Assembly: GCF_000371805.1 (NCBI RefSeq)
Contig: NZ_AQUK01000001.1
Location: forward strand, 496,001-560,000
DNA from: Methanocaldococcus villosus KIN24-T80
GTDB lineage: Archaea; AGJL01; Methanococci; Methanococcales; Methanocaldococcaceae
Direction of reading: 5' to 3'
Length of the DNA stretch: 64,000 nucleotides
In this document: positions 1 to 64,000 of the stretch, piece after piece
How the letters are laid out: every line of letters starts with the position of its first letter
Position numbering within the stretch: position 1 is the first letter of the stretch
The notes under the pieces: generated by a model
The model's database searches: none
Told to the model about the DNA's origin: nothing
What the model saw: only the letters and a program-made list of their open reading frames with translations
Made by a program: the position numbers and the translations under genes

Positions 1-512
1 TAAAACCCGCCTTTGAATCAATTGTTATATCAGGGAAGAAAACTTCTTATCCTCATGCCCTTCCAGAAGATAAAAAAATAGAAGATATATTATTAATAGA
101 TATTGGGGCAGTTTATGAAGGATACTGTTCTGATATAACAAGAACATTTATTTTAAATAATAATGAGGAGATGAAAAAAATTTATAATTTAGTTAAATCA
201 GCTAAAGAAATTGTTGAAGAGCATTTAAAAGAAGGTGTAAAAACAGGATATTTGGATGAGTTAGTTAGAAAACATTTTGGAGAGTATAATAATTATTTTA
301 TACATAGCCTTGGTCATGGAGTAGGTTTAGAGGTTCATGAGAATCCTAACTTTAGAGAAAATATAACTTTAAAAGAGAATATGGTTATAACTATAGAACC
401 TGGAATATATATAAAAGATAAGTTTGGTGTTAGATTAGAAGACATGTATCTTATAAAGAAGAATAAAGCTAAAAAATTAAGTAATGCTAAAATGTGGGAA
501 GATGAGATATGA
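1..512 (+). CDS. pepQ: Xaa-Pro dipeptidase (M24 family), C-terminal part
   Basis: Cut by the left edge of the window; the reading frame is open from base 3, well upstream of the first in-window ATG at 171, so the real start lies outside. The protein removes C-terminal proline from X-Pro dipeptides in the cytosol with two metal ions. The M24 metal ligands are all visible: DIGAVYEGYCSDITRTF gives the two aspartates, HSLGHGVGLEVHE the histidine, TIEPGIY and VRLEDMY the two glutamates. Its stop overlaps the start of the PHP gene by 11 bases, so the two are probably cotranscribed. Confidence 0.9.
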   Translation, partial: KPAFESIVISGKKTSYPHALPEDKKIEDILLIDIGAVYEGYCSDITRTFILNNNEEMKKIYNLVKSAKEIVEEHLKEGVKTGYLDELVRKHFGEYNNYFIHSLGHGVGLEVHENPNFRENITLKENMVITIEPGIYIKDKFGVRLEDMYLIKKNKAKKLSNAKMWEDEI

Positions 513-1164
513 TTTTCATACACATACAGTTTTTAGTGATGGAGAGCTTATCCCTTCAGAGCTTGTAAGGAGAGCTATAAAGCTAAAACATAAAGCAATT
601 GCTATAACAGATCATGCAGATTTTTCTAACTATAAAGAATTAATTGACAAGGCATTGATGGCAAAAGAAGAGTTAAAAAGATATTGGGAAATTGAAATTA
701 TTGCAGGAATAGAAATTACTCATGTTCCTCCAAAAGCTATTCCAAAATTAGCAAAGAAAGCTAAAGATTATGGGGCAGAGATTGTATTAGTTCATGGAGA
801 AACAATTGTTGAACCAGTTGAAGAAAAAACAAACTACTATGCTTCTATATCAGAGATTGATATTCTTGCTCATCCAGGTTTTATAGATAAAGATACTGCT
901 GAAAATTTAAAAGAAAATAATATATTTTTAGAAATAACTTCAAGAAAAGGACATTGTTTAACAAATGGTGTTGTTTTAAATATAGCAAGAGAATATAATA
1001 TACCATTTTTAATAAACTCTGATACTCATGCTCCAAATGATTTAATTAGCCCAGATTTTGCTGAAAAAGTAGCATATGGATGTGGAATGACAAAAAAAGA
1101 AGTAGAAAAAGCTTTATTAGAATATCCAAAAGAGTTATTAAATAGATTAACCAATATACCTTAA
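502..1164 (+). CDS. PHP-domain phosphoesterase (histidinol-phosphatase-like)
   Basis: A 220-residue protein of the PHP superfamily. The metal-binding motifs are DFHTHTVFSDGE at the N terminus, ITDHAD about 45 residues in, the HGE and DILAHPGF motifs in the middle, and NSDTHAPND near the C terminus. I start it at the ATG at 502 (MRYDFHTHT), because the motif begins immediately there; an in-frame ATG at 484 would add six residues inside the upstream gene. The family contains histidinol phosphatases, DNA polymerase-associated phosphatases and others, and the substrate cannot be read from sequence. It overlaps the converging PAC2 gene by 18 bases. Confidence 0.8.
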   Translation: MRYDFHTHTVFSDGELIPSELVRRAIKLKHKAIAITDHADFSNYKELIDKALMAKEELKRYWEIEIIAGIEITHVPPKAIPKLAKKAKDYGAEIVLVHGETIVEPVEEKTNYYASISEIDILAHPGFIDKDTAENLKENNIFLEITSRKGHCLTNGVVLNIAREYNIPFLINSDTHAPNDLISPDFAEKVAYGCGMTKKEVEKALLEYPKELLNRLTNIP

Positions 1165-1908
1165 ATCTTCATCAGATGGTGGTTTCTGTAAAGCTTTTAA
1201 TGTTTCTTCTTCAAACTTTTTAATTCTTTCAATAAATTGTTCCATACTTTTAGCTCTTTTCTCCAATTCTTCCATATTAATTTCTATATTTTCCAATTTT
1301 GAGAATTTTTCTAAAACTGCCTTAGCTGCATTAGGATCAATTAAATAACCAGGAGTTTCACCCATTAAACATATTCCTGGAATATTGTTTAAATCAGCAA
1401 ATAGCAACATTAAACCTGCTGCACCTACTATACCTCCTCCATCATTTCTAAAAATTACACCATGTTCCTTTAATTTTTCAGCCAATTCTTTAGATGTTGT
1501 AGCTCCATAAACTTTAGCTTCTTTAACTAATTTTCCTATCCCAAAACCCCCAAAAGTATAAACAAAATTAGCTCCATGTTCAATACCTAATTTTACAATC
1601 TCTTCTGCTAAATGATACTGCCCAACAGGGGTTAAAGCCTGTGTATTACCTAAAACAACAATCATGTGCTTTGGTTCTTTTATAGCATAGAAGTCAGCTT
1701 TCATGTATTCAATTGTTCCATCATCTTTAACCAAAACTTGTGGAGGAAAATCATAGCAATACAACTCTAAGAATTTCTCTCCATTAAATTCATGGACTAA
1801 ATGCTCTGCTGCTAACCTTCCAACATGTCCTATTCCAGGCAGACCTTCAATTAATAGAGCATTTTCCAATTTAATATCCTTAATCTTTCTCTTAATAAAC
1901 TTGATCAT
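1147..1908 (-). CDS. PAC2-family protein (proteasome assembly chaperone-like)
   Basis: A 253-residue protein of the PAC2 / COG2047 group, relatives of eukaryotic proteasome assembly chaperones. The family signature is visible in LLIEGLPGIGHVGRLAAEHL near the N terminus, FTFGGFGIGKL-like glycine-rich loop (TFGGFGIGK) in the middle, and the conserved GAAGLMLLFADLNNIPG and GETPGYLIDPNAAKAVL segments. The C terminus ends in a charged helix. The start has a GGTGA site a few bases upstream. A role in proteasome assembly is inferred from the family; archaeal members are also annotated as ATP-grasp-neighbouring proteins of unknown function. Confidence 0.8.
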   Translation of the reverse strand: MIKFIKRKIKDIKLENALLIEGLPGIGHVGRLAAEHLVHEFNGEKFLELYCYDFPPQVLVKDDGTIEYMKADFYAIKEPKHMIVVLGNTQALTPVGQYHLAEEIVKLGIEHGANFVYTFGGFGIGKLVKEAKVYGATTSKELAEKLKEHGVIFRNDGGGIVGAAGLMLLFADLNNIPGICLMGETPGYLIDPNAAKAVLEKFSKLENIEINMEELEKRAKSMEQFIERIKKFEEETLKALQKPPSDEDLRYIG

Positions 1909-1957
1909 ATTTTCACCAATAATAATTTTATATATGGTAAAGGTATTTAAATAGTTT

Positions 1958-2401
1958 TTATTTTATCAATTCAACAATAACTTTTTTTAAAGTTTTACCA
2001 TTTTCACAATTGATTTTCTCATTTAAAACATTCTTTATTCTAAACTTATCTCCCTCATAAATTCCTTCAGGATGACAAAATTTATAATTTTTACAATTAA
2101 AATTTCCACAGTTTATTGGCTCATAGTTTAAAACCACCCCTTCTAAAGCTTTTTTAGCATCAATATTTAATATAATATCTGCTAATTCAACTTCAACAAC
2201 TTTAACTCCTCCCTCATGAATAGGACAAGAATATTCTGCAGATCTTACAGACACTATCTTATATTTTCTACCAACTTCCAAATTATTATGACACAGTTTT
2301 CTAAATTTACATGTTTTACACTCTTCAACTTCTCCAAGATATACAAATTCCTCTCCTATATTAGCTAATTTACTACCTATTAAGGTTATCTTTTTATCCA
2401 T
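1958..2401 (-). CDS. UPF0179 family cysteine-rich protein
   Basis: A 147-residue archaeal-only protein of family UPF0179. Two cysteine clusters stand out, CKTCKFRKLC around residue 29 and CGNFNCKNYKFC around residue 98, suggesting a metal or iron-sulfur site; the function is unknown. A GTGGGATT ribosome binding site precedes the ATG. It is divergent from pus10, with only 59 bases between the two starts, so their promoters must overlap back to back. Confidence 0.8.
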   Translation of the reverse strand: MDKKITLIGSKLANIGEEFVYLGEVEECKTCKFRKLCHNNLEVGRKYKIVSVRSAEYSCPIHEGGVKVVEVELADIILNIDAKKALEGVVLNYEPINCGNFNCKNYKFCHPEGIYEGDKFRIKNVLNEKINCENGKTLKKVIVELIK

Positions 2402-2460
2402 AATCCCACAGACACTAAGTTTATAATTTTAAATATTAATTTTATTCTTGGTGATGTATT

Positions 2461-3765
2461 ATGATGTATGAGATCCTAAAAAAATATCCACTATGTGATA
2501 GGTGCTTTGGTAGGCTATTTGCAAAACTATTACATGCTACAAACATTGAAAGAGGTAGAGCTTTAAAAATATATAAACTTTTAGAAATAGAGAAGAAAAT
2601 AAACAAAGGAGAAGCTGATGAAAATGATTATGAGCTTTTGAAGGCTATATTAAGAAGTGGATGCAATAAAACAAGATTAAACATGGAAATTAAAAAAGAA
2701 TCTTGTCCTTGGTGTAGAGGTATATTTGAAAAAGATAAGATTGAAAGATTATTGAATAAGGCTATTAATCTATTAAAAGAGTATGATTTTAATACATTTT
2801 TAATAGGTACTCATTTACCAGAAGATATTAAAGAGCTTGAGGAGGAAATTAAAACAGAATATATGGAAAGTATCAAACAAGAGTTTGGTAGAGAGTTTGG
2901 AAAGCTTTTAGCAATAAGATTAAATAAGCAGCCTGATAAAGAAAATCCTGATATTGTTGTTCATATTAACCCATATACAGAAGAAATTTATCTACAAGTC
3001 AATCCTCTATTTATAAAAGGAAGGTATAGAAAGCTTGTAAGGGGGATATCTCAAACAATATGGTTATGTGGAAAATGTAAAGGAAAAGGTTGTGAAATAT
3101 GCAACTATACTGGTAAAAAATATCCCAGTTCAGTGGAAGAAATAATAGCAAAACCAATAATGGAAGCCACAAAAGGAAAAGATGAAAAGTTTCATGGGGC
3201 AGGAAGAGAAGATGTAGATGTTAGGATGTTAGGAGATGGTAGACCATTTATTATTGAAATAAAAGAACCAAAAATAAGAAATATTGATTTAAAAAAGATA
3301 GAAGAGGAGATTAATAAAGATGGGAGAGTGGAAGTGTTAAACCTTAGTTTTGCAAAAAGAAAAGATGTAATAGCATATAAAAATACACCTCATAAAAAAA
3401 CATATAGAGCACTGGTAGAGTGTTCTGAAAAAGTTTCTGAAGAAGATTTAAAAAAATTAGAAAGAGAGCTTGAGAATAGAATTATAAAACAAAGAACTCC
3501 AAAGAGAGTTTTACATAGAAGGGCTGATCTTGAAAGGATTCGTAAAGTATATAAAGTCAAAACCAATAAAGTAGATGATAATCATTTTGAAATGATTATA
3601 TACTGTGATGGAGGGCTTTATATAAAAGAGCTCATTAGTGGGGATGATGGTAGAACAAAACCATCTGTTTCTTCTATTTTAAACAAACCTTGTATATGTA
3701 AAGAATTGGATGTTCTAAAAGTTCATGACAACGAAACAGGTGATATAAATGGTAGAAATGAGTGA
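2461..3765 (+). CDS. pus10: tRNA pseudouridine(54/55) synthase Pus10
   Basis: Makes pseudouridine 54 and 55 in the T-arm of archaeal tRNAs. The N-terminal zinc/THUMP-like part shows [13 protein letters not shown] and CPWCRG, followed by [12 protein letters not shown]. The catalytic region is [18 protein letters not shown] around residue 245, containing the catalytic aspartate expected for the family. Two adjacent ATGs (2461, 2464) follow a GGTGAT site at 2450-2455; either could start the 434-residue protein. It is the first gene of an operon with L21e, Rpo4 and a DUF655 protein; its 3' end overlaps L21e by 17 bases. Confidence 0.93.
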
Positions 3766-4045
3766 AGGATTTAGGAGGAAGACTAGAAAAAAGTTATCAA
3801 AACATCCAAGAGAAAGAGGATTATACCCAATAACAAGAGCTTTAAAAGAATATAAAGAAGGAGAGTATGTGCATATAGTTATTGATCCCTCAGTCCATAA
3901 AGGCATGCCTCATCCAAGGTTTCATGGTAGGACAGGTGTTGTTGTAGGTAAGCAAGGAAGAGCTTTTGTAGTTAAAGTGAGGGATGGTGGAAAATATAAA
4001 TATATAATAGCCTATCCACAACACCTTAGACCCGCTCAAGCTTAA
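3749..4045 (+). CDS. rpl21e: Large ribosomal subunit protein eL21
   Basis: Archaeal/eukaryotic-type ribosomal protein of about 98 residues, recognised from [16 protein letters not shown], the [23 protein letters not shown] core and [18 protein letters not shown] site at 3739-3744 sits four bases before the ATG at 3749; a second in-frame ATG at 3758 gives the MSEGFRRK start seen in relatives, so the true start could be three codons later. Translation is likely coupled to pus10, inside whose end it begins. Confidence 0.95.
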
Positions 4046-4056
4046 AATGGGAGATT

Positions 4057-4380
4057 ATGATAGGAAAGAAAATTTTAAGTGAGAGATATATAACCATTTC
4101 AGAAGCATTAGAAATTATGGAAGATAGAGCAAAAATTGGGGAGCTTTCATATGAGCAAGGATGTGCTTTAGATTATCTACAAAAATTTGCTAAATTAAAG
4201 AAAGAAGATGCTATAGAATTAGTAAAAGAGTTAAAAAATTTAGGATTGGATGAAAAAGATGCTGTAAAAATAGCTGATATATTACCTAAGGATATGGATG
4301 ATTTAAGAGCTATATTCTATAAAAGAGAATTACCTGAAAATGCTGAAGAGATATTAGAAGTGGTTAGAAAGTACATATAA
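4057..4380 (+). CDS. rpo4: DNA-directed RNA polymerase subunit Rpo4 (RpoF)
   Basis: The 107-residue archaeal homologue of eukaryotic Rpb4, which pairs with Rpo7 to form the polymerase stalk. Recognised from the N-terminal tip-associated strand, the HRDC-like helices (YITISEALEIMEDRAK, LSYEQGCALDYLQKF) and the LPKDMDDLRAIFYKRE motif. It follows L21e by 11 bases, a linkage seen in many euryarchaea. Its partner Rpo7 is encoded separately in this window at 8765. Confidence 0.92.
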   Translation: MIGKKILSERYITISEALEIMEDRAKIGELSYEQGCALDYLQKFAKLKKEDAIELVKELKNLGLDEKDAVKIADILPKDMDDLRAIFYKRELPENAEEILEVVRKYI

Positions 4381-4429
4381 ATTTTTTTATTACCATATAT
4401 TGATAGATTTAAATAAAATAGGTGGAAAC

Positions 4430-5032
4430 ATGGTTCAAAATTATCCAAAAAAAGATAAGAAAAAATTTGAAAACTATGCTTGGATATTGGATTATTTACC
4501 ATATGGTTATGGAAACATAAAAGAACCTATTGCTCAAGCTGTAGGTGAATATCAATTTGTGTTAATGGAACTAAAGCCAAAAACTGATTTAGAATTAGGA
4601 GAAAGAGTTTATATTGGTAAGGGAAAGAGAGATAAGATTGATCATGTTAGAAGGATGATTAAATATGATCATTTAACCCCTACAGCAAAGTCAGAATTGT
4701 TGTATGTAATAATGGATGCTGTAAGAGTGCAAGAAGAGAGATTTATAAAATTTTTTAATGAAGCTCCTCCAATAACTACTAAATTACATAGCTTAGAATT
4801 ATTACCTGAAATTAGCAAGAAATACATGTGGAGAATTATAGAAGAGAGAGAAGCTAAGAAATTTGAAAGTTTTGAAGATTTTAAAAATAGAGTTAAGAAA
4901 GATCCTGTAAAGATCATAGCTAAAAGAATAGTTAAAGAGTTATCTGAAGAAAACAAATACTATTTATTTGTAAAGTGGAAAAAAGGGATAATATTAGATG
5001 AAGATACAATGACATTTTATCTTAAAGAATAA
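4430..5032 (+). CDS. DUF655 family protein (helix-hairpin-helix-like, probable nucleic acid binding)
   Basis: A 200-residue archaeal protein of the DUF655 family, recognised from WILDYLPYGY, GERVYIGKGKRDKIDHVRRMIKYDHLT and LHSLELLPEISKKYMWRII, the last part resembling a helix-hairpin-helix. I use the ATG at 4430 because a GGTGG site is at 4421-4425; an upstream alternative at 4400 lacks one. It ends the pus10-L21e-Rpo4 operon, which suggests a role in RNA or ribosome biology, but the function is unknown. The last 16 bases overlap the converging oxidoreductase gene. Confidence 0.8.
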   Translation: MVQNYPKKDKKKFENYAWILDYLPYGYGNIKEPIAQAVGEYQFVLMELKPKTDLELGERVYIGKGKRDKIDHVRRMIKYDHLTPTAKSELLYVIMDAVRVQEERFIKFFNEAPPITTKLHSLELLPEISKKYMWRIIEEREAKKFESFEDFKNRVKKDPVKIIAKRIVKELSEENKYYLFVKWKKGIILDEDTMTFYLKE

Positions 5033-6864
5033 CTCCAATCTATTTTTAATAATTCAGAAAGCTTATCTAAAACAGTTTTAATATATTCATCAACTTTCTC
5101 CTTATTATTTTCAAACTCTTTTACCCATTTTTCATTATTATATTCTTTAGCCAAAGCAATAATTAGATCTCTAACTCTCTCACTTTCTATTTTTATAGGG
5201 TATCCAATCTTTTTATTAAATTCTGTTATTTCTTTATAAAGATTTAAGCTGTCTTCTTCTATGTCATCTATATTTAACAATTCCTTACATATATCTTTTA
5301 ACACTGGTTTTAACCATCTTCTATGAAACCTACAGACTCCTAAATTATCTAAAGCCATCTCTAATTTAATACTCTCATATATTAACTCTGCTAACTTCTC
5401 TGGCTCATGGAATTCAGGCATATAGTATGTGAGATACCTCCCTTGAATTGGCAATGGCATGAAAAATCCAGGAGTCCAATACAAATTAGGCCCAATTTCT
5501 CCCCAAGAGCCAAATGGAACATAGGCAGCATAGTCATTATATTTCATATCTTTAATCCTATCTTTAAACTTCTGATTAAATATTATTGATGCTTTTCTTT
5601 TTCCTAAGGCTATTATCTGATAAATTTCATTTTTATTTTCTGCTATATAATTAACAATTTTAATTGCTTGATCAGCATTATGCTTTGATATTTCTTTTAT
5701 ATCCCCTTCAAATAGCTTATTATAGTCAAATATTGGTTTTTCTACTTCTAACTCTTCTTCTTTTAATAAACCTACATCTAAAAGCTCAAACAGCCATGCT
5801 AAAACATTTCCTATTTCAATAGCATCAAACCCTAACTTATCCACTTCTTTAACAACCCTATCAGCTTCATATAAATCAAATATTCCCAAAAGTGTCCCAT
5901 TAGCAGCATATGGTTCATAATCCATTTTATTATTATTTCTATACTTTTTACACAACACAGGACAAGGTTCTCCACAGTTAAACCATTGCTTAGTTTCTAT
6001 AGCCTCTTTGTTAAAAATTTCTAAATAGTTTTTTAATATAACTTCTAATATTTTTTTTCTATCTTCTATGCTTATATAAGGCATCCTCCAATTATATATA
6101 GGAACTTTTTCCTTATACAATAACCAATTATTTCCAAAAGTTCCTCCTGTATTTGTCTCTTTATTATACCTATACTTAGATGTGTGCTCTAAAATAACTT
6201 TTGATAGTGGTTTTTTATAATAATCTTCAACTATTTTCTTAATTTTCTCTTTATCTTCTTCTTCAATTTCACCAAAGAAAACTATTCCAGCTATATTATG
6301 GGCTCTATATAAAACAGATCCTCCTCCTCCTCTAGCAGCCCAGTCTTCAGCACCTTTTATAGGCTTTTTATTTTTTAAACCTTGAGAAAATAAAGCACCC
6401 ATATTAGTTCTTTTAGATGCTTCACCTACAACAACAGCTCTTAAATTTTTATCCTCATAGTTTTCAATTACATAATTTGTTATTTCATAAACAGTCCTAA
6501 AATTCTCCTTTAACTCTTCTAAATAAACTTTTCCATTATCTAAAACTAATAAAGATGGTTTTTCAGCTTTACCAATTATTGCTATATTATTAAAACCTGA
6601 ACCTTTAAACTGATATCCTGCACCTCCCATGGAAGAAAAGTAAAATCCATCCCATAATGGAGATCTAAAAGAAAAAATTAACCTATGCCCTCCAGGTAAT
6701 GGAATTATTCCGGAACCACAACAAAAGATATTTTTATCACTATAGACATCATACTTCCAAGTTTCATATTTTTTATGCCAATACAATCCCCATCTTACTG
6801 GAGTGATGTTCTTTTCTATAATTTCAACTTTCCCACTTTTAGCATTTATTAAGGCATTTTTCAT
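5017..6864 (-). CDS. Aldehyde:ferredoxin oxidoreductase family protein (tungstopterin enzyme)
   Basis: A 615-residue member of the AOR family, which oxidises aldehydes to acids with ferredoxin as acceptor, using a bis-tungstopterin and a [4Fe-4S] cluster. The N-terminal fold shows PLPGGHRLIFSFRSPL and GGAGYQFKGSGFNN, the RGGGGSVLYR segment near 178 and candidate cluster cysteines C297, C301, C305 and C511. The first two cysteines are three apart rather than two as in Pyrococcus AOR, where I remember C-x2-C-x3-C. Substrate is unknown. A GGGGAT site precedes the ATG. The next minus-strand gene upstream is gap, 24 bases away; moaA for pterin synthesis is also in this window. Confidence 0.85.
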   Translation of the reverse strand: MKNALINAKSGKVEIIEKNITPVRWGLYWHKKYETWKYDVYSDKNIFCCGSGIIPLPGGHRLIFSFRSPLWDGFYFSSMGGAGYQFKGSGFNNIAIIGKAEKPSLLVLDNGKVYLEELKENFRTVYEITNYVIENYEDKNLRAVVVGEASKRTNMGALFSQGLKNKKPIKGAEDWAARGGGGSVLYRAHNIAGIVFFGEIEEEDKEKIKKIVEDYYKKPLSKVILEHTSKYRYNKETNTGGTFGNNWLLYKEKVPIYNWRMPYISIEDRKKILEVILKNYLEIFNKEAIETKQWFNCGEPCPVLCKKYRNNNKMDYEPYAANGTLLGIFDLYEADRVVKEVDKLGFDAIEIGNVLAWLFELLDVGLLKEEELEVEKPIFDYNKLFEGDIKEISKHNADQAIKIVNYIAENKNEIYQIIALGKRKASIIFNQKFKDRIKDMKYNDYAAYVPFGSWGEIGPNLYWTPGFFMPLPIQGRYLTYYMPEFHEPEKLAELIYESIKLEMALDNLGVCRFHRRWLKPVLKDICKELLNIDDIEEDSLNLYKEITEFNKKIGYPIKIESERVRDLIIALAKEYNNEKWVKEFENNKEKVDEYIKTVLDKLSELLKIDWSYSLR

Positions 6865-6888
6865 TAACTATCCCCTTAAAAAGTATAT

Positions 6889-7917
6889 TTATTCAATTCC
6901 AAGAGCTTTATTAGTTTTATCAATAGATTTAAACTTATCACTTTCTAATTCTAACATTGCTCTAATACAATCTATATTTTCTGGAATAACAATACTCTCT
7001 TGATGAACAGCCTGCATTAGGAATATTTCATTTTCTAAGACATTAACACTCTCTTCCCAAACAGCCAATTCTGGAAGGTCATATCTTAACCTTCCTATAT
7101 CTCTTGCATATTCTATTATTTTAGCTGTTGATTCAAATCCTTCCTCTGCTTTAAATAGTTTTATCCTTGGAGTTTCTTTTATAGCTTCTAAAAGTTTTTC
7201 TCTACTAATGTTATTATTAACTTCCACCATCAATGTATGCATATGCATTAAAGTTGTTGGTACTATTACTGCTGAGGTTATTATCTTGCCTTCAAATTCA
7301 GGAATTACTGAAACTACATCAGGACCATGATGTGATGGAACTACAACTGGGTTTGGTTTTATAGCATTTACTGGACCATTTTTATCATCATTAGGGTCAA
7401 CTGCTCTTCTAACTAAAACAATTCTTGCCTTATTTATTTCTACAACTGAGTTTATAGCATACAATATCCTACATAAACCTGTAGTGTTACATGAAACAAC
7501 TCTAACATAATCTTTTCCAAAACATCTCTCATAACTCCATAAGGCATTAAAATTATCCTCAACATCATTAGCTTTCTCCCCACCTTGTAAAATAGCTTTT
7601 ACCTTATGTGGTTTATAAATACTTTCCAGGTTTTGCTTTCCAATCTTTTTAGGGGCAGCATCAACAACAATATCAGCCTCTTCTATGACATCTAAAATTG
7701 TCCCTTCAACATCTATTCCTGCATCTTCAAAAGCTTTTAATCTCTCTTTATCAGGTATTGCACAGTATAACTTATAACCTTTCTCTACAGCTAATCTTGC
7801 TTCAAAATCAGGTTTTGTTTTAGTAACTCCTAAAACTTCCATGTCTTTTTGCTTAGAGACCGCATCTGCTACTCTTTTACCTATAGAACCATAACCATTT
7901 ATTAAAACCTTTACCAT
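6889..7917 (-). CDS. gap: Archaeal glyceraldehyde-3-phosphate dehydrogenase
   Basis: Archaeal class GAPDH of 342 residues, interconverting glyceraldehyde-3-phosphate and 1,3-bisphosphoglycerate, chiefly in gluconeogenesis in methanogens. [13 protein letters not shown] at residue 8 is the nucleotide-binding loop, [11 protein letters not shown] carries the catalytic cysteine near 143, and SHHGPDV is the archaeal-type segment near 216. A GGGGGT site precedes the start. It lies upstream of the AOR-like gene with a short gap; a functional link between an aldehyde oxidoreductase and GAPDH is possible but only inferred from adjacency. Confidence 0.95.
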
Positions 7918-7966
7918 ATTTTTACCCCCAATTAATATTATATAATAATTATTTATTCTTTGTAAT

Positions 7967-8647
7967 TTATACCTTTTTTGCTACAAAGCCAATATACTTT
8001 GCAAACACTTTTATTGGTGTTTTGTAAAAAATTACATCAAATGGTAAATCATAAATTCCAAAACTATACTTTATTTCAAAATTATTTTCTTTTAAGATTT
8101 TTTCTAACTCATTTAATGTGTAAAATCTTGTTTTAACCTTAATTTTTTTACCATTTATTATTTTAACAATCTCTCCCCTCCTTTTCTTCATAGCTTTTTT
8201 AATTTTTCTAATGTTACATATATTTTTAAAAATCCATTGAATATCATATAGATTAGCTACTGTAAAGATAAAAAGCCCTCCTTTTTTTAGAACTCTTCTA
8301 ACTTCTTTAACAGTTCTATAAATATTACTATGATTTAAAGCTCCAAAAAAAGATATAACAGCATCAAATGTATTATTTTTAAATGGTAGAAATTCAGCAT
8401 TAGCTACAACAATAAATTTTTTTGTTTTATTATAAGCTATTTTAGCCATTTCTATAGAAATATCTAATCCTACAGCATTACTTATTATTTTTAACTGCTC
8501 TCCAGTTCCACAACCAATATCTAATACAAAATCTTCTTTATCAATTTCACTTTCAATAATCTTTTTTTCCACCACTCTCATATACTTATTTTTATAAATG
8601 CTATCATAATGTTTAGCTAAAATATTATAATAATCCTCAATCGCCAT
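7967..8647 (-). CDS. Class I SAM-dependent methyltransferase
   Basis: A 226-residue methyltransferase. Motif I is [12 protein letters not shown] near residue 40, VGLDIS is the acidic post-I residue, and [15 protein letters not shown] with [12 protein letters not shown] are motifs II and III. It resembles the UbiE/Methyltransf_11 group, whose substrates range from quinones to lipids and tRNAs; nothing here tells which. The C-terminal 60 residues are basic. The start is preceded only by a weak GATGAT site. It faces rpo7 divergently across about 117 bases. Confidence 0.8.
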
Positions 8648-8764
8648 CTTATCATCAGAAAAATTTTTATAGCATAAATAACAAAATATACCTAAATCTT
8701 TTTTAATTTTATCTTTTCATAAAACTCCTATTTTTAATAATCTAAATTTAATCAGGTGATGGTA

Positions 8765-9325
8765 GTGTATAAAATTTTAGAAATTATGGATGTTGTAAGA
8801 GTTCCTCCTGATGAGTTTGGGAAAGATCTTAAAGATACAATAAAAAAGATATTGATTGAAAAATATGAAGGGAGATTAGATAAAGATATTGGCTTCATAT
8901 TAGCTATAACAGATGTAAAAAAGATTGGAGAAGGAAAAGTAGTTCATGGAGATGGATCTGCATATCATCCTGTTATATTTGAAACCTTGGTATATATGCC
9001 AGAAATGTATGAACTAATTGAAGGAGAGGCTGTAGATGTTGTAGAATTTGGATGTTTTGTTAGATTAGGTCCATTAGATGGATTAATTCATGTCTCACAA
9101 ATTATGGATGATTATGTAGTTTATGATCCTAAAAGACAGGCAATAATAGGAAAAGAAACAGGAAAAGTTTTAGAAATAGGGGATTATGTCAGAGCAAGAA
9201 TTGTAGCTATAAGTTTAAAATCTGAAAGAAAAAGAGGTAGTAAGATAGCACTTACAATGAGACAGCCATATTTAGGGAAGATAGAGTGGATTGAGGAAGA
9301 GAAGAAAAAAGGTGAAAATAAATGA
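8765..9325 (+). CDS. rpo7: DNA-directed RNA polymerase subunit Rpo7 (RpoE')
   Basis: The Rpb7-like half of the polymerase stalk, 186 residues. N-terminal RNP-like domain ([14 protein letters not shown]), then an S1/OB domain with [45 protein letters not shown] and [14 protein letters not shown] start it at the GTG at 8765 ([11 protein letters not shown]), because GGTGAT at 8755-8760 is spaced four bases from it and the length matches relatives; the ATG at 8759 lies within that ribosome binding site. First gene of an operon with spt4, dephospho-CoA kinase, S24e and S27ae. Confidence 0.93.
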
Positions 9326-9501
9326 GAGCTTGTTTAAAATGTAAATATTTAACAACAGAAGAAACATGCCCAATTTGTGGGGCCCAAACTAGTGAAAATT
9401 GGATGGGATTATTAATAATAATAAACCCAGAAAAATCTGAAATTGCTAAAAAAGCAAATATAAAGGTGAAAGGGAGATATGCTATAACAGTTAAGGAATG
9501 A
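9322..9501 (+). CDS. spt4: Transcription elongation factor Spt4 (RpoE'')
   Basis: A 59-residue zinc-ribbon protein beginning [20 protein letters not shown] and ending YAITVKE. The four zinc cysteines are two C-x2-C pairs, and [11 protein letters not shown] is the Spt5-contacting strand typical of Spt4. In the cell it pairs with Spt5 (NusG homologue) to stimulate polymerase processivity. Its ATG overlaps the stop codon of rpo7 (ATGA), a linkage conserved across euryarchaea. Confidence 0.93.
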
Positions 9502-9505
9502 AATT

Positions 9506-9982
9506 ATGTTAAAACTTCCTAATTATTTAAGAGAGGAGCTTAGGAAACCCTTTGGAAAAGTATATAAAACCATTCCAAATATTAATGGTGATATAGTAAC
9601 TGTTGGGGATATAGTAACAAAGACCTTAATTGAAAAAAATATTATCCCCAAACTTTCTATTATTGATAAAAAAACTAAAAGAAACATTCCTGTTGAGATA
9701 AACCATAAATTTAAGAAGGTTTTTAAAGTTAAAAATCCTCCAGGATATATATCTGATGAAGCTATAGAAAGTATTAAATATCTCTCTAAATTAAATGATA
9801 GAGATGTTGCTTTAATAGTTGATGGAGAAGAAGATTTATTAACAATATTAGTTATAAAGTATTTTCCCATAGGTACATATGTTTTATATGGTTTACCTGA
9901 TAAAGGTATGGTAGTTTTAAAAATAAACAGTAAGTTAAAACAAAAGATAGAGGAAATATTAAAAAAATTTGAAAAAGTTTAA
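9506..9982 (+). CDS. GTP-dependent dephospho-CoA kinase (archaeal, DUF359 family)
   Basis: A 158-residue member of the family first known as DUF359 and later shown in Thermococcus to phosphorylate dephospho-CoA with GTP, the last step of archaeal CoA synthesis. Family features seen: LRKPFGKVY near the start, the VTVGDIVTK segment, NPPGYIS and [13 protein letters not shown], then [11 protein letters not shown] at the end. It starts four bases after spt4 and precedes S24e, a gene order common in methanogens. Pantoate kinase, another archaeal CoA enzyme, is in the same window at 32830. Confidence 0.87.
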
Positions 9983-9994
9983 AGGTGAGAGGTT

Positions 9995-10303
9995 ATGGAA
10001 ATAAAAATTGTTTCTGATAGATATAACCCTTTATTGAAAAGAAGAGAGATTAAATTTATTCTAGATCATGAAGGAGCTACACCAACATTTAAAGATGTAA
10101 GATCAAAACTATGTGCAATGTTCAATGTAGATAAAAATTTGTTGATACTTGAAAAAATAGTTGAAGAAACTGGTATGCAAAGATGTAGAGGATATGTTAA
10201 AATTTATGATGATGAAAATATATTAAAGTTAGTTGAAAGAAAGCACATATTATTAAAAAATGAGATAGGTGGAGAAAATGACCAAGGGGAAGAAAGTAGC
10301 TAA
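9995..10303 (+). CDS. rps24e: Small ribosomal subunit protein eS24
   Basis: Archaeal/eukaryotic ribosomal protein, 102 residues, recognised from [14 protein letters not shown]-like start ([16 protein letters not shown]), [13 protein letters not shown] and [10 protein letters not shown]-like ([12 protein letters not shown]). GGTGAGAGG precedes the ATG at 9995. Its last 26 bases overlap the beginning of S27ae in another frame. Confidence 0.95.
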
Positions 10304-10463
10304 ATACAAATATTATAAAATAGAAGGAGATAAAGTTGTTAGATTAAGAAGATTCTGCCCAAGATGTGGTCCTGGAGTTTTCTTGGCTGAGCATTTAAAT
10401 AGATATTCTTGTGGAAAATGTGGATATTTAGAATGGAAACAACCACAGAAAAAAGAAGAATAA
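10278..10463 (+). CDS. rps27ae: Small ribosomal subunit protein eS31 (S27ae), zinc ribbon
   Basis: A 61-residue protein starting [15 protein letters not shown] with the zinc ribbon [23 protein letters not shown]. The GGTGG at 10268-10272 fixes the ATG at 10278; a GTG at 10269 is part of that site. Last gene of the rpo7 operon; a T-rich stretch after 10480 may end the transcript. Confidence 0.95.
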
Positions 10464-10513
10464 GATATATTTTAATTAGATAACCTATTTTTTTCTATTT
10501 TTTGGTGGAATTA

Positions 10514-11695
10514 ATGGATGAAAAATTTGCATCAAAGTTTGAAATAAAGATTTTAAATGAATTAACAAATAAAACTTTTGATGATTTAGCTATAATATTA
10601 AAAAAGATTGGAGGATTGGATTACAGAAAAAAAGTTTATATTGGGAATATTTGCTTAGGAATTTTAGAGTTTGATTTAAAAGAATTAAAATGGAAATTTC
10701 AACCATATGCTGGCTATTATTTGATAGAAAAACCAAAAATAAAGTTAAAAAATACTAAAAAGAGGATAAAAGGGAAAAAAATTTCAACAGATCTGATAGA
10801 GAATTTAGATGAATTTAAAAGCTTGCAAGATGGATATGTAGGTGTTGAAATAGGAAATTATGTAGGTGTTGGCATAAAAAAGGGAGATCAGTTAAAAATA
10901 AAAGATCTCATACAAAAAAAAGAGATAAAATTTGAAAAATTAAAAGATTATGTAGAAAAAAATAAAGAAAAGATAAAAAAGTTAGAAAAGAAAGCAATAG
11001 ATTTTATAGAAAAATATAAAAATAAAAATATAAATGCATCTTTTAGTGGAGGCAAGGATAGTTCTGTTTCTACTTTATTAGCTAAAAAGGTTATTAAAGA
11101 TATAGAAGTTATTTTTATTGACACAGGTTTAGAATTCCCTGAAACATTAAAATTTGTTAATAAATTTGCTAAAGAGTATGATATAAACTTAACCATATTA
11201 AAAGGTAAAAACTTTTGGAAATATTTAAAATATTATGGTATTCCTACAAAAGATAATAGGTGGTGCAACAGTATATGTAAATTAGAACCATTAAAAGAAT
11301 ATTTAAGAAAATATAAAACAGTCTATACAGTAGATGGTAGTAGAAAATTTGAAAGTTTTAGTAGAGAAAAATTAAGTTATGAGAGAAAGAGCAGGTTTAT
11401 AAAAAATCAGATTAATATATTTCCTATACTTTATTGGAAAGCTACAGATGTTTGGAGTTGGATATATCTAAATGACATTATATATAATCCTCTTTATGAT
11501 AGGGGTTTTGAAAGAATTGGGTGTTATCTTTGTCCATCAATGTTATCAGCTGAATTTTTAATAGTAAAACAAATTTATCCAGAATTATTTTATAAATGGT
11601 TTAATGTTTTAAAAAGTTATGGATATAGTGAAGAAGAAATATTAAAAGGTTTTTGGAGATGGAAAAAATTGCCAAAAAAGATGAAATTATTATGA
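10514..11695 (+). CDS. PAPS reductase/PP-loop family protein with N-terminal extra domain
   Basis: A 393-residue protein. The C-terminal half is a PP-loop ATP pyrophosphatase of the PAPS/APS reductase type: ASFSGGKDSSVSTLL is the PP-loop near residue 176, FIDTGLEFPET and RWCNSICKLEPLK follow, and a late ERIGCYLCPSM pair may bind metal. The first 150 residues form a separate domain resembling the PUA-like module found in archaeal homologues (GYVGVEIGNYVGVGIKK). GGTGG at 10503-10507 sets the ATG at 10514. Family members include true sulfate-pathway reductases and RNA thiolation enzymes; the Cys pattern lacks the clear C-terminal ECGLH motif of assimilatory reductases, so the substrate is open. 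Confidence 0.75.
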   Translation: MDEKFASKFEIKILNELTNKTFDDLAIILKKIGGLDYRKKVYIGNICLGILEFDLKELKWKFQPYAGYYLIEKPKIKLKNTKKRIKGKKISTDLIENLDEFKSLQDGYVGVEIGNYVGVGIKKGDQLKIKDLIQKKEIKFEKLKDYVEKNKEKIKKLEKKAIDFIEKYKNKNINASFSGGKDSSVSTLLAKKVIKDIEVIFIDTGLEFPETLKFVNKFAKEYDINLTILKGKNFWKYLKYYGIPTKDNRWCNSICKLEPLKEYLRKYKTVYTVDGSRKFESFSREKLSYERKSRFIKNQINIFPILYWKATDVWSWIYLNDIIYNPLYDRGFERIGCYLCPSMLSAEFLIVKQIYPELFYKWFNVLKSYGYSEEEILKGFWRWKKLPKKMKLL

Positions 11696-13138
11696 CCTTA
11701 TCATCCCTTTTTCTTTTTGCCATTTAATTCTTAAACCTAATATACAACCTCCTCCTCTATTTCCTCCAATAGGAACCTTTGGTGTTCCCAAGCAATTCAT
11801 ACATCTTGCCATAACAGCTGCTCCCAATGCTAAACCATCTTCAACAAATACAACATTCTCTTCTACATTTTCCCAAATTCCTAAGGATTTTAATTTTTCT
11901 ATAATAATTTCTGGTTTTTTTCCTGTTATTCCAGCTCTCCCAGTTATTCCTATAGCAGTTTTTTCACTTATTAATCCCTCTCTATGAGCTAAATCCACTA
12001 ACCTTCTAACAATTTCAGCCATAACATAATCTAAGCATAACATTAGTGTTGAAAGATTGCTTTTTTCATAAAGTTCTTTTCCAAGCTCTTCTAATTTTGT
12101 TAAATCACTTCCATTCTCTCCAACATCACAACCTAACAATTTAACTCCAGCTTTTTTAGCAGCCTCTGTATTTACTGGAACAGTTCCAAATCTACTAACT
12201 CCATCTGGGACAAGGTCAATAATTATATATTTATGCATCTTATCAGCATATTCTTTAGCTAATTTTTCATCAGCTTTACCTTTATCAGCCTTTAAATCTA
12301 AAACTGCTCCAGTTTTCTCATCAATCTTTCCAGTACCTCTTGCTATGGCATCAGCTATTGCTCCAGCTAACCCACAAAGATTTCCTACAACTTTAGCATA
12401 TGGGAGGGTGTCATTTGTTATCCTACCAGCTAATGTTGTACCAAAATCTATACTCATACATGGATTTCTAAAATCTACAAATGTCCATTTACTCCCAACC
12501 TTAACTCCTGCTGTAACTAACTCTCCTTCCATCTCATTAGCTACAACTTCTTTCCCTGTTGGAGGTAAAACACCTGTAACAGCTCCATCAAATATGATTT
12601 TATCTAAGAATGAATATTTTCTAACTTTTTCTGGTAGCTGATCTTTACTCATTGCAGGGGTCATCTTAGCAGGAGGCACTCCAGCCTTCATACATCCCTG
12701 AGCAAGAGCAATAATAACCTCTGAAACTTCTTCAGGTGATGCAAATCCTGCTGTAACTCCAGTACTTCTCACTACAAAATCTAAATCATTAATTGTAAGA
12801 TTAGCTTTATCTAAGCTTTCTAACAAAACTTCACTTACCATCTCAGCTATAGCTTCTCTAGTTAATTCTACTCCCCAAAGAGTTTTACCAAAAACTTTTT
12901 CTCCTTTTTTTGGTTTTCTTACATCTCTTGTCATTCTTACAGCTTTACTAATTATATAACTTTTTCCAGTTTCTAAGTTTGTTGCTGTTATAATTGATTT
13001 TGTAGTGGTATTACCCAACTCAACAGAAGCAACAATATAATATGGCCCTCTTTTTAATTCAAATAAATCAACATTCTGAGATTTTGCATAAGCTATTTTT
13101 GGCTTTCTTTTGAATATAGATAAAATTTTGTCTAACAT
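11690..13138 (-). CDS. Methanogenesis marker protein 14
   Basis: A 482-residue protein I recognise as methanogenesis marker 14, found almost only in methanogens. It is built like an actin/Hsp70-fold activator: ASVELGNTTTKSIITATN near residue 37 and SIDFGTTLAGRI near 230 look like phosphate-binding loops. GLCGLAGAIADAIARGTG-like and the C-terminal GGNRGGGCILGL are also conserved. Function is unknown; the resemblance to reductive activases is my inference. It follows the GMC-like flavoprotein gene by two bases and overlaps the 3' end of the PAPS-reductase-like gene on the other strand by six bases. Confidence 0.85.
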   Translation of the reverse strand: MLDKILSIFKRKPKIAYAKSQNVDLFELKRGPYYIVASVELGNTTTKSIITATNLETGKSYIISKAVRMTRDVRKPKKGEKVFGKTLWGVELTREAIAEMVSEVLLESLDKANLTINDLDFVVRSTGVTAGFASPEEVSEVIIALAQGCMKAGVPPAKMTPAMSKDQLPEKVRKYSFLDKIIFDGAVTGVLPPTGKEVVANEMEGELVTAGVKVGSKWTFVDFRNPCMSIDFGTTLAGRITNDTLPYAKVVGNLCGLAGAIADAIARGTGKIDEKTGAVLDLKADKGKADEKLAKEYADKMHKYIIIDLVPDGVSRFGTVPVNTEAAKKAGVKLLGCDVGENGSDLTKLEELGKELYEKSNLSTLMLCLDYVMAEIVRRLVDLAHREGLISEKTAIGITGRAGITGKKPEIIIEKLKSLGIWENVEENVVFVEDGLALGAAVMARCMNCLGTPKVPIGGNRGGGCILGLRIKWQKEKGMIRS

Positions 13139-13140
13139 GG

Positions 13141-14247
13141 TTATCCCATTAGATAATTTCTAACAAATATCTTTGATAAAGCAATAATTGAAATAATAGG
13201 TGGCTTTCCTAAAGGTTCTTTTAATATGGAAGCATCACAAACATAAACATTATCCATTACTTCAAAATCTTTAATTTCCCTTAAGCTACCTCCAGGATGT
13301 GAACCTCTTGCTCTTGTAGAATAGATTTCATCAATACCTAATTTATTTAAAAACTTTGTAGCTTTACTAACACCTTTAGCTAATAATTTTATATCATTAA
13401 CAGCTATCTCCTTTTTAATGTCATTTTCTAATATCTCTCCTTCTAAACTATCTCTTATCTTAATCATCAACCCCATAATATCTTTCTCTTTAACATCATT
13501 TTCTTTTTTAATTTCTTCATATAATAAGTTAGTGTAGTGTGGAGATATAATAAAATCTTTATAATCTCTATAAACTAACATAGGAATATTTTCATTTAAA
13601 TAACTATTCTCTAGCACACCTCCAACAGTTATAAATGTATCTACAAAAAAACCATTTCCAAAATCATCTTTAGTTAATTTTCTTAAAATCCTTGGAGAAT
13701 TTATTCCCCCTGCGGATATTATTATATTTTTAGCTTTAATTTTTCTATTTTTAGAATTTATAATAAAATAATCTTTCTCTCTTATTATTTCCCTTATTTC
13801 AAAATTTTTAATAATATCAGCCTTACTCCCTTTTAAATAATTTAATGGATTCCATTTTGCTTTGCAAAATTTTTTAGCACATTTTCCACATCTATTACAT
13901 TTTTTAAAATCTATAAATTTTTCCATTTTCTTAAATCCCATTGATAATAATTCCCTATCTATTTTACTTAAAAAATCGTCATTTGGAACATTTATCTTCA
14001 ATTCTTCCCAAATTTCTTTGTAAATTTCTTTATTTATTTTATATCCCTTTAGCTTTACTTTCATTGCATTGCCTAAGGAAAAAACTCCTGATCCTCCTAA
14101 TCCACAAACATAACTAACCTCCACATGATCTCCTTCTGAAATATACTTTGCAACATCTCCTTTTTCTAAGATTACCACATTATCATTTAACTCCTTAGCA
14201 ATTGTAGCGCCAGCAACACCCGACCCAATGATTGCATAGTGATACAT
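13141..14247 (-). CDS. GMC-like FAD-dependent oxidoreductase with cysteine cluster
   Basis: A 368-residue flavoprotein. AIIGSGVAGATIAKEL at residue 5 is the FAD-binding loop, IIISAGGINSPRIL around 176 and the C-terminal GSHPGGSLREI...VYVCDASILKEPLGKPP region match the GMC oxidoreductase fold. An insert carries C117, C120, C123 and C128 (KCNRCGKCAKKFC), an unusual C-x2-C-x2-C-x4-C arrangement that could hold an iron-sulfur cluster. It is the first gene of a two-gene unit with methanogenesis marker 14, and its ribosome binding site is GGGGTAG. The substrate is unknown. Confidence 0.75.
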   Translation of the reverse strand: MYHYAIIGSGVAGATIAKELNDNVVILEKGDVAKYISEGDHVEVSYVCGLGGSGVFSLGNAMKVKLKGYKINKEIYKEIWEELKINVPNDDFLSKIDRELLSMGFKKMEKFIDFKKCNRCGKCAKKFCKAKWNPLNYLKGSKADIIKNFEIREIIREKDYFIINSKNRKIKAKNIIISAGGINSPRILRKLTKDDFGNGFFVDTFITVGGVLENSYLNENIPMLVYRDYKDFIISPHYTNLLYEEIKKENDVKEKDIMGLMIKIRDSLEGEILENDIKKEIAVNDIKLLAKGVSKATKFLNKLGIDEIYSTRARGSHPGGSLREIKDFEVMDNVYVCDASILKEPLGKPPIISIIALSKIFVRNYLMG

Positions 14248-14327
14248 AAGCTACCCCAGAATAATGAAGTTTTAAATATGACAATTAGCTTAATAATAAT
14301 TTAAATAATATTAATGTGTGATAGTTT

Positions 14328-14765
14328 ATGTATAAAAAGATAGTTATCCCTACAGATGGTTCAGATGTCTCAATGGAAGCTGTAAAGCATGGATTAATGA
14401 TAGCCAAGAAGTTTGAAGCTGAAGCCTATGCTATATATGTTGTAGATCTTTCCCCATTTATTGGATTACCTGCTGAGGGTTCTTGGGAGTTAATAAGGGA
14501 AATGTTAGTTGAAGAAGGAGAAGAGGCTTTAAGAAGAGCAAAAGAGATAGCTGAAGAGATGGATGTTGATTTAAAAACAGAAATACTTGAAGGAGTTCCA
14601 GCTAGAGAGATTGTAGATTTTGCAAAAAAGAAAGAAGCTGATTTAATAGTTATGGGAACTACAGGAAAAACTGGTTTAGATGTAATATTATTAGGAAGTG
14701 TAGCCCAAAAAGTTATTAAAAAATCTCACTGCCCTGTATTGGTAGTTAAGAAATCAAATCCTTAA
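14328..14765 (+). CDS. Universal stress protein (UspA family)
   Basis: A 145-residue UspA-fold protein of the ATP-binding subclass: [13 protein letters not shown] at the start and the G-x2-G-x9-G-S motif in [20 protein letters not shown] near residue 113. Relatives such as Methanocaldococcus MJ0577 bind ATP as dimers. GTGTGAT precedes the ATG. It is a single-gene unit, its 3' end overlapping the geranylgeranyl reductase gene by 20 bases. Confidence 0.92.
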
Positions 14766-15906
14766 AATACTTTATTAGTGATGGTTTCTTTTTCAATATT
14801 GTTTTAACAAATTTCTTTAAGTCAATGTCCTCTATCTCTTCTCCCAAAGCTTCAGCTAAAATATCTAGTTCATCATCAGACATTTTCTCTAAAATCTTCC
14901 TATATTTTAGATGATTCATTAAATATTCATAGTGTTTCTCCTTCCACCTTATTTCATATTCTTTTATTACTTCCTCATCCCATTTGCCTAATTTCACAGC
15001 TTTCCCTGCAACCTCACCAGCTATTCTACCACAATCCATAGCTAAATATATTCCTCCTCCTGTTAGTGGGCTTATCTGCCCAGCAGCATCACCAACAACC
15101 ATAAATCCATCTGTGTATGTTTTTTCAATTGGTCCAGAAACAGGAGCTCCCCCTACTTTAAACTCTACAGGTGTTGCATTTTTTAATCTATCCTTTGCTA
15201 AGCTATTTTCTATAAAATCATGTAGATAATCTATAGCCTTTTTTTTCTTATCTCTAACTCCTAATCCAACATTTGCTGTTTCTCCTTTAGGAAATATCCA
15301 AGCATATCCTCCAGGAGCTATATTATTCCCAAAGTAAAATTCCATCATATTCTTATTTAATAGTTCAACATTAACCATTTCATACTCTGCACATGAACAA
15401 ACTTCCATAGGATTTTTCTTAGCTTTTAATCCTGCAAGCTCTGCCATATTACTTTCAACACCATCACATGCAATAACTATCTTACCTCTCACTACCTTCT
15501 CTTCTCCCAAATGTTCAACAATAACATTCCAATAATCCCCGTCCCTCTCCAATCCAATAGCATTAGTTTTTACTCTTATTTTTGCCCCGGCTTTAGCAGC
15601 TCTTATAGCTAGATACTTATCAAATATCTTCCTCTCAACAACATAACCTTTTGTTTTATCCTGTCTAACAATAACTTTATTTCCTGATGGAGAAAAAAGA
15701 TATCCCCCAACTACAACACTTCTGACAAATTCATCACTGGGTTTTATTCCAAAATCCTCTAATGACTGAATAGCTTCAGCACATCTTACAGGCTCTCCAA
15801 TCTCTTGAGACTTCTCCACTAATAATGTTTTAGCTCCACTCTTTGCTGCATAATAACTAGCCATTGATCCTGCAGGCCCTGCCCCTATAACTATGACATC
15901 ATACAT
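14746..15906 (-). CDS. Geranylgeranyl reductase (digeranylgeranylglycerophospholipid reductase)
   Basis: A 386-residue FAD enzyme that saturates the isoprenoid chains of archaeal ether lipids at the membrane. [22 protein letters not shown] is the Rossmann loop, so I start it at the ATG at 15906; [13 protein letters not shown] is the family PxxYxWxFP-region partner and [18 protein letters not shown] plus [20 protein letters not shown]-like ([16 protein letters not shown]) are the typical GGR motifs. The start overlaps the stop of a small ferredoxin gene. In Methanosarcina acetivorans the equivalent reductase needs an adjacently encoded ferredoxin, matching what is seen here. Confidence 0.9.
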
Positions 15907-16078
15907 TTTCTTCCCTCTGCAAAGCATTTAATGGGCAAACAATTACACAAGAGTTGCAATTAATGCATTTCTCTCTATCAATTCTTATAATAAACTCTTC
16001 TAAAGTTATAGCTAAATTTTTACACACTCCTACACATGCTCCACAATAACCACATCTTTTATAATTTACTCTAACCAT
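15899..16078 (-). CDS. Small 2[4Fe-4S] ferredoxin
   Basis: A 59-residue ferredoxin too short for standard open-reading-frame cutoffs. It begins [20 protein letters not shown] and has two C-x2-C-x2-C-x3-C clusters: C9, C12, C15, C19 and C38, C41, C44, C48. Only the second is followed by the usual proline. Its last eight bases overlap the geranylgeranyl reductase gene and its first 13 overlap the deacetylase gene upstream. The likely role is electron donation to geranylgeranyl reductase, by analogy with the Methanosarcina pair. Confidence 0.93.
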
Positions 16079-17013
16079 AAGATATCACTCTTCACCCTAT
16101 TTACCATCTCTTTTGTATATGTTGAAGGATTTATATCTCTTTCTTTAAAGTCATGATAATACCCATTTAAGAATTTTATAGGACCCTGTTTTATTCCACA
16201 GAAATAACCTCCTTCCAATACAGCACAGACAGGATAGTCACTTAGCTTATATCCTATAAATTGAAAGAAATCTTTTAATTTTAAATCTGTTAAATCACCC
16301 TGATATCCGTCAAACCCTGCTGATACAAATATAATTTTTGGTTTATAATATTCTAATATTGGCTCTACTATTTCATAGTAAGTGTATATATAATCATCAT
16401 CTTTAGCAGATATGAATGGAAGATTTATTTTTGTTCTATAACTTTCATTCCCAGTAAAAGGATAGATACCTTTTTGGTGAAAATCAATAATTATTATATC
16501 ATCATCCTCTTTAAAAATATCTTCTGTTCCATTTCCATGATGTGCATCAAAATCTATTATTATAACCTTCTCAAAATAATCTTTGGCTAACTTTACAGCA
16601 TATGCTATATTATTAAATATGCAAAAACCTAATGTAGGGCCCGCCCAACCTTTCCTTCCTGAATGATGTCCTGGTGGACGAGTTAAAGCAAATGAAAGGT
16701 CTTTCTCTTTTAAGGATAATTTAAAAGCTATTTCTGACATTTTTAATGATGTTAATGCAGCTTCTAAAGTACCTTCTGAAAAGTAAGTATCAGGATCAAG
16801 AAATGTAAATTCCTTCAATGATAGGAGTTTATTTATATATTCCTCATCATGAATTGTTAAAACTTCTCTTAAACTAACCTTTTCATCAACATAAAATATC
16901 TCATCATAACCATGCTCTTTTAAAGTTTCTAAGATTATCTCAACCCTTTTAGGATTTTCTATGTGATAAGTGTGTGGTCTATGATTTAAAACATTATCAC
17001 TATACAGTATCAT
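16066..17013 (-). CDS. Histone deacetylase-fold (arginase-like) amidohydrolase
   Basis: A 315-residue class II HDAC/acetylpolyamine amidohydrolase-type zinc enzyme. Active-site motifs are all present: RPPGHHSG, IIDFDAHHGNGTEDIF with zinc ligands, SAGFDGYQGD and the LEGGY loop. I start it at the ATG at 17013 (MILYSDNVL), just after a GGGATTA site. Substrate could be an acetylated protein, polyamine or other small amide. It sits between a TctA-like permease and the ferredoxin-GGR pair with gaps or overlaps of a few bases, so all four genes probably share a transcript. Confidence 0.87.
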   Translation of the reverse strand: MILYSDNVLNHRPHTYHIENPKRVEIILETLKEHGYDEIFYVDEKVSLREVLTIHDEEYINKLLSLKEFTFLDPDTYFSEGTLEAALTSLKMSEIAFKLSLKEKDLSFALTRPPGHHSGRKGWAGPTLGFCIFNNIAYAVKLAKDYFEKVIIIDFDAHHGNGTEDIFKEDDDIIIIDFHQKGIYPFTGNESYRTKINLPFISAKDDDYIYTYYEIVEPILEYYKPKIIFVSAGFDGYQGDLTDLKLKDFFQFIGYKLSDYPVCAVLEGGYFCGIKQGPIKFLNGYYHDFKERDINPSTYTKEMVNRVKSDILWLE

Positions 17014-17014
17014 A

Positions 17015-18190
17015 TTAATCCCCAAGATAAATAAGTATTGTTGGAAAAACTAAAACATTCATTAAGTTAGTTAGATTACTACCACTTCTAACTGCTAACA
17101 ACCCAAGGAATACTGATGAAAAGTATACAATTAAATGATAAACCACTCCAAAGTTATAACTACCAACAATAATAATTAAAGTACAGATAAAAATTAGCAA
17201 GATAGATAAAACTCTAATATTTACTCTCTCTAAAATAGATAAAATAAATTTAGATAAATAAATAAGTATTATAAAAGCTAGTGTAGCAGATAAGATTATT
17301 GATAATGATAGTTGATCCAAGCTAAAGTTTAGATTTAGTTCTTTTATTGTATTAGCTACTCCACTTCTGCCTGTTCCTATGAAAACTAATGCCAATAATG
17401 AAAAAATTTCATTAGATAAAACTATAGCTCCTTGTGAGACTAAAAAGCTTTCAATTTCATTTTCCCTTATTATCTTACTTAAAAAGTAATTTAGCTGAGC
17501 TCCTCCAATTGCTGGTAAGAATATTCTAAAAAATCCTATTAAAGATGCAAAAAATGTAATTTTTATATATTTCAAAGAAAAATTTGGATAAGTAATCCTC
17601 TGCTTCTTAAATTTACTATTTAAATTATTTAAAAGAATAGGAATACCATACATTCCTGTAAATATGGCTGTTAATGTTATATTATATGATGTATGATAGT
17701 AAAGTACAGCTATCCCAAATAATCCAGATAATAATATAACTAAAACTTCCCAAACATTTTTTGCAGATATAATTTGATAGATAACAAAAAGTATTAAAAT
17801 ATATGGAATAAATGGTTTAATATTAGAAAAAATGTAATTTATATTAAGTTTTAAAAAAATTATTAAAAATGAAATCAACAAAGAAAATAAAACTCCAAGA
17901 TAACTCCCAATCCCTGATAATAATATAGCTTTAAATCCCTCTCCTATAATAGAAAGTCTGTGCATGGGTAAAACAGATACTGCTGTCTCATCATCAGGTA
18001 TTCCTAAAAAAGCTGCAGGAATAAAGTTAATAAAATAGTGTGTCACAACTAAACCAATTAAAAAATTTATAAAGTGTTCTCCAAAATATGGATATAGTAA
18101 AAAAGATAGAGCTGCTATATTGTTTGGATGAATTCCTGGAAATAACCCAGTAAAAATTCCACAAATTATGCCTAATATTAAATAAATCAT
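17015..18190 (-). CDS. TctA-like tripartite tricarboxylate transporter family membrane protein
   Basis: A 391-residue membrane protein with about ten hydrophobic segments. GIICGIFTGLFPGIHPNNIAAL near the N terminus and GIPDDETAVSVLPMHRL near residue 65 match the archaeal DUF112/TctA-type permeases, whose bacterial relatives import tricarboxylates with a periplasmic binding protein. No binding protein or small TctB subunit is encoded nearby. AGGGAAA precedes the ATG at 18190. First gene of the block ending in geranylgeranyl reductase; a lipid-related transport role is only a guess from context. Confidence 0.75.
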   Translation of the reverse strand: MIYLILGIICGIFTGLFPGIHPNNIAALSFLLYPYFGEHFINFLIGLVVTHYFINFIPAAFLGIPDDETAVSVLPMHRLSIIGEGFKAILLSGIGSYLGVLFSLLISFLIIFLKLNINYIFSNIKPFIPYILILFVIYQIISAKNVWEVLVILLSGLFGIAVLYYHTSYNITLTAIFTGMYGIPILLNNLNSKFKKQRITYPNFSLKYIKITFFASLIGFFRIFLPAIGGAQLNYFLSKIIRENEIESFLVSQGAIVLSNEIFSLLALVFIGTGRSGVANTIKELNLNFSLDQLSLSIILSATLAFIILIYLSKFILSILERVNIRVLSILLIFICTLIIIVGSYNFGVVYHLIVYFSSVFLGLLAVRSGSNLTNLMNVLVFPTILIYLGD

Positions 18191-18242
18191 CAATTTCCCT
18201 TAAATTTTATTAATTTAAATAAAAAATTAAACAGTTTCAAAT

Positions 18243-18301
18243 GGCATCAGTCGGCTTGCTACTCATCACAGTTCAGTCGGGGATAAACGTCATCATCTGC
18301 C
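18243..18301 (-). ncRNA. C/D box guide sRNA (2'-O-methylation guide)
   Basis: A 59-nucleotide GC-rich island in an AT-rich gap. Read on the minus strand it is a textbook archaeal C/D box RNA: GGCA at the 5' end pairs with TGCC at the 3' end; box C is ATGATGA (18290-18296); guide 1 is CGTTTATCCCCGA; box D' is CTGA (18273-18276); box C' is GTGATGA (18263-18269); guide 2 is GTAGCAAGCCGA; box D is CTGA (18247-18250). Guide lengths of 13 and 12 match archaeal spacing. Guide 1 complements CGGGGAUAA, part of the 23S peptidyl transferase centre, so a target near G2446 (E. coli numbering, from memory) is a reasonable guess. A TATA box sits 26 bases upstream. Confidence 0.88.
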
Positions 18302-18325
18302 AATAATATTTAAACTTTATCTATG

Positions 18326-18335
18326 TTATATATTT
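18326..18335 (-). promoter_or_regulatory. TATA box of the C/D box sRNA
   Basis: AAATATATAA on the minus strand is centred about 26-27 bases before the predicted 5' end of the sRNA at 18301-18304, the normal archaeal TATA-to-start distance. This supports independent transcription of the RNA rather than processing from the downstream permease transcript, though read-through into the permease gene (start 18190) is also possible. Confidence 0.6.
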
Positions 18336-18405
18336 TTTGTTTTACTAATGTAAATTTAAAAAATTTAAATAATCTTTTATAATATAAAAATTAATAGGTG
18401 GTTAA

Positions 18406-19383
18406 ATGATAATAGAATCTCCATCAAGAATACATATAACTTTAATTGATTTAAATGCTTCCATAGGTAGAGTAGATGGAGGTGTTGGAATAGCATTAGA
18501 AAAACCTAATTTAAAAATAGAAGGGGATATAGAGAGGGACATTATTATTGAGTTTGATAACACTCTCTACAATAAATTCCCTGAAGATTTTTTAAATAAA
18601 ATTAAAAATAGAGCTTATAATATAGCTAAAGATATTTTAAATTACATAGGTAAAGAAGGAATTTATTTAAAATTTTTATCATTATTTCCTTCTCACTCTG
18701 GATTGGGTAGTGGAACTCAGCTGTCATTAGCTATAGGAAAACTCATAACAAAATTATATAATTATAATATTGATATATATGAAATAGCTAAATTATTAGG
18801 TAGGGGTGGAACATCAGGAATAGGTATTGGGGCTTTTAAATATGGGGGTTTCTTATTAGATGGAGGGCATAGTTGGAAAGAAAAAAAAGATTTTAAACCA
18901 TCATCAGCATCTAAAGGAATTAGACCAGCTCCTATTTTATTTAGGCATAATTTTGATTTTGATATTACTCTCATAATTCCTGAAGGAGAGCACGTTTATG
19001 GAAAAAGGGAAGTTGATATTTTTAAAAAATATTGCCCAATTCCATTAAATGAAGTTGAAAAGCTTTCTCATTTAATATTAATGAAAATGCTTCCTGCAGT
19101 TGTTGAAAAAAATTTAGAAGATTTTGGTGATGTTATAAATAAAATCCAATATTTAGGTTTTAAAAAAGTAGAAGTTGGTTTACAATCAGAAGTGGTTAAG
19201 GAACTAATACAATCATTACAAAAAAGTGCATTTTCAGGATTATCTAGTTTTGGCCCAACAGTTTATGCTTTAGGTGATAAGAGATTTATTATTGAAACAG
19301 CCAATGAAGTTTTTGACAAGTTTGGAGTTGATGGAGAGATTATATTTACAAAAGCAAATAATATTGGTTATAAGATTTGGTGA
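18406..19383 (+). CDS. mptG: Beta-ribofuranosylaminobenzene 5'-phosphate synthase
   Basis: A 325-residue GHMP-superfamily enzyme that joins p-hydroxybenzoate or aminobenzoate to PRPP in the first committed step of methanopterin synthesis. SPSRIHITLIDLN at the start, the glycine-rich FPSHSGLGSGTQLSLAIGK near residue 96, LGRGGTSGIGIGAFKYGGFLLDGGH and the late SSFGPTVYAL are characteristic. GGTGG precedes the ATG. It is followed six bases later by a TPR protein gene; the C/D sRNA promoter lies upstream on the other strand. Confidence 0.9.
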   Translation: MIIESPSRIHITLIDLNASIGRVDGGVGIALEKPNLKIEGDIERDIIIEFDNTLYNKFPEDFLNKIKNRAYNIAKDILNYIGKEGIYLKFLSLFPSHSGLGSGTQLSLAIGKLITKLYNYNIDIYEIAKLLGRGGTSGIGIGAFKYGGFLLDGGHSWKEKKDFKPSSASKGIRPAPILFRHNFDFDITLIIPEGEHVYGKREVDIFKKYCPIPLNEVEKLSHLILMKMLPAVVEKNLEDFGDVINKIQYLGFKKVEVGLQSEVVKELIQSLQKSAFSGLSSFGPTVYALGDKRFIIETANEVFDKFGVDGEIIFTKANNIGYKIW

Positions 19384-19389
19384 AACTTC

Positions 19390-21108
19390 ATGATCTTTAA
19401 GATTTTTAAAAAACTATTTTTTTTATTTAAAAAACCCAAATTTAATAAACTTATTAAAAAGGCTGAACATCACTTAGATATTGGAGAGTATGAAAAGTCT
19501 ATAGAGTGTTATTTAGAGGCTTCAAAATATAGAAATTTAAGACCTATTGATTTAGCAAACATGGCTTATGCTTATTATAATATTGGTAATTATAATGATG
19601 CATTAAAGTGTATAGATTTAGCATTAAGCATGTCCCCAAATAAATTTGAATTTTTATATTTAAAAGGTCTTATTTTATATAAATTAAAAAATTTTAAAGA
19701 AGCTTGTAAAATTCTTGAAAAAGCTTGCAATAAGGGAAAAAAGAGTAGTGATTTATTAGAAATTTTAGGAGAAATTTTTTTAAATCTTGAAGATTATAAA
19801 AAAGCATTAAAATATTTTTTAAAAGCATACAAATTAAAACCTAGTAAAAAGAACATGTTTATTATAGGGAGACTATATTTACTATTAGGTGATATAGAAA
19901 ATGCTTATGAAATGTTTAACAAACTCCTCAATATTGATCCAAAACATATATGTAGAAAGATAATTAATGACATAGTTGAAATAAAGGCTTTTATTGATAA
20001 GAAGATTTATAATTACATATTTAAAGGTTTATCTTATTTAGAGAAGAAAGATTATATTAATGCACTAAAAATATTCAATGAAATGTTAAGTTATGAAGAT
20101 GATGACTTTGCTCATTATTATAAGAGTGTAATTTCAGAGATATTTGAAGAGTATTATAAATCTCTCAATTACATAGATAATTCAATACAAATTATTGAAA
20201 GGAGTATATTTTATGCTAAAAAAGGTGATATATTAAGAAAGTTAGATAGTCAGAGGGCTATAGATGCTTATATGAAATCATTAGAAATTTGTGAAAATCC
20301 TTATGCATACTTTGGTTTAGCTCTTTTTTATTATAAAAAAGATAAAAGAAAAGCTATAAAGTATTTTGATAATATATTAGAAAAATATTTTGAAGGAATT
20401 TCAGAAGATCTTATGAATATGCTAATTATTTATTCATTAATAGGAAAAGGTGATCTTACTGGTATTAAAAAATTTTATGAAGGAGCTTTACAATACTTAG
20501 ACAAAATCATGGTTAAATATGAGGATAATCCAAAATGTTGGAGAATTAAAGGATACTTATTTTATAAATTAAATAAATACTATGATGCTGAAGAGTGTTT
20601 TAAAAAAGCATTATTATTAGATAATAATGATGTAGAATCTATGAAATTCTTAATAGATATATACCAAAAGTTAGAAAAATTTGATGAAGCTGTTGATATA
20701 GGTATAAAATTAAAAATGTTAGAAAATAATGAAAAAGTTGAAGATATGTTATTCAAATTAATAAATAATGAAAAAATTAAAATAGATGTTAAGTCACCCA
20801 TAGAGTTAATAAATATTATTTACCACAAATTAACTGAAGTTCAATATCACTTTGCAACATTGTACAGATATGTATCAAAAAATCCTATTAAAGCATTTTT
20901 ATACTTGAACTTCATAATAGATAGTGGAATTACAAAAGATTTAGAAAATATTAAAGTTAGAAAAAGTTTAGAAGAAATGTTAGAAGTTTTAAAAAATGAT
21001 CTAACTTTAGAAATGTTCAAATACTCTGAAAATCCGAAAAATTATGAACCTAATAAAGAAATATTAAACTTTATTAGGAATAAATTAATATCTCTTGGAT
21101 GTATATAA
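19390..21108 (+). CDS. TPR-repeat protein
   Basis: A 572-residue protein made mostly of tetratricopeptide repeats. Repeats are visible from residue about 20 to 190 (for example [60 protein letters not shown]) and again at about 395-445 ([17 protein letters not shown]). It has a short hydrophobic basic start but no clear signal peptide. TPR arrays act as protein-binding scaffolds; no partner is evident. Its GGTGA site overlaps the mptG stop codon, so it is probably cotranscribed with that gene. Confidence 0.8.
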
Positions 21109-21152
21109 AAATATTTATAATGTTTTGTATCAACTCAATTTATGGTGATATC

Positions 21153-22436
21153 TTGCTATACAATGTAGATGAGAGGTTTAATATAAAGGATGTAATAGCT
21201 AGAGAGGTTATAGATTCAAGAGGCAATCCTACAGTTGAAGTTGAAGTTATTACAGAGGGACATGGTTTTGGTAGGGCTATTGTTCCTAGTGGAGCTTCAA
21301 CTGGTTCACATGAAGCTTTAGAGTTAAGAGATAAAGATCAAAGATTTGGAGGTAATGGAGTATTATTAGCTGTTGAAAATGTTAACTCTATCATAAAACC
21401 TGAAATAATAGGTTATGATGCAAGAATGCAAAGAGAAATAGATACAATAATGATAGAACTTGATGGTACAGAGAATAAATCAAAATTGGGAGCAAATGCA
21501 ATATTAGCTGTATCTTTAGCTGTTGCAAAAGCTGCTGCTGACACTGCTAAAATTCCACTTTATAAATATTTGGGGGGTTGTAATAGTTATATAATGCCTG
21601 TTCCATTAATGAATATTATTAATGGAGGAAAACATGCTGGAAATAACTTAGATATTCAAGAATTTATGATTATGCCTGTTGGTGCAAACAGTATAGCTGA
21701 AGCTGTTAGAATGGGTTCAGAAGTTTATCATGTTTTAAAACAAGTTATTGTTGAAAAGTATGGAAAATCTGCTATTAATGTTGGAGATGAAGGTGGATTT
21801 GCTCCTCCATTAAATGAAACTAGAGAAGCCTTAAATTTATTATTAGAAGCTATAAAAAGAGCTAATTATGAGGACGAAATCGTTTTAGCTTTAGATGCAG
21901 CTGCAACTGAATTTTATAAAGATGGTTATTATCAAATAGATGGAAAAAAATTAACTAGAGAACAACTATTAGAGTTCTATAAAGAACTTGTTGATGAATA
22001 TCCTATTGTTTCTATAGAAGATCCTTTCCATGAAGATGATTTTGAAGGATTTAAGATAATTACTGAAGAGTTAGACATACAAATTGTTGGGGATGATATA
22101 TTTGTAACAAATGTTAAAAGACTAAAAAGAGGAATTAAGGAGAGAGCTGGAAATGCACTATTGTTAAAAGTTAATCAAATTGGAACTCTAACAGAGGCAA
22201 TAGATGCTGCAAACTTAGCTTATAGAAATGGTTATGCTGTTATAGTTTCACATAGAAGTGGAGAAACAGAAGACACTACTATAGCTGATCTTTCAGTAGC
22301 TTTAAATTCTGGTCAGATAAAAACAGGAGCCCCTGCAAGAGGAGAGAGGACTGCTAAATATAACCAGCTTATAAGAATAGAACAAGAGTTAGGGATGTCA
22401 AAATATGCTGGAAGAGATTTTAGATGTCCATTCTAA
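21153..22436 (+). CDS. eno: Enolase (phosphopyruvate hydratase)
   Basis: Cytosolic enzyme interconverting 2-phosphoglycerate and phosphoenolpyruvate, here 427 residues. [33 protein letters not shown], the magnesium-binding [14 protein letters not shown] and [17 protein letters not shown] with the catalytic lysine and SHRSGETED are all present. I start it at the TTG at 21153 because GGTGAT at 21144-21149 precedes it and the protein then begins [13 protein letters not shown], close to relatives; the longer in-frame extension to 21099 is not family-like. A TATA-like stretch lies around 21108-21118. Confidence 0.95.
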
Positions 22437-22449
22437 TTTTTAATGTTTT

Positions 22450-23598
22450 TTATCTAAAAAATTTAAAGTTTTTTAAATGAATTTTTAAGTCATATTTTAA
22501 TTGATCAATATTTTCAAATTTTATAGCTTTTCCCATTTTTTTAGCCTCTTCAATAAGCTTTTTATTTAGATAGTTTATATCTCCAATAGGAAAATCTGTA
22601 TAAATTACAACATCTGCTTTTTTTATTTCATTAAGAGCTTCCATATACTTCTCTTTAGAAATTTCTTTAAAAGGTTTTTCTTCTATAATATTTAATTCCA
22701 TAGCCTTAGCTATAAAATAATCAGCATCCCCTTTATGCAATACTCCAACAGTAACATTATAACCATTCTTTACTAGAAATCTTAATAAATTAGCCCCACT
22801 GCCAGCCCCACAGATTACAAAAATCTTCCCTTTTTTTCTCCTCTTTAGTTCAAAATATCCAATAACTTCATTATAATTAGCATTTATAATATCATATAGA
22901 TAATTGACAGTTTTATTATCCATAATTTCTTCAGGGTATCCATAAGCAATAATTTTATGGTCTTTAATTAAAACTATCTTATCTACTACTCTCAGAGCAA
23001 GTTCTATATCATGCAGAGTAACAACAATAGCCAAATTTTTCTCATCAGCTAACTTTCTTAACAATAAAGTTAGCTCAATTTTATGTTTTGCATCTAAAAA
23101 ACTTGTAGGCTCATCTAATAGTAAAACTCTTGGTTCTTGAGCTAATGCCCTTGCTATCATTATTTTTTGTTTCTCTCCATCACTCATTTCAAAAAAATAT
23201 TTATTTAATAAGTGTGAAGCATTTACAGATTTAGCACATTCCAATATTATTTCTTTATCTTTTTCTGTCAATCTTCCAAAAACATCAGTATATGGATATC
23301 TTCCAATAGCAATAATATCAAAACCTGTCAAATTTCCAGGATTTACCCTCTCTGTTAAAACTACAGCTAATTTCTTAGCAAGATTTTGTGGTGTAATTTT
23401 GTGTATAATTTCTCCTTCTAAATAAACTACACCTTTAATAGGTTTTAAATAAGATGCTATAGTTTTTAGCAAAGTTGATTTTCCTGCCCCATTAGGTCCA
23501 ATAATACAGAGTATTTCTCCCTCTTTAACTTCTAAATTTATATTATCAACAACAACATAATCTTTATAACCAACAGTTAAATTTTCTGTTTTTAGCAT
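22450..23598 (-). CDS. ABC-type iron/cobalamin-class ATPase with C-terminal Rossmann-like extension
   Basis: A 382-residue protein. Residues 1-255 are a FecE/BtuD-type ABC ATPase: GPNGAGKSTLLKT is Walker A, FEMSDGEKQKIMIARAL the signature, and RVLLLDEPTSFLDAKHK Walker B. Residues about 258-375 are an extra domain starting GKIFVICGAGSGANLLRFLVKNG, with a glycine-rich nucleotide-binding look. No permease or binding protein gene is nearby; the gene begins immediately after the purB stop codon, and it is the last of a minus-strand operon (DUF2103-like, hjc, purB). The transported substrate is unknown. Confidence 0.8.
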   Translation of the reverse strand: MLKTENLTVGYKDYVVVDNINLEVKEGEILCIIGPNGAGKSTLLKTIASYLKPIKGVVYLEGEIIHKITPQNLAKKLAVVLTERVNPGNLTGFDIIAIGRYPYTDVFGRLTEKDKEIILECAKSVNASHLLNKYFFEMSDGEKQKIMIARALAQEPRVLLLDEPTSFLDAKHKIELTLLLRKLADEKNLAIVVTLHDIELALRVVDKIVLIKDHKIIAYGYPEEIMDNKTVNYLYDIINANYNEVIGYFELKRRKKGKIFVICGAGSGANLLRFLVKNGYNVTVGVLHKGDADYFIAKAMELNIIEEKPFKEISKEKYMEALNEIKKADVVIYTDFPIGDINYLNKKLIEEAKKMGKAIKFENIDQLKYDLKIHLKNFKFFR

Positions 23599-24945
23599 TT
23601 ACTCATTACCTCTCAAAGTTTTTATTACATTATCTATTATTTGGGGAGCTAATCCAATATATCCCTTAGGATCCATAAGTTTATCAATCTCTTCTTTAGA
23701 TAAGTATTTCATAACAGTTTCATTTTCTAACAAAATATCTTTAAAGTGTTTATTTTCTAAATATGCCTTCATGGCACACTCTCTTACTATATTATAAGCC
23801 CTCTGTCTTCCTAATCCTCTTTTAGCCAACTCAATCATAATTCTTTCAGCCATTATAAGTCCTTTTGTTAAATTTAAATTCTTTTCACAATTTTCTTTAT
23901 TGACTTTTAGCTTTTTTATTCCTTTTATTGCTAAGTTTAGTATATGGTCGGTCAAAACACAAACTTCAGCAAAAATACATCTTTCAGCAGAAGAGTTTGT
24001 TAAATCCCTTTCTTCCCATAAAGGGATATTATCCATTTCAGCTAAACATAAAGATTTAATAACTCTTGACAATCCACAGATTTGTTCAAATGTTATAGGA
24101 TTTCTTTTATGTGGCATTGTAGAAGAACCTGTTTGCTTCTGTACATCAAACTCTTCTTCAAGTTCTGCTATTTCAGTTCTCTGCATATTTCTTACTGTAG
24201 TTCCTATTTTATTTAATGTTTGAGCTATTAAAGCTAGCAAAAATATAAACTCTGCATGTCTATCTCTTTGAATAACTTGATTAGTTATTAGATCTGGCTC
24301 TAACCCAAGAATTTCAGCAACCTTCTTATGCACTTCTAACCCTTTTTCTCCCATTGCTGCACAGGTTCCAACAGCACCTGTCATTTTGGAAACCAATATC
24401 CTTTTCTTAGCTTCGTTAATTCTTTTTAGATGCCTGTCTAACTCCGCAGCCCATAATGCAAATCTCATCCCATATGTTGTAGGGATAGCATGTTGGCCAT
24501 GAGTTCTTCCAATGCACACTGTATATTTATGCTCTTCAGCTTTTTCTAATAAAACATCTCTTAATCTTTTTAATTTATCTTCAATAATTTTCAACGATTC
24601 CTTTATTAATAAAGAATTTGCAGTATCAACAATATCATTTGATGTAGCTCCAAAATGCACATACTCTCCAGCTTCCCCACAAACTTCAGCAAGAGCTTTT
24701 ATCATAGCCACAACATCATGTTTTGTTTCTTTTTCTATTTCTTTTACTCTTTCCAATTTTACATATTTGGTTGAAGCTTTTTCTTCAATTATTTTAGCAG
24801 CCTCTTTTGGAATTATACCTAAAGAAGCTTGAGCCTTTGCTAATGCAGCTTCAACTTTTAACATCTTATCTAACTTGTTTTCTTCCTCCCAAACTTTTCT
24901 CATTTCTTCTGTCCCATATCTGTAATCTATAGGATGCACAGCCAT
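23599..24945 (-). CDS. purB: Adenylosuccinate lyase
   Basis: A 448-residue fumarase/aspartase superfamily enzyme that releases fumarate from SAICAR and from adenylosuccinate in purine synthesis. The N-terminal YRYGTEEMRKVW, the HFGATSNDIVDTA and GRTHGQHAIPTTYG active-site segments and the superfamily signature GSSTMPHKRNP (around residue 270) are present. GGTGA precedes the ATG. The end is directly followed by the ABC ATPase start. Confidence 0.95.
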   Translation of the reverse strand: MAVHPIDYRYGTEEMRKVWEEENKLDKMLKVEAALAKAQASLGIIPKEAAKIIEEKASTKYVKLERVKEIEKETKHDVVAMIKALAEVCGEAGEYVHFGATSNDIVDTANSLLIKESLKIIEDKLKRLRDVLLEKAEEHKYTVCIGRTHGQHAIPTTYGMRFALWAAELDRHLKRINEAKKRILVSKMTGAVGTCAAMGEKGLEVHKKVAEILGLEPDLITNQVIQRDRHAEFIFLLALIAQTLNKIGTTVRNMQRTEIAELEEEFDVQKQTGSSTMPHKRNPITFEQICGLSRVIKSLCLAEMDNIPLWEERDLTNSSAERCIFAEVCVLTDHILNLAIKGIKKLKVNKENCEKNLNLTKGLIMAERIMIELAKRGLGRQRAYNIVRECAMKAYLENKHFKDILLENETVMKYLSKEEIDKLMDPKGYIGLAPQIIDNVIKTLRGNE

Positions 24946-24949
24946 AATT

Positions 24950-25312
24950 TCACCTAATTATATCATAAAAAGTTAAAGAAAAATTCTCTATGTTTTTGTC
25001 AATGACAAAGCTTTTTTTATTGGTAGAGAGTAAATAAGGATCAATAAAAAATATTTTTCTCTGCATTTTTACAGCTAAATATGGCTTTCCTCCAAATATT
25101 TCAGAAAATTTTATTAATTTTTCAACATCCTCTCTATTTATATAAAATCTATTTTTGTTTGAACTTTTACATTCAAATATTAAAATTTTACCATTTTTAC
25201 CAGCTATTAAGTCTATCCCTTTACTTCCAGCACTTCTTATAACCGCAAATCCTTCTTTCTCTAAAAGCTCTTTTAACTTTCTCTCAAATGAGCTACCTTT
25301 TTTATAACTCAT
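24950..25312 (-). CDS. hjc: Holliday junction resolvase Hjc
   Basis: A 120-residue archaeal resolvase cutting four-way DNA junctions. The nuclease core is visible: KKGSSFERKLKELL with the first glutamate, RSAGSKGIDLIAGKNG with the aspartate and LIFECKSSNKNRFY with the E-x-K pair. The start overlaps the stop of the DUF2103-like gene upstream (ATGA type). RadA, another recombination protein, lies elsewhere in the window. Confidence 0.93.
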   Translation of the reverse strand: MSYKKGSSFERKLKELLEKEGFAVIRSAGSKGIDLIAGKNGKILIFECKSSNKNRFYINREDVEKLIKFSEIFGGKPYLAVKMQRKIFFIDPYLLSTNKKSFVIDKNIENFSLTFYDIIR

Positions 25313-25758
25313 AGTATCTTTTCAATTACTCTTTTAAATTCTTCTACAGGTAATTTTCTTTCTTTTTCTAAAATTTTTTTCTCCTTTTCTAAAATTTCTT
25401 CTATAGGCTTTACACCGTTCTTATCTATCTCATCTAATGCTAAACCAATATAACTTAAAACTTTTTGTTCAGCTTCTAACTGGTGAAAACCTTCCCTTGC
25501 CCCACCTTTTCTAAATGCCCTACATCTTCTTTTATCCCATATAGCATATCCTCTGTCTTTACAGAATATCCTATTTCTCTCAAAATTTCTTATTTTCTGT
25601 GCCAATCTATCAACAATTTCTTCCTCTCCTTCTATATAACATCCAAAACAGGTTTCTTTTACTATAATAGGTTCATTTAGTGAATTTATATATCTAAATA
25701 ATTTTCCTGGTGTAGTTGTTGCATTATCAGCTAAAACAATAACTTTTGTTTTCATCAT
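25309..25758 (-). CDS. Predicted metal-binding protein, DUF2103-like
   Basis: A 149-residue archaeal protein that I tentatively place in the DUF2103 / COG4031 group. It begins MMKTKVIVLADNATTTPGKLF, has cysteines in KETCFGCYIEG and RIFCKDRGYAIWDKRRCRAF that could form a zinc site, and ends in a charged helix. The start is one of two adjacent ATGs (25758, 25755) after a GTGTGAT site; an upstream in-frame extension to 25803 lacks one. First gene of the minus operon with hjc, purB and the ABC ATPase; function unknown. Confidence 0.6.
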   Translation of the reverse strand: MMKTKVIVLADNATTTPGKLFRYINSLNEPIIVKETCFGCYIEGEEEIVDRLAQKIRNFERNRIFCKDRGYAIWDKRRCRAFRKGGAREGFHQLEAEQKVLSYIGLALDEIDKNGVKPIEEILEKEKKILEKERKLPVEEFKRVIEKIL

Positions 25759-25835
25759 AAGTATCACACTATAAGGATTTTTAAGATAATTTTTTATTGT
25801 CATTTATTTAAAACCTTTTATTCAAAAAATTGACA

Positions 25836-25853
25836 TTAATTAATATTAATTAA
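25836..25853. promoter_or_regulatory. 18-bp perfect palindrome between divergent promoters
   Basis: TTAATTAATATTAATTAA is an exact inverted repeat in the 141-base gap between the DUF2103-like operon (minus) and moaA (plus). It lies just upstream of the moaA TATA-like stretch (about 25862-25873). The shape fits an operator for a dimeric regulator, but the run is pure A/T in an A/T-rich genome, so chance is a real alternative. Confidence 0.3.
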
Positions 25854-25899
25854 CAAAAAGATAAAAATTTAAACAGCTATAATTAAAAATAGTGGAAGT

Positions 25900-26787
25900 A
25901 TGAAGGATAGGTTTGGTAGAGAAATAACATCATTAAGGATATCTGTAACCAATAAATGTAATTTATCCTGTTTTTATTGCCACAAGGAGGGGCATAGTGG
26001 TGAAAACAGATACATGACTCCAGAGGAGATTGGTAAAATAGTTGATGTTGCTAAAAAATTTGGTATAAGAAAGGTAAAGATATCTGGTGGAGAACCATTA
26101 ATAAGGAGGGATATTACAGATATTGTGAGAGAAGTTAGTAGTAGAAAATTGAAAGATGTCTCATTAACAACAAATGGAATATTGTTAGAAAAATTAGCTG
26201 ATAAACTAAAAAATTCTGGATTGGATAGAGTTAATGTAAGTTTAGATGCCTTAAATCCTGAATTGTATAAAAAAATAACAGGTGGAGATGTTAATAAAGT
26301 TATTAATGGTATAAAGAGGGCTATAGATGTAGGTTTAACACCTGTTAAAATAAATTTTTTAGCTATGAAAATAAATATATGTGAGTTAGAAAAAATTATG
26401 GATTTTTGTAGAGAATTAGGGGCTATATTACAAATAATAGAATTTATTCCTATAAAGAAGGAGTTAAAAAATTACTATTATGATATATCAAAAATAGAAA
26501 AAGAATTAGAAGAAAAGGCTGATAAGATAATTGTTAGAAAATTCCAAAATAGAAAAAAATATTTTATTGATACACTAGAAGTTGAAGTTGTTAAACCAAT
26601 GGATAATAGTAAGTTTTGTATGAACTGTAGTAGAATAAGGTTAACATATGATGGTTATTTAAAACCTTGCTTATTAAGGGATGATAATTTAGTTGATATA
26701 TTAACCCCCCTAAGGAGAGGAGAAAATATTGAAAAGTGTTTCTTAGAATGTATAAATAGAAGGGAACCATATTTTAAAGATTTTTAA
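25900..26787 (+). CDS. moaA: GTP 3',8-cyclase MoaA (molybdopterin biosynthesis)
   Basis: A 295-residue radical SAM enzyme catalysing the first step of molybdopterin/tungstopterin synthesis. The SAM cluster is CNLSCFYCHKEG near residue 18; KISGGEPLIRRDI and SLTTNGILL follow; the C-terminal second cluster is CMNCSRIRLTYDGYLKPCL. Most of the family ends in a GG tail that inserts into the active site; this protein ends REPYFKDF. The product is needed by tungstoenzymes such as the AOR-like protein at 5017. Its end overlaps the converging CooC-like gene by 14 bases. Confidence 0.93.
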   Translation: MKDRFGREITSLRISVTNKCNLSCFYCHKEGHSGENRYMTPEEIGKIVDVAKKFGIRKVKISGGEPLIRRDITDIVREVSSRKLKDVSLTTNGILLEKLADKLKNSGLDRVNVSLDALNPELYKKITGGDVNKVINGIKRAIDVGLTPVKINFLAMKINICELEKIMDFCRELGAILQIIEFIPIKKELKNYYYDISKIEKELEEKADKIIVRKFQNRKKYFIDTLEVEVVKPMDNSKFCMNCSRIRLTYDGYLKPCLLRDDNLVDILTPLRRGENIEKCFLECINRREPYFKDF

Positions 26788-27523
26788 ATATTTTTTCTAT
26801 CTCTTTTAAAGCTATACTATTTTCTAACTCTTCTCCAAATAGTTCGGCTTTTTCTACTTTTTCATCATATGGGATAACCCCTATAACTTCAATACCCAAC
26901 TCTCTCTCCACTAACTCTTTCACTTTCTCAATATCTCCTTTAACTTTATTTATTATAACTTTGATATTTTTTATACCCATGTCTTCTGCTAACTTTTTTA
27001 TTCTCTTAGCTGTTATAATAGATTTTTTTGTAGGTTCTACAACAATCAGCATTAGATCAATTCCATCTAAAGTCTTTCTTCCAAAATGTTCTAATCCTGC
27101 TTCCATGTCTAAAATAACTACCTCATCTCTCTTTAATACTAGATGCCTCAATAATCTTCTTAAAAGAATTGATGCTGGACAAACACAACCTTCTCCACTC
27201 TTTTCAATAGTACCCATAACTAATAGGGTGATGTTATCATCAACTTTATATCCTAACTTATCTATAAGATCATCAACTTTTGGATTTATTTTGAAAATTG
27301 CTCCAAAACTTCCAGGTTTAGCTCCTGTTCTTTCTTCTATAATATCTTCTCTTTTTGATATTGGCGTAATATCTTCATAAATGTTAAATGATAAAGCCAA
27401 TGTTGGGTTATTATCACAGTCAATAGCTATCACTTTATAACCATTTTTAGCAAAGAGTTTTATTAAGTTAGAGGCTATAAAAGTTTTCCCTACCCCACCT
27501 TTTCCAACTATAGCTATTTTCAT
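26774..27523 (-). CDS. CooC-type nickel-insertion ATPase (CODH maturation)
   Basis: A 249-residue MinD/CooC-family ATPase. VGKGGVGKTFIASNL is the deviant Walker A, and C113 and C115 in GEGCVCPAS form the CxC nickel-binding motif that marks CooC. CooC proteins load nickel into carbon monoxide dehydrogenase, the alpha subunit of the acetyl-CoA decarbonylase/synthase whose delta and gamma subunits are encoded at 57576-60211. VILDMEAGLEHFGR is the switch II/Walker B area. GGTGA lies before the ATG, and a TATA-like TTTATATTAT is about 35 bases upstream. Confidence 0.85.
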   Translation of the reverse strand: MKIAIVGKGGVGKTFIASNLIKLFAKNGYKVIAIDCDNNPTLALSFNIYEDITPISKREDIIEERTGAKPGSFGAIFKINPKVDDLIDKLGYKVDDNITLLVMGTIEKSGEGCVCPASILLRRLLRHLVLKRDEVVILDMEAGLEHFGRKTLDGIDLMLIVVEPTKKSIITAKRIKKLAEDMGIKNIKVIINKVKGDIEKVKELVERELGIEVIGVIPYDEKVEKAELFGEELENSIALKEIEKIFKNL

Positions 27524-27732
27524 AACTTCACCTATAATCTAATATTACCAAAAAATAATATAAATGTTTTTATTTTCTAAAAATAAATATTTTTATTGAT
27601 TTTAAAAAGTTGAAAATATTCGAAACTTTTTTTTAAAAATTTTTAAGTTATATTTTATCATTATTTTTAATTTTATAGTTAAAAATTTTATTTTTTAATC
27701 AAAACTTTAAGTTTAAACAATTTCAATTCGTA

Positions 27733-27787
27733 AAATATATATACCTCTTTGTCGAATGTATATACCGTAAAACGCGAAGTAGGTGAT
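27733..27787 (+). promoter_or_regulatory. S-layer gene promoter with tandem TATA boxes and RBS
   Basis: Two near-identical boxes lie in direct repeat, AAATATATATACC at 27733-27745 and AATGTATATACC at 27755-27766, each followed by pyrimidine or G. The RBS AGGTGAT is at 27781-27787 and the ATG at 27793. A TATA-to-start distance of about 26 bases puts the upstream box's transcript start near 27765, giving a leader of about 28 bases with the RBS; the downstream box would start within the RBS and give a nearly leaderless RNA. Upstream (27540-27720) is a very A/T-rich tract with poly-T runs and no gene, possibly an enhancing or bent element. Confidence 0.55.
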
Positions 27788-27792
27788 AAGAT

Positions 27793-29424
27793 ATGGCTAT
27801 AAGTTTAAAGAAAATTGGAGCTATAGCAGTTGCAGGTGCTATGTTAGGAACAGCAGTTGCTTCTGGTGTAGCTGCACAAGTTACTATTATAGGAGATTTA
27901 ACAAAAGATTTATTTGTTAAAGATGGACAGCCAAACTGTTATGTAGTTGTTGGAGCTAATGCCCCATCAACAATGGATGTTGTCTCAGCAGCAGATATAG
28001 CTGCTAAGATAGGATCATTATGCTACAAGGAAGCGAATGTTGAAGATGGAAGTGCTGAAATTGAAGTAAGTGCAAAAGCTGACTCTGATGATGTAGATAT
28101 ATATACAAATGGTATTCCAAATGGTAATGCTACAATATTTGTAGCTGCAGCAGATAGTGACTATTCTGATAATTTTGCAACAACAACTGCAAATATAAAT
28201 GATACTAATAGCAATGTATTTGACGATACCCAAGTAAAGAATGTCAAATCACTTGGAGATGTTGCAACTCTAATGAAAATAGATGATGTTGATCCATCAG
28301 ATTGGTACAATAGCGATGATGATGCTGCAGAAGTTGTATTTGTAAAATTGGAAAACAATAGTGGTAGTTTAACAGTTGATAAAAAAGATGCAGTTTATGC
28401 ATCTATAGTATATAAAGATGATTTATCAACTTTCAAGGATACAACCACTTTAAAAGTAGGATACAGAATTCCATTCTTAGGAGAAGAATATGCAGTTGTA
28501 AAAATAGATAATGATAATGATGCAATTTATATTGGTAAGCCAGTATATGATGGTGTATTGAAAGAAGGAGAAACATACGATTTAGGCAATGGATATGAAG
28601 TTAAGGTAAAAGCAATTTTAACAGACAATACTAACTATAAAGCAGACGTCCAAATATTAAAAGACGGTAAAGTAGTAGCTGAAAAGTTTGATACCACACC
28701 ATTAAAAATAATATATAATGACATAGGTGTTGTTGTAAATAAAGCATGGCAAGACATTCCAGGTAATTATGGGTTTGCTGAAGTATTAATTACAAATAAT
28801 GTTAAAGAATTAGATCTTGGAAAAGAGTATGTTAAAGATTGGAAGTTGTATGCCGTTGTAAATAATTCAGGAACTATGGAATTAACTGATCAACTACCAC
28901 CAAGTAGTGGAAATGTTGTTGGTATAGCGTTAAGATATGAAGGAGACAAATTAGACGACTTAGACTCAGGAGATTCTATAGCATTTCCAAATAACTATGT
29001 AGAATTTAAGTTAGATGATAAAGATAAGAAAAATAAATTATATGTCTATTATGAAATGGATGAATCAAAAGATACAACATTAAATATAGGAGAAAAAACA
29101 AAAGTATTGAATGCAGATATAAAATTAAAAGGTATAAAAGCTGAAGCTCAGCAAGTAGTTCCAGTAACAGCACCAATCGCAAAATTAGATACAGAGGTTT
29201 CATTAGATAATGCTGACAGAAACCTTGTCTTAGTTGGTGGACCAGTAGCAAACAAATTAACAAAAGAGTTAGTAGATGAAGGTAAGATCAACTTAGATAA
29301 TACAAGCCCTGCAACAATAGCTGTTATAAAAGGAGCTGCTAATGGACATGATGTTGTTGTAGTTGCTGGAGGAGATAGAGAGAAGACAAGAGAAGCTGCT
29401 GAGGAGTTGTTGAAGAAACTCTAA
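27793..29424 (+). CDS. S-layer surface protein (Methanocaldococcus type)
   Basis: A 543-residue secreted protein. MAISLKKIGAIAVAGAMLGTAVASGVAA is a signal peptide cut after AVA/GVAA; the mature protein then runs ...QVTIIGDLTKDLFVKDGQPNC, the usual S-layer start in this genus. It is acidic and rich in D, N and T in the middle, and its end has the S-layer C-terminal motif VVPVTAPIAKLDTEV ... VLVGGPVANKLT ... DVVVVAGGDREKTREAAEELL. Only two cysteines are seen in the mature N-terminal part (NCYVV, LCYKE). It is preceded by a strong-looking tandem promoter and followed by a T-rich stretch, so it is probably a single highly expressed unit. Confidence 0.9.
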   Translation: MAISLKKIGAIAVAGAMLGTAVASGVAAQVTIIGDLTKDLFVKDGQPNCYVVVGANAPSTMDVVSAADIAAKIGSLCYKEANVEDGSAEIEVSAKADSDDVDIYTNGIPNGNATIFVAAADSDYSDNFATTTANINDTNSNVFDDTQVKNVKSLGDVATLMKIDDVDPSDWYNSDDDAAEVVFVKLENNSGSLTVDKKDAVYASIVYKDDLSTFKDTTTLKVGYRIPFLGEEYAVVKIDNDNDAIYIGKPVYDGVLKEGETYDLGNGYEVKVKAILTDNTNYKADVQILKDGKVVAEKFDTTPLKIIYNDIGVVVNKAWQDIPGNYGFAEVLITNNVKELDLGKEYVKDWKLYAVVNNSGTMELTDQLPPSSGNVVGIALRYEGDKLDDLDSGDSIAFPNNYVEFKLDDKDKKNKLYVYYEMDESKDTTLNIGEKTKVLNADIKLKGIKAEAQQVVPVTAPIAKLDTEVSLDNADRNLVLVGGPVANKLTKELVDEGKINLDNTSPATIAVIKGAANGHDVVVVAGGDREKTREAAEELLKKL

Positions 29425-29450
29425 ATCCTTTTTTATTTTTTATTTAAACT
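29425..29450 (+). terminator. T-rich terminator after the S-layer gene
   Basis: The bases after the stop are AATCCTTTTTTATTTTTTATTTAAAC, two poly-T runs of six with no hairpin, typical of archaeal oligo(T) termination. It would insulate the abundant S-layer message from the downstream OB-fold gene. Confidence 0.55.
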
Positions 29451-29481
29451 AAATATTAATAAATTTAAATAAAGTGATAAA

Positions 29482-30093
29482 ATGAAGTTGAATGAAAAGA
29501 ATATAACTATTTTAGCATTAGCATGCTGTGTTATATTTTGCACTTTATGGCTACTTTTAAATCCTGTAAAGGCTGAAGAAAAGCCCATATCAAAAACAAA
29601 AGAAGGAGATTATGTAATTATAAGAGGATATATTCAAGATATGAAAGTTAAAAAAGATAAATTTAACCATATAATTGATATTTATAGGATAACAGTTGTT
29701 AATGATTCTACAATAGATATTGTAGCTTTTGGAAAAACTAGAAAAGAGTTATTAAATTACATATTAAGTTTTTATCCTAGGATAAAAGAGGGAGATGTTG
29801 TAGAAGTTAAAGGAAAGGTTTCAGTTTATAAAGGGAGGTATCAAATTATTCTAAATGGTATAGAAGACTTTAAATTAATTGAAAAGAGAAATTTTGAAAA
29901 GGATATCTATTTTTCTGAAACTCCTACAAACATATATGCATCAAGATATGGAAAAGTTTATCACACTTTAAAAGATTGTCCATATGGAAGAAGATTAAAT
30001 GAGGAGAATATTATCTATTTCTTTTCTGAAGAGGATGCTAAGAAGTTGGGATATAAAAAATGTAAATGGTGCGAAGAGCATGAAAAAAGATGA
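29482..30093 (+). CDS. Membrane-anchored OB-fold protein with Ada-like zinc motif
   Basis: A 203-residue protein. Residues 9-30 (ILALACCVIFCTLWLLLNP) are a signal anchor, placing the rest outside the membrane. Residues about 40-132 look like a nucleic-acid-binding OB fold: GDYVIIRGYIQDM, RITVVNDSTIDIVAF, GDVVEVKGKVSVYKGRYQIILNGIEDF. The end carries H161, C166, C194 and C197 in a pattern like the Ada/phage metal-binding domain found beside secreted nucleases (YHTLKDCPYGRR, KKCKWC), but no nuclease catalytic residues are visible. Its last 14 bases overlap the KH-like gene. Function unknown; a surface DNA-binding or nuclease-like role is a guess. Confidence 0.65.
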   Translation: MKLNEKNITILALACCVIFCTLWLLLNPVKAEEKPISKTKEGDYVIIRGYIQDMKVKKDKFNHIIDIYRITVVNDSTIDIVAFGKTRKELLNYILSFYPRIKEGDVVEVKGKVSVYKGRYQIILNGIEDFKLIEKRNFEKDIYFSETPTNIYASRYGKVYHTLKDCPYGRRLNEENIIYFFSEEDAKKLGYKKCKWCEEHEKR

Positions 30094-30901
30094 ACTTATA
30101 TCATTTATAAAAAATAAAGTAAAAACCATTAGAAAAGAATTAAATTTAAAAAATACAGATTTTGATATAGTAGATGTTGATATTCATGATGATATTTTAA
30201 CAATTTATACAAAAAATAGATCAGACAAATCTATTATTATAGGCCCAGGAGGATGGGTAGTTGGAAAATTAAAGGAAGAAATAGGTTTTAAAGTAATAAG
30301 GGTTGAAGATTTTACAGATAAAATAATATTCTTAGAGAGAGTTAAGGTTATTAAAGAGTTTAATAATGATGTATTAAATGATATTTGCAACTATTTTTTA
30401 TATAGTGTTAAATCAAAAAGAGAAGTTTATCAACTCATTCAGTGTCAATATGATATTTATGCATATGAAATACTATCAAAAATATTCAAAGTTAAACCTA
30501 TTTCTTATCATCATTCTGCCTTACTTCCAAAAAAATATGAAGAGAAGATAAAAAAGTTTGTTAAAGATATAAAGTTCATAAATATTGAAATAGATATTAA
30601 AAGAGTAATTAAAAACTACCCCTGTGGATTTTTAAAAGAGTTTATAAAAAAAGATTTTGATAATTATGTTTTTACTACATGTTCAAATACTGATTTAAAA
30701 AATAAAATAATAAACTTTTTTGAATTATTTCCAATAAAGATTAAAAGAGATGAGAAATACCTAAACTACTGTCCTTTAGCTATTCAGAGTTTCAAATATC
30801 ATAGAAAAGAGTTTATTAGTAAAATAACTTTAGAAGTTTATAAAGGATTTAAAGAACCTACTGAAGCTGCTGAAGAAATATTAAAGATGGTGAAAGGTTG
30901 A
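30080..30901 (+). CDS. Conserved hypothetical protein with KH-like GPGG motif
   Basis: I do not recognise a named family. The 273-residue protein starts at the ATG at 30080, inside the end of the OB-fold gene. Residues 52-69 (SIIIGPGGWVVGKLKEEIG) match the GxxG loop of KH RNA-binding domains. The second half has four spaced cysteines (QCQYDIYAYEIL, NYPCGFLKEF, TTCSNTDL, LNYCPLAIQSFKYH) and many lysines. No PP-loop, radical SAM or methyltransferase motif is visible. Its stop overlaps the RBS of mfnD, so it is in a transcript with methanofuran biosynthesis. Confidence 0.65.
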   Translation: MKKDELISFIKNKVKTIRKELNLKNTDFDIVDVDIHDDILTIYTKNRSDKSIIIGPGGWVVGKLKEEIGFKVIRVEDFTDKIIFLERVKVIKEFNNDVLNDICNYFLYSVKSKREVYQLIQCQYDIYAYEILSKIFKVKPISYHHSALLPKKYEEKIKKFVKDIKFINIEIDIKRVIKNYPCGFLKEFIKKDFDNYVFTTCSNTDLKNKIINFFELFPIKIKRDEKYLNYCPLAIQSFKYHRKEFISKITLEVYKGFKEPTEAAEEILKMVKG

Positions 30902-30903
30902 TA

Positions 30904-31752
30904 ATGTTCTTTGAATATGCTCTAGCTACAGGATTAGAAGATGAGATAATTAAAGAAGGAAAGCTTATGTTCAACACACTACTTTATCAATTTTTAAAAA
31001 TAGATAATGTTATTAGCTTTATAAATAAAGATTATAATGACTATAAAAATGAAGGTTTGAAGGTTATAGAAACTAATGATAATAATCTAATGGAAAAAAT
31101 TAGAGAAGTTATTAAAAATTATAAAATAGACTATTTTTTAGTTATAGCTCCAGAAGAAGATGGAATTTTATATAAATTGACAGAGTTTATAGAAAGATAT
31201 GGGATAAAAAATCTTGGATCTTCTTCAGAAGCTGTGAAAGTGGCTGGAGATAAATATAAAACATACTTGGCTATAAAAGATATTGTTAGAACCCCAAAAA
31301 CAATTAAAGGAAAGTATATTATTAAAAAGATAGATGGTTGTGGAGGGTATCATCAGTTAATTAATGAAAATTATATTATCCAAGAGTATATTGAAGGAGA
31401 AAGTTTATCAGTTTCATTAATAGTAGGAAAAAAAATATACCCTCTATCATTAAATAGACAATATATTGATAAAAAGTTTGTTGGTGCTGATGTAAATATT
31501 GATCATAATCTAAAATCTGAAATTTTTAATGAAGTTGTAAAAGCTGTTAAGGCTATAAAAGGTTTAAATGGATATGTTGGTGTTGATGTAGTGGTAAATA
31601 AAAATCTCATTTATATTATAGAAATAAATCCAAGAATTACAACATGTATATGTAAATTAAATACATATCCTACATTAGCTGAACTTTTAATAAAAAATGC
31701 TAATGGAGAAGACCTCAATTTTAATGTTTCTGGAGGATCTTTTAGATTATAA
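30904..31752 (+). CDS. mfnD: Tyramine-glutamate ligase (methanofuran biosynthesis), ATP-grasp
   Basis: A 282-residue ATP-grasp enzyme that joins tyramine and glutamate in methanofuran synthesis, as shown for the Methanocaldococcus jannaschii homologue. ATP-grasp features: VAGDKYKTYLAIKD, IIKKIDGCGGYHQL, QEYIEGESLSVSLIVGKK and the metal-binding YIIEINPRITT. The ATG at 30904 follows GGTTGAT. It is the third gene after the OB-fold and KH-like proteins, whose link to methanofuran is unknown. Confidence 0.85.
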   Translation: MFFEYALATGLEDEIIKEGKLMFNTLLYQFLKIDNVISFINKDYNDYKNEGLKVIETNDNNLMEKIREVIKNYKIDYFLVIAPEEDGILYKLTEFIERYGIKNLGSSSEAVKVAGDKYKTYLAIKDIVRTPKTIKGKYIIKKIDGCGGYHQLINENYIIQEYIEGESLSVSLIVGKKIYPLSLNRQYIDKKFVGADVNIDHNLKSEIFNEVVKAVKAIKGLNGYVGVDVVVNKNLIYIIEINPRITTCICKLNTYPTLAELLIKNANGEDLNFNVSGGSFRL

Positions 31753-31863
31753 CATTTAAATAAATAAAAATTTTTTATGAGTAAGTTACTTATACACTTG
31801 AAGTCTATAATATATTTGCAACCAATTAGATTTATAATTTTATATTTATTAATGGTGATGCTT

Positions 31864-32826
31864 ATGGATGATTTAACAAAACTTCCTGGTGTAGGTCCTT
31901 CAATGGCTGAAAAGCTAAAAGAAGCAGGATATACTGACTTTATGAAAATAGCTATAGCTACTGTAGAAGAATTAAGTGAAATAGAAGGAATATCTGAAAA
32001 AGCTGCTGCTAAAATCATTGAAGCTGCTAAAAAATTCTGTGATCTTGGATTTAAAACAGGTACTGAAATTTTAAAGCAAAGAGGTTACATATGGAAATTA
32101 TCTACTGGAAGTAAAAATTTAGATGAAATCTTAGGAGGAGGATTAGAGAGCCAATCAGTTACAGAATTTGCAGGAATGTTTGGATCTGGAAAAACTCAGA
32201 TAGCTCATCAAGCCTGTGTAAATTTACAATGCCCAGATAAGATTATAGCTGATAAAGAGATTATAAAAGAGGAATTTAAAGATCCTAAGGCAGTGTATAT
32301 AGATACTGAGGGAACATTTAGACCAGAGAGAATAATACAAATGGCTGAAGCTCTTGGCTTAGATGGACAAAAAGTTTTAGATAGTATATTTTATGCAAGA
32401 GCTTATAACTCAGATATGCAAATGCTCTTTGCTGAAAATGTTGAAAACTTAATAAAAGAAGGGCATAATATAAAATTAATAGTTATAGACTCATTAACAT
32501 CTGCATTTAGAACAGAATATATAGGTAGAGGTAAATTGGCTGAAAGACAGCAGAAACTTGGAAGACATATGGCTACATTAAATAGATTAGCTGATATATA
32601 TAACTGTGTTGTACTTGTAACAAACCAGGTTGCTGCTAGGCCTGATGCTTTCTTTGGAGCATCTGAGCAAGCTATTGGAGGACATATTGTAGGACATGCT
32701 TCAACATTTAGAATATTTTTAAGGAAGAGTAAGGGTGATAAGAGAATAGCTAAGCTTTATGATTCACCACATTTACCTGATGCAGAAGCAACATTTAGAA
32801 TTACTGAAAAGGGAATACATGATTAA
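31864..32826 (+). CDS. radA: DNA repair and recombination protein RadA
   Basis: The archaeal RecA/Rad51 homologue, 320 residues, which forms filaments on single-stranded DNA for strand exchange. The N-terminal helix-hairpin-helix ([17 protein letters not shown]) is followed by the ATPase core: [14 protein letters not shown] is Walker [16 protein letters not shown] Walker B, and [17 protein letters not shown] the L1/L2 region. GGTGAT at 31854-31859 sets the ATG at 31864; an in-frame upstream stretch to 31777 encodes a hydrophobic tail not found in RadA. No intein interrupts the gene. Confidence 0.95.
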
Positions 32827-32829
32827 AAT

Positions 32830-33603
32830 TTATTTTATATGACAAACAATAGGATTTTTTAATATAGATATAGCATCCTTTAAATGTTCCTTTTTAGCTA
32901 TACAGAATAAAGTTTTGCCTATCATAGATTGTGAAGCTCCAACAGTAAATTTTAAATCTTCACAAAGTTCTTTTATTTCATCATCCATTAAACCTATATT
33001 TAAGGCAAAGTCATAGGAAAGTTTAACAAAATTTTTAATATTTGGATTTTCCAATAATAATTTTAAACATCTTTCTCCAAAGTAATTTATTTTATTAATA
33101 AATTCTCTATTATTTATCACATCTTTTGTTTCTTTCTTACCTAAGATTTCAACAATTACATAGTAATCTTTATCAATAACTTTAACAACATTTATTGGAA
33201 AGCCTGGAGATTTTCTAATAACAAACCCTCTAACATACTGAGCTATAACATCTCCAAGACCTGTTCCTGATAAAACTTCTGCTTTATGGGCTAATTTTAC
33301 AGCATTAAAATCTTTAAATATTAATTTGGATAGAGATAATGAACATGCCCCAGACATGCCCAAACCTGAACCTAATGGAAAATCAGAAATAAAGTTAATT
33401 TTATAATTGATTTTATAATTTTTTAATATATAGTTAATTGGATCTATATTAACTCTCTCATTGTTATAATAAACACCTTTTCCTTCTTCAATCTCTAACT
33501 TAACCCCTCTATCTAATGTAATTCCTGCTCCTTTTGAACCTGTTTTCATTGGATCTCTATCTTTATAAATAGTGAAAAACCCTGTTATATGTGCTGGAAC
33601 CAT
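32830..33603 (-). CDS. Pantoate kinase (archaeal CoA pathway), GHMP family
   Basis: A 257-residue GHMP kinase that phosphorylates pantoate in the archaeal CoA pathway, which runs pantoate-first, unlike in bacteria. VPAHITGFFTIYK, the phosphate loop PLGSGLGMSGACSLSL and LSGTGLGDVIAQYVRGF are characteristic. Start ATG at 33603 follows GTGATCACC. A second archaeal CoA enzyme, dephospho-CoA kinase, is at 9506. It converges with radA, three bases apart. Confidence 0.85.
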   Translation of the reverse strand: MVPAHITGFFTIYKDRDPMKTGSKGAGITLDRGVKLEIEEGKGVYYNNERVNIDPINYILKNYKINYKINFISDFPLGSGLGMSGACSLSLSKLIFKDFNAVKLAHKAEVLSGTGLGDVIAQYVRGFVIRKSPGFPINVVKVIDKDYYVIVEILGKKETKDVINNREFINKINYFGERCLKLLLENPNIKNFVKLSYDFALNIGLMDDEIKELCEDLKFTVGASQSMIGKTLFCIAKKEHLKDAISILKNPIVCHIK

Positions 33604-33675
33604 AGGTGATCACACTAAAAAATTATAAGTATTAAAAAATTATTAAATAATTAAAAACTTTTTATGAGTGATAAT

Positions 33676-34905
33676 ATGGCAAGAAAAAGCAAACAGCCAG
33701 AAGTAAATATAGGTATGGTTGGACATGTTGACCATGGAAAAACTAGTTTAACAAAAGCACTAACAGGAGTTTGGACAGACAAACATAGTGAAGAGTTAAG
33801 GAGAGGGATATCAATAAGATTAGGATATGCTGATTGTGAAATTAGAAGATGCAAAAATTGTGGAACCTATACTACTAAAAAGAGATGTCCAAACTGCTTA
33901 GGAGAAACTGAATTATTAAGAAGGGTCTCATTTGTTGATGCACCAGGTCATGAAACATTAATGGCAACAATGTTATCTGGAGCAGCTTTAATGGATGGGG
34001 CTATATTAGTTATAGCTGCAAATGAACCTTGCCCTCAACCACAAACAAAAGAACATTTAATGGCATTAGAAATATTAGGGATAGATAAAATTATTATTGT
34101 TCAAAATAAAATAGATCTTGTTGATGATGAACAAGCTATGGAGAACTATGAACAAATAAAAGAGTTTGTTAAAGGGACAATTGCTGAAAAAGCTCCAATA
34201 ATTCCTATATCTGCTCATCATGAAGCAAATATTGATGTATTATTAAAAGCTATTGAAGATTTCATCCCAACACCAAAAAGAGATGAGAAGGCTGAACCAA
34301 GGATGTATGTTGCTAGAAGTTTTGATATTAATAAACCTGGAACAGATGTTAAAGATTTAAAAGGAGGGGTTTTGGGAGGAGCTATAATACAGGGAGTTTT
34401 TAAAGTTGGTGATGAGATAGAAATACGACCAGGAATAAAAGTTACTGAAGAGAATAAAACCTTTTGGAAGCCTTTAACTACTAAAATAGTGTCTCTTGCA
34501 TCAGGAAATACAATGTTAAAAAAAGCTAGGCCAGGAGGATTAATAGGGGTTGGGACTAAACTAGATCCATATCTAACAAAATCAGATGCTTTATCTGGAA
34601 GTGTTGTAGGTTTACCAGGAACACTACCTCCAATAAGGGATAAAATAACTATAAAAGTCAATCTACTAGATAGAGTTGTTGGAGCTAAGGAAGAGTTGAA
34701 AATAGAACCATTAAGAACAGGAGAAGTTTTAATGTTAAATGTAGGAACTGCAACAACAGCTGGAGTTATAACTTCAGCAAGAGGGGAAATAGCAGATATT
34801 AGATTAAAACTTCCAATATGTGCAGACATTGGAGATAGAGTTGCTATAAGTAGAAGGTTTGGATCAAGATGGAGATTAATAGGATATGGAACTATAGAGG
34901 GATGA
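33676..34905 (+). CDS. Translation initiation factor aIF2 gamma subunit
   Basis: The GTPase subunit of the heterotrimeric aIF2 that brings initiator tRNA to the ribosome; 409 residues. G1 is [10 protein letters not shown], the switch and G3 are [12 protein letters not shown]4 is VQNKIDLVD; a zinc knuckle [16 protein letters not shown] sits between switch I and switch II. C-terminal domains II and III end GYGTIEG. I use the ATG at 33676 (MARKSKQ), matching relatives and preceded by GTGAT; an ATG at 33664 would add four residues. First gene of a long tight operon through 38479. Confidence 0.95.
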
Positions 34906-34906
34906 G

Positions 34907-35980
34907 ATGATAGAGTATTTAATTAAAAATAAAGAAGCAATTAAGAAAAGAATTAAAGAAATAGCTAATAATTCTTATAATATTCATGAGTTTTGGAACC
35001 CTTATGAATTTGATAATCCAAAAAATTTAACATTCTCTGCTGGGGATGGGTCATACAATCATTTAGATTATTTGTCTTTTTCCTTTTATGCTGTTGGTGC
35101 TGTAGGATTGTTACATAAGGTAGGGGGTAAAATAAAGAGAGTTAAAGAAAGTTATGATTTTTATATAGAGCATCCATTAGATATAACTGAAAGATTAAGA
35201 TTATATATGTTAATCTTAGAGCTAAAGTTAGCTTATTATCTGTTAAAAAATTATAATATTGACTACTATCTGTTTGATGGTTCCTTATTTTCTTTATTAA
35301 TATCAGCAAAAACAGCTATAGAAAAGTTTGGAAAAGATGATTTTGAAAAATTTTATGATAAATATAAAGAAGAGTTAGATAATGAAATACATAAAAGTTT
35401 AGAAAATGATGAAATAGTTATTAATAGTAAAATTTATAATTTAGATAGAGAAAAGAAAGTATTATTGGAAGCTTTAGAATACATATTAGTGTTAAATAAG
35501 ATAATAAATGAATTTAAAAATAAAATAATTGGAATTTCAAAAACATCAAGAATAAATATATATTTCAATGCAAATATCCCAGATATTGCTATTTTCACTA
35601 AATACACTAATGATGAAGGATATTCTAAACCTATAAATTTCTTTGAAACATTAGCAGAGAGTTATGGTGAAGGTTATAAACAACTTAGTGGGGTTATGAA
35701 AAGTATTTGCTTTATTAGAAAATTTGGAGCTAAGTTAAATAATGCATATATTCAGTTTGTTAGATTAGAAAGAAATAAAGCTGTACTTGGTATAACAAGT
35801 TTTGATAAGATAGATTTAAAAGTCTTATCATCATTGAAGGCAATATCTATTGATGGCTATCCATACGTTTTAAAGAAAGCTCATAATATGGTTAAAATAA
35901 CAAATAAGGATATGAGATATTTTGCAAAGTTTTTAAACATAGAGGAGCCCATAGCAAGATATATGGTAGAGAGATTATGA
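34907..35980 (+). CDS. NurA-family DNA repair nuclease
   Basis: A 357-residue protein that matches NurA, the 5'-end resection nuclease that works with the HerA helicase. Metal-site motifs are AGDGSYN near residue 45, LFDGSLFSLL near 122 and the late IDGYPYVLKKAHNMVKIT with GISKTSRINIYF before it. NurA genes usually cluster with herA, rad50 and mre11; here the gene instead lies one base after aIF2 gamma and overlaps the marker 12-like gene. Low-identity members of NurA are hard to assign, so the call is good but not certain. Confidence 0.72.
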   Translation: MIEYLIKNKEAIKKRIKEIANNSYNIHEFWNPYEFDNPKNLTFSAGDGSYNHLDYLSFSFYAVGAVGLLHKVGGKIKRVKESYDFYIEHPLDITERLRLYMLILELKLAYYLLKNYNIDYYLFDGSLFSLLISAKTAIEKFGKDDFEKFYDKYKEELDNEIHKSLENDEIVINSKIYNLDREKKVLLEALEYILVLNKIINEFKNKIIGISKTSRINIYFNANIPDIAIFTKYTNDEGYSKPINFFETLAESYGEGYKQLSGVMKSICFIRKFGAKLNNAYIQFVRLERNKAVLGITSFDKIDLKVLSSLKAISIDGYPYVLKKAHNMVKITNKDMRYFAKFLNIEEPIARYMVERL

Positions 35981-36954
35981 TAACAGTAGGTATTGATCAT
36001 GGAACTTCAGGAATAACAACATGTATTAAAGAAGGTAGTAAAAAGATAATTTTTAAATTAAAGAGAAGTGAAGTAAAAGAGAGATCTTATTTAGAAGAAT
36101 TAAAGAGATATGTTGATTTAGATAAAATAGATATGATAACTCTAACATATTCTATGGGTGATGGAATTAATAAAATTCTTCCTATAGATAAAGTTAAAAA
36201 TAGGGGAGTTAAAAGTTTAGAAGGGGCTGGAGAAAAGATAGGTGGAGGTACAAAAGTTTTTGATGAGATAAAAGAAAGTTCCCTCCCTGCTATTGTCTTG
36301 CCAGGTTTACATAGGGATATAGAATGTTTAGATGAAAGATTTAGGGCATTATTTTCCCACATAGCTTCTCCAGAAAAAATATCCATAGCATATTATGCTT
36401 ATAAACTCTTTAAATTTAATAATTTTGTTCTATCTGATATATCTTCAAACACTGTAACATTACTAATAAAAAATGGGAAGTTTTTTGGAGGATTTGATGC
36501 ATGTATTGGGGCAATTGGTATTTTACACGGCCCAATAGATCTTGAAATGATAAGAAAAATTGATAATAATGAAATTTCAGCAAATGAAGCCTTTTCCAAG
36601 GCTGGAGCAGTTAAAATAGCAAAAATATATAAAGGTCCAGAAGAAACCAAAGATGAGATAATTAAAAACTACTATACAAATAAAAACTGTAAATTAGCTA
36701 TAGACAGCTTAATATTAAGTGTTTCTTTAGAAATAAATAGTTTACTTTCATTAACAGATAAAAAGAGAGTAGTATTAGCTGGATCTGTAGGAACACTGAG
36801 AAAACCTATAGACATACCAAAAGAAATAAAAAAGTTTGTTAAAGCCAAAATCCATGTATTGTATGGAGAAAGTGGTGCTATTGGTGGAGCTTTAATTGGT
36901 GAAGATGTTCTAAAAGGTGTTGATGAAATATTAGGTATAAAGGTGGAGATATGA
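35977..36954 (+). CDS. ASKHA-fold protein, methanogenesis marker 12-like
   Basis: A 325-residue actin/kinase-fold protein. GIDHGTSGITTCI at the start is a phosphate-1 loop, GFDACIGAIGILHGPI and VVLAGSVGTLRKP near the end are adenosine/phosphate-2 areas, GESGAIGGALIGEDV the last loop. It resembles butyrate/acetate-kinase-fold proteins and, in my recollection, methanogenesis marker 12. It overlaps both neighbours by four bases (ATGA); the partner MtxX/marker 4 next door resembles phosphate acetyl/butyryltransferases, so the pair looks like a divergent kinase-transacylase couple. Function unproven. Confidence 0.65.
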   Translation: MITVGIDHGTSGITTCIKEGSKKIIFKLKRSEVKERSYLEELKRYVDLDKIDMITLTYSMGDGINKILPIDKVKNRGVKSLEGAGEKIGGGTKVFDEIKESSLPAIVLPGLHRDIECLDERFRALFSHIASPEKISIAYYAYKLFKFNNFVLSDISSNTVTLLIKNGKFFGGFDACIGAIGILHGPIDLEMIRKIDNNEISANEAFSKAGAVKIAKIYKGPEETKDEIIKNYYTNKNCKLAIDSLILSVSLEINSLLSLTDKKRVVLAGSVGTLRKPIDIPKEIKKFVKAKIHVLYGESGAIGGALIGEDVLKGVDEILGIKVEI

Positions 36955-37670
36955 TAGGTATTGGATTAGGAAAAAATAAAGAAGAGGTGATTAAAGCATA
37001 TAATAAACTTAAAGAAGAAAACATAGAGGTTGTGTTAATTGAAGATTATAAAACTCTTATTGATAAGTTGTTAAATAAAGAATTATCTGGAGCTATTAGA
37101 GGTTCTTTACCATCATCTGAGGTTATTCCATATTTAAGAGAAAAGATAGGAAAATTTTACAGAGCTTCCATTTTAAAAAATCCATTTAACAACAAACTTT
37201 TTTTACTATCTCCTGTAGGAATAGATGATATAAGTATTGATAAAAAAGAAAGAATTGATGATAAAATAAGAATCATAAAATATGCATCAAACTTATTAAA
37301 AAAATATGAAATAGAACCAAAAATTGGATTGCTTTCTGGAGGAAGATTGGAAGATAGAGGAAGAAATATTATTGTAGATGAGACAATAGAAGAGGCTGAA
37401 GAAATAAAAAAGAATTTAAAGGAATATAACATTTTACATTATGGAATATTAATAGAGAGATATTTAAAAGAAGACTGTAATATTATTGTAGCTATAGATG
37501 GGATAACAGGAAATTTAATATTTAGAAGTTTAGCATTAGTTGCAGGATTAGAGGGTTATGGTGCTATTCTTTTATCAAATAAAGAAATAAAATTTATAGA
37601 CACTTCAAGAGAAGCTAATTGGAAGAGATATTATAATGCTGTAAAATTTTTATTAGGTGAATTCATTTGA
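36951..37670 (+). CDS. mtxX: MtxX / methanogenesis marker 4 (phosphate-transacylase-like)
   Basis: A 239-residue protein that I recognise as MtxX or methanogenesis marker 4, once annotated as a methyltransferase subunit but resembling phosphate acetyl/butyryltransferases. Features: IRGSLPSSEVIPYLRE, IGLLSGGRLEDRGRN, GNLIFRSLALVAGLEGYGAILL. It overlaps the upstream ASKHA-fold gene and the downstream cis-prenyltransferase gene by four bases each. The reaction is unknown. Confidence 0.75.
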   Translation: MIGIGLGKNKEEVIKAYNKLKEENIEVVLIEDYKTLIDKLLNKELSGAIRGSLPSSEVIPYLREKIGKFYRASILKNPFNNKLFLLSPVGIDDISIDKKERIDDKIRIIKYASNLLKKYEIEPKIGLLSGGRLEDRGRNIIVDETIEEAEEIKKNLKEYNILHYGILIERYLKEDCNIIVAIDGITGNLIFRSLALVAGLEGYGAILLSNKEIKFIDTSREANWKRYYNAVKFLLGEFI

Positions 37671-38479
37671 AAAAATTTTTAAAGAAAATATTTTTAAAAA
37701 CACTTAATGCCTTAGAAAATTATGGAATTTTGAAAATCTATGAAAAAATATTAGAAATGCAAATTGATAAGAATAATTTGCCCAGACATGTTGGCATAAT
37801 AATGGATGGAAACAGAAGAACTGCTGAAATATTTGGGAAAGAAAGATATTATGGGCATTATTTAGGAGCTAAAAAAGTTAAGGAAGTATTGAAATGGGCA
37901 AAAGATTTAGGAATAAAGATTGTTACTTTATATGCCTTTTCATTAGAAAATTTTAAAAGACCTAAAGAAGAAATTGAAAAATTGATGGAATTATTTGAAA
38001 ATAAGTTTTATGAGATTGCTGATGATGAAGAAATACATAAAAATAAAGTTAGAATATTAGCTATAGGTAGAAGACATTTATTACCTGAAAATGTTAGAAA
38101 AGCTATAGATTATGCTGAAAGTAAAACAAAAAATTATAATAATTTTTATGTGGTTGTTGCTATAGCCTATGGAGGTCAACAGGAAATAATAGATGCTGTA
38201 AAAAAAATAGCATATAAAGTTAAAAATGGAGAAATAAACCCTGAAGATATTGACAAAGATTTAATAGATAAACACCTATACACTGCTAATTTACCATTTC
38301 CAAATCCTGATTTGATAATAAGAACTTCTGGGGAGGAGAGGATAAGCAATTTTTTAATTTGGCAGAGCTCATATTCTGAATTATATTTTTGTGATATATA
38401 TTGGCCATTATTTAGAAAAGTTGATTTTTTAAGAGCTATAAGAGAATATCAGAAAAGAGAAAGAAGGTTTGGAAAATAA
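37667..38479 (+). CDS. uppS: Isoprenyl (di-trans,poly-cis) diphosphate synthase
   Basis: A 270-residue cis-prenyltransferase that lengthens farnesyl- or geranylgeranyl-diphosphate to the polyprenol used as glycosyl carrier lipid. HVGIIMDGNRRTAE has the catalytic aspartate; LYAFSLENFKRP, DLIIRTSGEERISNFLIWQSSYSE and the C-terminal FLRAIREYQKRERRFG are family hallmarks. Archaeal members serve S-layer and archaellin glycosylation. It starts with TTG at 37667 after GGTGA, overlapping the MtxX stop. Confidence 0.93.
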   Translation: MKKFLKKIFLKTLNALENYGILKIYEKILEMQIDKNNLPRHVGIIMDGNRRTAEIFGKERYYGHYLGAKKVKEVLKWAKDLGIKIVTLYAFSLENFKRPKEEIEKLMELFENKFYEIADDEEIHKNKVRILAIGRRHLLPENVRKAIDYAESKTKNYNNFYVVVAIAYGGQQEIIDAVKKIAYKVKNGEINPEDIDKDLIDKHLYTANLPFPNPDLIIRTSGEERISNFLIWQSSYSELYFCDIYWPLFRKVDFLRAIREYQKRERRFGK

Positions 38480-38481
38480 AA

Positions 38482-39201
38482 TTAGAAATCTAAGCTAATA
38501 ATCTCAACATCCAATTTTTCTTCCAATATGTTTTTAAACTTCTTCAGCCCATAAACTTCAGTTCCATAATGTGTAGCATCAATAACACTGAAATTCATAT
38601 CTTCAGCTAAGATTCTTGCATGGTGAGTTAGATCTCCTGAAATATAAACATCTGAATTTTTAGCAGCATGTATTATACTTTTTTGAGATAGTCCATAGCC
38701 AGATAGTACTGCTAGTTTAAAGTTTTCTATATCTTTAGGATTTACAACTATAGGATTTTTACATAAATTCTCCTTAACAATGTCTAATAACTCTTTAAAT
38801 GTTCCTTCAAAAATCCCTACTCTTCCAAGTCCATTATCATATAGAGGTTGAATGTTTTTTAAATTAAATAGTTCAGATAAAGCATCATTTAGAAAGGCTA
38901 CATCTAAGTTTGTATGTGCAGAATAAAGAACAATTTTATTATTAATCAGTAATTCTAACTTTTTATAAACCACTCCAGTAAATTTATTTATTGGATCTTT
39001 TAATAGAGGATGATGAGTAAAGAGAAAATCAACTCCTTCTTTTACAGCCTTTTTTATGACTTCTAATGAAGGATCTAAAGCCACCCCTAATTTATTAACC
39101 TCTCTATCTTCTCCAACCTGTAAGCCTACATTATCCCCTTCAATAGCCATTTCTGTTGGGGCAAGATTTTCTATAATTTCAATGATCTCATAAACATTCA
39201 T
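38482..39201 (-). CDS. Nif3-like dinuclear metal center protein
   Basis: A 239-residue protein of the Nif3/DUF34 family, hexameric toroids with a two-metal site. EGDNVGLQVGE, VDFLFTHHPLLKD, LYSAHTNLDVA and the late FSVIDATHYGTEVYGL carry the metal-binding histidines and glutamate. Some members are GTP cyclohydrolase-like; the role is unclear. I start it at the ATG at 39201 because GGTGAT lies four bases upstream; the open frame continues into the decayed IS element but that is not coding. Converges with uppS two bases away. Confidence 0.87.
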   Translation of the reverse strand: MNVYEIIEIIENLAPTEMAIEGDNVGLQVGEDREVNKLGVALDPSLEVIKKAVKEGVDFLFTHHPLLKDPINKFTGVVYKKLELLINNKIVLYSAHTNLDVAFLNDALSELFNLKNIQPLYDNGLGRVGIFEGTFKELLDIVKENLCKNPIVVNPKDIENFKLAVLSGYGLSQKSIIHAAKNSDVYISGDLTHHARILAEDMNFSVIDATHYGTEVYGLKKFKNILEEKLDVEIISLDF

Positions 39202-39253
39202 ATAATCACCAATAAATATTTTAAATATCTTAATATTTATATAACGCTCATCT

Positions 39254-40181
39254 TCAACTACCATTACCTAACATAATTATCAGCAATTTGATAAACCAGT
39301 TTGATTTGTAGTTATAAATGAATGTGTAGAAGCTTACGTATATGTGGAGATTTTTCCTGGAAATTCCTCTGTGTTTTCTTAAATAGGGTTTGATTATCGA
39401 ATGGAAGCATTCGTAGTTATTAATGTGAGAGAACCCGTTAGAATATTCTTTCGACGCATGATTGACTGTTAAATGCACAGATACTTCGGATGTGAGCTTA
39501 AATTTTCATAGATGGTATATTCGTCCGTATTAACGATTAAATCGTCTGAATTCACTCCATCAACCATTTTCCCATAAACTAACTTTGCTTAAACTAACTT
39601 CTACTGAGGTAAAGACCCTCTTCTCCATTCTGCTGTACAGTGTTATTATTGGAGGTCTCTCAGTTCTGTATGTTCCCTTGCCTCTCCTTTTTAAATTTCT
39701 TCTTCGTCTGTTTTCTTTTTTTAATTCCTTTATCTCCAGCGTTAACATAGAATTCGTCTATTTCTATCACATTTCCAGCAATTTTTTTTAAAATATTGTC
39801 TTTTTCAGATAACTCCATAACTTCCTCCGAGAAATAGTAAACGGTTCTGTAATCTCTCTCCAGTTTTTCAGATATCTGTTTAATGGATGAATTTTTTCAG
39901 GTTTTTGATGATGTAGAACATCTCTCCCAGTGACATCTGCTTTTTGGCGAATATCGTTCCAGTTAAATCGTTGAAGTGTCTCCTGCACGAGTTGCATCTG
40001 TATCTCTGAATGTATGGTTTATTTCTCTCTTTACCCTTTAAAATAACATCTCTCGAATGTAGTATGGACAAACATAGCCCCTACTCCATCTAATCTGCCT
40101 TATAACTTCAATACACTCCTTATTTCCTGGTATGAATAACCCATATATTTTAGCGCTTATAAAACTATTTATGGCAATCAT
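39254..40181 (-). pseudogene. Decayed IS1595/ISXO2-family transposase
   Basis: A transposase broken by at least five frameshifts. Reading across frames, the minus strand gives an ATG at 40181, then GLFIPGNKECIEVIRQIRW and a zinc ribbon CPY(C)HSRDVILKG...YRCNSCRRHF, then KQISEKLERDYRTVYYF, EIDEFYVNAGDKG (first catalytic Asp), RRGKGTYRTERPPIITLYSR, NSDDLIVNTDEYTIYE (second Asp) and NHASKEYSNGFSHINNYECFHSIIKPYLRKH. Shifts are near 40060, 39890, 39715, 39565 and 39470, several in A runs. Codons with CG (cga, tcg, acg) are frequent here and rare in flanking genes, which points to acquisition from elsewhere. Confidence 0.82.
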
Positions 40182-40197
40182 TGTTTATATAGGTAAT
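39263..40197. mobile_element. Degenerate IS1595/ISXO2-like insertion element
   Basis: About 935 bases between Nif3-like and fsr genes. The ends share an outward inverted match, ATTACCTA followed by A/T-rich sequence (39263-39270 on the plus strand and 40190-40197 on the minus), consistent with decayed terminal inverted repeats. No clean 8-base target duplication can be seen. The element fills the only gap over 300 bases in this window (39202-40257); it holds only the broken transposase. Confidence 0.7.
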
Positions 40198-40225
40198 CAT
40201 GGATGAACATGAACGTTTATATAAT
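40183..40225 (+). promoter_or_regulatory. fsr promoter region, two TATA-like boxes
   Basis: TTTATATAAT at 40216-40225 is a TATA box that would start RNA near 40246, just before the RBS GGTGAT at 40248-40253. A second box, TTTATATAG at 40183-40191, lies in the right end of the decayed IS and would start RNA near 40214, giving a leader of about 44 bases. Either or both may drive fsr. Confidence 0.45.
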
Positions 40226-40257
40226 TTTAAGCATACATTTATTTTTTGGTGATAAGA

Positions 40258-42105
40258 ATGGAATGGAAATTAAGTAAGATATATGATACTGGGTTTTGTT
40301 CATTATGTTCAACATGTTCAATAGTATGTCCAAATAATTTAATAGCTTTTGATAATAGGCCATATCTAAAAGATGAATGTTTAAGAAAAGGAAATGGAAT
40401 GTGTTTTGAAGTGTGTCCAAGAGTTTCTTCTGGAAAATATCAAATAAAAATTAGGGAAGGATTTAAAGAGGAATACTATTATGGAAAATCTGATATAGAA
40501 GGACAGGATGGAGGAGTTGTTACAAAGTTTTTGCTTTATTTACTTGAAAATAATAAAATAGATGCTGCTATAGTTGTAGGAGATGAAAATTGGAAACCTG
40601 TATCTTTAGTAGTTAAAGATAAAGAAGATTTATTAAAAACATCAAAATCAAAATATTTCATATCTACATTAGAAGCTTTAAAAGAAGCTGCTGAAAGAGG
40701 TTTTGAAAAAGTAGCTGTTGTAGGGTTACCTTGCCAAATAAATGGATTAAGAAAATTACAGTATTTCCCATACTTAGCAAAACATGATTTTGAGCTGGGA
40801 AGAAATGGAAAGCCTATAAAGTTACCAAAGATAGAGTATTTAATAGGGCTGTTCTGCCATGGTAAATTTAGCTATGAATCAGTAATTAAAGCTCTTGAAA
40901 AGAGGGGTATTAAAATTGAAGATGTTAAAAAGTTTGATATTAAGAAAGACTTATTTGTTTATCTTTCTGATAGAGTTGAAAAGATACCATTAGAAGAGTT
41001 AGAAATGTGTAGTGGATGTAAAGTTTGTAGGGACTTTACATCTGAATTAGCTGATGTATCTGTAGGTTCAGTAGGATCTCCAGAAGGATATTCAACAATT
41101 ATAATAAGGACAAAAAAAGGAGAAGAAATTAAGAATGCTATAGAATTAAAAGAAGGAGTTGATGTTGAAAAAATAAAGAAATTAGCTGAGAAAAAGATAA
41201 AGAGATTCAAAAAAGAGATAGAGAGAAGAAAAGAAAATAATGAGTTTGTATCATTCTACTGGACATCTGATTATGGAGGAGTAGGAAAAAGAGCAGATGG
41301 AACTTACTTTATAAGAATTAGAGCAAAACCTGCAGGATTCTATGATAAGGAATGTGTTAAAGTAATTTTAGATATTGTAGATAAATATAATTTAAGATTA
41401 AAAGTAACTGATAGGCAGGGCTTTGAATTACATAATGTTTCAGGGTTTGATGTAGAAGATATTATAGAAGAATTAAATAAACATAATATTATAACTGGTT
41501 CTGAAGGTCCATTAGTTAGAGTAACACTAGCATGTCCAGGAGAGGGTAATTGTAGCAGTGGGATAATAAAGACTGAAGAAGTGGCAAAAATAATAGAAGA
41601 AAACTTTAAAGAATACCCTGCCCCATATAAATTTAAAATAGCTATAAGTGGATGTCCTAATAAATGTGTAAGGCCAAACATTCATGATATTGGTATTGTA
41701 GGAGTTAGATATCCAAAAGTTAATGATAACTGTAATGGATGTGGAAGATGTTATGAAGTTTGTAAAGTTGAAGCTATAGATATAAGGGGAGAAACTAGCT
41801 ACACAAACTATAATGTCTGTATAGGTTGTGGAAAATGTATAAAAGAGTGTCCAAATGATGCAAGAGAAGTATTAGAAGAAGGTTACTTACTATATATAGG
41901 AGGTAAAAGTGGAAGAGAAGTTGTAGAAGGTGTGAAAATAGGAATAATAAAAGATAATGACACAATAATAAAAATTATAGACAATGTTTTAAAAACTTAT
42001 AAGAAATATGCTAAAAAACCACAAAGAGAAAGACTATCAGCTGTTATGGAAAGAGTTGGTAAAGGTAAGTTTTTAGATGAAGTTATGAGAGAGATAAATA
42101 TTTAA
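40258..42105 (+). CDS. fsr: Coenzyme F420-dependent sulfite reductase
   Basis: A 615-residue fusion that reduces sulfite to sulfide with F420H2, letting methanogens detoxify sulfite and use it as a sulfur source; first described in Methanocaldococcus jannaschii. N-terminal half: ferredoxin-like cysteines (C14, C17, C20, C24 and C41, C49, C53) and an FpoF/FrhB-like F420H2 dehydrogenase domain. C-terminal half: dissimilatory-type sulfite reductase with siroheme-cluster motifs C-x5-C at C426/C432 (CPGEGNC) and C-x3-C at C466/C470, plus an inserted two-cluster ferredoxin (CNGCGRCYEVC, CIGCGKCIKEC). GGTGAT at 40248-40253 sets the ATG. In that species it is induced by sulfite; the two TATA-like boxes upstream may be relevant. 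Confidence 0.95.
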   Translation: MEWKLSKIYDTGFCSLCSTCSIVCPNNLIAFDNRPYLKDECLRKGNGMCFEVCPRVSSGKYQIKIREGFKEEYYYGKSDIEGQDGGVVTKFLLYLLENNKIDAAIVVGDENWKPVSLVVKDKEDLLKTSKSKYFISTLEALKEAAERGFEKVAVVGLPCQINGLRKLQYFPYLAKHDFELGRNGKPIKLPKIEYLIGLFCHGKFSYESVIKALEKRGIKIEDVKKFDIKKDLFVYLSDRVEKIPLEELEMCSGCKVCRDFTSELADVSVGSVGSPEGYSTIIIRTKKGEEIKNAIELKEGVDVEKIKKLAEKKIKRFKKEIERRKENNEFVSFYWTSDYGGVGKRADGTYFIRIRAKPAGFYDKECVKVILDIVDKYNLRLKVTDRQGFELHNVSGFDVEDIIEELNKHNIITGSEGPLVRVTLACPGEGNCSSGIIKTEEVAKIIEENFKEYPAPYKFKIAISGCPNKCVRPNIHDIGIVGVRYPKVNDNCNGCGRCYEVCKVEAIDIRGETSYTNYNVCIGCGKCIKECPNDAREVLEEGYLLYIGGKSGREVVEGVKIGIIKDNDTIIKIIDNVLKTYKKYAKKPQRERLSAVMERVGKGKFLDEVMREINI

Positions 42106-42685
42106 GATGGGGAATATCTGAAACATTGACTTCCCAAATAGCTTTATAATTATCAAATAAATTATTTAAATTTTTAAAGTCATATTCTATTTTTATAACT
42201 TTAATATCCTTTGGGACTTTATATATTATATATCCTTCATAACTTTTTTTTGGAGGTATTGCCTCAATAACTAAAGCATTTTTGATATCCAAAACATTCA
42301 TTTCAGCATCATAACTTTTTCCATTTTCATCTAAAAGTGTAAAATCCATATTAGATATTTGATATGGTTTTTTATCTTGCAGATTCTTAGCTTTTATTTT
42401 AACTATCACAAAAGTTTCATTATTTTTAATTTTTCTGTAACCCATATTTCCTTTTAATGTATCAACAATCATAACATCTTCAACAGTGATATTTACTTTT
42501 GAGTTATTTGCAAATTCTCCAATTTTAAGTTTAACTATAACTTCTTTACTATTGTTTATACTAAACTCCCCATCATAAAAACTTTTTTTTACAAAATCTA
42601 AAATTTGCATTCCTGAAAACATTACTATTATAAGTATCAATATAGAAAATATTAAAGTTTTTATATCCAAAATAGTCTCACCCAA
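42083..42685 (-). CDS. Membrane-anchored protein, DUF4352-like
   Basis: A 200-residue protein with one N-terminal transmembrane segment (TLIFSILILIIVMFSGMQIL, residues about 10-30) and an outside beta-rich domain. NETFVIVKIKAKNLQDKKPYQISNMDFTLLDENGKSYDAE and the following AIPPKKSYEGYIIYKVP resemble the immunoglobulin-like DUF4352 fold of extracytoplasmic proteins. The end overlaps the 3' end of fsr on the other strand by 23 bases. Function unknown. Confidence 0.6.
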   Translation of the reverse strand: MGETILDIKTLIFSILILIIVMFSGMQILDFVKKSFYDGEFSINNSKEVIVKLKIGEFANNSKVNITVEDVMIVDTLKGNMGYRKIKNNETFVIVKIKAKNLQDKKPYQISNMDFTLLDENGKSYDAEMNVLDIKNALVIEAIPPKKSYEGYIIYKVPKDIKVIKIEYDFKNLNNLFDNYKAIWEVNVSDIPHLKYLSLS

Positions 42686-42768
42686 AATATTAATACTATA
42701 AAAATTTTATATTTTATAATATAAACATTTATAGCCCATATGTGATAAAATATATAAAAGGTGGGGAT

Positions 42769-43101
42769 ATGAAAATTTTATTTTATCTATTTGTTGAAAG
42801 TGAAAATATTGGAAAAGCTATAAATGCCCTATCAGAAGGAGGAATAACAGGATTTTTTTTATATGATTACAAAGGGATGTCTCCAGAAGAATGGAAAGGT
42901 TTTTTAATAGATGAAGATCCAGAAAAAGCTATAAAAGCTATACAAAATTTAGCAAAAAATGCCATATTAATAGGAACTGTTATTGATGAAAAAAAAGCTA
43001 TACATATAGAGAAAGCTATCAAAGAAAGATTAAAAGATTGTAAATACACCATTATTCAGATTCCTGTGTTGAAAATTGAAGTGAATTATGTGGGAGAATG
43101 A
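42769..43101 (+). CDS. Conserved methanogen protein, MJ1244 family (PII-like fold suspected)
   Basis: A 110-residue protein that I associate with the MJ1244 family of methanogens. [33 protein letters not shown] and [16 protein letters not shown], with a strand-helix-strand pattern, suggest a ferredoxin-like or PII-like fold. The ATG at 42769 follows GGTGGGGAT. It overlaps DUF134 by ATGA and is the first gene of an operon ending in atwA, so it may relate to methyl-coenzyme M reductase activation or its regulation. Function unknown. Confidence 0.6.
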
Positions 43102-43454
43102 GGGGTAGAAAAAAGCTACCAAGATACATTTCAGAATTACCAAAATTTAAAATATTTAAACCTGCTGGAAAACCATTAGAAAATTTAGAAAAAGTAAAAA
43201 TAAACATTGATGAGCTTGAAGCTATAAGATTAGTTGATTATCTTGATTATACTCAAGAAGAAGCTGCAAAACTCATGGGCATTTCAAGAAGGGTGTTGTG
43301 GAACCTTTTAACAGAAGGGAGAAAAAAAGTTGCTGATGCTATAATCAATGGGAAAGCTTTGATTATAGAGGAAAACAATTATATCATAAGAGAGTGTCAT
43401 CAATGCATAGGCCATAGATTTGGATGGAAAAAGCATTGTAGGTGGGAATTATGA
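43098..43454 (+). CDS. DUF134 family helix-turn-helix protein
   Basis: A 118-residue protein of the DUF134 / UPF0251 group. [24 protein letters not shown] and [43 protein letters not shown] form a sigma-70 region 4-like helix-turn-helix; the end has a Cys/His patch, [16 protein letters not shown], that may bind a metal. A metal-responsive regulator is a fair inference. It overlaps both its neighbours by four bases and precedes atwA, so it may control that operon. Confidence 0.8.
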
Positions 43455-45052
43455 TATTATTGGAGGTTAAAAATGTTACTAAAAGATTTGGAGGTAAAGA
43501 AGTGTTAAAAAATATATCATTCACTTTGAATGAAGGAGAGAGTTTAGGGATATTAGGAAAAAGTGGAGCTGGTAAATCTGTGTTATTACATATGCTTAGA
43601 GGGATGGAAGGGTATGAACCTGATGAAGGGGAGATAATATACCATGTCTCATACTGTGACAACTGCGGTTATGTTGATGTTCCATCTAAGGATGGAGAAA
43701 AGTGTAAGAAATGTGGTAGTACATTAAAAAAGATAGAAGTTAATTTTTGGAAAGATAAAAATTATCTCTATAACTTAAAGAAAAAAATAGCTATAATGTT
43801 ACAGAGAACATTTGCTTTATATGGAGAAAAAACAGTTATTGAAAATATATTAGAAGCTCTCCATCAAGCAGGTTATGAAGGAAAGGAAGCTATAGATAAA
43901 GCCTTAGAATTGATAAAAATAGTTAAGTTAGAGCATAGAATAACACATATAGCAAGAGATCTAAGTGGAGGGGAAAAGCAAAGAGTTGTTTTAGCTAGAC
44001 AAATAGCTAAAGAACCTTTTATATTTTTAGCTGATGAGCCTACTGGAACTCTTGATCCACAAACAGCAAAACTAGTTCATTCAGCTTTAAAAGAATTAGT
44101 CATAAAAAATAAAATATCTTTAATTTTAACATCTCACTGGCCAGAGGTAATTGCTGAATTAACAGAGAAAGCTATTTGGTTAGATAAAGGAGAGATAATA
44201 GCTGAAGGTAGTTCAGATGAGATTGTTAATAAGTTTATGGAACAAGTAGGTAAGTTTGAAAAACCAAAAATTGAAGTAGAAATAAAAGAGGATATTATAA
44301 GGCTTGAAAATATATCAAAGCATTATTGTTCTGTTGAAAGAGGAGTAATAAAAGCAGTTGATAATGTTTCTTTAACTATAAAAGAGAATGAAATATTTGG
44401 TTTAGTTGGTGCTAGTGGGGCAGGAAAAACTACATTAGCTAAGATAATAGCTGGAGTCTTACCACCATCAAAAGGAAAATATTGGTTTAGAGTTGGAGAT
44501 GAATGGGTAGACATGACTCAACCAGGCCCATTAGGTAGAGGAAGGGCTAAGAGATATATAGGAATTCTCTTCCAAGAATATGCATTGTATCCACACAGAA
44601 CAATATTGGAAAACTTAACAGAAGCTATAGGGTTAGAATTGCCTGATGAATTTGCATTTATGAAAGCAACTCATACACTAGTGTCTGTTGGTTTCTCTGA
44701 AGAAGAGGCAGAAGAAATATTAAATAAATATCCTAATGAATTAAGTGTTGGAGAAAGACATAGATGTGCCCTTGCACAGGTGTTAATAAAAGAGCCTAGG
44801 GTAGTAATATTAGATGAGCCCACAGGAACTATGGATCCAATAACAAGAAATATTGTGGCTAATTCAATACTGAAATCAAGAATAGAGTTAGAACAAACAT
44901 ATATTATTGTTTCTCATGATATGGATTTTGTATTAAATGTTTGTGATAGAGCAGGGTTAGTGAGAAATGGAAAGTTAATAAAAGTTGGTAAACCTGATGA
45001 AATTGTTAAGCTATTAACTGAGGAGGAGAAAGAAGAGATGTTAAATCAATAA
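43451..45052 (+). CDS. atwA: Methyl-coenzyme M reductase activation ATPase, component A2 (AtwA)
   Basis: A 533-residue double-ABC protein needed for ATP-dependent reductive activation of methyl-coenzyme M reductase. The first ATPase has Walker [13 protein letters not shown], an inserted zinc ribbon [21 protein letters not shown], and signature [14 protein letters not shown]; the second has [13 protein letters not shown] and [13 protein letters not shown], with [13 protein letters not shown]. The ribosome binding site GGTGGG at 43441-43446 sets the ATG at 43451. Ends converging with a HisA-like gene by 12 bases. Confidence 0.93.
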
Positions 45053-45700
45053 TTCATCTAATTTTAACTCTCCACTATGTAAGGCTGTCCCTACTAAAAC
45101 ACCATCAATTCCTAAATCAACACATACTTTTAAATCTTCCTTATTTCTCACACCTCCTCCAACATAAATTGGGTTATTAACCTTTCTCATTACCATATTA
45201 ATTAATTCTTTATTGATCCCTCTTTTTGTTCCTACAGATGAAATATCTAATATAATTAATGGAGTCTTCTCATTAATTAAAGATATTATAAAATCTAAAT
45301 CATAATTTAGTAGCTTATTGTCTTTAAAATCTAAACTAACAAAAACATTTTCTTTTAATAAAGATAAGTCTTTTAAAGTTTCAGTAGCTAATATTATTTT
45401 ATCATTTTCTTTTAAAAATTTTTTACAAATATTAAAATCTTCTCTTCTTCTAATTCCAAAATCTACTATTTTTTTCATTTTTATGTCTTTTATGATATCA
45501 AAATTATTTCCTCTACCCATAATAGCATTTAGATCAGCTATATAAATTCTATTAAAATATTCACTTAAAGCCTCAGATATTTTTATAGGGTTTGGGATAG
45601 GACAAAAGATAGATTTTAATGGTTTATAATCATCTCTTTTTCCACTCTTTCCTGATACAGCCTTTCCATCTTTTATATCAATAACAGGGATAACTTCCAT
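45041..45700 (-). CDS. HisA/HisF-family TIM-barrel protein
   Basis: A 219-residue (beta/alpha)8 protein of the HisA/HisF family. MEVIPVIDIKDGKAV, IYIADLNAIMGR, ISLDFKDNKL-like and the phosphate-binding PIYVGGGVRNKEDLKVCVDLGIDGVLVGTALHSGEL end are visible. The gene is not among his genes here, and it is shorter than canonical HisA, so its substrate may be a different phosphosugar imidazole or another ribotide. I start at 45700 (MEVIPV), where GGTAAT precedes the ATG. Confidence 0.75.
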   Translation of the reverse strand: MEVIPVIDIKDGKAVSGKSGKRDDYKPLKSIFCPIPNPIKISEALSEYFNRIYIADLNAIMGRGNNFDIIKDIKMKKIVDFGIRRREDFNICKKFLKENDKIILATETLKDLSLLKENVFVSLDFKDNKLLNYDLDFIISLINEKTPLIILDISSVGTKRGINKELINMVMRKVNNPIYVGGGVRNKEDLKVCVDLGIDGVLVGTALHSGELKLDELLI

Positions 45701-45778
45701 ATTACCACACACAACAAAAAATTATTTAAAGGAATTATTTAAAAGATTTTAATATAAAACATTTGCTAAGGTGTTTTT

Positions 45779-46156
45779 ATGGTAAATTTTGATAAAGAAA
45801 AAATGTTAAACCCTTCAATTATTGGAGGAATTATTAATGGAATTCTAGGAGCAATATGTTGTTTAGGTTATATTATTGGAGGAGCTATAGCAGCTCATCT
45901 ATATGTCAATGCTGGTGGTAGTTTAGATTATGAGAATTGTGGTATTGTTGGTGCTGTTAGTGGTGTTATTGGAGGAATTATTGCCGCAGTGTTAAACTTT
46001 TTTGTCATGGCATCACTCATGCCTATGTTTGGAGGAGCTAAGGCTTTTGTGATAGCAGGGTCATCTTTTATTATAATGCTAATTAGTGCAATAATCTTTG
46101 GAGCTATCCTTGGAGCTGTTGGAGGATTTATCTATGTTATTATTAAAAATAGGTAA
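45779..46156 (+). CDS. Small glycine-rich membrane protein
   Basis: A 125-residue protein with about four hydrophobic segments separated by glycine-rich loops (GGIINGILGAICCLGYIIGGAIAAHLYV, GIVGAVSGVIGGIIAAVLNF, GAKAFVIAGSSFIIMLISAIIFGAILGAVGGFIYVI). No family name recognised beyond resemblance to small archaeal membrane proteins with DUF5518-type layout. Followed seven bases later by the DUF2085 protein, so perhaps a membrane pair. Confidence 0.6.
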   Translation: MVNFDKEKMLNPSIIGGIINGILGAICCLGYIIGGAIAAHLYVNAGGSLDYENCGIVGAVSGVIGGIIAAVLNFFVMASLMPMFGGAKAFVIAGSSFIIMLISAIIFGAILGAVGGFIYVIIKNR

Positions 46157-46162
46157 TTTATT

Positions 46163-46609
46163 ATGAGATATTATAAAATTTTATTTCTTTTTTCTATATT
46201 TTATATTGGAATATTTTTAGCACCATATACTGCATATTTAGGTGAGAGTTCAGATATTTTTAAATATATATCATTTCTTATATATGCTATCTATTCTACA
46301 ATATGTCACCAACTACCTAGCAGAAGTTATTTCATCTTTGGTCATAAAATGGCTGTGTGTGCAAGATGTTTTGGAATATATACAGGAGTTTTAATTGGAA
46401 TGATTGTTTATCCTTTTATAAAAATTAATAAATTACCAAAATACTATTTAATAATAGCATTAACACCAATGGCTATTGATGGTATTACTCAAATTATTGG
46501 ATTAAGAGAAAGTTTTAATGAATTAAGATTTATAACTGGGTTTATTGCAGGATTTACAATTGTTTTTTACATCCTCCCTATAGTTTTAACAAAATTCCAT
46601 AAAAGGTGA
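46163..46609 (+). CDS. DUF2085 family membrane protein
   Basis: A 148-residue protein with four predicted membrane segments. The DUF2085 motif [28 protein letters not shown] near residue 50 has conserved Cys/His residues facing the membrane surface, and [24 protein letters not shown] near 110 is also typical. Function unknown. The AGGTAAT end of the upstream gene serves as its ribosome binding site, and its own stop is part of the GGTGA before ahcY, so the three genes are translationally linked. Confidence 0.8.
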
Positions 46610-46613
46610 AAAT

Positions 46614-47861
46614 TTGTATAATGTTAGAGATATAAGCTTATGGAAAGAAGGAGAGAAAAAGATTGAATGGGCTAAAAGGCATATGCCTGTTTTAAACTTA
46701 ATAAGGGAAAAGTTTAAAGAAGAAAAGCCATTTAAAGGAATAACTATTGGTATGGCATTACACTTAGAAGCTAAAACTGCAGTTTTGGCAGAGACATTAA
46801 TGGAAGGTGGAGCAGAGATAGCTATAACTGGTTGTAATCCTCTATCCACCCAAGATGATGTTGCTGCAGCATGTGCTAAGAAAGGTATGCATGTTTATGC
46901 ATGGAGAGGAGAAACAAGGGAAGAGTATTATGAAAATCTGAATAAGGTTCTTGATCATGAACCAGATATTATTATAGATGATGGTTGTGACTTAATTTTT
47001 TTAGTACATACAAAAAGAACTGAACTTCTAGAAAAAATTAAAGGAGCTTGTGAAGAAACAACTACTGGAATTATAAGGTTAAAGGCAATGGAAAAAGAGA
47101 GAGCTTTAAAATTTCCAGTTATGGATGTAAATGATGCATATACAAAACATTTATTTGATAATAGATATGGAACTGGACAGAGTGCCTTAGATGGAATAAT
47201 TAGAACTACAAACTTACTAATAGCAGGAAAAACTGTTGTAGTTGCTGGATATGGATGGTGTGGTAGAGGAATTGCAATGAGAGCTAAAGGTTTAGGAGCA
47301 GATGTTATAGTAACTGAAGTTGATCCAATAAGAGCTTTAGAGGCAAGAATGGATGGATTTAGAGTTATGAAAATGATAGAAGCCGCTAAGTATGGAGATA
47401 TATTTATTACAGCTACAGGTTGTAAAGATGTTATAAGAGAAGAACACTTTCTAAAGATGAAAGATGGAGCTATTCTTTGCAATGCAGGACATTTTGATAA
47501 TGAAGTTAGTAAAAAAGATTTAGAAAAGTTAGCAAAATCAATAAGGGAAGTTAGGAAAAATATATTAGAATATGATTTAGGGGATAAAAGATTGTATCTC
47601 TTAGGTGAGGGAAGGTTAGTTAACCTTGCCTGTGCTGATGGACATCCTATAGAAGTTATGGATATGAGCTTTTCCAATCAAGCCCTTGCAGCCAGATATT
47701 TATTAGAAAATTATAAAAAATTAGAACCAAAAGTTTATAGAATTCCATATGAGCAAGATTTATTCATTGCTAAATTAAAACTTAAATCTTTAGGAATTGA
47801 AATAGATGAATTAACAGAAGAACAAAAAAAGTATTTAAATGATTGGAGAGAAGGAACATAA
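46614..47861 (+). CDS. ahcY: S-adenosylhomocysteine / S-inosylhomocysteine hydrolase
   Basis: A 415-residue NAD-dependent hydrolase of the AHCY family. In Methanocaldococcus the enzyme prefers S-inosylhomocysteine, made by deaminating S-adenosylhomocysteine, so the same is likely here. [31 protein letters not shown], the NAD motif [15 protein letters not shown] and the late C-terminal [11 protein letters not shown]-like DLFIAKLKL are family features. It starts with TTG at 46614 after GGTGA, overlapping the DUF2085 stop. The product frees SAM-dependent methyltransferases in the cell. Confidence 0.9.
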
Positions 47862-47862
47862 A

Positions 47863-49245
47863 TTATTTTCTATATTTTGGGTGATACTTCATTATTAACT
47901 CCTTATCTACTCTCTTAAGTTCCTCTTCTGGGAGAATAGCTAACAGTTCCCATAATAAATCCAATGTTTCCTCTATACTTCTATCTTCATCTTTTCCTTG
48001 ATTGACAAATCTTTTCTCAAACTCATCTGCAAACTTTAAATATGCCTTATCTCTTTCTGTTAAAGCCTCTTCTCCAACAACTGCAACTAAATCTCTTAAG
48101 CTTCTACCTTCTGCATAAGCTGCATAAGCTTGATTAACAACCTTTTTATGATCTTCCCTTGTCTTTCCTGGACCTTGACCACTTCCTGCAAGTCTTGATA
48201 GTGATGGTAAGACATCAATTGGTGGATATATCCCTTTTCTATGTAACTCTCTTGATAAAACTATCTGCCCCTCTGTAATATATCCAGTTAAATCTGGTAT
48301 TGGGTGGGTTATATCATCATCAGGCATAGTTAATATTGGTATTTGTGTTATTGTACCTTTCTTACCTTTAGCTCTTCCTGCCCTCTCATAGAGGGTAGCT
48401 AAGTCAGTATACATATATCCAGGATATCCTCTTCTTCCTGGAACTTCATTCCTTGCAGCAGCTATTTCTCTTAAAGCTTCACAGTAATTAGTCATGTCAG
48501 TTAATATAACAAGAACATGCATGTCTTTTTCAAAAGCTAAATATTCAGCAACAGTTAAAGCTATTCTTGGGGTTAATATTCTTTCTATAGCAGGATCACT
48601 GGCTAGGTTTATAAAGACTACAGCCTTTTCTAATGCTCCGGTTCTTCTAAACTCTTCCATAAAGAAATTAGCTTCCTCTGAAGTAATTCCCATAGCTGCA
48701 AATACTACAGCAAATTTTTCTCCTTCCCCTCTAACTTTAGCCTGTCTTGCTATTTGAACAGCTAATTGATTATGTGGCAAACCAGATCCAGAGAATATTG
48801 GAAGCTTTTGTCCTCTAACTAATGTGTTCATCCCATCAATAGTTGAAATCCCTGTTTGTATAAAATCACTTGGATATTTCCTGGAAACAGGATTTAATGG
48901 ATATCCATTAATATCTAACTCTTTTTCTGGAACAATCTCTGGTCCTCCATCTATTGGCTTACCTCTTCCATTAAATATTCTACCAAGCATTTCTATAGAA
49001 ACTCCTATCTTAGCTGTTCTTCCAGTAAATCTTACCTTTGTATTTTTTGTATTTAATCCAGTAGTACCTTCAAATACTTGAACTACAGCTAATCCCTCTC
49101 TAGCCTCTAAAACCTGACCCATTCTTTTTTCTCCACTTGGAGTAATAACTTCTACTATCTCTCCATAAGCTGCTCCTTCAACACCTTCAACTATTAATAA
49201 TGGCCCTGCAACACTTTTAACAGAAGTATATTCAACAGCAGACAT
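47863..49245 (-). CDS. atpB: A-type ATP synthase subunit B
   Basis: The non-catalytic regulatory subunit that alternates with A in the A1 head; 460 residues. [21 protein letters not shown] and the phosphate-loop-like [64 protein letters not shown] and [18 protein letters not shown] are diagnostic. I use the ATG at 49245; a GTG at 49251 is nearer the GAGGTGAT site. Last gene of the operon; subunit D is not next to it, so it must be encoded elsewhere, as in M. jannaschii. Confidence 0.95.
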
Positions 49246-49270
49246 TGCCACAACAATCACCTCAAAAAAT

Positions 49271-51025
49271 TTAGTTTAATGAAGAGAGCTGCTCTTTAAC
49301 TTTATTTAATATCTCATTAGCTTTAACATTTATAAACTCATCATGTGGCATATATTTCATTCTAGCTATCTCTTGTTTTACAGGCACAGAAATTATTTTC
49401 TTAGGCTCTACTCCTCTTTCAACAGCTTTTAAAGCTTCTTCATAGAATGTCATAATTATTTTTAACATTAAGTATTGTTTCTTAGGTGGACAGTATGTAT
49501 CTACTTCATCAAAAGCATCTTGCTGTAAGAAATCTTCTCTTAACATCCTTGCTACTTCTAAGATAACTCTTTCCCTATCTGGTAAAGCATCAGGACCAAC
49601 TAACTGTACAATCTCTTGTAATTCAGCTTCTTTTTGTAGCAGACTCATAGCTGTATCTCTCAATAATCTCCAATCATTACCCACATTTTTATGCCACCAA
49701 TCAGTAACTTCATCAACATATAAAGAATAACTTAATAACCAATTAATTGCTGGGAAGTGTCTTCTCCTTGCCAGATTTGCATCTAATGCCCAAAATACTT
49801 TAACAATTCTTAATGTGTTGGATGTAACTGGCTCAGAAAAGTCTCCTCCTGGTGGAGATACCGCTCCAACAATAGAAACGAAACCTTCTCTATTATCTTG
49901 CCCTAAACAAATAACTCTTCCAGCTCTCTCATAGAACTGTGCTAATCTAGAAGCTAAGTAAGCAGGATATCCTTCTTCTCCAGGCATCTCTTCCAATCTA
50001 CCAGAAATTTCTCTCATAGCTTCTGCCCATCTTGATGTAGAATCTGCTGTTAATAAAACCCCATAACCCATATCTCTGAAGTATTCAGCAATTGTTATTC
50101 CTGTATAGACTGATGCTTCTCTTGCAGCAACAGGCATGTTTGATGTGTTAGCAATTAACACAGTTCTATCCATTAATTTATTTCCTGTTCTAATATCTTC
50201 TAAGTGTGGAAACTCTTCAATAACTTCTGTCATTTCATTTCCTCTCTCTCCACAACCAATATAAACTACAACATCTGCATCAGACCATTTAGCCAGTTGG
50301 TGCTGAGTGACTGTTTTACCACTTCCAAATGGTCCAGGAATTGCTGCTGTACCTCCTTTTGCTATTGGGAAGAATGTATCTTCTACTCTTTGCCCAGTAA
50401 TCATTGGAATTCTTGGTGGTAATTTTTCTTTATATGGTCTTGGTTTTCTTACAGGCCATTTTTGCATCATTTTTATCTCTTCTTCTCCATTTTCAGTTTC
50501 TATAATTGCTACTGTTTCATCAACAGTGAATTTACCTTCTTTTATTTCAATAACTTTTCCCCTAATTCCAATAGGAACTAGTATTTTATGTTTTATAGAT
50601 GGTGTTTCATCAACTATTCCTAATATATCTCCTTCTTCTACATATGCTCCTTCATTTACAATAGGTTTAAACTCCCACTTAATATCTCTTGGTAATGCAG
50701 GAACATCTACTCCTCTTGGAATAAATATAGAACCTGTCTTCTCTTCAATAGCTGTTAGTGGCCTTTGAATACCATCATACATTGCTTTTAACATTCCAGG
50801 CCCTAATTCTACTGAAAGTGGAGCTCCTGTCCCAATAACAGGTTCTCCTGGTTTAACTCCAGTGGTTTCTTCATAAACTTGTATTGTTACTCTATCTCCA
50901 TGTAATTGGATTATTTCTCCAGTTAGTTTCTCTTCTCCTACTTTAACAACTTCATACATTTGAGCTCCTTTCATTCCTTCAGCAACAACAACAGGTCCTG
51001 CAATTTTTACAATTTTTCCTTTCAT
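49271..51025 (-). CDS. atpA: A-type ATP synthase subunit A (catalytic)
   Basis: The catalytic subunit, 584 residues. [20 protein letters not shown] starts the barrel; the archaeal non-homologous insertion follows; the nucleotide-binding loop is [14 protein letters not shown] near residue 235, with [12 protein letters not shown] and the ERAGR segment. GGTGA lies before the ATG at 51025. No intein is present. Gene order F-A-B is standard for A-type synthases. Confidence 0.95.
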
Positions 51026-51038
51026 TTTTTCACCATAT

Positions 51039-51335
51039 TTATTTTTTAACAACTCCAATAGCTTTTCTTATTAATTCTTTTATTGGATCCTCTCTTCTCA
51101 ATTTTCCATTCTTGTCAGGAATTTCAACAATAACTTTATTAATATTTCTTATCTTATCTTTAATTTTTTCTGATATTCTTTCAGTTATTATTATAAATGC
51201 TATCTCCTCCTTATTATTAAGATCATTTAAAATATCTATAGCCTCATCATCATTCTTTACTTCATAAACTTCAGATAATCCCGCCAATCTAAATCCAATA
51301 GCTGTTTCTCTATCTCCAATAACAGCAATTTTCAT
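51039..51335 (-). CDS. atpF: A-type ATP synthase subunit F
   Basis: A 98-residue central-stalk subunit with a CheY-like fold: [32 protein letters not shown] is typical, as is the [12 protein letters not shown] end of the fold. It links subunits C and A, D in the rotary shaft. GGTGAT lies just upstream of the ATG. Confidence 0.92.
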
Positions 51336-51344
51336 TTAATCACC

Positions 51345-52469
51345 TTATAAATATATAAGGAAGTTTTTAATTTCCTCAGCTTTCATATTTTCCATTTTAC
51401 CTTTAATTATAGCTTTTAAATTTTTAATCTCCAATTCTTTACTAACAATTAACCCAATTATTGGCCCAATGCCAAAAGGCTTTCTTAATGACAATTTTTT
51501 ACCTAATTCTAATAAATACTTATCTAAGATCTTTTCAAACACATAAATGGACTTCTCCCTGTTATATTCATCCATACATTCAGAAAGAATTTCAGCATAT
51601 TTTGTACCTTCCAATCCACCTAAGACAGCTTCTATATTTGTAGCATTAGCCAAATCTTTTAATTTCCACTCAGCCAACTCATAGCCAGATGTTAAGTATT
51701 TAACAACTTCTTCTCCACTTAAACCATCAGCTTTAGTTTTTAATATAACTTTTAAATTCTCTATATCAATCATTCTACCAATAAACTCTCTAAATGTATC
51801 TTCCTCTTTACCCTCAATCATCATAACTCTTTTTAAGCTATTTAAATAATATTTATCCAACGCTAACTCCAAATATATAATATTTTTTGTATGTTCATAT
51901 TCAGTTAAAGCTTCTTGCAATACTTTAAAATATTCTGTCCCTTCTAAACCTCTAATAACTTCTTCAACTGTTTTAACTTCTGATAGCTCTCTTAATTTCT
52001 CTTTTGGAATATTCCCAAATGGCAATAACAGATCTGATATCTCTTCAGCATCTAAATTAATATTTTTAGCTCTAATAAGTGTTTTTATATTCTTAATATC
52101 AAACTTCTTCATAAATATTTTTAAAACCTGTTTAGCCTTATTTGGAGCAATATCATATAAGAATTTATAGAGATTAGCTAAATATAAATCAAATGCTTTT
52201 TCAATAAATATAGGATCTTTTCCAGAAACTTTTGATATATATTCTGAATAATCTGTATCCTCTAAAATACCTATCAACTCATCAAAACTTTGAGCTTCTA
52301 ATATTTCATTAATCTTATTTCTATCCAATAACCTAGCTTCCCTACTTCTTACCCTTGCATTTACATAGGCATATGGGGCTAAATCAATTACCATCTTTGT
52401 AATCCATACAATTACAGTAAGAACAATAATAACAATAGCTGCCATTAATAATATAGTTAAAAACTCCAT
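51345..52469 (-). CDS. atpC: A-type ATP synthase subunit C (with N-terminal hydrophobic segment)
   Basis: A 374-residue homologue of V-ATPase subunit d, the funnel that joins the c ring to the central stalk. YAYVNARVRSREARLLDRNKINEILEAQSFDELIGILEDTDY is the usual N-terminal region of the family, but it is preceded by about 28 residues, MEFLTILLMAAIVIIVLTVI..., that form a clear transmembrane helix. That means the subunit may be membrane tethered; see findings. The ATG at 52469 follows GGTGGG. Confidence 0.88.
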   Translation of the reverse strand: MEFLTILLMAAIVIIVLTVIVWITKMVIDLAPYAYVNARVRSREARLLDRNKINEILEAQSFDELIGILEDTDYSEYISKVSGKDPIFIEKAFDLYLANLYKFLYDIAPNKAKQVLKIFMKKFDIKNIKTLIRAKNINLDAEEISDLLLPFGNIPKEKLRELSEVKTVEEVIRGLEGTEYFKVLQEALTEYEHTKNIIYLELALDKYYLNSLKRVMMIEGKEEDTFREFIGRMIDIENLKVILKTKADGLSGEEVVKYLTSGYELAEWKLKDLANATNIEAVLGGLEGTKYAEILSECMDEYNREKSIYVFEKILDKYLLELGKKLSLRKPFGIGPIIGLIVSKELEIKNLKAIIKGKMENMKAEEIKNFLIYL

Positions 52470-52488
52470 ACTGCCCACCTAAAAATTT

Positions 52489-53103
52489 TTAGCTAAATAA
52501 TATTTCCATAACTTTAGATCTTATATTAGGTAAGTTTCTATCAAATATTGCCTCTAAGCTGTTATCTAAAACCTTAAATCCATCAGAAGACTCTAATATA
52601 CATCCACCTATTATATTTACAGGTTTTCCTTTTTTTAAAATAGTAACTTTTCCTGTCATATCTTCAATTGTTTTTTCTAAATTCCATAGTACTTGTGCAT
52701 CTATTAATTTATCATCTCTCTCATTTAACCTAACTAATATCTCTCCACCTCCTAAAGCAATAGCCCCATCCATTATAAGTTTTATTAGCTTCTCCTTATA
52801 TTCATTACTTTCAGGATATTTCAATAAATCTTCTCTTAGCTTTACAATAGCTTTTTCTATAAGCTCTTCTTTTGTTTTTAATATCATTTTTTTAGCTTCT
52901 AATTTTGCCTCAGCAATAATTCTATTTTTTATCATTTCAGCTTCTTTCTCTCCCTTTTTTAATATCTGCTCCTTCCTTCTTTCAGCTTCTTTCTTAGCCT
53001 CTTCTAATATTTTTTTTCTTTCTTCTTCCGCTTCAGCTATAATTTTTCTTACTTCATTTTTAGCATCTTCTAATATCTTCTCTTTTATTTTTTCAATGCC
53101 CAA
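52489..53103 (-). CDS. atpE: A-type ATP synthase subunit E (peripheral stalk)
   Basis: A 204-residue subunit: residues 1-90 are a long coiled coil rich in E, K and A (KIKEKILEDAKNEVRKIIAEAEEERKKILEEAKKEAE), followed by the globular C-terminal domain with GGEILVRLNERDDKLID and IIGGCILESSDG. Starts with TTG at 53103 after GGTGAT. Pairs with H to form the two peripheral stalks. Confidence 0.92.
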   Translation of the reverse strand: MGIEKIKEKILEDAKNEVRKIIAEAEEERKKILEEAKKEAERRKEQILKKGEKEAEMIKNRIIAEAKLEAKKMILKTKEELIEKAIVKLREDLLKYPESNEYKEKLIKLIMDGAIALGGGEILVRLNERDDKLIDAQVLWNLEKTIEDMTGKVTILKKGKPVNIIGGCILESSDGFKVLDNSLEAIFDRNLPNIRSKVMEILFS

Positions 53104-53127
53104 TTAGATCACCTAAAAAATTTTAAT

Positions 53128-53805
53128 TTAAACCATGAGCATGATAAGTATAGCAATTAGCAAACCAAAGATAGCAAATGTCTCTGGCATAACAGCTAAA
53201 ACTAAACCTTTACCCATAGCATCTGGATCTCTTGCTGTTGCACCAATAGCTCCTGCTGCAGTAATCCCCTGACCAATACCAGAGAGTCCTGCAAAACCAA
53301 CTGCAAATCCTGCACCAAGAGCGGCAATCTCCTTAGCCCCTGCTCCAGAGAATACCCCTACTAATAATAAGATAGCCACTAAAAGCCCATAAATTGCCTG
53401 TGTCTCTGGCAAGACAGAGAAAACCATTGCCTTACCAAACATTCCACTATCTTCAGCAACTGCCCCCAAACCTGCTGAAGAAGCTATACCTTGCCCAATA
53501 GCTGAAAGCCCAGCTAAACCAACAGCTAAACCTGCTCCAAACATTGCCCAAGCAGGAGCTGTTTTAAAGACGAACAATATCAAGATAGCTATTAAGAAAC
53601 CATAAAGCCCCTGTGTCTGTGGAAGAGCTTGAAAGACTATAGCTGTACCAAACTTATTTGGATCCTCTGCTATAACTCCTGCACCACTAGCCCCTGTTAT
53701 TCCTGCACCAATACCAGACCCCAAACCAGCTAAACCAACAGCTAAACCTGCTCCTATAGCTCCTAATAATAGTGGATTGCTAGCAATTTGTGATAGTATA
53801 TCCAT
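53128..53805 (-). CDS. atpK: A-type ATP synthase proteolipid subunit K (triplicated)
   Basis: A 225-residue rotor protein with six membrane helices, three tandem copies of the usual hairpin. The M. jannaschii homologue is known to have six helices but only two ion-carrying carboxyls. Here hairpin 2 has Q105 with E134-T135 and hairpin 3 Q179 with E208-T209, a sodium-type pattern, while hairpin 1 has A34 and Q63, so it has lost both residues. GGTGA before the ATG. Confidence 0.95.
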   Translation of the reverse strand: MDILSQIASNPLLLGAIGAGLAVGLAGLGSGIGAGITGASGAGVIAEDPNKFGTAIVFQALPQTQGLYGFLIAILILFVFKTAPAWAMFGAGLAVGLAGLSAIGQGIASSAGLGAVAEDSGMFGKAMVFSVLPETQAIYGLLVAILLLVGVFSGAGAKEIAALGAGFAVGFAGLSGIGQGITAAGAIGATARDPDAMGKGLVLAVMPETFAIFGLLIAILIMLMV

Positions 53806-53818
53806 AATTTCACCTCAT

Positions 53819-55831
53819 TTATATTGTTGTGTATTCTCTTTGAGCTTTAAATGGTTTAAACTTTTTCCCTCCACCTTCATAAAATTGACTGAAGAATTCT
53901 ACATAATGCAACCTTAGGGAGTGTATAAATGCCCCTAAACCATTCATAACAAAGTTGAATATATGTCCTATAAATAGGACAATTATAGTTAATATTATCC
54001 CTAATATTGGAACAGCTCCTCCAATTAGTTTAGCCATAATATTAACAGCCATTGCCAATCCTCCAGTAGCCAAACAAAGAGCTAAAAGTCTAGCATATGA
54101 CAGAACATTTCCTAAAAATCCAGTTATATCTAAAGCTCCTAATAAAGCCCCCATCAACCCATTTTCTTTAAACCCTTTTATAGCACACATTATTATAACT
54201 ATAATTAGAGCTATTAATATTATAGCAGGAATCTTGTATATTGGCATTATTGGGAATAGTAATCCAATTACTAATGCTATTATAAGGAACAACCAAATTC
54301 CTTGGTGGAATATTGCATCTCCTATTTTACCTTTTTTGATATTTTCTATGAATCCTACTAACAACCCTATAAACAGGTGTAAAACCCCTACAGCAATTGC
54401 AAATGTTAATATCATTATAGGCCCATTACCACCTAATGGATTTACTAAAGCTAAACCTTCTTTATAGATATCTATTTTTAAAAATTCCCATAGGAAATCT
54501 CCTAAATAACCACCTGTTATAATTCCCATAATTATGGTAGATATTCCTGCTAAGGTTAATATATATCCTAAATTTCTAGCACCTTCACTAACTTTCCCTA
54601 TCCTTTTCCAAACCCACAATCCTACAATTGTTAGTAAAAACCCATAAACTGCATCAGTTAGCATAATTCCATAGAAGAGGAGAAAACCAGGAACAATTAG
54701 AAGGGTTGGATCAACTTCATTATACTTTGGCATAGCATACATTTCAGTGAGCATTTCAAAGGGCTTAATGGGTTTTGGATTATCAAGCATAACAGGAATT
54801 CTCTCCTCAGGTTCATCAGGATCAGTAATTTCAACAAAGCAAAATCCATTAGAAGATTTTTCAATAATATCTTTTGCTTTCTTAGCATATTTTTCTGGTA
54901 CCCAAGCTTCTAAGTAGTAAGTTCTTTCAGTTTTACCAAAGTGATTATAAACTTCTCCTCTCTCTTTTTCAATTGTTAGAAGTTCATGAACAACTAAAAG
55001 TTCCTTCTCATACTTATTAGCTAAATTTCTAATTTCTCTAACAATATTTTCTTTCTCCTTCTCTATATTATTTAATTCCCTCTCAATATTTGCTAATACA
55101 TCTTTAACATATCCTTCAGCTTTTATATCATATCTTTCAAACTCAAACTTTCTAAGCTCACTTAAAACTGTATCTAAATACTCTTTTAATGTTATAAACA
55201 CTATAGGAACTCTTTGCTTTCCTTCTTTTTCAAAAACTTCTCCAGAGAATACTTCCACATATCCATCTGTAACTTTTTCTAAATTCTCTTTTAATTCATC
55301 TAATTTTTCTTTTGGAACATTCCCAGCTCCTATATAAGCAAATGCTCCTTCCCCTAAATATTTTAAATCAAAATCTAATCCTTTTAAATATGATATTTGT
55401 TCTTTTAATTGAATCATCTTAGATTTCTTATTTTCTATTTCATTTAACTTATTAGCTAAAGGATCTGCCTCTTTACTTATCTCATCTAAAACCTTTTTAG
55501 CATAGTCTAATACTTCTTTATATGTTTTAAAATTCACCTTCTTTTTTTCTGGAGGTTCAGGATTCAACAATTCTTTTATTGAGCTTTTTTCTTCTTTAAC
55601 ACTGGAAAATAGATCCAAAAGTCTACTGGATTTTATTAACATTACCATAACATCTCTAACATAATCAGCAGAATGTGAAACTGATAAAAGATTTTTCCAT
55701 TCTGAATTTTCTAATTTTTCAGAAATATCACAAATCTCTACCAAACCATGATCATGTAATGCCCTTACAACATCATCAACCTTCTCATCCAATATCACCA
55801 TCTTTAGCTTCTTCATTCTTACTGGTTTCAA
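53819..55831 (-). CDS. atpI: A-type ATP synthase subunit I (a subunit)
   Basis: A 670-residue ion channel and stator subunit. The N-terminal 340 residues are a cytoplasmic coiled-coil/alpha-beta domain (MKKLKMVILDEKVDDVVRALHDHGLVEI, long helix near 85-300); the C-terminal half has about seven membrane helices beginning LLIVPGFLLFYGIMLTDAVYGFLL and including the conserved NVLSYARLLALCLATGGLAMAV with its channel arginine. I use the TTG at 55831, after GGTGAT; the ATG at 55816 is also possible. Confidence 0.93.
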   Translation of the reverse strand: MKPVRMKKLKMVILDEKVDDVVRALHDHGLVEICDISEKLENSEWKNLLSVSHSADYVRDVMVMLIKSSRLLDLFSSVKEEKSSIKELLNPEPPEKKKVNFKTYKEVLDYAKKVLDEISKEADPLANKLNEIENKKSKMIQLKEQISYLKGLDFDLKYLGEGAFAYIGAGNVPKEKLDELKENLEKVTDGYVEVFSGEVFEKEGKQRVPIVFITLKEYLDTVLSELRKFEFERYDIKAEGYVKDVLANIERELNNIEKEKENIVREIRNLANKYEKELLVVHELLTIEKERGEVYNHFGKTERTYYLEAWVPEKYAKKAKDIIEKSSNGFCFVEITDPDEPEERIPVMLDNPKPIKPFEMLTEMYAMPKYNEVDPTLLIVPGFLLFYGIMLTDAVYGFLLTIVGLWVWKRIGKVSEGARNLGYILTLAGISTIIMGIITGGYLGDFLWEFLKIDIYKEGLALVNPLGGNGPIMILTFAIAVGVLHLFIGLLVGFIENIKKGKIGDAIFHQGIWLFLIIALVIGLLFPIMPIYKIPAIILIALIIVIIMCAIKGFKENGLMGALLGALDITGFLGNVLSYARLLALCLATGGLAMAVNIMAKLIGGAVPILGIILTIIVLFIGHIFNFVMNGLGAFIHSLRLHYVEFFSQFYEGGGKKFKPFKAQREYTTI

Positions 55832-55843
55832 TAGTATCACCTT

Positions 55844-56152
55844 TTAAATCTCTAAAACATCAGAGAGTTTCAATGAGAATATTCTTGCTTTTGCTATTGA
55901 AATTAATTCTTCAACTTTTTGTTCAGCTTCATCTTTTATTTTTTTGGCTATATCATTCCCTTCTTCTTCAGCCTTTTTTATCTTCTCTTCAACAATATTT
56001 TTAGCTTCTTCTTCAGCAGATTTAATTATCATCTTTCCTTCTTCTATAGCCTCCAATTTAATTTCTTCAGCCCTCTTTTTAGCTGTTTCAATTTCTTTTA
56101 TAGCATTTTCTTCAGCAAGCCTAACTTCTTTTATGGCTTCCATAACATTCAT
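55844..56152 (-). CDS. atpH: A-type ATP synthase subunit H (peripheral stalk)
   Basis: A 102-residue all-helical coiled coil, [40 protein letters not shown]..., that pairs with E. GGTGGAAT lies before the ATG. First gene of the operon H-I-K-E-C-F-A-B. Confidence 0.9.
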
Positions 56153-56194
56153 TATTCCACCTAAATTATGAACTATTTTTTATCCTTTTAGTAA

Positions 56195-56208
56195 ATAATA
56201 TATAAAAC
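56195..56208 (-). promoter_or_regulatory. TATA box of the ATP synthase operon
   Basis: GTTTTATATATTAT on the minus strand sits about 50 bases upstream of the atpH ATG, predicting a start near 56176 and a leader of about 24 bases containing GGTGG. It is the only clear TATA-like element between atpH and the divergent FBP aldolase/phosphatase gene. Confidence 0.6.
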
Positions 56209-56266
56209 TTTTGGATAAATAACCTTCTGTTCTAATCCTTTTTATAGCAAGCTTTTTAAATAACTT

Positions 56267-56284
56267 TATTTAATTAATTAAATA
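56267..56284. promoter_or_regulatory. 18-bp A/T palindrome just upstream of the FBPA/P gene
   Basis: TATTTAATTAATTAAATA is an exact inverted repeat ending two bases before GGTGAT (56286). It lies near where RNA would start from a TATA-like TTTTTATAG at about 56239-56247, a good place for a repressor. It may equally be chance in A/T-rich DNA. Confidence 0.3.
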
Positions 56285-56294
56285 TGGTGATAGC

Positions 56295-57443
56295 ATGGAG
56301 AGTGAAAAAATAACAATAAGTGTTATAAAGGCAGATGTTGGAGGTCTTTGTGGTCATACTATAGCTCCAGATGAGTTGTTAGAGGCATGTGAATCTGTTT
56401 TAGAGAAAGCAGTTGATGAAATAATATTAGATTATTATGTAACAAGATGTGGAGATGATATTGATTTAATTATGAGCCATAAATTAGGATGTGATAATGA
56501 GAAAGTCCATGGTTTAGCTTGGAATGCTTTTGAAGAAGCTACAAAAGTTGCTAAAGAATTAAAATTATATGGTGCTGGACAGGATTTATTAGCTGATAGT
56601 TTTTCAGGAAATGTTAGAGGTCTTGGACCTGGAGTTGCTGAAATGGAATTTGTTGAAAGAAAAAGTGAGCCAATAGTAGTTTTCTGCTGTGACAAAACTG
56701 ATCCAACAGCATTTAACTATCCACTATTTAAGATGTTTGCTGATCCATTTAACACAGCAGGCTTAGTATTTGACCCATCAATGATTTCAGGTTTTAGATT
56801 TGAAGTACATGATGTAATTGAACATAAGAAAGTATTATTAGATTGCCCAGAAGAGATGTATATGTTATTAGCTTTAATCGGAGATTACGAAAAGTATGCA
56901 ATAAAAAGAATATACAGAAGAAAAGATGGAGAGATTGCTGCAGTTGTTAGTACAGAGAAGATAAATTTCATAGCAGGGGAATATGTTGGTAAAGATGACC
57001 CTGTTGCTATTGTAAGAGCACAAAGTGGATTTCCAGCAGTTGGAGAAGTTTTAGAACCATTTGCTAATCCACACTTTGTTCCAGGATGGATGAGAGGTTC
57101 TCATTGGGGGCCATTAATGCCAGTAGGAGAGGATGATGCAATACCTACAAGATTTGATGGACCACCAAGAATTGTTGCACTAGGTTTCCAAGTTTGTAAT
57201 GGTATGTTAATAGGACCAAATGATCTATTTGCTGATAAAGGATTTGATAAAGCGAGAGAAAAAGCTTTAGAAATGGCTGATATTATAAGAAGAATGGGAC
57301 CATTCCAACCACACAGATTACCTGCTACAATGATGGAATATACAACTGTACCTAAGGTGTTAAAGGCATTAGAAGATAGATTTATTCCATTAGAAGGTTT
57401 AGAATTAATAGAAGAAGGAGGAAAAGAAGAGAAAAAAGAGTAA
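56295..57443 (+). CDS. fbp: Bifunctional fructose-1,6-bisphosphate aldolase/phosphatase
   Basis: A 382-residue archaeal gluconeogenic enzyme that makes and dephosphorylates fructose-1,6-bisphosphate in one active site. The N-terminal metal-binding segment KADVGGLCGHT, the middle YGAGQDLLADSFSGNVRGLGPG and the late MEYTTVPKVLKALEDRF are diagnostic. Tyr230 and Lys233 in GEYVGKDDP match the Tyr229 and Schiff-base Lys232 of the Thermoproteus enzyme. Together with enolase and GAPDH in this window it covers most of the upper gluconeogenic path. A T-rich stretch follows the stop. Confidence 0.96.
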   Translation: MESEKITISVIKADVGGLCGHTIAPDELLEACESVLEKAVDEIILDYYVTRCGDDIDLIMSHKLGCDNEKVHGLAWNAFEEATKVAKELKLYGAGQDLLADSFSGNVRGLGPGVAEMEFVERKSEPIVVFCCDKTDPTAFNYPLFKMFADPFNTAGLVFDPSMISGFRFEVHDVIEHKKVLLDCPEEMYMLLALIGDYEKYAIKRIYRRKDGEIAAVVSTEKINFIAGEYVGKDDPVAIVRAQSGFPAVGEVLEPFANPHFVPGWMRGSHWGPLMPVGEDDAIPTRFDGPPRIVALGFQVCNGMLIGPNDLFADKGFDKAREKALEMADIIRRMGPFQPHRLPATMMEYTTVPKVLKALEDRFIPLEGLELIEEGGKEEKKE

Positions 57444-57452
57444 ATATTTAAT

Positions 57453-57472
57453 TATTCTTTTTTTATTTTTAA
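57453..57472 (+). terminator. T-rich terminator after the FBPA/P gene
   Basis: TATTCTTTTTTTATTTTTAA begins about ten bases after the stop and has runs of seven and five T with no hairpin, a normal archaeal oligo(T) terminator. It precedes the cdhD promoter. Confidence 0.5.
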
Positions 57473-57518
57473 TAAATAAAGTTTTCTTTATTTTATTTAA
57501 AACTGTTTTTATTATGAA

Positions 57519-57563
57519 AAAACTTTTATATTTGTTAAAAAAATCTATCATTATTAATAATGA
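57519..57563 (+). promoter_or_regulatory. cdhDE promoter: TATA box and 16-bp palindrome
   Basis: AAACTTTTATATTTG at about 57521-57536 is a TATA-like element predicting a start near 57556. The exact inverted repeat TCATTATTAATAATGA at 57548-57563 overlaps that start point and lies 12 bases before the first cdhD ATG, a classic position for a repressor. Unlike the poly-A/T palindromes elsewhere it contains C and G at both ends, which makes it less likely to be chance. Confidence 0.45.
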
Positions 57564-57575
57564 CAAATTTGTGAT

Positions 57576-58742
57576 ATGATGTTAAAGGATATAATAAAAA
57601 TCTTGGAAAAAGTGGGAAAGATAGAAATAGAAAATGTAAAGATAACAGCTGAAGAGATTATTATAAACATTCCTCAATCCCCACCAATAACAATTCCACA
57701 AACTCCTGCTATTAAACAGAGTTTAGCTGAAGAAGGGTTAATAGAGCCTCCTGAAGTAGATTTTGAATTACCTATAGAAAAATATTCTGGAAGGATTAGG
57801 GAAGTGCAGTTTGGTAAACCTAAAAGTGAGGGAGGTAGAGGAAAAGTTGTTAAAATTGGAGGGCAAACAAGTTTGTATAGATTTGAAGCCCCTTATCCAA
57901 ATCCACCAGCTATAACTTTTGATATCTTTGATATGCCTATGCCTGGGCTTCCTAAGCCTATAAGAGAATTTTTTGAAGATGTTATGGAAGATCCATGTGA
58001 TTGGGCTAGAAAGTGTGTTAAAGAGTTTGGAGCAGATATGATCACTATACACCACATATCAACAGATCCAAAAATAAAAGACAAATCTCCAAAAGAAGCT
58101 GCTAAGCTTATGGAAGATTTGATGCAAGCAGTTGATGTACCATTTGTTATTGGAGGTAGTGGAAATCCTGAAAAAGACCCTCATGTATTGGCAGCATGTG
58201 CAGAAGTTTGTGAAGGAGATAGATGTTTATTGGCTTCAGCTAATTTAGAGTTAGACTATAGGAAGATTGTTGAAGCAGCTATGAAATATGATCACAATGT
58301 TCTTGCTTGGAGTATTATGGATCCAAACATGGCTAAAGAGTTGAATAGAAAATTAATAGAAGCTGGTTTAGATCCTAATAGGATTGTTATGGATCCTACC
58401 ACATGTGCTCTTGGATATGGGATAGAATTCTCTATTAATGCCATAACAAGGCTAAGAATAGAAGGTTTAAAAGGAAATGAGCTTTGTAACATGCCTATGT
58501 CATCAGGGACTACTAATGCTATTGGTGCTAGGGAGGCTTGGATGAAAAATCCTGAATGGGGAGACAGAAGATATAGACTTCCCTTATGGGAAATAACTAC
58601 AGGAATTACAATGCTAATGAGTGGTGTAGATTTATTTATGATGCTAAATCCAATAGCAGTTAGGATATTAAAAGATATTGGAAGAAAATTAACAACAAAA
58701 CCTAAAAAGATTATGGCGGATTATGATTGGATTTATAGGTGA
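57576..58742 (+). CDS. cdhD: Acetyl-CoA decarbonylase/synthase delta subunit
   Basis: The small corrinoid iron-sulfur protein subunit, 388 residues, which with CdhE carries the methyl group between tetrahydrosarcinapterin and the acetyl-forming cluster. TIM-barrel features: GKVVKIGGQTSLYRFEAPYPNPPAITFDIFDMPMPGLPKPI and FGADMITIHHISTDPK, then IGGSGNPEKDPHVLAA and MDPTTCALGYGIEFSI. Two adjacent ATGs follow a GTGAT site. Its stop overlaps the RBS of cdhE. CO dehydrogenase subunits are encoded elsewhere; the CooC-like maturation ATPase is at 26774. Confidence 0.95.
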   Translation: MMLKDIIKILEKVGKIEIENVKITAEEIIINIPQSPPITIPQTPAIKQSLAEEGLIEPPEVDFELPIEKYSGRIREVQFGKPKSEGGRGKVVKIGGQTSLYRFEAPYPNPPAITFDIFDMPMPGLPKPIREFFEDVMEDPCDWARKCVKEFGADMITIHHISTDPKIKDKSPKEAAKLMEDLMQAVDVPFVIGGSGNPEKDPHVLAACAEVCEGDRCLLASANLELDYRKIVEAAMKYDHNVLAWSIMDPNMAKELNRKLIEAGLDPNRIVMDPTTCALGYGIEFSINAITRLRIEGLKGNELCNMPMSSGTTNAIGAREAWMKNPEWGDRRYRLPLWEITTGITMLMSGVDLFMMLNPIAVRILKDIGRKLTTKPKKIMADYDWIYR

Positions 58743-58747
58743 ATGGA

Positions 58748-60211
58748 ATGAAGAAAGTTAATGCAATGGATATCTATAAATTATTACCAAAAACAAACTG
58801 TAAAAAATGTGGGTATCCATCATGTATGGCTTTTGCTACAAAACTTTTAGAAAGAGAGGCCAATATTGACCAATGTCCTATTTTAAATACTCCAAAATTT
58901 GAAAAGAATAAAAAAAAGATATTAGAACTAATTTCTCCACCAGTTAAGGAAGTATGGTTTGGAAATAATGAGAGAAAGGCTGTATTAGGTGGAGAAGAAG
59001 TAATGTATAGATTCCAATTAACATTTTTTAATCCAACAGCTATAGGTATTGATATATCTGATAATCTTCCAGAAGAAGAAATAAAAAGAAGGGCTAAGGA
59101 AATTGAAGATTTTGTCTTTGAAAGAACTGGAGAAAAATTAAGGTTAGATTTTATAGCAATAAGAAATGCATCCAGAGATAAAGATAAATTTATTAATGCT
59201 ATAAAAATTGTTGAAGAAAATACAAAAATGCCAATTTGTTTAGTTTCTTTGGACCCAAAAATTATAGAAGAAGCTTTAAAAGTTGTAAAATCTAAAGTTA
59301 TGGTTTATGCAGCTACAAAAGATAACTTAGATGAAATGATAAAGGTTATTAAAAGATCTAAAAAAGATGTAGTTTTAGTTTTATCATCTTCTGATGTGAA
59401 AGATTTAAAGAATATGGCAAACAAATGTTTAGCTAATGGAATAGAAGATCTTGTACTTGAACCTACCACATATCCAGAAAACATTATTGAAACATTAGAC
59501 TTAAATGTTATCATTAGAAGAGCTGCAATAGAAAGAGAGGATAAACTGTTAGGGTTTCCAATACTTAACTTGCCCATTGTAGCATACTACTATGCATTAA
59601 ACAATTCCACACCAATAGATAATTTCTTTGATGATAAAGAAATAGTGGCTAAGATTTTTGAATCAAGCATAGCAAGCACATTAATAAATAGATATGCTGA
59701 TGCTTTAATTATGCATTCTACAGACATTTGGGCATTAATGCCAGTTTTAACATTAAGACAGTGTATATACACTGACCCAAGAAAACCACAGGCTGTTGAG
59801 CCAGGATTGTATGTGATAGGAAATCCTGATGAGAATAGCCCTGTCATATTAACAACAAACTTTTCTTTAACATTCTATACTGTTGTTGGAGACTTTGAAA
59901 AAGATAAAGTAAATTGCTGGCTTTTAGTCATGGATACTGGAGGTAGAGCAGTTGATGTTTCCGTAGCTGGTGGGCAATATAATGGAGAGAATGCTAAAAA
60001 ATTAATTGAAGAAACAAAAATAGCTGAGAAGGTAAATCATAGGATAATAATTCTACCTGCCTTAGCTGCATCAACAAGAGGAGATATTGAAGATAAAACA
60101 GGTTGGACTTGTGTAGTAGGAACAAGAGACTCTTCTCAGGTAGGGGAGTTCTTAAGAAAGAATTGGGATAGGATTTTAAATGAATGGAGAAAAAAGCATG
60201 GTAAGGCTTAA
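58748..60211 (+). CDS. cdhE: Acetyl-CoA decarbonylase/synthase gamma subunit
   Basis: The large corrinoid iron-sulfur protein subunit, 487 residues. The N-terminal [4Fe-4S] motif is C18, C21, C26, C43 (TNCKKCGYPSCMAFA...DQCP). The middle is a TIM barrel (GKLRLDFIAIRNASRD-like EKLRLDFIAIRNASRDKDKF) and the C-terminal domain, with SVAGGQYNGENAKKLIEET and TRGDIEDKTGWTCVVGTRDSSQVGEFL, binds the cobamide. GGTGA at 58738-58742 sets the ATG at 58748. Confidence 0.95.
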   Translation: MKKVNAMDIYKLLPKTNCKKCGYPSCMAFATKLLEREANIDQCPILNTPKFEKNKKKILELISPPVKEVWFGNNERKAVLGGEEVMYRFQLTFFNPTAIGIDISDNLPEEEIKRRAKEIEDFVFERTGEKLRLDFIAIRNASRDKDKFINAIKIVEENTKMPICLVSLDPKIIEEALKVVKSKVMVYAATKDNLDEMIKVIKRSKKDVVLVLSSSDVKDLKNMANKCLANGIEDLVLEPTTYPENIIETLDLNVIIRRAAIEREDKLLGFPILNLPIVAYYYALNNSTPIDNFFDDKEIVAKIFESSIASTLINRYADALIMHSTDIWALMPVLTLRQCIYTDPRKPQAVEPGLYVIGNPDENSPVILTTNFSLTFYTVVGDFEKDKVNCWLLVMDTGGRAVDVSVAGGQYNGENAKKLIEETKIAEKVNHRIIILPALAASTRGDIEDKTGWTCVVGTRDSSQVGEFLRKNWDRILNEWRKKHGKA

Positions 60212-60302
60212 ATGAAAAAACTTTTTTATACTTTTTTATCATAAATTTATAATATATTATTTAAATTTTAATTTAACTATTTAAATATTTTATAGTGGGA
60301 TC

Positions 60303-61472
60303 ATGAAAATAGCTATGGTTACATGGGAATATCCTCCAAAGATCGTGGGTGGGTTAGCTATACACTGTAAGGGGTTAGCTGAAGCTTTGGTGAAGTTGGG
60401 TCATGAAGTAGATATAATAACAGCTGATCATCATTTACCAGAATATGAAAATATTAGAGGAGTTAATGTTTATAGAGTAAGACCTCTAACACACAGCCAT
60501 TTTTTAACTTATGCAATTCTTATGGCTGAAGAAATGGAAAAGAAAATTGGAATTTTAAAAAGAGATTATGATGTTGTACACTGTCATGATTGGATGACAC
60601 ATTTTGTAGGGGCTAATTTAAAGCATGTTGTTAATATGCCATATGTTCAATCCATCCATAGCACTGAACAGGGGAGATGTGGAGGAATACATTCAGAGGA
60701 TTCAAGAACAATAGCAGGAATTGAATATCTTTCCACATATGAAGCCTGTCAAGTTATTACTGTGAGTAAATCCCTAAAAGATGAAATCTGTTATATATAC
60801 AATGTTCCTGAGGATAAAGTAAGAGTTATTTATAATGGCATAAATCCTGAAGAGTTTGATATTGAAATTAGTGAAGAAGAGAGGTTAGCTATAAGAAGAA
60901 ATATTGGAGTTTATGACCATGAAATCATGATTCTCTATGTGGGAAGATTAACCTATCAGAAAGGTGTTGAGTATCTAATAAGAGCCATGCCCATAATATT
61001 AAGTAAATTTCCAAATGCAAAATTAGTTATAGCTGGAAATGGAGATATGAGAGGATATTTGGAAGATCTAAGTTATAGAGTTGGTGTTAGAGATAGAGTA
61101 ATATTTTTAGGTTTCGTTGGTGGAGATTTTTTACCAAAATTATATAAGGCTTCAGATATTGTTGTTATCCCGTCAATATATGAGCCCTTTGGAATAGTAG
61201 CTTTAGAGGCCATGGCTGCTGGAAAACCTGTTGTAGCTACTTCAGTTGGTGGATTGAGAGAGATTATTAAACATGAGTATAATGGTATATGGGTTTATCC
61301 CTATAATCCTGAATCTATAGCTTGGGGTGTAGAAAGAGTTTTATCTGATGAGGGATTAAGAAAATATATAATTAACAATGCTAAAAAAGAAGTCTATGAG
61401 AAATACAGTTGGATGAATATAGCTAAAGAGACCGTTAAGGTTTATGAAACTGCAATAAATATGATGAGGTAA
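60303..61472 (+). CDS. GT4-family glycosyltransferase (glycogen/glucan synthesis type)
   Basis: A 389-residue retaining glycosyltransferase. MKIAMVTWEYPPKIVGGLAIH at the start, HCHDWMTHFVGANLKH near residue 95, VGRLTYQKGVEYLIRAMP near 210 and the donor-binding PSIYEPFGIVALEAMAAGKPVVATSVGGLREII (E-x7-E motif) near 292 are all present. It matches the Methanocaldococcus GT4 protein that sits beside glucoamylase and amylase genes, so a role in glycogen-like storage is inferred. GTGGGATC precedes the ATG. Followed by a winged-helix gene and the GH15/GH57 pair. Confidence 0.88.
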   Translation: MKIAMVTWEYPPKIVGGLAIHCKGLAEALVKLGHEVDIITADHHLPEYENIRGVNVYRVRPLTHSHFLTYAILMAEEMEKKIGILKRDYDVVHCHDWMTHFVGANLKHVVNMPYVQSIHSTEQGRCGGIHSEDSRTIAGIEYLSTYEACQVITVSKSLKDEICYIYNVPEDKVRVIYNGINPEEFDIEISEEERLAIRRNIGVYDHEIMILYVGRLTYQKGVEYLIRAMPIILSKFPNAKLVIAGNGDMRGYLEDLSYRVGVRDRVIFLGFVGGDFLPKLYKASDIVVIPSIYEPFGIVALEAMAAGKPVVATSVGGLREIIKHEYNGIWVYPYNPESIAWGVERVLSDEGLRKYIINNAKKEVYEKYSWMNIAKETVKVYETAINMMR

Positions 61473-61477
61473 TAAAC

Positions 61478-61696
61478 ATGGAAAACATGTGGGCAAAAAT
61501 TGGAGAAACTGCTGGTGCAATATATAATTTATTAAAAGAAAAAGGAGACATGAGTTTATCAAAATTAGAGAATAGTTTAAGAAAAAAAGGATATAATTCA
61601 AATATTATAAAGATGGCTGTTGGATGGTTAGCAAGGGAAGATAATGTAGAGGTTTTAAAAGATGATAGAAAATGGATAATTAAATTAAAAAAGTGA
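61478..61696 (+). CDS. Small winged-helix protein (DUF2582 type)
   Basis: A 72-residue winged helix-turn-helix protein of the DUF2582 type: MWAKIGETAGAIYNLLKEKGDMSLSKLENSLRKKGYNSNIIKMAVGWLAREDNVEVLKDDRKWIIKL fills the fold almost end to end. GAGGTAAT lies five bases before the ATG. It starts five bases after the glycosyltransferase and ends four before the glucoamylase, so it is a natural candidate regulator of the storage-glucan genes, unproven. Confidence 0.75.
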   Translation: MENMWAKIGETAGAIYNLLKEKGDMSLSKLENSLRKKGYNSNIIKMAVGWLAREDNVEVLKDDRKWIIKLKK

Positions 61697-61700
61697 GAAA

Positions 61701-63479
61701 ATGATTGTTGGTAATAATAGCTTTTTATGTAAGATAGGGGATCATGGAGAAATTGAATATGCATTCTACCCCCATGTTGGTTATGAACTACATTTTTTTG
61801 ATAGTTCTTTAGCTATATATGACAAAGAAATTATGTGGATATGGGATAAAGAGTGGAGTGTATATCAGAAATATATTGAGGACACTAATATATTCAAAAC
61901 TACTTTAGAAAATGAGAATATCATATTTGTTATAAAAGATTTAGTCCCAATTTCACATAATGTATTAATTAGGAGAGTTTTCATTAAAAATAAACTTCCA
62001 TATAATTATAATTTTAAACTATTTTTCTATGAAAATCTTAGAATTGGAGAACATCCTTCAGAAAATACAGTTAAGTTTTTAGATGATTGTATAGTTAAAT
62101 TTAATGGTAAATATACTTTTTGTATAAGCAGTGATAAAAAAATAAATTCATATCAGTGTGGAAATAGATATAGTGAAAAATCTGCTTATAAAGATATTGA
62201 AAATGGTTTATTATCTGAAAATCCTGAAAGTGTTGGAGTTCTAACTGACAGTGCTATTGAATGGGATATAGATTTAAAACCACATGGAAAAGTAGCATTT
62301 AACATCTACATCTTTCCTCATATTGGAAGTAATATAGAGATTATAAAAAATCAGTTAAATATTATTAAAAATCTCTCTTCTGAAATAAAAAATATATCTC
62401 TAAATTATTGGAAGAGTTCTTTTGATATAAAAGGTTATCTATTTAATGAAAAATATTTAAAACTAGCAAAAAGGGCTTTAATGATACTAACAATGCTTTC
62501 TGACAAAAATGGAGGAATTATAGCCTCTCCATCTATTCATCCTGATTATAGATATGTTTGGGGTAGAGATGGAAGTTATATGGCTGTGGCATTATCCATT
62601 TATGGAATAAAAAACATTCCATGGAGGTTCTTCCATTTCATGTCTAAAGTCCAGAATCTTGATGGTTCATGGTTACAAAACTATTATACAGATGGTAAAC
62701 CAAGATTAACTGCTTTACAAATAGATCAAATAGGTTCAGTTCTTTGGGCTATGGAAGTTTATTATAGAACTACAGGTGATAGAGAGTTTGTTAAAAAATT
62801 CTGGGAAACTATTGAGAAAGCTGGAAATTTCTTATATAATGCTTCATTATCTTTAATGCCATGTTTTGATCTTTGGGAAGAAAAATATGGGGTATTCTCA
62901 TATACTTTAGGAGCAATGTATGGAGGATTAAGGGCAGGATGTAGTTTAGCTAAAGCTATAGAAGAGAAAAAAGAAGATTGGAAAAAGGCTTTAGATAAAT
63001 TAAAGAAGGATGTTGATTTATTATATTTAAGTGATGAAGAAAGATTTGTTAAATCTATTAACCCATTGAACAAAGAGATTGATACAAGTATATTAGGGCT
63101 TAGCTATCCATTTGGACTAGTTAAGGTTAATGATGAAAGAATGATAAAAACTGCTGAAGCCATAGAAAAAGCTTTTAAATACAAAGTTGGAGGTATTGGG
63201 AGATATCCATCTGATGTTTATTTTGGAGGAAATCCTTGGATTATAACAACACTTTGGTTAGCTTTATATTATAGAAGATTATTTATTACTACAAATGATA
63301 GAAAATATTTAGAAAAATCAAAAAAGCTATTTAATTGGGTTATTAACCATATCTATCTATTCCCTGAACAGATACATAAAGAATTAGCTATTCCCGTATC
63401 AGCTATGCCTTTAGGTTGGAGTTGTGCTATGCTGTTATTCTATTTATATAAAAATGATGACATAATAGTGATAAAATGA
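61701..63479 (+). CDS. Glucoamylase-like glycoside hydrolase family 15
   Basis: A 592-residue GH15 enzyme, about the length of the Methanocaldococcus glucoamylase. The first 250 residues form a beta-sandwich (MIVGNNSFLCKIGDHGEIEYAFYPHVGYELHFF) and the rest an (alpha/alpha)6 barrel: YRYVWGRDGSYMAVALSIYGI and CFDLWEEKYGVFSYTLGAMYGGLRAG carry the catalytic glutamate region, and VGGIGRYPSDVYFGGNPWIITTLWLALY the other. It has no signal peptide, so it acts inside the cell. Its stop overlaps the GH57 start. Confidence 0.93.
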   Translation: MIVGNNSFLCKIGDHGEIEYAFYPHVGYELHFFDSSLAIYDKEIMWIWDKEWSVYQKYIEDTNIFKTTLENENIIFVIKDLVPISHNVLIRRVFIKNKLPYNYNFKLFFYENLRIGEHPSENTVKFLDDCIVKFNGKYTFCISSDKKINSYQCGNRYSEKSAYKDIENGLLSENPESVGVLTDSAIEWDIDLKPHGKVAFNIYIFPHIGSNIEIIKNQLNIIKNLSSEIKNISLNYWKSSFDIKGYLFNEKYLKLAKRALMILTMLSDKNGGIIASPSIHPDYRYVWGRDGSYMAVALSIYGIKNIPWRFFHFMSKVQNLDGSWLQNYYTDGKPRLTALQIDQIGSVLWAMEVYYRTTGDREFVKKFWETIEKAGNFLYNASLSLMPCFDLWEEKYGVFSYTLGAMYGGLRAGCSLAKAIEEKKEDWKKALDKLKKDVDLLYLSDEERFVKSINPLNKEIDTSILGLSYPFGLVKVNDERMIKTAEAIEKAFKYKVGGIGRYPSDVYFGGNPWIITTLWLALYYRRLFITTNDRKYLEKSKKLFNWVINHIYLFPEQIHKELAIPVSAMPLGWSCAMLLFYLYKNDDIIVIK

Positions 63480-64000
63480 TGATAACATTTAATTTTGAAG
63501 TTCATCAACCACATAGATTAAATAAAGAAATAAAAGCTTCTGAAAATCTGTTTGATAGATATGTTGATAAAAAATTAAATAAAGAAATATTTAATAGAGT
63601 AGCTGAAAAGTGTTATATTCCTACAAATGAATTAATATTGGAGCTAATAGATGATTATGACTTCAAAGTTAATTATTCAATCTCAGGAGTGTTTATAGAG
63701 CAAGCTATAGAGTTTAATGAGTATGTGTTAGATCTATTTAAAGATCTAGTAGATACAGGTAATGTTGAGTTGATAGCTGAAACTTACCACCACTCATTAA
63801 CAAGTTTGTATGAAGATGAAGAAGAGTTTATAAATGATATAGAAATGCATAGGGAGTTGTATAAGGATATTTTCAATTATAGAGCAAAAGTGTTTAGAAA
63901 CACTGAATTAATTTATAACAATAGAATAGCTAAAATTGCTAAAGATTTGGGATTTGAGGCTATATTTACTGAAGGTATTGAAAGAATATTAGGTTGGAGA
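63476..64000 (+). CDS. Alpha-amylase, GH57 family (N-terminal part)
   Basis: Cut by the right edge of the window after 175 codons. MMITFNFEVHQPHRLNKEIKASENLFDRYVDKKLNKEIFNRVAEKCYIPTN is the typical GH57 opening (HQPHR), with YSISGVFIEQAIE and VELIAETYHHSL following; FRNTELIYNNRIAKIA is near the cut. The catalytic glutamate lies beyond the edge or near it. Two ATGs (63476, 63479) are possible; it overlaps the GH15 stop, so the pair is cotranscribed. Confidence 0.92.
   Translation, partial: MMITFNFEVHQPHRLNKEIKASENLFDRYVDKKLNKEIFNRVAEKCYIPTNELILELIDDYDFKVNYSISGVFIEQAIEFNEYVLDLFKDLVDTGNVELIAETYHHSLTSLYEDEEEFINDIEMHRELYKDIFNYRAKVFRNTELIYNNRIAKIAKDLGFEAIFTEGIERILGWR

Follow-up and report, generated by a model that had tools for sequence, protein, structure and literature searches.

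Archaeal C/D box sRNAs have a box C (RUGAUGA) close to one end and a box D (CUGA) close to the other, internal D' and C' boxes, a short terminal stem that closes the C/D motif, and spacers of about 12 nt that pair with rRNA in the N+5 register. The catalogue of Dennis et al. 2015 lists 489 of them in seven archaea, with seven in Methanococcus maripaludis C5 (PMC4644070). On the eukaryotic side, the closest described system is snR38/SNORD38. In yeast, snR38 guides the mapped 25S Gm2815 (PMC5199042), which is equivalent to human 28S Gm4392 and Arabidopsis Gm2816 (PMC11542601). The accessible part of PMC3511168 names no archaeal counterpart of snR38, and the table of the plant review PMC11542601 gives no P. 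abyssi equivalent for the snR38 site.

The sRNA gene and its class

We analyzed a 64,000-nt stretch of DNA from Methanocaldococcus villosus KIN24-T80 (the window), in which positions 18301 to 18243 of the minus strand very probably encode an archaeal dual-guide C/D box sRNA that directs 23S rRNA methylation. Its assignment to the C/D box class is secure on sequence grounds. The gene measures 59 nt from stem to stem (18243 to 18301, minus strand), as delimited by its sequence, Rfam RF01152, and orthologues. Read from 18301 to 18243, the order is GGCAG-ATGATGA-CGTTTATCCCCGA-CTGA-ACT-GTGATGA-GTAGCAAGCCGA-CTGA-TGCC. It comprises the 5' half of the terminal stem (GGCA, 18298 to 18301), box C (ATGATGA, 18290 to 18296), a 13-nt D' guide (18277 to 18289), box D' (CTGA, 18273 to 18276), box C' (GTGATGA, 18263 to 18269), a 12-nt D guide (18251 to 18262), box D (CTGA, 18247 to 18250), and the 3' half of the stem (TGCC, 18243 to 18246), all on the minus strand. 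The boxes and both halves of the stem were placed from the sequence and by comparison with orthologues, and the guides are supported by their pairing with host 23S rRNA. The initial annotation had described a C/D box guide RNA here with two 12- to 13-base guides and a terminal GGCA/TGCC stem, and every element that it named lies where it had put it.

Each structural feature of archaeal C/D box sRNAs given above is found at this locus, and fibrillarin and Nop genes are present in the host genome. The boxes, the 12- to 13-nt spacers, the terminal stem, the presence of two guides, and the rRNA targets near the peptidyl transferase centre all resemble those of the sRNAs in the Dennis et al. catalogue (PMC4644070). 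Whether defined strictly or loosely, the C-D'-C'-D layout has a single occurrence in the window and none in 300 dinucleotide-preserving shuffles. The folding energy of the sRNA is ordinary (z of 0.61), as expected given that the C/D class folds on protein binding.

An Rfam search matched the locus end to end with RF01152 (sR1) at 47.1 bits (gathering score, 45; E value, 1.2e-8), and this was the sole family at its gathering score in the window. The earlier description of the gene as unannotated was thus overstated, given that a standard Rfam model already calls it. When the whole genome was searched, the same place scored 35.5 bits, below the cut-off. The name sR1 is therefore borderline and reflects the boxes more than the guides: the boxes align and supply most of the score, whereas the guide consensus of the model matches neither host guide, so that the shared name implies no shared targets, and the guides and targets of the type sRNA are not found here. 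Matches to snoPyro_CD, sR10, and other Rfam models all fell below their cut-offs. ARAGORN detected no tRNA in the window, and the suggestion that this is the only clear noncoding RNA in the window holds for the Rfam search and ARAGORN. Elsewhere in the host genome, a second C/D box sRNA was observed (locus L002, 1500-1555; G000:C1:58938-58990), with a snoPyro_CD score of 45.9 bits.

Predicted 23S rRNA targets and the relation to snR38

The host genome carries two 23S genes. The D' guide forms 9 bp (N2 to N10) with CGGGGATAA at host 23S positions 2542 to 2550, which predicts a Gm at host G2545, equivalent to E. coli G2446. A target near G2446 had been proposed for this guide, and the fifth-base rule gives exactly that nucleotide. 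For the D guide, no target had been given; its match is by far the better of the two, with 11 bp (N2 to N12) to CGGCTTGCTAC at host positions 2587 to 2597, which predicts a Cm at host C2590, equivalent to E. coli position 2491 (C in the host 23S and U in E. coli). The host 23S was numbered by alignment to the E. coli 23S gene, the annotated start of which is offset by one, and the E. coli numbers were therefore anchored on the catalytic A2451 within GAUAAC. The E. coli form of the target pattern, CGGGGATAACAGGC, is absent from the host genome because the archaeal sequence continues CAGAG. The 11-bp match of the D guide was equalled by 3 of 2,000 shuffled guides, compared to 235 of 2,000 (12%) for the 9-bp match of the D' guide, which alone is not exceptional. 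By pairing alone, the D guide thus holds most of the statistical weight. We found no open-literature paper giving an experimental target for the M. jannaschii orthologue.

The predicted sites are 45 nt apart, with the D target downstream. Judging from the sequence and from general knowledge of 23S structure, they probably lie on either side of helix 89, next to the peptidyl transferase centre, and the D guide would cover part of the 3' strand of this helix. We infer that the sRNA is transcribed, assembled into an RNP, and used in methylation. L7Ae, Nop5, and fibrillarin would bind kink-turns formed by the C/D and C'/D' motifs, both guides would pair with 23S rRNA around helix 89, and fibrillarin would 2'-O-methylate the rRNA nucleotide that faces the fifth guide base counted upstream from box D' or box D, namely, G2446 through the D' guide and C2491 through the D guide. 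For the catalytic loop of a methanogen ribosome, the locus thereby yields two concrete predictions of 2'-O-methylation. More speculatively, if both guides bind at once, the D guide on the 3' strand of helix 89 could keep this helix open, so that the sRNA would act as a folding chaperone ahead of methylation.

The guide core of snR38/SNORD38, UUAUCCC, together with the N+5 register, picks the same nucleotide as the D' guide, and a guide-register alignment places the eukaryotic site on G2446. The lengths differ, and sequence likeness is limited to the boxes and one guide. Against the sRNA, RF00213 (snoR38) scores 28.9 bits, a match that runs via the UUAUCCC guide, and does not reach its gathering score of 45; what the two have in common is the G at E. 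coli position 2446 as target, by pairing and register only. This common site may be ancestral or convergent. It is conceivable, but quite doubtful, that snR38/SNORD38 has its archaeal counterpart in the D' half, which would then be a Gm2446 guide that predates the archaeal-eukaryotic split and was kept across Methanococcales as the other guide turned over freely. The D' guide is an archaeal guide predicted for a methylation that is kept from yeast to humans and for which the accessible parts of the literature name no archaeal counterpart (PMC3511168, PMC11542601).

Conservation, genomic context, and alternative readings

A 116-nt query recovered orthologues from 12 of the 13 remaining genomes of the genus; the one without is an 85%-complete draft. 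Box C, box D', box D, and the guide cores CGTTTATCCCCG and GTAGCAAGCCG are identical in all genus copies, and box C' reads GTGATGA or ATGATGA. Variation is otherwise found only in the N1 base beside each D box, the D'-C' linker, and the flanks, apart from the terminal stem, which covaries: GGCA/TGCC becomes GGTA/TACC in one orthologue (L015), a compensatory change. Across these 12 relatives, the boxes are near-invariant.

Across the order, the D' guide pattern is present in 31 of 36 genomes, with 0 matches for a reversed-pattern control. Many Methanococcaceae have a 12-nt D' guide, TGTTATCCCCGG, that pairs with CCGGGGATAACA over all 12 bp; every Methanocaldococcus D' guide, by contrast, has one extra U and forms a duplex of only 9 bp. 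The D guide pattern was found in the host and 12 genomes, all of this genus, in a search of the order; the species studied by Dennis et al. 2015 included no Methanocaldococcus (PMC4644070). In other Methanococcales and in the outgroup, the D guides of the sRNAs matched rRNA over 7 to 8 nt at most, and the sense-orientation control reached 8. The D and D' target sites co-occur in every genome of the order in which the site was located (26 of 36). Given that the D guide is confined to the genus and its 23S target is conserved, lineages differ in the second guide but share an unchanged target. One guide has thus been kept across the order alongside a genus-specific partner. When named genomes were scanned for the D' guide followed by a C' box, 11 records came back, mostly Methanococcales plus two archaeal MAGs; such a scan misses guides before box D and may omit near relatives. 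The two MAGs, one of Nanoarchaeota (L096, 1733-1769; terminal stem GGTT/AACC) and one unclassified (L100, 1459-1490), each contain a C/D sRNA with nearly the same D' guide (GTTATCCCCGG/T) and a different D guide.

The sRNA lies about 50 nt upstream of a permease start on the same strand, and its neighbours in the window are this permease, a deacetylase, and a kinase-like gene. The initial annotation had placed it upstream of a permease-deacetylase-GGR block, which is true locally but is an accident of this genome: these genes lie within about 1.5 kb of the sRNA in 0 of 12 relatives (with a shorter span covered on two short contigs). None of the window neighbours is found beside the orthologue in any relative, and the orthologues sit in several unrelated neighbourhoods with the sRNA core unchanged. 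Membership in the block was therefore rejected, and the lack of synteny indicates that the sRNA is an independent gene.

The same context bears on whether the element is instead a structured part of the permease mRNA leader, such as a kink-turn bound by L7Ae to control translation, and not a free guide. Archaeal mRNAs are regulated by L7Ae through leader kink-turns (PMC5539422), and the short distance to the permease on the same strand would suit such a role. We consider it very improbable, given that the core persists where no permease lies beside it and that a leader would have no need of two guides complementary to adjacent 23S sites. Short boxes in an AT-rich genome could yield C/D-like words that fall together by chance, but the probability that this explains the locus is negligible: the shuffles never reproduced the layout, the Rfam score exceeds its cut-off, and conservation in 12 relatives already refutes a chance arrangement.

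Two further readings accept the dual-guide sRNA and differ on what its guides do. Only one site may be guided, with a weak or degenerate D' guide leaving the D guide (C2491) alone productive, or the reverse. The one-nucleotide insertion in the D' guide of every Methanocaldococcus, relative to Methanococcaceae, and a 9-bp match that is not rare by chance would fit this reading, yet the D' core is invariant in the genus and has a version across the order, so it looks selected, and guide duplexes in archaeal C/D particles are typically about 10 bp. We regard guidance of a single site as unlikely. Slightly less unlikely, though still well short of our preferred reading, is that the main role of the guides is to chaperone rRNA folding around helix 89, methylation being a secondary function. 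The targets, 45 nt apart, bracket this helix, the D guide would cover part of its 3' strand, and such roles are proposed for archaeal dual guides by Dennis et al. 2015 (PMC4644070). Both targets stand in the methylation register, which may speak against a secondary role for methylation. As a dual guide, the sRNA is an ordinary member of a well-known class, and its annotation is otherwise routine; this analysis adds the target of the D guide, the pattern of conservation, the absence of synteny, and the correspondence between the D' site and that of snR38.

Candidate promoter and adjoining repeat

A putative TATA box, AATATATAAC, lies at about 18325 to 18334 on the minus strand, some 24 to 33 nt upstream of the sRNA 5' end. 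TATA-like 8-mers (TTTAWATA, 8 of 8 positions) start at -32 to -34 in four orthologues (L004, L009, L012, and L013). The TATA box proposed earlier is thus a plausible candidate promoter element by its distance, but the region is very AT-rich and its promoter function is unproven. Scans with bacterial promoter and terminator models gave nothing useful in this archaeal host.

At the other end of the gene, 27 nt (18219 to 18245, minus strand) resemble the left end of a dispersed repeat and overlap the last sRNA bases; this T-rich segment is a possible sRNA terminator. The repeat, GCCRTTTGAAACWGTTTAATTTTTYAT, is dispersed in the genus, with up to 15 copies in one genome (G035) and 0 reversed controls. 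It lies at about 1561-1587 in L007 and L011 and at about 1501 in L016, L022, L047, and others. Longer copies run to about 300 nt, have no Rfam match at the gathering score, and contain conserved blocks suggestive of either a small mobile element or a noncoding RNA. In three genomes (G005, G006, and G011), an inverted copy lies directly against this sRNA at its 5' end and overlaps the terminal GGC. Another copy (G005:C1:320633-320659) runs directly into a CRISPR-like array of TTTCCATCCCCTTRGGGGTCTGATTTTAGAC units (L048, about 1501-1680). The left flank of L030 is the same as that of L048, and Rfam CRISPR-DR39 repeats lie about 1.1 kb away from it.
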